Source: Xenococcaceae cyanobacterium MO_167.B27
Lineage (GTDB): Bacteria > Cyanobacteriota > Cyanobacteriia > Cyanobacteriales > Xenococcaceae
DNA length: 33,108 nt
NCBI GenBank assembly: GCA_030065935.1
Contig: JASJCP010000044.1
Coordinates: 1-33,108, forward strand
Reading direction: 5' to 3'
Positions 1 through 33,108 of the stretch are shown here, one piece after another. A program made the translations under genes and the position numbers. The notes below the pieces were generated by a model. The model had not been told where the DNA came from. It saw nothing but the letters and a program-made list of their open reading frames with translations, and ran no database searches. Numbering within the stretch: position 1 is the stretch's first letter; every line of letters starts with the position of its first letter.

Positions 1-132
1 TGTTCCTCTGTATAAAACGCGGTAGTGGGAAAGATAACCGAGTACCACTTTCCGAAGTTCTTCTCTCTTCAAGAGCGAAGGGACTAAGAAGCCCGCGTCT
101 GTACCGCAAGCGGTCAGCGTCGGGTACGTCAC
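1..132 (+). mobile_element. Right end (omegaRNA-type) of an IS200/IS605-family TnpB element, truncated by window start
   Basis: The stretch ends in a strong interrupted hairpin at 92-124: CCCG/CGGG, then CTG/CAG, then CCGC-aa-GCGG. It is preceded by AAGAAGCC and followed, 8 nt after the stem, by an end at GTCAC (128-132). A second copy of the same layout lies at 27060-27098. Hairpins of this kind close the right ends of cyanobacterial IS200/IS605 elements and form the 3' part of the TnpB guide RNA. No tnpB reading frame could be recognised in these 132 bases, so the gene should lie upstream, outside the window. The family assignment rests on recall of such ends; the hairpin itself is directly visible. 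Confidence 0.6.
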
Positions 133-152
133 TAGTTATTACCCTACTTTTT

Positions 153-638
153 TTAGGTCATAGTTTTCTCTAGCAAGACCACGACATAAGCACAAATACC
201 CTCTTCTTGTCCAATAGCCCCTAATTTTTCATTAGTAGTAGCTTTGATACTGACTCGCTCATTCCCAATTTTTAAGGTTTGAGCAAGTTTATCTCTCATA
301 GTTTTAATATAAGGCTTGAGCTTGGGGCGTTCTGCTACGATTGTGGAATCAATATTGACAATCTGCCAGTTTTGACCCCGAATTAGTAGGTCAACTTGCT
401 CTAATAGAATGAGACTATTTGCCCCCGACCATTTAGGATCGCTAGGAGGAAAGTAATGTCCTATGTCTCCTAAACTAAGCGCGCCTAGCATAGCGTCCAT
501 AATGGCATGAGTTAGTACGTCTGCATCACTATGACCTAATAAGCCCAATTCATGAGTAATTTCTACACCTCCCAAGATTAGTTGTCTTCCAGACACGAGG
601 CGATGAATATCGTAACCATTACCAATGCGAATGTTCAT
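153..638 (-). CDS. ispF: 2-C-methyl-D-erythritol 2,4-cyclodiphosphate synthase (IspF)
   Basis: IspF converts CDP-methylerythritol 2-phosphate to methylerythritol 2,4-cyclodiphosphate, releasing CMP, in the MEP isoprenoid pathway. In cyanobacteria this pathway feeds carotenoids, the phytol of chlorophyll and quinones. The sequence starts [12 protein letters not shown]. The predicted metal ligands are D10, H12 and H44 (in [10 protein letters not shown]), and the C-terminal [14 protein letters not shown] segment is typical. The ATG at 638 gives 161 residues, the usual family length. The open frame extends upstream to 686, but those 16 extra residues do not look like IspF. The gene is divergent from psb32 and stands alone. 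Confidence 0.96.
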
Positions 639-949
639 TATCTCGTACTTAATCAGATTAATGTAGTATTCAGTAAAAAGATGCAAAAGTCATCTCAAAA
701 CAAAATATAATTTGACTACCTTGACACCAAAAAGTTTATCATTAACATCTTTACTTATATAACTTTCAACAAGTAGCCCAAAACAAATACTGCTCAAGGT
801 AGGCAATGTTGCTTAAATGAAGAATTATCAACGCTGGTTAAAACCAGGCAATGAATTCTTATTGGCTAGTAGAGTAACCTAATTTAATTTTTATAAAATG
901 TTTAAAGCTACTTCTATTATCTTGAAAATTTAGTCTGAGATCGATCGAG
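639..949. promoter_or_regulatory. Divergent ispF/psb32 intergenic region
   Basis: These 311 bp carry no convincing gene. They must hold the promoters of ispF (leftward) and psb32 (rightward). A perfect short hairpin CTGGTT-aa-AACCAG lies at 834-847, and the octamer AGGCAATG occurs on both sides of it. An AT-rich TATAAA-like stretch near 891-898 could be a -10 element for psb32, but no matching -35 is evident. Confidence 0.3.
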
Positions 950-1663
950 ATGAAATCAAAAACAACAGGAATTGCGAAAGTGAGTAATTGGCTAAAGTCT
1001 TTGATCTTGCCAGTGTTTTTATCACTACTAATGGTTGCTCCTGCTATGGCGACTGGGGTTTATGACATAGACAGTCCTAATACTAAAGATGTTTGGGTAA
1101 TTGACCAAGCTGAGGAAATTAGTTTAGCTAATGAGAATAAATTAACTGGTATCTTCAAAAAAATGGCTCAGGAAACTGGTCAAGAAATTAGAATGGTGGC
1201 AATTCGTCGCTTAGACTATGGTGAAACTATTGATAGTTTGGCGGATGAAATCTTTGAAACCTGGTATCCTTCTCCTGAAGCTCAAGCCAATCAAACTCTT
1301 TTGGTTATGGACACTTTAACTAATAATGTGGCTCTACGCTCAGGGGAAACAGCAGCAGAGGTAGTTACTCCCAAGCTTGCTGAAAGTATTGTCAAAGATA
1401 CTGTGGGTTATAACCTCAGAAAAGGTAATAAGTATAATCAAGCCTTTCTCGATGCTGGTGATCGCCTAGTAGCTGTATTATCTGGAGAACCCGATCCAGG
1501 ACCTTCTGGGATTGAAGAGGAAATTCAAGTAGAAGGAACTTTTACTAAAGCAGAAGATACGGATGCTGGTAGTGCTTTCTTTTGGGTGATTGTGTTGCTA
1601 GTTGTGGCTACTGTAGTTCCTATGGTGACTTACTTCTGGTATGTTGGTTTCCCTGGGAATTAA
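950..1663 (+). CDS. psb32: Photosystem II repair protein Psb32 (TPM domain)
   Basis: This 237-residue protein has an N-terminal signal peptide (hydrophobic run at about 17-33, ending in AMA). A TPM domain follows at about 40-180 (VWVIDQAEEIS, then ETGQEIRMVAIRRLDYG and LLVMDTLTNNVALRSG). A single C-terminal membrane helix is at about 208-232. This matches cyanobacterial Psb32 (Synechocystis Sll1390) and the plant lumenal protein TLP18.3, which support photosystem II repair under light stress. The soluble domain should face the lumen or periplasm, anchored at its C-terminus. The ATG at 950 follows a GATCGATCGAG sequence. It appears monocistronic, divergent from ispF. A second TPM protein is encoded at 7233-8033. 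Confidence 0.88.
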   Translation: MKSKTTGIAKVSNWLKSLILPVFLSLLMVAPAMATGVYDIDSPNTKDVWVIDQAEEISLANENKLTGIFKKMAQETGQEIRMVAIRRLDYGETIDSLADEIFETWYPSPEAQANQTLLVMDTLTNNVALRSGETAAEVVTPKLAESIVKDTVGYNLRKGNKYNQAFLDAGDRLVAVLSGEPDPGPSGIEEEIQVEGTFTKAEDTDAGSAFFWVIVLLVVATVVPMVTYFWYVGFPGN

Positions 1664-1744
1664 TTAAGTATTTATGGAAAATTAATTAGATAGTTGAGAT
1701 AGGGATTGGAGATTGGGGAATAGGCAACAAGAAAGTAGGAAGTT

Positions 1745-1814
1745 TTATTACTTATTACTTATTACTTATTACCTCATCCCTCCTATCCCACCACCCCTCA
1801 TCCCTCATCCCTTA
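1745..1814. repeat. Heptanucleotide tandem repeats upstream of the tsaC-type gene
   Basis: Four perfect TTATTAC units (1745-1772) are followed by imperfect CTCATCC/CCTCATC-type units up to the start codon at 1817. They resemble the short tandemly repeated repetitive (STRR) heptamers known from cyanobacteria. They occupy the space where a ribosome-binding site would be expected, and no good Shine-Dalgarno is visible for the next gene. Confidence 0.8.
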
Positions 1815-1816
1815 AA

Positions 1817-2392
1817 ATGACTTTAGTTTCTCAAACTGACTTAATAGCTGGAGCGAGCGCAGGAAAGCTCGTAAGTTTTCCCACTGACACAGTTCCAGCT
1901 TTAGCAGTTAAACCAGAATTGGCAAGTTTAATCTTTGAACTCAAACAAAGACCCCCTACTAAGCCTTTAATCTTAATGGCTGCATCTTTAGCAGATCTTC
2001 TCCCTTATATCTTAGGAACACCCCAAGAATTAGATATTTGGCAACAAACAGCCGATAAATACTTTCCTGGTGCATTAACTTTAGTTTTACCTGCTTCTGA
2101 TGCTGTCCCTAAAGCAATAAATCCTACAGATTCCAAGACGATTGGAATTAGAGTTCCTGATAGTGAGATTGCTCTAGAAATACTGAGAGGTACAGGAGTT
2201 TTAGCCACTACTAGTGCTAATTTATCAGGTCAATCTCCCCTGAGAAGTATGACAGAAATCGATCGAACTTTCCCTCAAGTATTAGTAATTAATCAACAAG
2301 ATACAATAATTGGTAGCGGTCTTCCTTCTACTGTGGTTCAGTGGACAGGACAAAATTGGCAAATTCTACGTCAAGGTACTGTTAAATTCTAA
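1817..2392 (+). CDS. tsaC: L-threonylcarbamoyladenylate synthase, YrdC/Sua5 family
   Basis: This 191-residue protein consists of a single YrdC domain. It shows SFPTDTVPALAV near the N-terminus, the nucleotide-binding KQRPPTKPLIL segment, PGALTLVLP, IGIRVPD and the ATTSANLSG signature. The family makes threonylcarbamoyl-AMP from threonine, bicarbonate and ATP, the first step of t6A37 modification of ANN-decoding tRNAs. It lacks the C-terminal Sua5 domain, so it is the short TsaC/YrdC type. YciO-like paralogues look similar, so the exact function is a little less certain than the fold. The start is immediately downstream of the heptamer repeats. Confidence 0.85.
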   Translation: MTLVSQTDLIAGASAGKLVSFPTDTVPALAVKPELASLIFELKQRPPTKPLILMAASLADLLPYILGTPQELDIWQQTADKYFPGALTLVLPASDAVPKAINPTDSKTIGIRVPDSEIALEILRGTGVLATTSANLSGQSPLRSMTEIDRTFPQVLVINQQDTIIGSGLPSTVVQWTGQNWQILRQGTVKF

Positions 2393-2441
2393 TTTTTGCC
2401 CCAATAATTGTTTGTATACAGTATCAATATGAACCAAACCG

Positions 2442-2483
2442 TTAATACTAACTACTAACTACTGACTACTAACGACTAACTAC
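2442..2483. repeat. TAACTAC heptanucleotide tandem repeat
   Basis: Six consecutive 7-bp units can be read: TTAATAC, TAACTAC, TAACTAC, TGACTAC, TAACGAC and TAACTAC. They lie between the tsaC-type gene and the histidine kinase, about 50 bp before the latter's start codon. The unit differs in sequence from the one at 1745. Confidence 0.85.
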
Positions 2484-2531
2484 CTCAACCAATTAATTCT
2501 ATTCGTTTCCTTCTACTTATAGCTGTGAAAG

Positions 2532-3320
2532 ATGACAGAAATTGAGAATTTACAAGAAGAACTAGAACAGACGAAGCTAGCCTATCAAATGGCTGTGCAA
2601 ATGAGTCAGTTTAAAGCCGAATTTTTAGCTAGAACTTCTCATGAAATTAGGTCGCCTTTAAGTAGCTTAATCGGATTACACCAGCTAATTATATCTGATT
2701 TGTGTGAAAGTCCTGAAGAACAAAAAGAATTTATTAATCAGGCTTACAATTTAGCTTTGAATTTGATGAAAATAATTGATGAAATTATAGCGGTTTCTAA
2801 AGTTGAGTATGGCAGTAACAAGCTTAATTATGAATCACTGCAATTAAGAGAAATTTTAGATGAAGTTTATAGTCTTACTCATCTTCACGCTGCCAACCGC
2901 AATTTGAAATTAAATATAGTTACTCCAGATTCTTCTTTTAAAGTATATGCAGACCGCCGTCGCCTAGTTCAACTAATAGTTAATTTGATTGATAGTGGAA
3001 TTACTTTGATAGAAGAAGGAACTATTAAAATTGCAGCTTTGCCTGTTACTGAATCCCAAAATATTTCCCTTGAAATGGATTTTAGTTGTGATGCGAAACT
3101 TTGGGAAGAGTCTCACTCTAATAATCAATCTATAGACAACAATAGTTTAGAAGAAATTGCAGCCATTACCCAACAAGTTGCTCTTTCTCCTAATATGAAA
3201 TTATTACTTTCTCAAACCTTACTAGAAACTATGGGAGGTAATTTGGAGTTGTTAGATTTATCTGATGAAGATAAACCTTTAACTCGCATTATTCTAACTT
3301 GCAAACAACCTCATCAATAA
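2532..3320 (+). CDS. Histidine-kinase-like protein with degenerate ATP-binding domain
   Basis: This 262-residue cytoplasmic protein has no membrane segment or sensor domain. A short N-terminal coiled coil (1-30) leads into a HisKA dimerisation domain with the H-box SHEIRSPLSSLIG, the phospho-acceptor being H37. The following region resembles HATPase_c only at the N-box (RRRLVQLIVNLIDSG), where the usual catalytic asparagine context (NLxxNA) is altered. I see no G1 (DxGxG) or G2 motif in the rest. It could therefore receive or relay a phosphate, or act as a scaffold or phosphatase, but is unlikely to autophosphorylate normally. No response regulator is adjacent; the nearest receiver domain is in the HlyD fusion at 21186. 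Confidence 0.75.
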   Translation: MTEIENLQEELEQTKLAYQMAVQMSQFKAEFLARTSHEIRSPLSSLIGLHQLIISDLCESPEEQKEFINQAYNLALNLMKIIDEIIAVSKVEYGSNKLNYESLQLREILDEVYSLTHLHAANRNLKLNIVTPDSSFKVYADRRRLVQLIVNLIDSGITLIEEGTIKIAALPVTESQNISLEMDFSCDAKLWEESHSNNQSIDNNSLEEIAAITQQVALSPNMKLLLSQTLLETMGGNLELLDLSDEDKPLTRIILTCKQPHQ

Positions 3321-3416
3321 CAATTAGTTTCTCAGGTTTTAGTGTAGCTGTTTGTAACCTTAAAAATTACAATCTATTATACTAAGACCAAGATTCATTG
3401 GGCTTGTACAAGAGGT

Positions 3417-3584
3417 TTAGTAATAAGGATGGCTTTTTTGAGAACATTCTTGTAGCCAACATCTTCTGAGTAATTGAATCCGATACAAGTACCAAAACTT
3501 TTTAAAATCCCACACTGATTGATGATCTAAAATCGGTTGATTGATGTATTGCCAAACCGGATGAGTTAATAATCTAAGATTCAT
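3417..3584 (-). CDS. Possible small Trp/Tyr-rich protein (55 aa)
   Basis: Reading from the ATG at 3584 gives MNLRLLTHPVWQYINQP..., ending in SHPYY. It is rich in Trp, Tyr and Arg (FKKFWYLYRIQLLRRCWLQE) and lies in an otherwise gene-free 450-bp gap between the histidine kinase and folB. No ribosome-binding site is evident and I do not recognise a family. The composition is more protein-like than most chance frames here, which is the only support. The rest of the gap (3321-3416 and 3585-3770) shows nothing beyond a short GTCG-aact-CGAC hairpin near 3627. Confidence 0.3.
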   Translation of the reverse strand: MNLRLLTHPVWQYINQPILDHQSVWDFKKFWYLYRIQLLRRCWLQECSQKSHPYY

Positions 3585-3770
3585 TATTTTTAACCACAAA
3601 TTTTAAACACAATTTTTTGATAAAGTCGAACTCGACTCCCCAATACTAATTTGACAGATACTATGGTCGATCTTCTTGGTAGTAATTGCCTAAAATTGTG
3701 ACTTAGATTACGAAATATTAAGTAATTCTACTAATTGTCATTCCCTCGCGATTCTGTATGGTGGGATACT

Positions 3771-4127
3771 TTATTTGCTTCTGGTGATATCTAAAGTAAT
3801 CTTACCGCCAAAATCGGGAATAGGTGCAGCAGGTTTCGATAGTTTGACTTGAACTTGTTGGACTTTGTTAAGGCTAAGAATTTTATCAGCGATCGCATCA
3901 ATAAGTTTTTCTACTAGAGCAAATTTCGAGTTTTTGATGGTATTTTTGACCACAGATATTGCTTCCCTGTAATCAAAAGTATCTGCAATATCATCACTTT
4001 TAGCAGCAGGAGTTAGGTCTAACCACAAAGTTAGATCCACTTCAAACCATTGTCCTAAAACTTGTTCTTCTGGTAAGTATCCTGTGTATCCGTAACAGCG
4101 AATTCCTGTAACTTGTATCGAGTCCAT
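3771..4127 (-). CDS. folB: Dihydroneopterin aldolase (FolB)
   Basis: FolB cleaves 7,8-dihydroneopterin to 6-hydroxymethyl-dihydropterin and glycolaldehyde in folate biosynthesis. The 118-residue protein shows the family pattern: IRCYGYTGYLPEEQVLGQ near the N-terminus with the pterin-binding glutamates, then DTFDYREA, LVEKLIDAIA, and KLSKPAAPIPDFGG carrying the catalytic lysine. The length is normal. It reads leftward, as does proA, with a gap of about 200 bp between them, so they are probably separate units. Confidence 0.93.
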   Translation of the reverse strand: MDSIQVTGIRCYGYTGYLPEEQVLGQWFEVDLTLWLDLTPAAKSDDIADTFDYREAISVVKNTIKNSKFALVEKLIDAIADKILSLNKVQQVQVKLSKPAAPIPDFGGKITLDITRSK

Positions 4128-4256
4128 CTTGTTGCGTAAATTTCTAATTACTAGGTACTAATTACTAATCTCATATCAAAATTAGAAATAGCGAAATTAT
4201 TATAGGTAAGGTGGTATTACCAAGAATGCAGATTTATATTGTATCTATCTCTCTCA

Positions 4257-4325
4257 TTGATGAGTGATGAAGAGAGCTAGCTAATAGGTCAGATAATATT
4301 CTCATCAACTTAATAACTAGCTCTC
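4257..4325. terminator. Nested inverted repeats downstream of proA
   Basis: Two interleaved perfect inverted repeats occur just after the proA stop. GAGAGCTAG (4272-4280) pairs with CTAGCTCTC (4317-4325), and TTGATGAG (4257-4264) pairs with CTCATCAA (4301-4308). The two stems are mutually exclusive, since the first opens inside the second. The position fits 3' processing or termination of leftward proA transcripts, but no U-tract follows, so a standard intrinsic terminator is not shown. Confidence 0.35.
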
Positions 4326-4332
4326 AGCAATG

Positions 4333-5631
4333 CTATAAATCTCTATGGGTGAAAGGTTTGGGGTTACTTCCTGTGTAGGTAGCTGCAATATGTCCTTGAC
4401 CTGTAACTTGGTATTTGTAGGTTACTAACCCTTCTAAACCTACAGGACCTCGGGGGGGCATTTGTTGAGTACTAATACCTACTTCTGCCCCAAAGCCATA
4501 ACGAAAACCATCAGCAAAGCGAGTGGAACAGTTGTGATATACTCCTGCTGCATCTATTTGATTGAGAAATTGCTCTGCAACCTGACTATCTTCTGTAACA
4601 ATAGCTTCAGTATGTTTTGAGCCATAGGTGTTGATATGGGCGATCGCAGTTTCTAAAGAATCTGTAACTTTAATTGCTAGAATCAGGTCGCTATATTCAG
4701 TACTCCAGTCTTCTTCTCTAGTTGGTTTAACAGTAATAATCTCACTGGTAGCTTTATCCCCGCGCAATTCTACTCCCTTTTCTGTTAAAACTTCAGCGAT
4801 TTTAGGTAATATTTTTGGTGCAATGTCTTGATGCACTAAGAGAGTTTCGATCGCGTTACAAGCTGCTGGATATTGTGTTTTAGCGTCTATGGTAATATTA
4901 ATGGCGGTTTCTATATTAGCAGCACGATCTATATAGAGATGACAAATACCATCTGCGTGTCCCAAAACAGGAATACGAGTATTATCTTGTACGTATCTTA
5001 CAAAAGAATTAGAACCTCTAGGAATAATTAAATCTACATATTCATCCAAGTCTAAGAGTTGTTTAATTTCTGCTCTAGTAGTTAATAATTGGACAGCATC
5101 AGGAGAAACTTTAGTATTAGCTAAGGCTTGCTGAATTATTTGAGTTAAAGCTTGACAAGAACCCGTTGCTTCTCTTCCCCCTTTGAGAATTACGCCATTC
5201 CCAGACTTGATCGCCAAGCTAGTGATTTGAATTAGGGCTTCGGGTCTTGCTTCAAAGATAATTCCCAATACTCCTAGAGGACAAGTAACCCGTTTTAAGA
5301 TTAGTCCTGTATCTAATTCTCGATGAATTTGGACTGTTCCTACAGGATCGGGTAATTGAGCCACATCCCTGACACCTGCGATCGCACTTTCCAGTTTACT
5401 TTCTCCTAGTTTCAATCTGGCGTAGAGAGAAGGGGAAATACCGTCTTTTTCGGCTGCTTCACAGTCAGCGATATTAGCTTCTAGTATCTGGGGGGTTGCT
5501 GCTGTTAAAGCAGTTGCGATCGCTGTAACCGCTTGATTACGGTCTTCTGTAGGGAGTACCGCCAACTGTCTTGCTGCAATTCGAGTGTTTTTAGCTATGT
5601 CTATGAGAGATAAAGATGCAATAGCTACCAT
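4333..5631 (-). CDS. proA: Glutamate-5-semialdehyde dehydrogenase / gamma-glutamyl phosphate reductase (ProA)
   Basis: ProA reduces gamma-glutamyl phosphate to glutamate-5-semialdehyde with NADPH, the second step of proline synthesis. From the ATG at 5631 it is 432 residues. Visible motifs include [18 protein letters not shown], the [13 protein letters not shown] loop, the nucleophile C258 in YPAACNAIE, and [20 protein letters not shown] near the C-terminus. An in-frame ATG at 5664 would add 11 residues ([11 protein letters not shown]) that the family does not need. Neither start has a clear Shine-Dalgarno. proB is not in the window. Confidence 0.95.
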
Positions 5632-5762
5632 GATGTTTAAATTACTGAAACGAGCCAAAAACATTGTAGCGAATCAGTCCGTCTTCTCTCTAAGAAATTT
5701 CATCAAATTAATGTAGTTATGGCAATAGTTACTAAAAACATAGTCAAATATTACATCGACTC

Positions 5763-6995
5763 TTATTTAGCTGCACCAGGAGTAACCCTGATAGGACGAA
5801 CTACAACGCCCTCTATCCCTTGGCTGAAAGCTGTTGGGACTACTTTTCTCAAAATGTTATAACTGCCATTAACGTCTGCATTAATTCTGGTTTTTTCTCC
5901 TTTGATTTTGTATGTCCCCCTCTTTTCTCGATAACCGCTAAACTTAATCTCTTTAGCATTATCATCACCGTAGTTAGGGATAAAATCTAAGTTCAAAAAA
6001 CTAGCGCGAGATGTATAACTTTCTTCGCTGGTTATCACCTTAATTCCCTTCATTGCTCCTTTATAGCTCAACATCTCAATGAATCTAGCATGAGGGATAT
6101 TGACAAAAGATTGATTATTCTTTTTGCCATTATTAATTTCTTGCTTCCAGAAAGGATTTTTGCCAATAACTAACTTGCCAATTCCTTGTTGATCTAGATG
6201 ATTGATTATCCATCTCGATGCTTGATGTAAATAGGTATCTACTCGATTATTCCGATTAGCAGTTATTCTTTGAATTAGTTGAGATGTTTGCTGATTTGAG
6301 CCAAGCTTTGATTGAAGGAAAGCTTTTCTTTTATTATAGAATTGGTTGATACTTTTAAGCGGTCTTCCGTTAATCAGAATAGGAATGAATCCTCTTTGAT
6401 TTGATGTTAAAGCTGCTAAATTGCTGACTCCAATATCTATAGCTGCTATAGCTTCAGTATCATTTACTGCATGGTGTTCAGGTTTTTCATAAACTATCTC
6501 AATTACATACTGACCTATTTTGGGAATAATCCTAGCCTGAGCTATGTTTTTGGCTTTGGTAGTAACTAATATATCCGTACCCGATAGCTTAACTTTGTTC
6601 TTTTTCAACCAAGGTTTACTAATGGCTTGGATGGTGTAAATTAGTAAATTACGCCCTTTAGTTTTATGTTTGTATTTAGGTAACTTTGGTCTGCCAGTAA
6701 ATAGATTGGGATTTTCTTTATAAGCTTCACTCGCCGAAAAAAATGATTTCCAGTTTTTATCCAAAACCTTGAGTACCTGTTGGCTTACTTTTCTAGGTAG
6801 AGCTTGATAGTCTGGCTTATCTTTTACTAGATGATAAACTTGATTAAAGCCTAGATAAGTTTTGTTAAAGATAAATGACTGACGAACTAAATAGTTAGCA
6901 TAGTTGTAGAGATTTTTAGATAAAAAACATAATTGGTCTATTTGTTGCCAAATAGGATTATTTTTTTTAACTATATGTCTCTCAACCTGTCTCAC
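5763..6995 (-). CDS. tnpB: TnpB-family RNA-guided nuclease-like protein (IS200/IS605), probably without canonical RuvC-II Glu
   Basis: This 410-residue OrfB/TnpB protein starts at a GTG. The N-terminus (MRQVERHIVKK, DQLCFLSKNLYN) and C-terminus belong to the IS608-like branch. RuvC-I is AAIDIGVSN (D187) and RuvC-III is INADVNGSYNI (D374). At the usual RuvC-II glutamate the sequence is LVIGKN, giving glycine at 278; the nearest acid is E286 in FWKQE. The zinc-finger region ESYTSRASF lacks cysteines. No tnpA is adjacent, so any mobility would depend on a partner elsewhere. A CAGG/CCTG hairpin (5777-5790) overlaps the 3' end, where guide RNAs of this family usually lie. The frame is intact. Confidence 0.9.
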   Translation of the reverse strand: MRQVERHIVKKNNPIWQQIDQLCFLSKNLYNYANYLVRQSFIFNKTYLGFNQVYHLVKDKPDYQALPRKVSQQVLKVLDKNWKSFFSASEAYKENPNLFTGRPKLPKYKHKTKGRNLLIYTIQAISKPWLKKNKVKLSGTDILVTTKAKNIAQARIIPKIGQYVIEIVYEKPEHHAVNDTEAIAAIDIGVSNLAALTSNQRGFIPILINGRPLKSINQFYNKRKAFLQSKLGSNQQTSQLIQRITANRNNRVDTYLHQASRWIINHLDQQGIGKLVIGKNPFWKQEINNGKKNNQSFVNIPHARFIEMLSYKGAMKGIKVITSEESYTSRASFLNLDFIPNYGDDNAKEIKFSGYREKRGTYKIKGEKTRINADVNGSYNILRKVVPTAFSQGIEGVVVRPIRVTPGAAK

Positions 6996-7122
6996 ATTTT
7001 TCTTTAATTCCTCTTGCTATTATCTCATGATTTGCCAGTATTTTTTTTCTAGAAAGATTTGATAATATTTGATTATATATAAATATATTTTCATTGAATG
7101 ATTAAAATACCCGTTAAATGTC

Positions 7123-7214
7123 TCAGGGATAGCTGATGATATTTCCGCAAAAAAATCACAAATCCCAGACCAAGAAAGACTGCGAGGGTGCTTTTTCTTG
7201 ATCGTTATCCCTGA
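7123..7214. repeat. 92-bp nested inverted-repeat element between tnpB and TPM gene
   Basis: Outer arms TCAGGGATA (7123-7131) and TATCCCTGA (7206-7214) are perfect 9-bp inverted repeats. Inside, CAAGAAA pairs with TTTCTTG around 7171-7200, giving a second stem. It lies 18 bp past the stop of the leftward TPM gene and upstream of the leftward tnpB. It could be a 3' structure of the TPM mRNA, a small structured RNA, a MITE, or the left end of the tnpB element. I see no flanking target-site duplication. No known RNA family was recognised. Confidence 0.5.
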
Positions 7215-7232
7215 AAAAACATAAACAAAATC

Positions 7233-8033
7233 TTAAGTTTCTGAGGTTGTGGAGTTGCTGAAAGTAGGAGATAGAAAGGCTACTGTTGCACCTAGGACAA
7301 ACCCAATAACATTACGAAATAAGGGTAATAAATCAGCCGTCCGTGTCACTACTGGTCCAATACCAAAAGCAAGAAACAAAATTCCCCACAAAGGTGACAT
7401 AATCAAAGCCCATTGCCAAGCTACCATTTGTCCTTCTTTTCTTGGTATTGCTGCTAATCCAAAGATTACACCCCCCAAAATAGAACTAATGAGAGTTAAA
7501 ATCCATTGTTCTTTGGGTAAGCCAGGAACTACATTACAGCCACCTTGAACCAAACAACCTTTTACTACATGGAGAGCTTCTACAATGGAATTATTTTCCC
7601 CGTTTTCTCGCACGTAATACATATTGCCAAAGCGAGTTTGCAATTCAATCCAAAAGGTACGAGGTAATAATTCATACACATCATCTCCAATGCTAAAGGC
7701 TAAAATGTTACCCCCTCTACCATCTGCTACCAGGAGAATGCTCTTATCATCTAGACCCCAATATTTGATTACGGCTCTACCAGGAGTGCGATCATATTGA
7801 GTTAGGACTCGCATTTTCCATCCTGTTTCTGCTTCAAAGCTTTCTAGATCTTCAATTAAAGATTCTTCTTGAAGAGTAGGTAAAAAGTTAGCTAAATCTA
7901 CTACAGGAATTACTGTATCGGGTAACAACTCTGGATTATTAACCGCCAAGGCTGTGGGGGTAAATAAGGTAGCAAATATTAACAAACAACTACCAATAGA
8001 AAGCAATAATCGTTGTACAAAATTTTTTTGCAT
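7233..8033 (-). CDS. TPM-domain membrane protein (second Psb32/TLP18.3-like protein)
   Basis: This 266-residue protein has a signal peptide at 1-30 (hydrophobic, ending ALA). A TPM domain lies at about 35-170 (VIPVVDLANFLPTLQEESLIEDLESFEAETGWKMRV... is its opening). Two or three membrane helices sit at the C-terminus (about 178-260: WILTLISSILGGVIFGLAA, WALIMSPLWGILFLAFG, IGFVLGATVAFL). It is distinct from Psb32, which has one C-terminal helix. It also carries two cysteines in VKGCLVQGGCN. TPM domains of this type are associated with photosystem II upkeep in chloroplasts and cyanobacteria, but the role of this paralogue is unknown to me. It appears monocistronic. Confidence 0.75.
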   Translation of the reverse strand: MQKNFVQRLLLSIGSCLLIFATLFTPTALAVNNPELLPDTVIPVVDLANFLPTLQEESLIEDLESFEAETGWKMRVLTQYDRTPGRAVIKYWGLDDKSILLVADGRGGNILAFSIGDDVYELLPRTFWIELQTRFGNMYYVRENGENNSIVEALHVVKGCLVQGGCNVVPGLPKEQWILTLISSILGGVIFGLAAIPRKEGQMVAWQWALIMSPLWGILFLAFGIGPVVTRTADLLPLFRNVIGFVLGATVAFLSPTFSNSTTSET

Positions 8034-8177
8034 AGTATGTATTACTAAAAGACTCCTAGTAAAAATAGTTATTTTATTGAGATAATTATTTTTGTTACAG
8101 TTCTTTACTTTATTCTAAGGTTATCAGGTATCAGGTATATGTTGCTACTGTTTCTGTGTTAACTAATAGCGATTGCT

Positions 8178-8855
8178 CTAATATTTGAGTTTTCCCTGAT
8201 TTTCACAAGCAAAGCCTTTAACTTTCCAAGCAGATAAATCTATATCCTCCAGCCGATATAGCTTAGAGCAACTAGGTTGTATGCCTTGACTCAATACAGC
8301 CCAGAAAATACTACGAGTTACATCGAGTCCTGTTTTGAGCCGAGATTCTTTATTTCCTGGGACTCCTTTTTCGGGTGCAAGAGCTAAATCTACCGAAATT
8401 CCGTGAGAACCCAACAAAACATAGGATATTAGCTTGGCTCTAGGAAGATGGGTTTTTGAGGTAATCACAGTTACTTTACGGACTTGCCAACGTTCTAAGA
8501 TCGGTAAGCTGAAAAATAAATTCCCAAATGTAGAGTTGGCACAATTTTCTAACCAAACTTGGTCAATAGGAGCTTGAGAACGTTGAAAAATCAATAAAAT
8601 ACAAGGCTCTTTTGAACCTTGAGAAATTATGATAGGAGTCTGAGGATTTTGTTTTGCTAATTGTGCTACATAAATTTCTCGGTTGATACTCCCTCCTAAA
8701 ACAAAAAAAGCATCTGGTGGAACAGTAGCGTTATAAGGTAGTTTAAAGATAATGTTCACAAGTATATTGATGATCAATAAAGCAAGACTCGAAATAATGC
8801 CAAGCCTTAAGAACCGCAGTGCTTTTCTGTAAACAGTATTTTTAATTAGCCACAA
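8178..8855 (-). CDS. YdcF/SanA-like DUF218 membrane protein
   Basis: This 225-residue protein has one N-terminal membrane helix (about 17-38, LGIISSLALLIINILVNIIF), then a DUF218 domain: DAFFVLGGSINRE, TPIIISQGS, LENCANSTFGNLFF, and VTVITSKTHLPRAKL. DUF218 proteins (YdcF, SanA, ElyC) are envelope-associated, and some affect peptidoglycan or vancomycin sensitivity; the biochemical activity is unsettled. The only initiator in frame before an upstream stop appears to be the TTG at 8855, with no good Shine-Dalgarno, so the start is uncertain. It sits among envelope genes but is transcribed alone. Confidence 0.8.
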   Translation of the reverse strand: MWLIKNTVYRKALRFLRLGIISSLALLIINILVNIIFKLPYNATVPPDAFFVLGGSINREIYVAQLAKQNPQTPIIISQGSKEPCILLIFQRSQAPIDQVWLENCANSTFGNLFFSLPILERWQVRKVTVITSKTHLPRAKLISYVLLGSHGISVDLALAPEKGVPGNKESRLKTGLDVTRSIFWAVLSQGIQPSCSKLYRLEDIDLSAWKVKGFACENQGKLKY

Positions 8856-9033
8856 TTTTCTGATTTTAATTCTTTAGAACCAAATAATATAACATCTCTG
8901 GATGAAAAATGATCAATTTTCGGAAAACCGTATTGTGTCCGTTCCTGTCACTATCTTAAAATCAGAGTTGACTGGAATAAGCATTATATAAAAGTCAAGG
9001 TTTTAAAAATTTCACTATTATTTCACAACTGAC

Positions 9034-9351
9034 ATGGGATTTTTTGATTCTGAAGTAGTACAACAAGAAGCTAAACAATTATTTGAAGATTATCAGTCTT
9101 TAATGAAACTCGGCGGTGAGTACGGTAAATTTGACCGTGAGGGTAAGAAAATGTTTATCGAACAGATGGAAGCTTTAATGGAACGCTACAAAATATTTAT
9201 GAAACGTTTTGAGCTTTCTGAAGATTTTATGGCAAGAATGACGGTAGAGCAGCTAAAAACCCAACTAAGTCAGTTCGGAATTACACCACAACAGATGTTC
9301 GATCAAATGAATCAAACTTTAAGCAGAATGAAGTCTGAGATTGGTGATTAA
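9034..9351 (+). CDS. DUF1825 family protein
   Basis: This 105-residue, highly charged, helical cytoplasmic protein (MGFFDSEVVQQEAKQLF..., EQMEALMERYKIFMKRFELSED, QFGITPQQMFDQM) matches the DUF1825 family, which is conserved across cyanobacteria with unknown function. No membrane segment or signal is present. It converges with the penicillin-binding protein gene, with only 19 bp between stops, so the two transcripts must overlap or end within each other's 3' regions. Confidence 0.88.
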   Translation: MGFFDSEVVQQEAKQLFEDYQSLMKLGGEYGKFDREGKKMFIEQMEALMERYKIFMKRFELSEDFMARMTVEQLKTQLSQFGITPQQMFDQMNQTLSRMKSEIGD

Positions 9352-9370
9352 ATTTCCACCTAAAAACTCT

Positions 9371-11293
9371 TTAAGGGCGAGGAAATTGAGAAGCTGCGGG
9401 AAAATACCTGACAGGTTCGTCTTTGAGTGCTTTACTCATAAAGGAACGCCAAACAGGAGCAGCATGAGTACCCCCAGTTACTCCCTCACCCAGACTTCTA
9501 TAGTCATCATTGCCAATCCACACAGCAGTAGCTAGCTGAGGTACATAGCCGACAAACCAAACATCTCGCTCTGAAGACGTAGTACCAGTTTTACCTGCTG
9601 CGGGACGACCAATAGCAGCATTTCTCCCTGTTCCTTCTTCAATTACTCCTTTGAGAACGGTTGTTAAGTTAGCAGTAGCCCAGGGGTCTAAAATTTGTTG
9701 AGGATTGGGCTGATTCTCTAGTAGGATGTTACCTCTGCTATCTGCTATTTGCAGAATAATTGTGGGTTCAGAGTGCCAACCATTGCTGGCAAAAGTAGCA
9801 TAAGCTCCAGCCATTTCTAGTGGAGTTACCCCAATTGAACCTAAAGGAAGAGAGATCACGGGTTGTAGGGGACTTTTAATGCTTAAAGCTTTACAAATTT
9901 CAATAATTCTGTCTAATCCTACTGATTTTCCAATTTTGACCGCAGGAATGTTGCGGGATTGAATTAGGGCGGTTCTCAAAGAGATTTCTCCTTTAAAGTC
10001 TTTTTTGCCACCATAGTTTTGGGGGCTATAGTAACCAGAGGGGACTCGATAGCGAACAGGAGAATCATCGATAGTGGAGAAGGGAGTATATTTACCACTC
10101 TCAAAAGCAACATAGTAAGCAAAGGGTTTAAAAGCAGATCCTGGCTGTCTGCGAGATTGGATAGCACGGTTAAATTGACTTTTGTCGTGGCTTATTCCAC
10201 CCACCAAAGCTTTAACGAAGTGAGTTCTAGGATCTACTGCTGCTAAGGCGATTTGATCCGCTTTTAAACCCCAACTTTTTAAAAGACGATGGCTTTCCCT
10301 CACAGATTCTTCTGCCATTTTTTGGAATTCTAAGTCAACGGTGGTTTGAACTCGCATTCCTCCTTGCAAAACGCGATCTCGTCCAAAGCGTTCTTCTAAT
10401 TCTGTAACCACAGCTTCAGTGATAAAGGGTAATTTACTAGCACGCCAAGCAGTAGGTTGACCCACCAGTAAAGGAGCTTTTTTAGCTGCTTCTGCTTCTT
10501 CAGCAGTAATCCAGCCAATAGCAGCCATTCGATTGAGTACTAGTGCTTGTCTCCTTTTGGTAGCTGGATAATTGAGGAAAGGACTGTATTGTTCTGGTGC
10601 TTGAATGAGACCAGCCATCATTGCTGCTTCTGCAAGATTCAATTCGGAAGCATCTTTATTAAAATAGGTTTCTGCTGCGGTTTGCACTCCATAGTTGTTA
10701 TGTCCCCAATAGATGTTATTGAGATACATTTCCAGAATTTCCTCTTTGGAAAAGACTTGTTCTACTCGAACAGCGAGGATTGCTTCGGCGAGTTTGCGGG
10801 TTACAGTTCGTTCGCGGGTCAAAAATAAGTTTTTTACCAACTGCATCGTTAGGGTAGAAGCTCCCTCTCTTACAGCACCTTGTTCATAGTTGGCTCTAAT
10901 GGCGCGTCCAATACTGTAGGGATTGATTCCTTGATGCTCGTAAAAACTACTATCTTCTATGGCTATAACGGCTCTTTTGAGTTCTGGGGAAATTTCTTCT
11001 AGTCTCACCAGTTCTCGGTTAGCTTCTCCATGAAGACTGGTTAATAGTCTACCTTTGATATCGTAGATGTAACTGGTTTCTGAGGGGACATAACTGCGAA
11101 GTACGCGAACATCAGGAAGGTTACGAAAACTAATTGCTAAACCTACTAAACCGCCAGCGACAATGGAACTGGCGATCATAGTAATACCCAGTACAGTTCC
11201 ACCAGCAGCTTTGAACACTCCTTTGGAGAAGGTATAAACAGGACGAAGCTTTTTGTTTAATGATGATTCTTGTGTAACCGTTCTAGATGACAC
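9371..11293 (-). CDS. Class A penicillin-binding protein (PBP1A family transglycosylase/transpeptidase)
   Basis: This bifunctional peptidoglycan synthase polymerises lipid II and cross-links stem peptides at the outer face of the plasma membrane. It has a short cytoplasmic tail, one membrane helix (AGGTVLGITMIASSIVAGGL), then a GT51 domain with AIEDSSFYEHQG (catalytic Glu), GASTLTMQLVKNLF and LNNIYWGHNNYG. The transpeptidase domain carries PGSAFKPF (SxxK nucleophile), SRN (SxN) and GKTGTTS (KTG). I choose the GTG at 11293 (640 aa) because GGAGGGAG lies 10 nt upstream. The longer frame from a TTG at 11326 (651 aa) would translate across that site. The C-terminus is short, without extra domains. 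Confidence 0.93.
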   Translation of the reverse strand: MSSRTVTQESSLNKKLRPVYTFSKGVFKAAGGTVLGITMIASSIVAGGLVGLAISFRNLPDVRVLRSYVPSETSYIYDIKGRLLTSLHGEANRELVRLEEISPELKRAVIAIEDSSFYEHQGINPYSIGRAIRANYEQGAVREGASTLTMQLVKNLFLTRERTVTRKLAEAILAVRVEQVFSKEEILEMYLNNIYWGHNNYGVQTAAETYFNKDASELNLAEAAMMAGLIQAPEQYSPFLNYPATKRRQALVLNRMAAIGWITAEEAEAAKKAPLLVGQPTAWRASKLPFITEAVVTELEERFGRDRVLQGGMRVQTTVDLEFQKMAEESVRESHRLLKSWGLKADQIALAAVDPRTHFVKALVGGISHDKSQFNRAIQSRRQPGSAFKPFAYYVAFESGKYTPFSTIDDSPVRYRVPSGYYSPQNYGGKKDFKGEISLRTALIQSRNIPAVKIGKSVGLDRIIEICKALSIKSPLQPVISLPLGSIGVTPLEMAGAYATFASNGWHSEPTIILQIADSRGNILLENQPNPQQILDPWATANLTTVLKGVIEEGTGRNAAIGRPAAGKTGTTSSERDVWFVGYVPQLATAVWIGNDDYRSLGEGVTGGTHAAPVWRSFMSKALKDEPVRYFPAASQFPRP

Positions 11294-11303
11294 GATGTTA
11301 TTA

Positions 11304-11311
11304 CTCCCTCC
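11304..11311 (-). promoter_or_regulatory. Strong Shine-Dalgarno fixing the PBP start
   Basis: On the minus strand GGAGGGAG is followed by 10 nt and a GTG at 11293-11291. This is one of the best ribosome-binding sites in the window and decides between the GTG and the TTG 33 bp upstream. Confidence 0.7.
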
Positions 11312-11411
11312 AATAGAGTGATACAAAAAAAGGGTAACTTGGTTATCTATACTAACCTACTGTTAACCCATAATATCTGCTGCTTAGGAAAATAGGACAA
11401 GTCCCAGCTTA

Positions 11412-11879
11412 TTATTGACTTTCAATGTCGCCAAATCCCAGGGCGTTTTTCAGCCATTCAAAGAAAGCAGCTACATCTTTAACAGAGACTCTCAGTAGAG
11501 ACAGAATTCCCACCCCAATTAAAATTGTTCCTATCAGTTGGTGGTTGTCTTTATATAAAAACAGACCTGTTAGCACGATAAAGTAAGGAGAAATAATTAG
11601 GCTAATCTTTTCGATGTTACTAACTGTTTCTTCTGTTTCTTCTGTTTCTTCTGTTTCTTTGGTTTCAACTGTTGCTTTGGTTTCGACTGCTGCTTCTGTT
11701 TCTTCCGTCTCAGAAATTGCTACTTCCTGTTCGGGAAAAGATGATGCTGGATTCGTCTCTGGAAAGTCAGATATCAATCTCTGTTCTGGCTCTATATTAA
11801 ATTTTTCCGATAACTGCTCGAAAGATGTTAGATCTGATCTTTCTTCTGGTCTAGGTTCACGAGATGGTTTGCCGAACAT
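11412..11879 (-). CDS. Acidic, repeat-containing protein with two C-terminal membrane helices
   Basis: This 155-residue protein has three parts: a polar acidic N-terminal half, a Glu/Thr tract (about 75-90, ETKETEETEETEET) made by a 9-bp DNA repeat (TTTCTTCTG on the plus strand, around 11630-11660), and two hydrophobic helices at about 95-114 (ISLIISPYFIVLTGLFLY) and 118-138 (LIGTILIGVGILSLLR). A short amphipathic tail follows. The outline recalls cyanobacterial CAAD/CURT1 two-helix proteins, but I do not see their conserved residues, so no function is assigned. It is upstream of the PBP gene on the same strand, about 120 bp away. Confidence 0.6.
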   Translation of the reverse strand: MFGKPSREPRPEERSDLTSFEQLSEKFNIEPEQRLISDFPETNPASSFPEQEVAISETEETEAAVETKATVETKETEETEETEETVSNIEKISLIISPYFIVLTGLFLYKDNHQLIGTILIGVGILSLLRVSVKDVAAFFEWLKNALGFGDIESQ

Positions 11880-12213
11880 AAAGTTTAATTAATGATTGTT
11901 AAATTTTTAGTAGCCAGATAATTCTGACTCAGACAAATACGACTTTAGCTTCTCACTTTTTGGCGAGGTGCTACTGGGTTACACAGGGGTTTTGTTTTTC
12001 GCCTATTAAGCTTTGGGTTAATCCTATTCAATAGATATCTTACAAAAGTAAACTTTTCATCAAGGTTGTTAGCTTTTAGCTTACATATTTGGTGCCATCG
12101 CTATTGCCTCCTTTTACAGAATTGATCAGCACAATGCACCTGCCTTGTGGCTATCAAGATTATCAGACTTATGCAAGAGTTCCAATGTACCTTAGCTTGG
12201 AAAAGACTTGTTT
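11880..12213. other. Gene-free interval with one possible RNA hairpin
   Basis: There is no convincing reading frame in these 334 bp. A 5-bp stem, GGCGA (11962-11966) with TCGCC (11999-12003), closes a loop rich in G and U. It is too weak to call a terminator or a known RNA. The promoter of the leftward gene at 11879 must lie at the left edge. Confidence 0.3.
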
Positions 12214-12669
12214 CTAGTTCCCAGTAAGCCACTTTTGTCCATTGAGACGTTGTAAAGTGTAGAGTACAAGTAAATCTAAGGTTACTTTTCTCTCGTCAAT
12301 CATAAAAGACTCAATGGTGCTAGGCTGCTTTCCATTGGTGGCATAAGAAAAAGCTTTTTTGCCTGAGATATTATCTTCTAAAAAATATAGGTTAAACTGA
12401 CGCTTTCCGTTTTGCCAATTACCAATTATTTGCCAAAATTCTGTATCTGATTTGACACCAGCTATAGGTATTTCTTGCTTGGTAAAATTTAACTCCATGT
12501 CTTCTATTCCTTCATCGGTAAAGGCTTGCTGAAGAGTGGGAGTAAAATGCTGCTCAATGAACTCCTCAAAGGGTTTATCTTCTAGTTTGGGAGGCTTGGC
12601 TTTTTTAGGTTTAGCAGCTTTAGCTTCTGGCTTGGCTGTAGGAGTATCCGGTTTTGTATCTTCTGCCAT
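12214..12669 (-). CDS. DUF2996 family protein
   Basis: This 151-residue protein begins with a Lys/Pro/Ala-rich disordered tail (about 1-33) followed by a compact domain (FEEFIEQHFTPTLQQAF, GVKSDTEFWQIIGNWQNGKRQFNLYFLED, KVTLDLLVLYTLQRLNGQKWL) that matches DUF2996, found in cyanobacteria and chloroplasts. As I recall, the plant photosystem II assembly factor LPA3 belongs to this family, which would make a thylakoid role likely; treat that link as unverified. There is no signal peptide or membrane helix, so it should be cytoplasmic or peripheral. It is transcribed alone. Confidence 0.8.
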   Translation of the reverse strand: MAEDTKPDTPTAKPEAKAAKPKKAKPPKLEDKPFEEFIEQHFTPTLQQAFTDEGIEDMELNFTKQEIPIAGVKSDTEFWQIIGNWQNGKRQFNLYFLEDNISGKKAFSYATNGKQPSTIESFMIDERKVTLDLLVLYTLQRLNGQKWLTGN

Positions 12670-12831
12670 ATTCTGAGAAATAGAATTTATTTATAATTGG
12701 ATGTCCACTTAGTCAATGGTTGTAGCTGTTTCGCCCTCAAACAAGGCGCAGAATACTTACAACCTAATAATTATTTCAAGAAAGACCAGTGGCGGTTTAT
12801 GGATATTTTATATTATCCTCATCCATATTGC

Positions 12832-13176
12832 TTAAGATTTATTAAATAGTAGCTCTCGTAGCATTTCCTTGTAGGAAAAGTAGGCATCCCAAAACACATA
12901 GCTATACATAGACAAAAGCGCGATGGTGATGATTAATTTTACTTTGCTGAGTTTGACGGCACTGACATAAGCTAACCAATAGATGACGAAGGGAGTAGCA
13001 AAATAAAAAAAACTGCCATAACCTAGGGTTTTAATGGACAATTTTAGCGTAATAAGGCTTATTTTATCCGAAAGTTGCGTTAAAAAGGCAATCGTAAATA
13101 GTCCAATTAAAAATTGAATAATATTATTTCTGAGCAGAGACAGTAAAAGAGATACTGTCTTTTTTTTGTGATTCAT
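12832..13176 (-). CDS. Small hydrophobic membrane protein of unknown function
   Basis: This 114-residue protein has a basic N-terminus (MNHKKK) and about three membrane helices, at roughly 18-38, 50-70 and 78-96. It ends in a charged tail (SYKEMLRELLFNKS). I do not recognise a family. The start codon at 13176 is ATG without an obvious Shine-Dalgarno. It lies between DUF2996 and the spondin gene and shares no evident operon. Confidence 0.55.
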   Translation of the reverse strand: MNHKKKTVSLLLSLLRNNIIQFLIGLFTIAFLTQLSDKISLITLKLSIKTLGYGSFFYFATPFVIYWLAYVSAVKLSKVKLIITIALLSMYSYVFWDAYFSYKEMLRELLFNKS

Positions 13177-13504
13177 TAATCTAAAGTACTAAAAGCAGTA
13201 ATAATGTCTGACAAGTGTGTTTCAGTAATTGTACTTAGATTGCGAAATTTAGTTTTTAAAGATTGGAATAATTTATTGGAGATAGATGTAGCAAAAATGT
13301 AACTTGATTTATGTTGAGTTCGCTGCTAATTGTTTCTCGCAACTAGAATTCATTAGTAATGTTTTTTCCCTATTTCTTCCCGATTTTCCATTTTAATCAA
13401 AGTAAACATATCGTTCTAGTTTTTCTCATAAATCACCAAATAGTTCAAGGGTAACGGCTTGTTAGAGAGAAAGTTTTTGCTCCTCAAACTAAGGAAGAAG
13501 TGTT
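13177..13504. other. Gene-free AT-rich interval
   Basis: These 328 bp show no gene or repeat I can support. The right end carries a good ribosome-binding site (AAGGAAGAAG, about 13491-13500) for the spondin-domain gene. Divergent promoters for 12832-13176 and 13505 must be here. Confidence 0.3.
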
Positions 13505-13807
13505 ATGTCTGAAATTAAAGTTAGAGTCACAATAGATAATGTTGCACCCCAACAAGGAATTGGATTAGCTCCTTTTTGGGTCGCATTTCATGACGGTAGT
13601 TTTGATACTTTTAATGAGGGAGAATCTGCATCTAGCGCGTTGGAATCTTTAGCAGAAGATGGTATAACAGGGCTAGAAAGAAGTCATATAGCCAACTTAG
13701 ACCAACTTTTAATTGAAAGCGCGATCGCAACAGGCTTTGATTTAACTCAGTTGGTATCCGTTGATAGTGTAATTGCAGATAATATTACAGAGGCGGATTT
13801 TCTGTGA
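13505..13807 (+). CDS. Half-length spondin-N domain protein
   Basis: The 100-residue product resembles the first half of a spondin_N domain: KVRVTIDNVAPQQGIGLAPFWVAFHDG, then FDTFNEGESASSALESLAEDG. Full spondin domains run to roughly 190-200 residues, and bacterial examples are usually exported. Here the frame ends after ADNITEADFL, and I find no continuation in other frames before the next gene. There is also no signal peptide. It has a good Shine-Dalgarno (AAGGAAGAAG) and a HIP1 octamer inside. It may be a truncated gene or a genuine short variant. The SDR gene begins 59 bp downstream on the same strand, so co-transcription is possible. Confidence 0.65.
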   Translation: MSEIKVRVTIDNVAPQQGIGLAPFWVAFHDGSFDTFNEGESASSALESLAEDGITGLERSHIANLDQLLIESAIATGFDLTQLVSVDSVIADNITEADFL

Positions 13808-13866
13808 ACCAGTAAATCATAATGATACTGTGTCACTTCCTCAGAAAATTCAAGGAGTCATTTAAA

Positions 13867-14562
13867 GTGAAAGATAAAAAAGTTCTCTTAACTGGTGGAA
13901 CAGGAGGCTTAGGCAAGGGAATTTTACCATCTGTTATTGCTCAGGGGGGTTTAATCACTATTCCTTACCGCGAAGAAAGAGATGCTAAGTCGGTTCGACA
14001 AATGCTCACTCAGAAAGAGCTAGAGCAGGTGATATTGGTTAAAGCAGATTTAACTGAAGAAAGTAGCGTCAGTCAGATCGTTAAGGATATGGGAAGGGTT
14101 GAGGTTTTGATTCACTTGGTAGGGGGATTTGATATGGGAGATACCCACGAATATTCCTTAGAGGATTGGCAAAAAATATTTAGTATTAATTTACTAACTA
14201 CTTTTTTAACCTGCAAACATTGTCTTCAGTCAATGCGAGAATATAATTACGGTAGAATCGTGACCATTGGTTCTAGAGGTGCAGTTGACCCTGAACCTAA
14301 ACTGGCAGCTTATTCTGCTGCGAAAGCGGGTGTGGTTGCTCTGACTCAAGCGATCGCCAAAGAAACTAAAGAGTTTAACATTACAGCTAACACTGTCTTA
14401 CCCAGTGTCATTGATACTCCAGCCAATCGTGAGGCTATGGGAGAGGAAAATGCCCAGAAGTGGGTTAAACCAGCATCCTTAGCCCAAGTGATTTGTTTTT
14501 TAGCTTCAGAAGCAGCTAAAGATGTTAGTGGGGCTGCAATTCCCGTGTATGGAAGTGCTTAA
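13867..14562 (+). CDS. Short-chain dehydrogenase/reductase (FabG-like)
   Basis: This classical SDR of 231 residues starts at a GTG preceded by AAGGAG at 9 nt. The longer frame from 13822 would translate over that site. The Rossmann signature is LTGGTGGLGKG, the catalytic Ser lies in IGSRGAV, and the YSAAK motif supplies Tyr and Lys. NITANTVLPSVIDTPAN is a typical substrate-loop region. SDRs of this kind reduce ketones or oxidise alcohols with NAD(P)H; the C-terminal ASLAQVICFLASEAAKDVSGAAIPVYG resembles FabG and sugar dehydrogenases. The substrate is unknown. Confidence 0.85.
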   Translation: MKDKKVLLTGGTGGLGKGILPSVIAQGGLITIPYREERDAKSVRQMLTQKELEQVILVKADLTEESSVSQIVKDMGRVEVLIHLVGGFDMGDTHEYSLEDWQKIFSINLLTTFLTCKHCLQSMREYNYGRIVTIGSRGAVDPEPKLAAYSAAKAGVVALTQAIAKETKEFNITANTVLPSVIDTPANREAMGEENAQKWVKPASLAQVICFLASEAAKDVSGAAIPVYGSA

Positions 14563-14566
14563 AAGT

Positions 14567-14680
14567 ATGAGGGATCAGGAAGAAACTCAAAACTAATAAG
14601 TAATAACAATAAATCCCTATTGCCTATTCCCTATTCCTTAAACTTTCATGATGAGGGATGAGGAAGAAACTCAAAAGTAA
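14567..14680. repeat. 30-bp direct repeat pair after the SDR gene
   Basis: Copies at 14567-14596 and 14651-14680 (ATGAGGGAT-N-AGGAAGAAAC...) differ at two of 30 positions and are 84 bp apart. The spacer has TATTCCC/CTATTCC-type heptamers. This is typical of cyanobacterial intergenic repeat clusters. Confidence 0.8.
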
Positions 14681-14749
14681 AAGGAAAATCTAGCCTCATC
14701 GTTTATCCTTGATGAATCCTCCACCCGTTTTAGGGCGAAGGAAGATCGC

Positions 14750-15409
14750 TTAGATAGGATTATTTCTTCTTCTCATGGGTTCTGCTTCAGTCTTCATCTG
14801 AGCTTTAGCTTTAGAAGCACTGCGTTTGAGAGATTGTAACCTTTCTTCATATTTCTTCCTATTACGGCGACTGGGAGTTTGTTCAATGAGAGTTTTTAAA
14901 GCACTACCGAGGCTCTTATAGGCGTTAGGTAAGGAATAACCGAAACGAGTTGCTAAGGCGATCGCTTTTTCGTCCGCTTCAATGGCTTCTTGAATAGTTT
15001 TTTCGTTGTTATTTTTTTGCCACAAGCGGTATCCTGAAATACCACACAGGGATAAAGCTAGGAGTAGTAGTAAGCCATCTTGTACCCAGAGTTCTCCTAC
15101 TGCACCACCTAAACCTATAGCGAGGGCTGCCATTTCCCAACCTTCTCGGGGAATTGTATCGTTTTGGATCCGTGCAACCTCATGCCAAAATAGTAAATTT
15201 CTTTGATCTATTGCCAAATTATCCCATTTTGCTAGGTCGATTTGTATTTCGATTTCGTCTTTGCCAATTTCTTCGCTGCGAATCAGGGGTGGGTTAACTT
15301 CTGTTGTTCCTTCTACAATTACCCAGCTTTGCAATTCTGGTGGTAGTAAAGTTTTGAGTCTTCTTAGTTCGTTGATTTCTGCTCTTGCAGAAGAGGTTGC
15401 ATAACTCAT
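14750..15409 (-). CDS. DUF3318 family membrane protein
   Basis: This 219-residue protein matches DUF3318, a cyanobacterial family of unknown role. The N-terminal half has ARAEINELRRLKTLLPPELQSWVIVEG and LLFWHEVARIQND. One or two hydrophobic segments follow at about 95-125 (AALAIGLGGAVG, LLLLLALSLCGISGY). The C-terminal half is helical and very basic (about 135-219, ending RRRNNPI). The HEVAR motif superficially recalls a zinc-protease HExxH but lacks the second histidine. It is transcribed alone, divergent from uppP. Confidence 0.8.
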   Translation of the reverse strand: MSYATSSARAEINELRRLKTLLPPELQSWVIVEGTTEVNPPLIRSEEIGKDEIEIQIDLAKWDNLAIDQRNLLFWHEVARIQNDTIPREGWEMAALAIGLGGAVGELWVQDGLLLLLALSLCGISGYRLWQKNNNEKTIQEAIEADEKAIALATRFGYSLPNAYKSLGSALKTLIEQTPSRRNRKKYEERLQSLKRSASKAKAQMKTEAEPMRRRNNPI

Positions 15410-15654
15410 ATACTTACAAATTCTTACTCTTTAATCTCTTAGTTTAATTTATTACCTTCATGATATCGAAATTTAATAGTATCTTTGTCTAAGAGTAAAC
15501 AGTGACCATAATTCTTACAGTAAGTTTCAATTTGTTGATTGGTCAAGACAAGGAAGAGTGAGGGAGAATTTGAGCTAAAATTTATTTTTGCCAGATGTCT
15601 AGAAATTGACGATTCAAGACTAAACTTGATTAAAATTTTAGTGTTAGTAATTTT

Positions 15655-16623
15655 ATGATTAGATTCCCCAAAAAATCTTTTAAATCTCTCTTATTTTTAA
15701 GTTTAGGGTGGCTTTTCTGTCTATTTTCCTTGCTAGTAATTTATTCTAGTGCTGTAGCTACTACTACAGAATCCCCCGAAGTTACTTCTCAACTAAACTG
15801 GTTTCAGGCTGTGGTTTTGGGATTTGTTCAGGGGGCGACAGAATTCATCCCTATCAGTAGTACAGCACATTTGAAAGCTGTACCCATATTTTTGGGATGG
15901 GGAGATCCTGGTGTAGCTTTTTCTGCCATTATCCAGTTGGGGAGTATTGCTGCTGTTTTATGGTATTTTTGGTCTGACTTAACCCAGATCTCTAAAGGAA
16001 TGTTTAAGGCGATCGCTACATCCAATTATGAGTCTCAAGATTTTTGGTTGGCGGTAGGTATTGCTATTGGTACAATACCCGTTGTAGTTTTTGGTTTGAG
16101 TATTAAAGTATTGGTACCTGATTTTGATAATTCCCCTATTAGGAGTATGACTTCTATTGCGATCGCATCTATCCTTATGGGATTGTTGTTGGGTTTAGCA
16201 GAGTCTTTTGGAAGTCAAAAGCGCGATTTTCAAGATTTAAAGGGGAAAGATGGCATAATTATTGGTTTTGCTCAAGCTTTAGCCATTATACCAGGAGTTT
16301 CTCGCTCTGGTTCTACTATTACCGCAGGATTATTTAATAATCTAGACCGCGCTACTGCTGCACGCTTTTCTTTTCTCTTGGGTATTCCTGCTATTACTTT
16401 AGCTGGATTAGTATATGTAAAAGACTTTTTAGAAGTTGGTGTTAATAACTCTGAGTTAGTTCCTATTATTGTGGGGCTAATTTCTTCCGCTATCTTTTCT
16501 TATCTGGCGATCGCTTGGCTCATTAAGTTCTTACAAAAAAGAAGTACTTGGGTGTTTGTTTGGTATAGATTAGGATTTGGCATATTTATTTTAGTGACAT
16601 TGGCGATGTCAGGGAAAGGATGA
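15655..16623 (+). CDS. uppP: Undecaprenyl-diphosphatase (UppP/BacA) with N-terminal extension
   Basis: UppP dephosphorylates undecaprenyl diphosphate at the membrane to recycle the lipid carrier for peptidoglycan and other envelope polymers. This polytopic protein of 322 residues carries both hallmark motifs: VQGATEFIPISSTAH (about 58-72) and PGVSRSGST. The family usually runs to about 260-280 residues. The extra length is at the N-terminus (1-45), a hydrophobic signal-like segment followed by a polar stretch, as I recall from other cyanobacterial UppPs. The first glutamate of the usual EGxTE motif is Gln. It is followed by repeats and then rsmA, about 130 bp away. Confidence 0.93.
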   Translation: MIRFPKKSFKSLLFLSLGWLFCLFSLLVIYSSAVATTTESPEVTSQLNWFQAVVLGFVQGATEFIPISSTAHLKAVPIFLGWGDPGVAFSAIIQLGSIAAVLWYFWSDLTQISKGMFKAIATSNYESQDFWLAVGIAIGTIPVVVFGLSIKVLVPDFDNSPIRSMTSIAIASILMGLLLGLAESFGSQKRDFQDLKGKDGIIIGFAQALAIIPGVSRSGSTITAGLFNNLDRATAARFSFLLGIPAITLAGLVYVKDFLEVGVNNSELVPIIVGLISSAIFSYLAIAWLIKFLQKRSTWVFVWYRLGFGIFILVTLAMSGKG

Positions 16624-16632
16624 AGGATGATG

Positions 16633-16657
16633 AAGTAATAAGTAATAAGTATTACTT
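16633..16657. repeat. AAGTAATA tandem/palindromic repeat
   Basis: AAGTAAT units repeat and end in a perfect palindrome, AAGTAATA-ag-TATTACTT (16640-16657), just past the uppP stop. Degenerate pyrimidine-rich and ATGA(C/T)AAATG units continue up to the rsmA start at 16757. This could end uppP transcription, although no U-tract follows. Confidence 0.55.
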
Positions 16658-16756
16658 CCTCTCCTCCCCCAACTCTCCTCACTCCTCATACCTCAGATAG
16701 GGATGAAGGAGCAAGTAATTACTAACTAATAATCAATGACAAATGACACATGATAA

Positions 16757-17572
16757 ATGACTAGAACTCGTAAAAGATTTGGTCAACACTGGTTAAATAG
16801 TGACAAAGTATTAAACCAGATTGTAGCAGCAGCAGAATTAAAATCAACAGATAGGATTTTAGAAATTGGGACAGGTACAGGAATTTTAACTCGCCGTTTG
16901 TTACCAGAAGTTGCTGCGGTAGTTTCTGTAGAAATTGATCGGGACTTGTGTAAAAAGCTAGTTAAAAAATTTGGAGAGATAGATAATTTTCTTTTGTTAC
17001 AAGGAGACTTTATCAATTTAGATATTCCAAGTTTACTTAAAAATTTTCCTAAGTTTCAAAATCCTAATAAAGTTGTTGCTAATATTCCTTACAATATTAC
17101 AGGCTTAATCTTAGAAAAACTTTTAGGTTCGATTGTACAACCAGCAGTCACTAATTATGAATCTATTGTTTTATTAATGCAAAAAGAAGTAGGAGAACGT
17201 TTAGTTGCTGTTCCTGGTACTAAAGCTTATGGTGCATTATCGGTAAAAGTGCAGTATTTAGCTAGTTGTGAATTAATTTGTGATGTTCCAGCTAAGGCTT
17301 TTTATCCACCACCTAAAGTTGATTCTGTTGTAGTAAAATTATGTCCTAGAATTATCGATAAACCTGTAGATAAACCGAAACAATTAGAAACTTTAGTTAA
17401 GCTTGGGTTTGCCAATAAACGGAAAATGTTAAGAAATAATATTAAGAGTTTAATTGACCTAGATGAACTTACGATTTTATTAGAAAAACTCCAGATCAAT
17501 CCTCAAGCAAGAGCCGAAAATTTAAGCTTAGAAGATTGGATTAATCTTAGTAATAGTTATAAAAAATATTAA
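16757..17572 (+). CDS. rsmA: 16S rRNA N6-dimethyladenosine transferase (RsmA/KsgA)
   Basis: RsmA dimethylates two adjacent adenosines in the 3'-terminal helix of 16S rRNA, using S-adenosylmethionine, late in 30S assembly. The 271-residue protein has the family N-terminus (RKRFGQHWLNS), SAM-binding motif I ILEIGTGTGILT, the VSVEIDRDL acidic loop, the catalytic NIPYNITG motif, and the PPPKVDSVVV segment. The C-terminal helical domain ends near residue 265. In many cyanobacteria ispE follows rsmA; here a small exported protein follows instead. The start is directly after repeat sequence, without an evident Shine-Dalgarno. Confidence 0.95.
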   Translation: MTRTRKRFGQHWLNSDKVLNQIVAAAELKSTDRILEIGTGTGILTRRLLPEVAAVVSVEIDRDLCKKLVKKFGEIDNFLLLQGDFINLDIPSLLKNFPKFQNPNKVVANIPYNITGLILEKLLGSIVQPAVTNYESIVLLMQKEVGERLVAVPGTKAYGALSVKVQYLASCELICDVPAKAFYPPPKVDSVVVKLCPRIIDKPVDKPKQLETLVKLGFANKRKMLRNNIKSLIDLDELTILLEKLQINPQARAENLSLEDWINLSNSYKKY

Positions 17573-17581
17573 ATATAATAG

Positions 17582-17602
17582 GTTAGTGGTTAGTTGTTAG
17601 TT
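17582..17602. repeat. GTTAGTT heptamer repeat
   Basis: Three consecutive 7-bp units, GTTAGTG, GTTAGTT and GTTAGTT, lie just after the rsmA stop. They are related (reverse complement of AACTAAC) to the TAACTAC family at 2442. ACTTACT- and AATGATA-type units follow up to 17696, overlapping the start of the next gene. Confidence 0.7.
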
Positions 17603-17688
17603 GTTGAGACCCAACTCGTCGCTTCGCGAGGGTTGATTGGTACTTGCTACTTACTACTTGTTAATTGTTGATTACTGGTAAATGATAA

Positions 17689-18069
17689 ATGATAAATGTT
17701 AAATCTTTTTTGTCAATTTTTGGTTGCACTTTAAGTTACTGTACTTTACTCTGTGTTCCAGCATTAGCCGATCAATGTTCTTACATAACTAAAGAACAAG
17801 CTTTGACAGCAGTATCTAGATTAAACTTAAATCAAACTATATATTTATTATGTGAGCCTTGCGGAGAAGAAATCCCTAAACCTACAAGGATTGAAAATTT
17901 ATCAATAGAAATAGTAAACTATCAAGATTATTGGCAAGTAAAAGTAAACGATCGAGGAATAGATTTAGCCTATGTATTTATTGATTCTGGTATTGATGGC
18001 AATTTGATTAATTTAGCTGCAATCTCGGATTGTCAAGCTAGAAGTGTTAGTACGGTATTAGAAAAATAA
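17689..18069 (+). CDS. Small exported protein of unknown function
   Basis: This 126-residue protein has a signal peptide (about 1-27: FLSIFGCTLSYCTLLCVPALA) and a predicted mature start at DQCSYITKEQAL. The mature part has several cysteines, including LLCEPCGEE and SDCQARS, so disulphides are plausible. It contains YQDYWQVKVNDRGIDLAYVFI, which looks like a small beta-rich domain. I do not recognise a named family. The start codon lies inside an AAATGAT repeat, so the exact initiation site is uncertain. Confidence 0.65.
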   Translation: MINVKSFLSIFGCTLSYCTLLCVPALADQCSYITKEQALTAVSRLNLNQTIYLLCEPCGEEIPKPTRIENLSIEIVNYQDYWQVKVNDRGIDLAYVFIDSGIDGNLINLAAISDCQARSVSTVLEK

Positions 18070-18232
18070 GTACCTGTGCCCAATTAAATTCATCTTTTAA
18101 AAGAAGATAAATAGCCAAAGTAAAAGCAATAAACAATAAAATTTGATTTAGAATAAGTTTTGTCAGTGCGTAGCACACTGCTCGCACTACAATCTTTTAT
18201 TTAATTTAGGATTGCTATAGGGTGTAATAATC

Positions 18233-19939
18233 TTATTTACTTTTAATAACTAAAGTTCGCAGACGATTTATGGCTGCTGCTAATTCAAAAGGACGAAACA
18301 AAACTAAATCTCCTTGGGGAAAGTCGCTAATACTATCTAATCCTTTGGTTGTGATTTGTTTGATGATTAAATCTAAAACAGTAGCTAGATTAGTTTGACT
18401 ATCAATATAATGTTCTTTCCCATAAACCATAGCAGATGCGATCGCGATTAACTGTCCTTGATCTACAATTTGTTCAATGGCTGTTAAGTCAATATCTTCT
18501 GTACCAAAGCTGATTTTATTGATACCTCTGGCTTTAACTTTGATGTCTCTTTTGTAAGTACTAGGATCGATACTTTGGGGTAGAGGAATTCTAGGGGTGA
18601 TCTTCCCGAAATTGCTTCCTCCTTCTTCTTTTCTGTCTGTGGGATATTTTAAGGCGATCGCTTTTGCTGCTTCTGTGACATCATAGGGTTGGTAGTTTTC
18701 CATTGCAATCACTGTATCAGCCACTTCAAAGTAATCACCACTTCCCCCCATAACTAAAATCGTCGAGACACGGTAATCATGGTAGAGTTGCCTTACTTTA
18801 TCAATAAACGGGGTAATAGGTTCTTTTTCTTTAGCAATTAAAGCTTGCATTCGGCGATCGCGAATAGTAAAGTTAGTAGCAGATGTATCTTCATCCACTA
18901 AGAGTAATTGCGCTCCTGCTTCTAAAGCTTCTATAATATTTGCTGCTTGGGAAGTACTACCACTAGCGTTAGTAGTAGAAAAGTGAGTAGTAGAACGTCC
19001 TTGGGGTAAATGGTTGATAAAAGGAGATATATCGACTCCTGCAACACTACGACCATCTTCTGCCCTAATTTTAACCCCATTGGAGTTAGTAATCACAAAT
19101 TCTCGTCCATCCCCAGGAATATGATTATAAACCCCTAACTCAATACCTTGGAGTAAAGTGGATTTCCCGTGATAACCACCACCGACAATTAGGGTAACTC
19201 CTTCAGGAATACCCATTCCCCGAATCACACCTCGGTTGGGACAATTAAATTCTACTTCTAAAGAAGGTGGAGACTGAAAAGGTACAGGAGCGGTTTGTAG
19301 AGGACGAAAATCAATGCCACTGCGTCGGGGTAAAATAGAATTGTTGGCAACAAAAGCAGTTAGATTTTTGCTTGATAGTTGTTGTCTAATCCAGTCTGCA
19401 TCTTCTACGGTTTCTACGTGCTGTTGGATTTGGTGACTATCAAGAGACTGATAAAGCAAAGCAGACTCAACAATATCGGGGATATCTTCACACAACATAG
19501 CTGCTGCTTGACGACCTAAAATTCTTCTCCCTCTGGCTGGTAATCCTAGGACAAATCGTACTTCTACAAATCCCTCATCTATTAGTGCTGATGTTCGTTC
19601 TAAAACTTCTTGTCCTACAGTAGCAATGGCAATTAAACCGCTTTTTCCTGTACCGCGATGGGAACTAATACGGCGTGAAACTTGATGAAACTGTCGTGTG
19701 AGATAATCTCTTAAAGCAATTTCTCGACTAGGAGACTGATAGAGTTGCTTGGGAAATTTGGCTATAGACTGGGGGATTTTGACTCGAAACTTACTAGGGG
19801 AAGCAAAAGGATCCCCCTGGACGTAATCAATGATTAAAGTGAAGTCAGGAAAATCATAGTTTCCTCGAATATCTTTATAGGCTTTATAGCTAGCACCATC
19901 AAGATTGAGTAGGGTAGCGCGCAGACTTTTGTCAGACAT
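18233..19939 (-). CDS. ABC-class P-loop ATPase (ABC_ATPase family)
   Basis: This soluble 568-residue protein matches the stand-alone ABC_ATPase family (the trypanosomal MRB1590 protein is a relative, as I recall). It is not a transporter. An N-terminal domain (about 1-220, FPDFTLIIDYVQGDPFASPS, LPARGRRILG) precedes Walker A GGGYHGKSTLLQGIELG (around residue 250), HFSTTNASGSTSQA (signature-like), Walker B LLLVDEDTSATNF, and VMGGSGDYFEVADTV. The C-terminal region contains RPFELAAAINRLR. The ATG at 19939 (MSDKSLRATL) is preferred to an in-frame TTG 12 bp upstream. The substrate is unknown; nucleic acid is inferred from the relative. Confidence 0.85.
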   Translation of the reverse strand: MSDKSLRATLLNLDGASYKAYKDIRGNYDFPDFTLIIDYVQGDPFASPSKFRVKIPQSIAKFPKQLYQSPSREIALRDYLTRQFHQVSRRISSHRGTGKSGLIAIATVGQEVLERTSALIDEGFVEVRFVLGLPARGRRILGRQAAAMLCEDIPDIVESALLYQSLDSHQIQQHVETVEDADWIRQQLSSKNLTAFVANNSILPRRSGIDFRPLQTAPVPFQSPPSLEVEFNCPNRGVIRGMGIPEGVTLIVGGGYHGKSTLLQGIELGVYNHIPGDGREFVITNSNGVKIRAEDGRSVAGVDISPFINHLPQGRSTTHFSTTNASGSTSQAANIIEALEAGAQLLLVDEDTSATNFTIRDRRMQALIAKEKEPITPFIDKVRQLYHDYRVSTILVMGGSGDYFEVADTVIAMENYQPYDVTEAAKAIALKYPTDRKEEGGSNFGKITPRIPLPQSIDPSTYKRDIKVKARGINKISFGTEDIDLTAIEQIVDQGQLIAIASAMVYGKEHYIDSQTNLATVLDLIIKQITTKGLDSISDFPQGDLVLFRPFELAAAINRLRTLVIKSK

Positions 19940-20102
19940 AAGATAATTCAATTAAAGTAGGGATGGTAAAACAGTGTATGCAATTAATTATCTCTACCTT
20001 ACCCATCCGTTAAGACAAATCGTGGGAAAATACAAACACAATAATTCCTTAAAATTTTTCATCTTTTCTTCGCGTTAGAATTAATTAAGATGGGTTCAAC
20101 TT

Positions 20103-21026
20103 ATGACTATTACTCAATCTCCTAAAAAAATTGGATTAGCTTCCCGTGTAGTTAATCAAGTTCTTGCTATTAAGCCCTTAGCCAACTTTGCCAAAAACCG
20201 CGCACGGAATATGATGATTAATCGTGCTGAGTCCCTTGGAGTACCTTGGCGGGAAAATTATCGCCAATTAAGCGATCGCACTTGTTGGGAGCAAGAACTA
20301 GAAGCAGTAACTAACCCTTCCCTAGATTATCCAGATTATTATCTAACATCTTTTCATGCTTACGAATCAGGGAATATGAGTTGGCAAGCAGCCTGGGAGG
20401 TTGAATCTGCTGCTTATGCAGTTCACGCTAAAATTTGGCAAGATACAGGAGCTAAAGGAGATGCTCAATTACGAGCTAGCTATCATCGTCTATTGCAACA
20501 AAACTTAACAATATCACCTCAAACAATTCTGGATTTGGGATGTGGTATCGGAATGAGTAGTTTTGCCCTACAAGAAAATTACCCTCAAGCTAAAGTTACA
20601 GGAGTGGAGCTTTCTCCCTACTTTTTAGCAGTAGCTCAATATCGTTCTCAACAAAATCAACATCAGATTCAATGGCTACACCGTGCTGCGGAAAATACAG
20701 GCTTACCAGACAACAGTTTCGAGTTAGTATCTGCTTGTTTAATATTTCATGAATTACCTACTACTGCTGCTAAAGCAATTATTACTGAAGCATATCGCAT
20801 CCTACGTCCAGGGGGATATTTAGCAATTATGGATATGAATCCCAACTCAGAAGTATATCAAAAAATGCCCCCTTACATACTGACTCTTCTTAAAAGCACT
20901 GAACCTTATCTAGATCAATACTTTGGCTTAGATATGGCAACGACTTTTACAGAGATCGGGTTTAATCCCCCGACAATTAAGGTTAACAGTCCTCGTCATC
21001 GTACTATTATTGGACTCAAAGCCTAA
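20103..21026 (+). CDS. Class I SAM-dependent methyltransferase
   Basis: This 307-residue soluble protein has an N-terminal helical region (about 1-130: SRVVNQVLAIKPLANFAKNRAR, then PDYYLTSFHAYESGNMSW) followed by a Rossmann methyltransferase fold. Motif I is ILDLGCGIGMSS, the acidic loop is VTGVELSPYFL, LPDNSFELVSACLIFHELP is motif IV-like, and ILRPGGYLAIMDMNP is the post-motif. The substrate cannot be read from the sequence. The N-terminal region appears conserved in cyanobacterial relatives. It is divergent from the ABC-class ATPase and precedes the REC-HlyD gene by 160 bp, so a shared transcript with the latter is possible but unproven. Confidence 0.85.
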   Translation: MTITQSPKKIGLASRVVNQVLAIKPLANFAKNRARNMMINRAESLGVPWRENYRQLSDRTCWEQELEAVTNPSLDYPDYYLTSFHAYESGNMSWQAAWEVESAAYAVHAKIWQDTGAKGDAQLRASYHRLLQQNLTISPQTILDLGCGIGMSSFALQENYPQAKVTGVELSPYFLAVAQYRSQQNQHQIQWLHRAAENTGLPDNSFELVSACLIFHELPTTAAKAIITEAYRILRPGGYLAIMDMNPNSEVYQKMPPYILTLLKSTEPYLDQYFGLDMATTFTEIGFNPPTIKVNSPRHRTIIGLKA

Positions 21027-21185
21027 ATTTTCTTGCCTTTGGTGATGGCATCATCCTTAAAGTATTAGCTATAAAGGATTTAGTAAGTTCTTATAGTTGA
21101 ATTAATTTTTATAGATTGATTTGATAGCAATTGCATTTGCCAATTAAATTCAACATCTAAAACTAAAACAGTTACAAATAATCTC

Positions 21186-23432
21186 ATGGTACATATCTCT
21201 AACGGCGATCGCCCTCATACTAATCTTACAGATAATCAAAATGATACAATTCGGATTTTGATTGTAGATGACCAAAAAATGATTCGTGAAGGTCTCAAAG
21301 CCCTGATCAAAACTGAATCTCACTTAGAGGTTGTAGGCACTGCTGAGAATGGAGAAGATGGGATCAAGAAAGTAGAAATCCTGAAGCCAGATGTAGTGCT
21401 GATGGACATGGAAATGCCTGGAATGGATGGAGTAAGAGCAACCCAAGCTATCTGTCAGAAATTTCCTAATGTAAAAGTATTAGTATTAAGTACCTTCGAT
21501 AACCAAGAATACGTAACTCGTTCTTTAAGCTCTGGAGCTATGGGATATCTGCTCAAAGGCACTCCAGCTAAAGAGTTGACTACAGCGATTCAAGCAGTTT
21601 ATTTAGGATATGCCCAAATAGGACCAGGAGTCTATCAAAACTTACCTTTGACTCCCCAAGGTGAAACAAAAAAACTACCAACAAACGCTACATTCTCCAG
21701 TAATGGTAACTCCCTATCCGACCCAGAAGCCCTTAGTCCCCGTCTTAACGGACAACTTGCCAAATTAGGAGACTCTGATGCTGAGTCTTCCGCCCTTACC
21801 ATCAAACAACAATCTGCTCTTGCTCCTCGTAAATTTGAGCAAACGGTATTATTACGTCAATCTCCCAAATGGTCGAGAGCCACAGTTTGGGCGGTAGCAG
21901 GAGTTACAGTATTTGCCATAGGCTGGTCGATAATTGCCAAAGTCGAACAAGTTGTACCAGCAGTGGGTCAACTCAAACCCCAAGATGACGTTAAAGAAAT
22001 CCAAGTCCCCACTAACGGAGTTGTAGAAGAAGTAAAAGTAGAAAAAGGACAAAAAGTTAAAAAAGGAGATATTCTCTTAGTCCTCGATGCTACCACCTCC
22101 AAAGCTCAGGTAGAGTCATTGACCAATGTTCGTCAATATCTATCTCAGGAAAACAAATTTTATCGCGCCCTAATGAATGGGGAAATTCCCACTAACGAAG
22201 TGGAAGCAGCAATAACAAAACTGGAAATTCCCCGTGAAATTGCGTTTTTAGCTCGCAATCGCGCCCAACTAATCTCAGAAAATCAATTATACCGCGCTCA
22301 ATTGGGAATTGACTCTGGTAAGCTCAATCCACAACAAGAAGTGAGACTAAGAACAGCCCAAGCAGAATATCGTTCTCGTGTAGCAGCAGCCAGATTAGAA
22401 GTAGAACAGCTAGAAAAACAATTTAATCAAAACCAACTACAGCTAGCAGATGCTAAGGAACAGTTAGCTACGGCTCGCCAAGTTTTACAGGAAATTAGAC
22501 AGCGTAACGAACAATCTATCGCCCAAGCAGAAGAAAGTTTAAGAATTGAAGAAAAAACCCTCAACTCCATTGCACCTCTAGTAGAAGAGGGAGCTTTAGC
22601 AGGACTGCAACTAGATAGACAACAACAAGAAGTTAATGACCGTCGTGCTGACCTCATTGAGTCTAGAGCTAGGGGTCGGATTGAATACAACAACCAACAG
22701 CAAGAAGTTATAACTACCCAAGCAGAAATTGAGAGACTCCAAGAAGAACAAAAGAGACTCACATTAGATATTGCTCAAGCTAAAGAAGAATTAATCAACA
22801 CTACAGCTTTTTCGGAAAAAGATACTTTAGACAACATTGCCGAAAATGAACAAAGAATTGCTGATATTGACACTCAGTTAAACAGGACTACTGTTGAGAA
22901 TGATAAACGCATTCAAGAGATTAATAGTCAAATCAGTAGTGCCAAACAAACCCTGAAATATCAAACTATTTCTGCACCTATAAGCGGTACAATTTTTGAC
23001 CTCCAAGCCTATCCAGGTTATGTACCTCCAGCAGGACAAGCTGCTCAACCAGTTTTAAAAATTGTTCCTGACGATAAATTAGTAGCGGAAGTCTTCATCA
23101 GACCAGAAGATATTGGTTTTGTCCAAGAAGGGATGAATACAGACGTTAGAATCAGTAGCTTTCCTTTCGGAGAATATGGGGATATTAAAGGCACACTTAC
23201 TTATGTTGGGAGTAGTTCTCTAGAACCAGAAAACCAACCACCTTACAATTTTGTGCGTTTTCCTGCGGTTGTAGAACTAGACCAACAATACATGGATATT
23301 AATGGGCGACAGCAACCACTGCAATCTGGGATGTCAATACAAGTCAATATTCGAGTCAGAGAAAATCGAACTGTGATGAGTTTATTATTTGAGAAGTTCT
23401 TTACACCATTAGAAAAATTCAAAGAACTTTGA
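21186..23432 (+). CDS. Receiver domain fused to HlyD-family membrane fusion protein
   Basis: One uninterrupted 748-residue frame. Residues 22-150 form a NarL-type response-regulator receiver: acidic pair D28/D29, phospho-acceptor D74 in LMDMEMPG, S102/T103, and K124 in GYLLKG. A polar linker (151-228) replaces the usual DNA-binding helix-turn-helix. One membrane helix (about 232-251) is followed by a periplasmic adaptor: a biotinyl-lipoyl half-motif (about 271-300, NGVVEEVKVEKGQKVKKGD), a long coiled-coil hairpin (about 370-590, Gln/Glu-rich), the second lipoyl half (APISGTIFDL), and a beta-barrel region with EVFIRPEDIGFVQEG. Such adaptors link an inner-membrane ABC exporter to an outer-membrane channel. 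No exporter or histidine kinase is adjacent. Domain calls are firm; phospho-control of export is inference. Confidence 0.9.
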   Translation: MVHISNGDRPHTNLTDNQNDTIRILIVDDQKMIREGLKALIKTESHLEVVGTAENGEDGIKKVEILKPDVVLMDMEMPGMDGVRATQAICQKFPNVKVLVLSTFDNQEYVTRSLSSGAMGYLLKGTPAKELTTAIQAVYLGYAQIGPGVYQNLPLTPQGETKKLPTNATFSSNGNSLSDPEALSPRLNGQLAKLGDSDAESSALTIKQQSALAPRKFEQTVLLRQSPKWSRATVWAVAGVTVFAIGWSIIAKVEQVVPAVGQLKPQDDVKEIQVPTNGVVEEVKVEKGQKVKKGDILLVLDATTSKAQVESLTNVRQYLSQENKFYRALMNGEIPTNEVEAAITKLEIPREIAFLARNRAQLISENQLYRAQLGIDSGKLNPQQEVRLRTAQAEYRSRVAAARLEVEQLEKQFNQNQLQLADAKEQLATARQVLQEIRQRNEQSIAQAEESLRIEEKTLNSIAPLVEEGALAGLQLDRQQQEVNDRRADLIESRARGRIEYNNQQQEVITTQAEIERLQEEQKRLTLDIAQAKEELINTTAFSEKDTLDNIAENEQRIADIDTQLNRTTVENDKRIQEINSQISSAKQTLKYQTISAPISGTIFDLQAYPGYVPPAGQAAQPVLKIVPDDKLVAEVFIRPEDIGFVQEGMNTDVRISSFPFGEYGDIKGTLTYVGSSSLEPENQPPYNFVRFPAVVELDQQYMDINGRQQPLQSGMSIQVNIRVRENRTVMSLLFEKFFTPLEKFKEL

Positions 23433-23443
23433 TGAAGTCGAAG

Positions 23444-23579
23444 CTGACTTCCGCCGACGGGCGGGGCAGTACTTTAGACCTACTCCCCCGTTTTTAATTA
23501 TCTCTAATTAAAAACGGGGGATTCAGGGCTGCGAGCAGAGATAGTAGTCCGAGACTGACTTACCTAAAGTTCTAAAGTA
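23444..23579. repeat. Compound hairpin element downstream of REC-HlyD
   Basis: Three nested structures lie here. First, CTG...CCGCC-gacg-GGCGG...CAG at 23444-23469. Second, a perfect 16-bp stem, CCCCCGTTTTTAATTA (23485-23500), with a 4-nt loop and its complement (505-520 of the same kilobase). Third, an outer inverted repeat TACTTTAGA (23470-23478)/TCTAAAGTA (23571-23579). No U-tract follows the long stem on either strand, so it is not a textbook terminator. A MITE or IS200/IS605 end remnant is possible. Confidence 0.6.
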
Positions 23580-23739
23580 GTACTTCTTTGAATATTAATA
23601 AGAGTTGTGTCTTTATCATTTGAGTATAGATTTACTTGTTAGCATGAGATGAGCGAGAAATACTTTTGGATATTTGACTAACGACCTAGACTTCTCTCCA
23701 AACCTAAATCTCTACACCCTTTTATTGAGGAGAGGTTGT

Positions 23740-23946
23740 ATGTCAATTTATCTTAGCAATCTATCTATTGTCTCACCAAGCTTTGCCCATTTTGTGGCTT
23801 CAGAATTGCCCCTGCAATCACTGACCAAAAAAGACATAGTTAAATGCCTCAAAGCTTTGGGGGTCAAAAATTCAGAGATTTTAAACCTTAAGTGGAAAAA
23901 AGAATTGTGGATTCATCTACAATTTGCTGCCGTCTCTAAAATCTGA
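23740..23946 (+). CDS. Small protein of unknown function (68 aa)
   Basis: The ATG at 23740 has a strong ribosome-binding site (GAGGAGAGG, 6 nt upstream), which is better than the TTG at 23674 opening the longer frame. The product starts MSIYLSNLS and continues with a basic helical region (LTKKDIVKCLKALGVKNSEILNLKWKKELW). There is no signal or membrane helix. Its first nine residues resemble the start of the RRM protein at 24618-24905, but the similarity stops there. I do not recognise a family. A second small gene follows 30 bp downstream, so they may share a transcript. Confidence 0.55.
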   Translation: MSIYLSNLSIVSPSFAHFVASELPLQSLTKKDIVKCLKALGVKNSEILNLKWKKELWIHLQFAAVSKI

Positions 23947-23976
23947 GTCGGATGTTAACAAAAATCAGGTAAAAAA

Positions 23977-24180
23977 ATGCAAGCTTTATTAAATAAATCT
24001 CCTCAACGGCTGGTTCACCGTAAAACTGGGAGTAGCCATATGAATGCAGCTACATACCATAGCAATCCTATGATTAGTAAGCATACTTGCCTTTGCTGCT
24101 CATACACTTTACTTCGTCATATAGGTTTAAGAGGTCTTTATTGGCGTTGTAGCCACTGTTATCAAGAAATGCCAGTTTGA
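23977..24180 (+). CDS. Small zinc-ribbon-like protein (67 aa)
   Basis: The C-terminal half has two CxxC knuckles 16 residues apart, CLCCSYTLLRHIGLRGLYWRCSHCYQ in two halves (CLCC and CSHC), which suggests a four-cysteine zinc ribbon. The N-terminal half is polar and basic (LVHRKTGSSHMNAATYHS). The pattern ending YWRCSHCYQEMPV is familiar from small cyanobacterial hypothetical proteins, though I cannot name a function. A weak AGG lies upstream of the ATG. It sits 30 bp after the 68-residue gene on the same strand; the pair may be a bicistron. Confidence 0.7.
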   Translation: MQALLNKSPQRLVHRKTGSSHMNAATYHSNPMISKHTCLCCSYTLLRHIGLRGLYWRCSHCYQEMPV

Positions 24181-24617
24181 TAACCGATTACTCAACTTAC
24201 TTTTCAAATATATATTCAGGAGACAAAGATATGGATGCTCAAGAAATTTTAAGTTCAAGGAGAGGTTAGAAAGGAAAAATTAGGGGCAGACTCAAAGAGA
24301 ACACTACGCGCTCGCTTTGTTAAAAAGATATAGCAAGTGAACTTGATTTGCCTGGACATCATAATCTTGGTAAAAAGGGAATAGGGAATAGAGGGTTAAT
24401 AGAAAATGTCTTAATCTTTGTGGTCTTCTGCTATAAATATGAAGAGAGGGTCGGTTATGATCTAAGAATCCAGAAGAGATGAACCGCTTGATAATTCTAC
24501 TGTTCCAGATTTTAGCGTAACTGGCAATCAAGAAGAAGAAACGCTTTTAGGAAAATAATGTAGAAGTAACCTACTTGATTCCCAAAAGCGTTAATTTTTT
24601 AATTTAATGAAAGAAGC
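24181..24617. other. Intergenic region with a minimal ORF
   Basis: There is no full gene in these 437 bp. At 24231-24269 a 12-codon frame (MDAQEILSSRRG) follows an AGGAGA Shine-Dalgarno at good spacing. The opening resembles the first residues of longer proteins, so it may be a decayed gene start or a leader peptide. A weak 75-codon minus-strand frame (24304-24531) has no initiation signal and is discounted. The right end holds the terminator-like hairpin of the RRM gene. Confidence 0.35.
24540..24592 (-). terminator. Hairpin terminator of the RRM protein gene
   Basis: AACGCTTTT (24540-24548) pairs perfectly with AAAAGCGTT (24584-24592). After one mismatch the stem continues for 4 bp (GGAA/TTCC), with an inner AAGTA-acc-TACTT stem-loop. 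On the minus strand it is followed by a pyrimidine run (TTCTTCTTCTT), and it lies 25 bp past the stop of the leftward RRM gene. Confidence 0.6.
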
Positions 24618-24905
24618 TTAGAAGCGGTTGTTTCGACGACCACCACCAAATGAACTTCTGTTTTCACGAGGTTTAGCTTTATTAACTTTTAGCTGGCGAT
24701 CCATCCATTCTGCTCCGTCTAAAGCTTCAATAGCTTTATCTTCGTCTGCTTCGGATTCCATTTCTACAAAAGCAAATCCTCGGACGCGACCTGTATCGCG
24801 GTCGGTGGGAATATGAACCCGTTTAACAGTTCCATACTCGGTAAAGACTTCATTTAAGTCTTCTTGATTAACTTCGTAAGATAAATTGCCTACATAAATT
24901 GACAT
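24618..24905 (-). CDS. RRM-type RNA-binding protein (cyanobacterial Rbp)
   Basis: This 95-residue protein is a single RNA recognition motif with a short Gly/Arg tail. RNP2 is IYVGNL (3-8) and RNP1 is RGFAFVEM (42-49), with aromatic residues Y4, F44 and F46 on the predicted RNA-binding face. The tail is SSFGGGRRNNRF. Cyanobacterial Rbp proteins of this type are often cold-induced and some help localise thylakoid-protein mRNAs near membranes. The ATG at 24905 (MSIYVGNLSYEV) is chosen over an upstream in-frame start at 24974 that adds 23 unrelated residues. The long upstream interval fits the long 5' leader typical of cold-regulated rbp genes. Confidence 0.93.
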   Translation of the reverse strand: MSIYVGNLSYEVNQEDLNEVFTEYGTVKRVHIPTDRDTGRVRGFAFVEMESEADEDKAIEALDGAEWMDRQLKVNKAKPRENRSSFGGGRRNNRF

Positions 24906-25314
24906 AATATTAATTGTCTTCTCAATGAGTGTTGTGTTTAGAGAGACAAGATTATTGGAAAAGAAATGGCTCAATACTTTATGGAAAAAACCTTTGATAC
25001 TGAATCAAAACTTAATCATTAATATGCTTGATTCTCAGTCCTAATCATAACATTTTTCTGGAGAATCGATCTATCAATATTGCTCAAAGCGATCGCATGA
25101 TTGCAGTGCGGGTCGTCGGATCGCCTTCCTCCTTAACCCCCGACACCTCCAAAATGTTCTTCACTGAAACTTTTTCCCCACCTTCGGTACTAACTACTGG
25201 GGAATAAACTTATTATCTTTTCATATATTTCCTTCAATATAGAATTAAATTTTCAGTATTGCGATCGCCTTATTGCCTAGTTCAAGAAAAAAATGCAGAT
25301 CTCCACGGTGAACA
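24906..25314. other. rbp leader region plus a GC-rich island
   Basis: The left part (24906 to about 25060) should contain the leader and promoter of the RRM gene. The part from 25085 to 25200 is clearly richer in G and C than its surroundings. It has a 36-codon plus-strand frame starting MIAVRVVGSPSSLTPDTS at 25098. An overlapping minus-strand frame of about 40 codons without ATG contains KVSVKNILEVSGVKEEGD. Neither has a ribosome-binding site. It may be a gene fragment; I could not identify it. Confidence 0.35.
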
Positions 25315-26967
25315 TTATTTTGCTAGTAAAGGTGCTGCGGAAAGTAAGGTTTGAGTGTAAGGATGTTGGGGATGGTTGAAAATTTGCTCGGTTGTACCGA
25401 TTTCCACAATTTTCCCCTGATTCATTACAGCAATACGATCGCAGAAAAACCGCGCTACCCAGAGATCGTGGGTGATAAATAGGTAAGTTAAGTTAAATTC
25501 TGCTTTAAGCTCTAGCATCAAGTCTAATACTTGGGTTTGTACTGTTGCATCTAACATACTCACTGGCTCATCACAGATTACCAGTTGGGGACGAGTAATT
25601 AAAGCACGGGCGATCGCAACTCGTTGTTGTTGTCCTCCAGATAACTCGGAAGGATAGCGATGATAATAGTCAGAAACAGGAGTTAAACCCACTTTTTCTA
25701 GCATCTGTAGCACTTTAGTTTTGGCTTCTTCCCCGTTAGCAAGGTGGTGAATGAAGAGAGGATCGCTAATACTTTCCCCTACGGTCATTAGGGGGTTAAG
25801 ACAGGCGTGGGGGTCTTGAAAAATCATTTGTATGTGACGGCGTTTGGCTCGCATTTGGTTACGAGATAACTGGGTTAAATCTTCCCCCAAAAATTCCACA
25901 ACTCCCCCAGTGGGTTTTAAGAGTTGTAAGATAGTTCGAGATAGAGTACTTTTGCCACAACCAGACTCCCCTACTAAGCCCAAGGTTTCCCCTGGAGCTA
26001 GTTCAAAACTAATATTATCTACTGCTTTAATGACGTTTTTTTGTTGGGAAAACAGTTGTTGAATAAAATTGCTTTCTAAAGTGAAATATTGCTGTAAATC
26101 TTTGACCCGAAGCAGAGAATCTGTAGTTGTTTCTGGGGTTTTTCCGCTCTGTGTTTCTGAAATAGTATCTATGTGAGATGGTTGCTGAATCTTTAAAGCT
26201 GCTGCTAATAAAGACTTAGTATATTCATGTTGAGGCTGATATAAGATCGATTTGATCTCTCCTGTTTCTACCATTTTACCTTGATACATTACCCCAATGC
26301 GATCGCAGTATTCCCCTACCATAGCCAAATCATGAGAAATTAAGATCAATGCCATTTCTCTTTCACTACACAAGCGAGTCAACTCCTCTAAGATCTCGGC
26401 GGAGACAGTAACATCTAAACTAGTAGTTGGTTCATCCGCTATAATCATTTTCGGATTGAGGAGTAAAGCTAGAGCGATCGCAACTCTTTGACGCATTCCA
26501 CCACTAAATTCATGGGGATATTGTCCCCAACGGTTAGGAGGAATTTTTACCGCTTCTAAAGCTTTTAAAGCCTTATCCTGGGCTGATTTACGAGATAATT
26601 GGGGTTGATGAGCTTTTAAAGTTTCTAAGCAGTGATCGCCGATAGTCATGAGAGGATCGAGGCGTGTCATGGGGTCTTGAAACACAAGAGCCACTATTTC
26701 TCCCCGTAATTCCCGTAATTCCCGACTATTTAGCCCTAAAATTGACTTCCCATTCAACTTTATTTCCCCTGTTACCTGACTTGTTGGGGGTAATAAACTC
26801 ATAATTGTCCGACCGATGGTAGATTTACCACACCCCGATTCTCCTACTAATCCCAATCTTGTTCCAGGGTTGAGGGAAAAAGAGATATCATTGATTGCCC
26901 AGATTGTTTCTGAGGAAGATTGATGAGGATAGGCAACTCTGAGGTTACTAACTTCTAACAGGGACAT
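25315..26967 (-). CDS. Dipeptide/oligopeptide-type ABC transporter, fused double ATPase
   Basis: This 550-residue protein has two complete ABC nucleotide-binding domains in tandem (about 1-260 and 290-550), corresponding to fused DppD and DppF (the YejF/GsiA arrangement). Half one has GLVGESGCGKSTIGRT, LSGGMRQRVAIALAL-type signature and MIIADEPTTSLD. Half two has GLVGESGCGKSTLSRT, SGGQQQRVAIARAL and LVICDEPVSMLD. Switch histidines are in SHDLAMV and THDLWVA. It powers uptake of peptides or similar solutes with permeases and a binding protein encoded elsewhere; none is in the window. The ATG at 26967 (MSLLEVSNL) is chosen over a TTG 9 bp upstream. Confidence 0.93.
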   Translation of the reverse strand: MSLLEVSNLRVAYPHQSSSETIWAINDISFSLNPGTRLGLVGESGCGKSTIGRTIMSLLPPTSQVTGEIKLNGKSILGLNSRELRELRGEIVALVFQDPMTRLDPLMTIGDHCLETLKAHQPQLSRKSAQDKALKALEAVKIPPNRWGQYPHEFSGGMRQRVAIALALLLNPKMIIADEPTTSLDVTVSAEILEELTRLCSEREMALILISHDLAMVGEYCDRIGVMYQGKMVETGEIKSILYQPQHEYTKSLLAAALKIQQPSHIDTISETQSGKTPETTTDSLLRVKDLQQYFTLESNFIQQLFSQQKNVIKAVDNISFELAPGETLGLVGESGCGKSTLSRTILQLLKPTGGVVEFLGEDLTQLSRNQMRAKRRHIQMIFQDPHACLNPLMTVGESISDPLFIHHLANGEEAKTKVLQMLEKVGLTPVSDYYHRYPSELSGGQQQRVAIARALITRPQLVICDEPVSMLDATVQTQVLDLMLELKAEFNLTYLFITHDLWVARFFCDRIAVMNQGKIVEIGTTEQIFNHPQHPYTQTLLSAAPLLAK

Positions 26968-27059
26968 ATAAATCAAGCATTAAAATAATAGCGAATTTCC
27001 TGCATTGTAATGATTCAAAACCAAAAATGCTGCACATTTATTAGTTAAGTCGGGTTGAA

Positions 27060-27098
27060 GCAAGAAGCCTCTACGCCTTTAGGCTAGAGGTGTGTCAC
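27060..27098 (+). mobile_element. Solo IS200/IS605-type right end
   Basis: AAGAAG leads into a stem CCTCTA-c-GCCT-tt-AGGC-TAGAGG (27068-27090), then 8 nt ending in GTCAC (27094-27098). Flanks, stem position and the 8-nt spacing match the right end at 86-132, although the stem bases differ. No tnpB, tnpA or left end is recognisable in the 90 bp upstream. It is best read as a remnant, a guide-RNA gene without its protein, or the edge of a non-autonomous element. Confidence 0.55.
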
Positions 27099-27128
27099 TA
27101 CCATTTTATCTATTGATGTCGTTAAACA

Positions 27129-27169
27129 GTATTACGAGAATACCTCGCCTAACAACGGTAATTCGAGGT
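27129..27169 (-). terminator. Stem-loops downstream of the adhesin gene
   Basis: A GTATT/AATAC hairpin (27129-27143) abuts a second stem, ACCTCG (27142-27147) with CGAGGT (27164-27169), just beyond the adhesin stop codon. No clear U-tract is present. They may protect or end the leftward adhesin mRNA. Confidence 0.3.
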
Positions 27170-27185
27170 GGGTACTGCCTAAAGG

Positions 27186-29813
27186 TTAATTATTGGTGCA
27201 TTGTCTGGGCTTTTGCCAAGAATTATATCCCGCAACATTATTTACGTCAGCTACAAGTTCTACTTTACCGTTTTCATTTATGATCCAGCCAGTAGCTTCC
27301 ACAATTTGTGGAGTAGGTAAGGAGTGAGAAATAGAAGAAAAACTTGGTTTAGAAGAGTTATTGTGTTTTTGTGGAAGCTCTACCCAATCTGGTGGGATAG
27401 GATTAATGTTTAGAGTTTCTAGGGTATTGGGAGTGATACCGCCCCTCCCAACGACAATGAATTCACTTGTTCCTGGGTTACAAAGAGTGGAAATTTGTGC
27501 ATTTAGAGGTTGGTCAGGTAAAATCAGTGTTTCTTGAAATTTGTTAGTATCAGGAACATTAAACGTTATATCGCCATCCAAACCAAACTCTGAACTAGCA
27601 TCAATATCATTAGTTCTGTTTCCTAGTATAGCTTGACCTTCTTCAAGACCTAAAAGAGCTTCTGCTGTGATATTAATATTACCTCCGTCTCCTTGTTCGG
27701 CACTGGCAATGATGTCATTACCATTACCACTACTAGGGAAAGCGATAATAAAATTAGTATCAATAGTTAAGTTACCTCCATCAGTATTGTTGAAAGCCCG
27801 AGCAGAAATAAAACTGTTATCTCGTAAAACAATTTCATCAGCAATTTTCAGATTGATATTGGCACTCAATTCATCAGTTTCAGCTTGAGTAGCAGCCACA
27901 ATTCTAGCTTCATTATTTAAATTAAGAGAATTAGCTTGTATATTAATACTTCCTGGTTCTCCTGTACCAGGAGAAGCCAAACCCAAACTTTGAAAATTAC
28001 CAGCAGAAATAGTTGCACCATTACTAATCTTTAATTCATCAGTAAAAATCTTTATATCTCCGCCTTCACTACTTCCTTGTATGGAACTAGTAAATAAACC
28101 GCTTCTTCCTGTTGGGGAACTACCATCTAATTCCATAGAATCACTAGCATTAATGGTGACAGTATTTGCATTCCCTTCAGCAAAAGTGGCACTACTAATT
28201 TGTCCCCCATTGGTGAGACTTAGGTTAGTAGTATCAATGCTCACTTCTCCTGCATTTCCTACTGCATTTGATTCAACAGTACTGGCTATCGCAGCAGAAA
28301 ATCCTGAACTCCTCTCTCCATCTAGAGAAATAGTATCCCTGGCATTAATGATGATATTTCCTGCATCTCCTCTTCCAAGGGTACTACCAATAATTTGCCC
28401 CCCATTGGTAAGAGTTAGATTAGTAGTATCAATGCTCACTTCTCCTGCATTTCCTACGGCATTTGGTTCAACAGTACTGGCTATCGCAGTAGGCAATCCT
28501 AAGCTCCTCTCTCCATCTAGAGAAATAGTATCCCTGGCATTAATGATGATATTTCCTGCATCTCCTCTTCCAAGGGTACTACTAATAATTTGCCCCCCAT
28601 TGGTAAGACTTAGGTTAGTAGTATCAATGCTCACTTCTCCTGCATTTCCTACGGCATTTGGTTCAACAGTACTGGCTATCACAGTAGGAAATCCTGAACT
28701 CCTCTCTCCATCTAGAGAAATAGTATCCCTGGCATTAATGATGATATTTCCTGCGTCTCCTATTCCAAGGGTAATACTAATAATTTGCCCCCCATTGGTA
28801 AGAGTTAGATTAGTAGTGTCAATGCTGACTTCTCCTGCATTTCCTACTGCATTTGGTTCAACATCATTTAAAATAATACTCTGATCAACAGTTACATTGT
28901 TAGTGGCATTAATTGTAATATCACCAGCTTTTGCTTCTGTTGAAGTTGAATCTGCTGTTATTCCTGCTCTTATCTGACTTTCCCCAAAATCTCCGGCAGA
29001 AAGACTTACATTCCCACCATTAATCGTAATACTTCCACCATCTGTACCTGTAACGTCTATATCAGAAGCATTACTCAAACTTATATCTGCTCTACCTACA
29101 TCTAATGGAAAGCTTAAACTACCATCATTATTTAAAGTAACTGTTCCTCCATCTTCTAAACCACCTAACTCGATTCTTCCTCCTGGTGCAGTAGCCTCAC
29201 CAGCTTCAAAGCTAATATTCCCACCCACTAAACTTAGGGTAGAACCTGGTGCTACTTCTAATCCGACAGCATCACCAGCATTATTTTGTACAACTGAGCG
29301 ATTTACTATCTCCCCTGGATTATTCCGAAGATTTAAGCCAATGGGAGCATTAATCGTTAATACAGGTCTTTGTGTATTAGTCGCTGTAAATTCTACACCA
29401 TCAGGAAATAAAATACTATCGGCGGTACTGCCATAAAATGAACCACCAAGAAGCAGGCTAGCATTGTTACCAAAAATAATGCCGTGCGGATTGATTAAAA
29501 ATAAATTAGCTGCACCATTAGCTCGAATCAATCCATCAATATTGGAGATATTCCCGCCTGTAACGCGAGAAAAGATGTTAACTATATCAGTAGCATTGTT
29601 AAAGAAAGCTTCACTGCCATTTGGTACAGAAAATTCTCCAAAACTATGAAACAAATTCCCTCCAGCGAGATCACCATCATCAATTCTGACTCCATTATTA
29701 GTGGGAGTTAAAGTAGTCTTGGTACTGCCATCAGTAGTAATTTGAGCAGAAGCAGAGTACATAAGTATCGATGGGTATAACAGACCGAGAAATGACCAAA
29801 ATTTTAGTTTCAT
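27186..29813 (-). CDS. Two-partner secretion (FHA-type) adhesin
   Basis: This 875-residue exported protein has a signal peptide ending SASA, followed by a TPS/haemagglutination activity domain (about 20-260) with NLFHSFGEFSVPNG, IFSRVTGG, ANLFLINPHGIIFGNNA. The rest is a Gly/Asn/Thr-rich right-handed beta-helix built of loosely repeated strands. It includes 3.5 copies of a 65-residue unit (DTTNLTLTNGGQI..., GDAGNIIINARDTISLDGER). The C-terminal ATGWIINENGKVELVADV segment is common in cyanobacterial members. Such TpsA proteins cross the outer membrane through a TpsB/FhaC porin, which is not in the window. The ATG at 29813 (MKLKFWSF) is preferred to a TTG at 29828. Confidence 0.9.
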   Translation of the reverse strand: MKLKFWSFLGLLYPSILMYSASAQITTDGSTKTTLTPTNNGVRIDDGDLAGGNLFHSFGEFSVPNGSEAFFNNATDIVNIFSRVTGGNISNIDGLIRANGAANLFLINPHGIIFGNNASLLLGGSFYGSTADSILFPDGVEFTATNTQRPVLTINAPIGLNLRNNPGEIVNRSVVQNNAGDAVGLEVAPGSTLSLVGGNISFEAGEATAPGGRIELGGLEDGGTVTLNNDGSLSFPLDVGRADISLSNASDIDVTGTDGGSITINGGNVSLSAGDFGESQIRAGITADSTSTEAKAGDITINATNNVTVDQSIILNDVEPNAVGNAGEVSIDTTNLTLTNGGQIISITLGIGDAGNIIINARDTISLDGERSSGFPTVIASTVEPNAVGNAGEVSIDTTNLSLTNGGQIISSTLGRGDAGNIIINARDTISLDGERSLGLPTAIASTVEPNAVGNAGEVSIDTTNLTLTNGGQIIGSTLGRGDAGNIIINARDTISLDGERSSGFSAAIASTVESNAVGNAGEVSIDTTNLSLTNGGQISSATFAEGNANTVTINASDSMELDGSSPTGRSGLFTSSIQGSSEGGDIKIFTDELKISNGATISAGNFQSLGLASPGTGEPGSINIQANSLNLNNEARIVAATQAETDELSANINLKIADEIVLRDNSFISARAFNNTDGGNLTIDTNFIIAFPSSGNGNDIIASAEQGDGGNINITAEALLGLEEGQAILGNRTNDIDASSEFGLDGDITFNVPDTNKFQETLILPDQPLNAQISTLCNPGTSEFIVVGRGGITPNTLETLNINPIPPDWVELPQKHNNSSKPSFSSISHSLPTPQIVEATGWIINENGKVELVADVNNVAGYNSWQKPRQCTNN
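28278..28862 (-). repeat. Three tandem 195-bp coding repeats in the adhesin
   Basis: Exactly three 195-bp units (65 codons each, starting VEPNAVGNAGEVSID) fill 28278-28862, with a diverged fourth unit at about 28083-28277 (VESNAV...). The units differ at only a few residues, for example SITLGIG/SSTLGRG and GFPTV/GLPTA/GFSAA. Their near-identity indicates recent duplication or ongoing gene conversion. Confidence 0.9.
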
Positions 29814-30188
29814 GTGAAAATCAGTCAAATTTTCGGCTATTTTACAATTTCAATACTTATGCTGTTAAGTAAAAAAATACTTTTTTTTTGATCGCCTTAT
29901 TTGTCAAATTCAATCTCTTTGCTGCACTATCACCAATGTTCGGCGGTAATTGATTAAGAAAAGTTAGGCAAAATTGACTACATATTACTAATAATTATTA
30001 GGATAGTTTTAATAAAGTCACTCACAAGGCGCAAATATTGGTGTTGCCTAAATTGGCCGCAAAATTATCGTCGGTCTGGTATTTTTTTGTAACATAACTG
30101 CCTCTCGGGATTGACTAATGTGGGCAACCAAGACAGTACCAGTTAAAAAACTTAAATTTAACCACCAGGAGAGAGTTAACGGAAAGAG
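29814..30188. promoter_or_regulatory. Divergent adhesin/kinase intergenic region
   Basis: These 375 bp carry no gene. They contain A/T tracts (around 29870-29890) and must hold promoters for the leftward adhesin and the rightward kinase. A good Shine-Dalgarno (GGAAAGAG, 30181-30188) directly precedes the kinase ATG, and CAGGAGAGAG lies a little further upstream. No operator is recognised. Confidence 0.35.
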
Positions 30189-32447
30189 ATGATTGAGCAA
30201 CTAATAGGCGGACGCTATCAAATTGTCACAAATTTAGGGTCGGGAGGCTTTGGCAAAACTTATCTAGCTGAAGATATACACCAGTTTAACCTTCGGTGTG
30301 TAGTCAAAAAACTCCAGCCTTTATCTCCATCTCCAACAACTTGGTCTATAGCTACCCAATTATTTCAACGAGAAGCCCAAACTCAATATCGTTTAGGGCA
30401 TCACCCCCAAATTCCTCAGCTTCTAGCCTACTTTCAAGACCAGCAAGAATTCTATTTGGTTCAGGAATTGATTGAAGGTCATAATTTAACTGAAGAACTT
30501 ACTCCAGGTAAGCAGTTCAGCGAATCTGAGGTAATTTCTCTGTTGCAAGACATCTTAGAGCCTGTAGCTTTTGTTCATCAGCAAAAAGTGGTCCATCGAG
30601 ATCTCAAACCCCCCAACTTAATTCGACGCCACCGAGATCACAAGATTGTCTTGATTGACTTTGGTGCGGTTAAAGAGTTAGCAGCCATTGAAATACTCAA
30701 TCCTCAAGGAGAAACCAAAATTGTCACTACCATTGGTACTCCAGGTTATATGCCTAGCGAACAAAGTAAAGGTCAAGCTAGATTTAGTAGTGATGTTTAT
30801 GCTGTCGGCATCATCGGTATTCAAGCTTTGACTGGAAAAATGCCTCAAGAGTTGCCAGAAGAGCCGGAAACGGCGGAAATTATCTGGCGAGAGCAAATTA
30901 CAGTTAGTCCTAAGCTAGGGAAAATTTTAGACAAGATGGTCCGCTACGATTTTCGAGAAAGATATCGCTCTGCCTCGGAAGCTTTAGAAGCAGTACAACA
31001 ATTAACTACAGAAGGCGTTCAGGGAAAGGGACTTCGTACCTACAATCATCTGTCATTAGTTCCCTTGAGGTCGCCTCAAGAGCTTGGGGATGACCCCCTT
31101 TCACGGTCAGAGTCCCAAGATTTAAATCAGAAAAGCCCCTTTTCCCCCCAAGTAAGAGGGATTATTGCTCCTGAACAAGTGACCACTAAACAATTCCCAC
31201 CGCAGAACCAAAAATATGGAGAGATTAGGAAGAGGGGGAATCTTCAGCCAGTCCCTCTTGAATTCCCTGCCTTTAAGAGGGCAACGGGGTCGAGGTCTCC
31301 CCAGCACTGTGAGATGTCCCAGCAGGGGGAGAAGCTCCTGCCTCCTCAACACCAAGAAATCATTAAATCTCTTCATTTAGAAACTAAATCGGGTTCCCCT
31401 TATTCTTTACTTAAAGAAGTTTTTGACTGGACTAGAGGACATCCTTTATTAACGCGACAACTTTGTCAAGTTATCTCTAATGCTAACTATTTTATTCCTT
31501 CGGGAATGGAATCTACTTGGGTCGAAAAGTTGGTGCAAGAGCATGTGATTCATAATTGGAAAAATCAGGTGCTTGGAGAATACTTGAAAACAATTGAAGC
31601 TCATTTATTAAACAATACAATCTGTCTTCCTCAAACGTTACTCAAACTATATTTACAGATTTGGCACCAGGGAGAAGTAAGTACTAATCAAATTCGGGCA
31701 AAAAAAGAATTAATTAATTTAGGATTGATAATTGAACAAGAAAATAAGTTAAAAGTAGCTAATCGTATTTATCAATCAGTATTTAATCCAGATTGGGTGA
31801 AAAAGCAATTATTGGCTCTAGAAAAAAAGTCAGCTGTTGACCTCCGTAAGACTGAGGTGCCTGGGGCTGACCCCATTCCTCGGTCACCAAAGACTTCCAA
31901 TCAAGCTAGAAAAATTCCCCCTCCAAATCAACAAATTTCCCAAACCACTCAAATCAAAAATGAACCGCTTACGCAAATAGCTGCTTTGATGAGCTTATTA
32001 GGATTGTTAATAATTTCACCCCTAGTAATTTTCTTAAACAATTCGCCACCTCAACTTTCACCAGAAACCGATAGTCTTGATGCTCAATCATTATCCAGGT
32101 CAACTTTGTGCGTCGAGCCAATTCCTGCTGAGGAAGCTAAACAAGAAGATTGGCTAAGTCGCCTTAACCAAGAGCAACAAAGATTACCAGAGCAGTTTCC
32201 TGCTAATTGCCAAGATAACCTAGACAGATTAATAGTTTTGAATGCCTTAGAGTTAGGGAAACAAAATCGTGTGCTGGATGGAATTGAAGATCTTTGTCAA
32301 ATTAGCCCAACTTCTGCAAGTTTTAACCAAGCCCAATTTTGGCTAAATCGTTGGTACAATTCTGCTGATTGGGGAGAACAAACTCAGTCCTACTTAAACT
32401 CTGTTGGGGATTGTCCCCCCGCCCCCCAATTCTCCACCCAATTTTAA
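30189..32447 (+). CDS. Membrane Ser/Thr protein kinase with STAND-type winged-helix module
   Basis: This 752-residue Hanks-type kinase is complete: P-loop GSGGFG (17-22), catalytic Lys K40, HRDLKPPN (H136, D138), DFGAVKE (D157), and GTPGYMPSEQ. A Pro/Gln-rich linker (about 290-400) contains in-frame hairpin repeats. Residues about 400-545 (FDWTRGHPLLTRQLCQ, then NRIYQSVFNPDWV) match the helical/winged-helix part of cyanobacterial AAA-like STAND proteins, without their P-loop. One membrane helix (about 598-616, MSLLGLLIISPLVIFL) precedes a C-terminal domain, probably periplasmic, with two Cys near its ends and AQFWLNRWYNSADWGEQTQSYL in two parts. It probably phosphorylates cytoplasmic Ser/Thr targets in response to an envelope cue. 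Confidence 0.92.
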   Translation: MIEQLIGGRYQIVTNLGSGGFGKTYLAEDIHQFNLRCVVKKLQPLSPSPTTWSIATQLFQREAQTQYRLGHHPQIPQLLAYFQDQQEFYLVQELIEGHNLTEELTPGKQFSESEVISLLQDILEPVAFVHQQKVVHRDLKPPNLIRRHRDHKIVLIDFGAVKELAAIEILNPQGETKIVTTIGTPGYMPSEQSKGQARFSSDVYAVGIIGIQALTGKMPQELPEEPETAEIIWREQITVSPKLGKILDKMVRYDFRERYRSASEALEAVQQLTTEGVQGKGLRTYNHLSLVPLRSPQELGDDPLSRSESQDLNQKSPFSPQVRGIIAPEQVTTKQFPPQNQKYGEIRKRGNLQPVPLEFPAFKRATGSRSPQHCEMSQQGEKLLPPQHQEIIKSLHLETKSGSPYSLLKEVFDWTRGHPLLTRQLCQVISNANYFIPSGMESTWVEKLVQEHVIHNWKNQVLGEYLKTIEAHLLNNTICLPQTLLKLYLQIWHQGEVSTNQIRAKKELINLGLIIEQENKLKVANRIYQSVFNPDWVKKQLLALEKKSAVDLRKTEVPGADPIPRSPKTSNQARKIPPPNQQISQTTQIKNEPLTQIAALMSLLGLLIISPLVIFLNNSPPQLSPETDSLDAQSLSRSTLCVEPIPAEEAKQEDWLSRLNQEQQRLPEQFPANCQDNLDRLIVLNALELGKQNRVLDGIEDLCQISPTSASFNQAQFWLNRWYNSADWGEQTQSYLNSVGDCPPAPQFSTQF
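31064..31109. repeat. REP-like double hairpin inside the kinase gene, copy 1
   Basis: CTTGAGG-tcg-CCTCAAG (31064-31080) is followed by TGGGGATGACCCC (31085-31097) and GGTCA (31105-31109). The same arrangement recurs at 31839-31886. Both lie in frame in low-complexity linkers of the kinase. Confidence 0.6.
31839..31886. repeat. REP-like double hairpin inside the kinase gene, copy 2
   Basis: ACCTC/GAGGT (31840-31858) is followed by TGGGGCTGACCCC (31862-31874) and GGTCA (31882-31886). The distance from GGGG to GGTCA is 19 nt in both copies. The encoded peptide GADPIPRS parallels GDDPLSRS from copy 1. Confidence 0.6.
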
Positions 32448-32517
32448 ACTTGTGGGCTGTTTTTACCCTCGTGATAATGGGTTTAAAGCGGGAGTCCGTG
32501 ATAGACGTTCTAATATA

Positions 32518-32546
32518 TTGAATTATAGTCGTTTTTCTGGTATGAT
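32518..32546 (+). promoter_or_regulatory. Sigma-70-type promoter giving a near-leaderless tnpB transcript
   Basis: TTGAAT (32518-32523), a 17-nt spacer and TATGAT (32541-32546) form a good -35/-10 pair. Transcription would begin about 7 nt downstream, near 32553, only about 3 nt before the tnpB ATG at 32556. No Shine-Dalgarno is present. Confidence 0.6.
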
Positions 32547-32555
32547 ACTAACATT

Positions 32556-33108
32556 ATGAAAACGTACAAATTCAAGTTATATCAAGCAAGAAATAACAGG
32601 TATCTTCACTCTTGTATTAATGCAAGTGGAAGGTTCTATAATCATTGTATCGCTTTGCACAAGCGGTACTACAAAATGTTTGGTAAACATTTGAATATGT
32701 ATCGTTTGATGAAGCATATAGCTAAATATGATAAGCGAATTAAATACTGGCAACAAGCACCATCCTCACAAGCAGTACAAGAGATTTGCCAAAGAATTGA
32801 AAAAGCCTATCAACTATTCTTTAAAAACAATAAAAAAGGAACTAGACCTCCTAATTTCACAAAAACCAGAAAGTATAAATCTTTCACCCTTAAACAAGCT
32901 GGTTATAAATTACTAGGTGGTAATAGAATCAAAATAGGCAAAAAAAGTTATAAATTTGCTCTAAGTAGAGAAATAAAAGGTAAAATCAAAACATTAACAG
33001 TTAAAATAAATCCTCTTGGCGAGTTATTTATCGAGCGTGGTAACTGACTTCGTTGAAGAAAGTTTTGGAGTCGTGACGGGTAAAATCGCAGGCTTTGAGT
33101 GCGATTCG
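32556..33108 (+). pseudogene. tnpB: tnpB (IS200/IS605 family), N-terminal part, frameshifted and cut by window end
   Basis: The first frame gives 163 residues that look like a TnpB N-terminus (MKTYKFKLYQARNNRYLHSCINASGRFYNH starts it, then PSSQAVQEICQRIEKAYQLFF and RPPNFTKTRKYKSFTLKQAGYKL). It ends at a TGA (33045-33047). TnpB-like coding resumes in the next frame before that stop (TDFVEESFGVVTGKIAGFE), consistent with one extra base in the TTT run near 33025-33030. The TGK-xxGFE position is where RuvC-I should start. It belongs to a different TnpB branch from the gene at 5763. No tnpA precedes it. The remainder lies beyond the window, so later integrity is unknown. Confidence 0.7.

What the first reader, a model, noticed from the sequence alone, without database searches (positions are those of the whole stretch)
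5763..6995. TnpB with glycine at the RuvC-II glutamate position and no zinc-finger cysteines
D187 and D374 are kept, but the RuvC-II segment reads LVIGKNPFWKQE, giving Gly278 where active TnpBs have Glu, and the ESYTSRASF region has no cysteine pair. IS608-like relatives share the VIGxNxxWKQ pattern as I recall, so either E286 acts as a relocated catalytic residue or the branch is nuclease-dead and binds RNA-guided targets only. The gene is otherwise intact and lacks tnpA. Selection may therefore keep it for a function other than transposition.
Basis: partly seen in the sequence, partly recalled or inferred. Interest (0 to 1): 0.55.

Follow-up and report, generated by a model that had tools for sequence, protein, structure and literature searches.

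The report
TnpB with relocated catalytic glutamate
This is a transposon-borne RNA-guided nuclease gene from a cyanobacterium whose active site looks broken at the usual place but is most likely complete, because one of its three metal-binding residues sits next to the neighbouring strand, an arrangement already known from related enzymes.

Summary
The ORF at 5763-6995 (-) is an intact TnpB with D187 and D374, no acid at the usual RuvC-II glutamate site, no zinc-finger cysteines and no tnpA beside it. E286 is not the substitute: it is Glu in only 80 of 173 relatives and sits in a low-confidence loop of the model. E325 is Glu in 173 of 173. It lies 46 residues after the usual site, directly after the next beta strand, where published 'alternative glutamate' (Ealt) TnpBs and Fanzors carry theirs. 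Two zinc-finger TnpBs of the same genome have Glu there too; 30 canonical ones do not. The gene is under purifying selection. Its 3' end overlaps an omegaRNA scaffold with covarying hairpins and a pseudoknot, ending in CTAT before a variable guide. In a relative, an empty site shows insertion next to GTAT. Best reading: a tnpA-less IS200/IS605 element with a probably active Ealt TnpB, not a nuclease-dead regulator. None of the 173 relatives has the zinc-finger cysteine pair; I did not find this variant in the papers I could search, but the main classification paper is not held. Cleavage was not tested.

The parts
5763..6995 (-). tnpB, 410 aa, GTG start; Ealt TnpB without zinc-finger cysteines
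6435..6437 (-). codon of D187 (RuvC-I)
   Evidence: D in 173 of 173 relatives
6159..6164 (-). codons of G278 and K279; the canonical RuvC-II Glu aligns with K279
   Evidence: 30 of 30 canonical TnpBs have E at this column; 0 of 173 relatives are acidic at 278 or 279
6138..6140 (-). codon of E286, not conserved, in a loop of low model confidence
6021..6023 (-). codon of E325, proposed relocated catalytic Glu (Ealt)
   Evidence: E in 173 of 173; C-7 spacing; directly after strand 319-324
5874..5876 (-). codon of D374 (RuvC-III)
   Evidence: D in 172 of 173, one gap
5725..5819 (-). omegaRNA scaffold, 3' part (95 nt; the 5' end is not determined), overlapping the 3' end of tnpB
5794..5811 (-). omegaRNA hairpin 1; its loop 5799-5804 pairs with 5725-5730 (pseudoknot)
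   Evidence: 99.4% and 98.0% of cells paired
5776..5791 (-). omegaRNA hairpin 2
   Evidence: 92.1% of cells paired, 3 of 5 pairs changed on both sides in some sequence
5732..5770 (-). omegaRNA terminal stem: 5766-5770 with 5732-5736
   Evidence: 80.8% of cells paired, 4 of 5 pairs changed on both sides in some sequence
5705..5724 (-). predicted guide, first 20 nt of the flank after the right end (length assumed)
   Evidence: sequence diverges between copies directly after CTAT
5725..7106 (-). the element, left end at 7106, right end at 5725
   Evidence: similarity of copies ends there; ends set by the empty site of a relative
7107..7110 (-). GTAT beside the left end: target motif, predicted TAM
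   Evidence: empty site of a relative has a single GTAT; GTAT at the left end of this copy

Best explanation
A tnpA-less IS200/IS605 element carries an Ealt TnpB: an RNA-guided DNA endonuclease whose RuvC metal site is made of D187, E325 and D374, the glutamate having moved from the end of one RNase H strand to just after the next. The protein binds the omegaRNA made from the 3' end of its own mRNA (scaffold 5725-5819 and upstream, guide from 5724 down), recognises DNA that carries GTAT followed by the guide sequence, which is the empty donor site, and probably cuts it, so that repair from a filled copy keeps the element. Transposition would need a Y1 TnpA acting in trans. Supported by results here: fold, conservation, purifying selection, omegaRNA structure, element ends, target motif and movement of a relative. 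Inferred: that E325 binds metal, that the protein cuts, and that this copy can still move.
For: E325 is invariant in 173 of 173, while E286 is Glu in 80. E325 to S332 has the Ealt spacing to the first zinc-finger Cys, ungapped in 173 of 173; two same-genome zinc-finger TnpBs (L019, L020) have E at C-7, 30 canonical ones have none; L019 has G-N at 278-279 and E at the E325 column. Tree: zinc-less Ealt rows together 100/99 and with L019/L020 100/99. Model pLDDT 90.9, pTM 0.85, strands 272-279 and 319-324; fold of Cas12f, TnpB and mimivirus Fanzor2. dN/dS 0.08-0.14 and fewer synonymous changes over the omegaRNA overlap in 11 of 11 pairs. omegaRNA pairs. Empty site and two 99% copies in a relative. 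Published: Ealt enzymes (PMC10711439, passages) and one active ortholog of clade RII-r5 with rearranged RuvC-II (PMC10278001, passage).
Against: No cleavage was measured, and the model's coordinates were not returned, so the distance between E325 and D187/D374 is unknown. Invariance of E325 could be structural. Whether clade RII-r5 is the same as Ealt could not be seen. No TnpA lies beside this copy, no empty site of this copy was found, and no close copy in the genome is near-identical (the best complete one is 79%), so recent movement of this copy is not shown. RNAalifold alone found only hairpin 1; the pseudoknot hardly varies, so covariation does not test it.
Confidence: 0.75

Rival explanations
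1. Nuclease-dead, RNA-guided DNA-binding protein (TldR-like), kept for gene regulation at a chromosomal target.
For: The canonical RuvC-II Glu and the zinc-finger cysteines are missing, no tnpA lies beside the gene, and the omegaRNA is intact. TldRs arose several times by RuvC inactivation (PMC13418256, passages).
Against: D187, E325 and D374 are kept in 173, 173 and 172 of 173. The guide with GTAT has, besides its own site, two matches at 3 mismatches in the genome, no more than the reversed-pattern control (2). Neighbouring genes are not shared with close relatives in the loci seen, apart from the TPM gene in L024. Relatives are multicopy and mobile.
Confidence: 0.1
2. E286 is the relocated catalytic glutamate.
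For: It is acidic (E or D) in 100 of 173 relatives.
Against: Non-acidic in 73 of 173, including close relatives with F, Y or S; in a stretch with pLDDT under 50.
Confidence: 0.03
3. An active RNA-guided enzyme of the same build with another substrate or another cleavage mode, for example nicking, RNA processing only or little collateral cutting.
For: PMC10711439 suggests that the repositioned Glu may reduce trans-cleavage (passage); PMC10278001 reports orthologs that process omegaRNA without activity in its dsDNA screen (passage).
Against: Nothing measured here bears on the substrate.
Confidence: 0.12

Closest known systems
Ealt TnpBs of the D-Phi-G type (PMC10711439)
   Same: D-Phi-G RuvC-I motif (DIG), non-acidic canonical site, Glu at the position seven before the first zinc-finger Cys, omegaRNA with pseudoknot
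   Different: The zinc-finger cysteines are absent; the published regular expressions require CxxC...CxxC (section 10) and would not match this protein
Pro-Fanzors, Fanzor2 and Fanzor1
   Same: Ealt position and TnpB fold; model matches mimivirus Fanzor2 9b0l, Z 18.1
   Different: DIG instead of DPG at RuvC-I; no zinc-finger cysteines; no IS607 recombinase was looked for
Canonical TnpB (ISDra2) and Cas12f
   Same: Domain build and fold, Z 20.3 (8exa) and 21.5 (8j1j); D-E-D triad in kind
   Different: Glu in another place; no zinc finger
RII-r clades of TnpB (PMC10278001)
   Same: Rearranged RuvC-II; one RII-r5 ortholog cuts dsDNA (passage)
   Different: Whether the window protein belongs to RII-r3 or RII-r5 could not be seen
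TldR, nuclease-dead TnpB-like repressors
   Same: TnpB-derived with guide RNA
   Different: The proposed nuclease residues are conserved here; no partner gene or chromosomal target was found

Membership tests
RNA-guided TnpB (NF040570) | family profile over its curated cut-off | tested here: met
   196.4 bits against 100
[quoted passage not shown]
   structure and conserved right end followed by variable flank, by sequence only; no RNA was measured
RNA-guided TnpB (NF040570) | guided DNA cleavage | not testable with these tools
   no experiment
Canonical (Ecan) TnpB | Glu at the end of the RuvC-II strand | tested here: not met
   G278-K279; 0 of 173 acidic there, 30 of 30 canonical TnpBs are Glu
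Ealt TnpB | Glu seven residues before the first zinc-finger Cys position | tested here: met
   E325 before S332, ungapped in 173 of 173; L019 and L020 have E at C-7. The Cys itself is Ser here, so the place is set by alignment
Ealt TnpB as selected by the published RegEx | CxxC...CxxC after the Glu | tested here: not met
   0 of 173 have CxxC in 325-374; RegEx from section 10
Pro-Fanzor | DPG at RuvC-I together with Ealt | tested here: not met
   DIG at 187-189
TldR | inactivated RuvC residues | tested here: not met
   D187, E325, D374 kept; rests on E325 being the third residue
TldR | guide matching a chromosomal regulatory target | tested here: not met
   only chance-level matches with GTAT at up to 3 mismatches over 16 guide bases; a shorter seed was not tested
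IS200/IS605 element | insertion 3' of a short target motif, no other target change | tested here: met
   empty site with a single GTAT, in a 59%-identical relative, not in this copy
IS200/IS605 element | Y1 transposase TnpA in the element | tested here: not met
   none of 43 Y1_Tnp matches is on this contig; tnpB-only elements are classed as IS1341-like (recalled)

The most novel reading that the evidence does not exclude
The window gene belongs to a large, still mobile lineage of Ealt TnpBs, in cyanobacteria and also in Chloroflexi genomes and viral contigs, that has given up the zinc finger altogether. Its TNB domain would work without zinc, with a conserved ASFLD.D...RG stretch (residue 337 acidic in 173 of 173) in its place, and published searches keyed on CxxC pairs would have missed it. 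If active, it is a compact nuclease with both a moved glutamate and a metal-free target-binding domain.
Probability: 0.35. Interest if true: 0.45.

Novelty: new member of a known kind. Interest (0 to 1): 0.28.

Why it matters
It shows that an active site that seems broken when read motif by motif can be whole, and that such genes should not be labelled nuclease-dead on the missing RuvC-II glutamate alone. The clade offers natural test cases for what a moved glutamate and a lost zinc finger do to cutting, collateral activity and target binding, with a defined omegaRNA scaffold and a predicted GTAT TAM that make the test direct.

Tried and rejected
Empty site for this copy: the TPM-domain gene was compared in 29 related loci and proA in 27. 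Within the 1.5 kb flanks held, the two genes were not found side by side, and in the same-genus loci L241 and L242 similarity upstream of proA starts 3' of the insertion point, so no empty site was found. L024 also has its element next to the TPM gene, but at another spacing and with unlike flanking DNA; whether the two insertions are one event is open.

Rfam found nothing in the window at gathering scores. phmmer with the single protein found no solved structure at 0.01; the profile of A2 did. RNAalifold alone found only hairpin 1. The other helices were drawn by eye and then counted on the same sequences, so the structure was not chosen independently; two of the five measures are less clear than the rest (pairs with double change: 9 of 500 shuffles as high; further pair types: 28 of 500), and the hairpins overlap codons, so coding constraint is mixed in.

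Rows dropped before counts. Proteins: 207 loci with a match, 181 full length, 173 unique. omegaRNA: of loci at 50% identity or more (six were left out beforehand as duplicates or fragments), 25 gave no right-end match and 75 did; one was excluded and 16 gave no start match, leaving 58. Nine of these were left out (three with loop inserts, four with a wrong start, two others), giving 49; 15 more, whose hairpin 1 is shifted by one base, were left out, giving 34 rows, 33 distinct. Among the rows left out, some have a TACTT loop that breaks a pseudoknot pair, while L078 and L064 have TAGCT, which pairs fully with AGCTA (seen by eye, not counted).

The tree is rooted at the midpoint, has flagged long branches, and 22 of 500 label shuffles were as clustered as the Ealt set because its 30 canonical rows were in no group; I rely on the branch supports. 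In a first script canonical rows were extracted wrongly for part of the loci and were redone.

TnpA beside relatives: tblastn with 11 sequences taken from the genome's Y1 loci, one of which (from L272) is evidently not a TnpA, listed four loci; in two (L012, L049) TnpA lies about 40 bp from tnpB. This is not a sensitive search. IS607 recombinases were not looked for.

Literature: the PNAS 2023 classification of TnpB and Cas12 (recalled DOI) is not held, so I could not see how the RII-r clades are defined or whether a zinc-less clade is named there. The searches for relocated glutamate or missing zinc finger were made; in their listings I saw no paper on zinc-less TnpBs, but most subscription papers are not held and most listed papers were not opened.

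Full report
What was checked. The finding names a TnpB at 5763-6995 with Gly at the RuvC-II glutamate position, no zinc-finger cysteines, E286 as a possible substitute, and no tnpA. The ORF is there on the minus strand, 410 aa with a GTG start. It matches OrfB_IS605 and Cas12f1-like TNB in Pfam and guided_TnpB in NCBIfam, 196.4 bits against a cut-off of 100. The genome holds 21 matches to this protein, 129 guided_TnpB matches and 43 Y1_Tnp matches, fragments included. 43 of 60 related genomes have a match. The closest named relatives are MAGs of Pleurocapsa and Xenococcaceae.

The catalytic site. From 207 loci with a match I took 173 unique full-length proteins. D187, E325 and G278 are present in 173, D374 in 172 with one gap; E286 is Glu in 80. 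In four MAFFT modes the canonical Glu of 30 of 30 canonical same-genome TnpBs falls on K279, one residue after G278; no relative is acidic at 278 or 279. So the usual glutamate is really gone, but E286 does not replace it. The residue that behaves like a catalytic acid is E325, 46 residues after K279, in the motif EESYTS. Its neighbour E324 is Glu in 166 of 173; residue 337 is D or E in 173.

Why E325. PMC10711439 (outline, passages and sections 10 and 26 seen) describes TnpBs and Fanzors with an alternative glutamate six residues upstream of the zinc-finger motif, placed consistently in predicted models. PMC11423790 (passages) places the catalytic Glu between the fifth strand and the TNB domain. 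In the window protein E325 and S332 have the Ealt spacing, ungapped in 173 of 173. Two TnpBs of the same genome, L019 and L020, keep a zinc finger and have Glu at C-7; the 30 canonical ones have F, W, Y, P, H or K there. L019 has G-N at 278-279 and Glu at the E325 column. In a tree of 43 same-genome rows the 11 zinc-less Ealt rows group with 100/99 and join L019/L020 with 100/99, apart from the 30 canonical rows (midpoint root, long branches flagged). The model (mean pLDDT 90.9, pTM 0.85) has strands at 272-279 and 319-324, so the old and the new place lie at the ends of successive strands, while 285-289 and 293-296 have pLDDT under 50. It matches AsCas12f (8j1j, Z 21.5, rmsd 4.0, 345 aligned), ISFba1 TnpB (8iaz, 21.0, 4.1, 339), ISDra2 TnpB (8exa, 20.3, 4.1, 324) and mimivirus Fanzor2 (9b0l, 18.1, 4.5, 352). 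Coordinates were not returned, so no distance was measured.

Zinc finger. None of the 173 has CxxC between 325 and 374; 113 have no Cys there, 42 one, 17 two and 1 three. This is a property of the whole sampled set, not of this copy.

Selection. Against 11 close relatives, dN/dS is 0.08-0.14 in the 10 that are not saturated; dS is near or above 1, so the ratios are rough. In the codons from 390 on, the share of synonymous differences is lower than in the rest in 11 of 11 comparisons (0.06 against 0.55 for L050), which points to a second constraint on the DNA.

The RNA. Similarity to the complete copies runs from about 7111 to 5725. The right end finishes in CTAT, followed by sequence that differs between copies. 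The 95 nt before that point can form hairpin 1, hairpin 2, a terminal stem and a pseudoknot between the loop of hairpin 1 and the last six bases. On 33 distinct sequences 93.1% of cells pair (82.3% in shuffles), 10 of 21 pairs show changes on both sides in at least one sequence, and the covariation score is 0.324 against 0.137, with 0 of 500 shuffles as high; sliding the partners gives 36-50% paired. By helix the cells paired are 99.4 (hairpin 1), 98.0 (pseudoknot), 92.1 (hairpin 2) and 80.8% (terminal stem). The pseudoknot hardly varies and is supported by conservation rather than covariation. A pseudoknot is required for activity of ISXfa1 TnpB (PMC10711439 section 26).

Mobility and target. 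Microcoleus vaginatus HSN003 (G060) has two copies 99% identical to the element of L028, whose protein is 59% identical to the window's: one at the same site as in G058, one elsewhere. The flanks of the second occur side by side in G058 with only GTAT between them. So this element inserts next to GTAT and has moved recently, as far as 99% identity tells. The window copy has GTAT at 7107-7110 beside its left end. Its guide, with GTAT, has in the genome its own site and two matches at 3 mismatches, as many as the reversed-pattern control.

Conclusion. This is an Ealt TnpB in a tnpA-less IS200/IS605 element with an intact omegaRNA region. A complete, relocated RuvC triad is the simplest reading, and PMC10278001 (passages and section 13) reports one active ortholog with a rearranged RuvC-II, in clade RII-r5; whether that clade is Ealt I could not see. 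Nuclease death is not supported. The kind is known. The zinc-less form did not turn up in the searches I could run, but the main classification paper is not held.

Noticed in passing
L025 and L053 (apparently one locus in two collections) and L027, right-end region: The same in-frame 24-nt insert lies in the loop of omegaRNA hairpin 1 in two different genomes; a small repeat that is tolerated in both the protein and the RNA.
   Followed up: partly
L003, right-end region: A 45-nt GC-rich insert lies in the same hairpin loop of a same-genome copy that also carries stop codons.
   Followed up: no
L019 and L020 (own genome): TnpBs with the alternative glutamate and an intact zinc finger, DLG at RuvC-I; next to L019 lies a Y1 transposase. 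They look like the nearest zinc-bearing kin of the window clade in this genome.
   Followed up: partly
L009, L010, L011, L012, L014, L015 (own genome): Copies with DPG at RuvC-I and Glu at the E325 column, the pair of features called the Fanzor fingerprint, but without zinc-finger cysteines in the readable part; L012 has TnpA of the Y1 type about 40 bp away.
   Followed up: no
window 7233-8033 and L024: In G049, of another family of the same order, a 78%-identical element also lies just downstream of the TPM-domain gene, but at another spacing.
   Followed up: partly
whole genome G000: 129 guided_TnpB matches and 43 Y1_Tnp matches, many partial, in 7.0 Mb: a heavy load of such elements.
   Followed up: no
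L108, L109, L121, L123, L125 and L130-L209: Relatives of the window protein lie in Ktedonobacter, Anaerolineae and Poribacteria records and in 80 loci of IMG/VR contigs; the viral nature of the latter was not checked.
   Followed up: no
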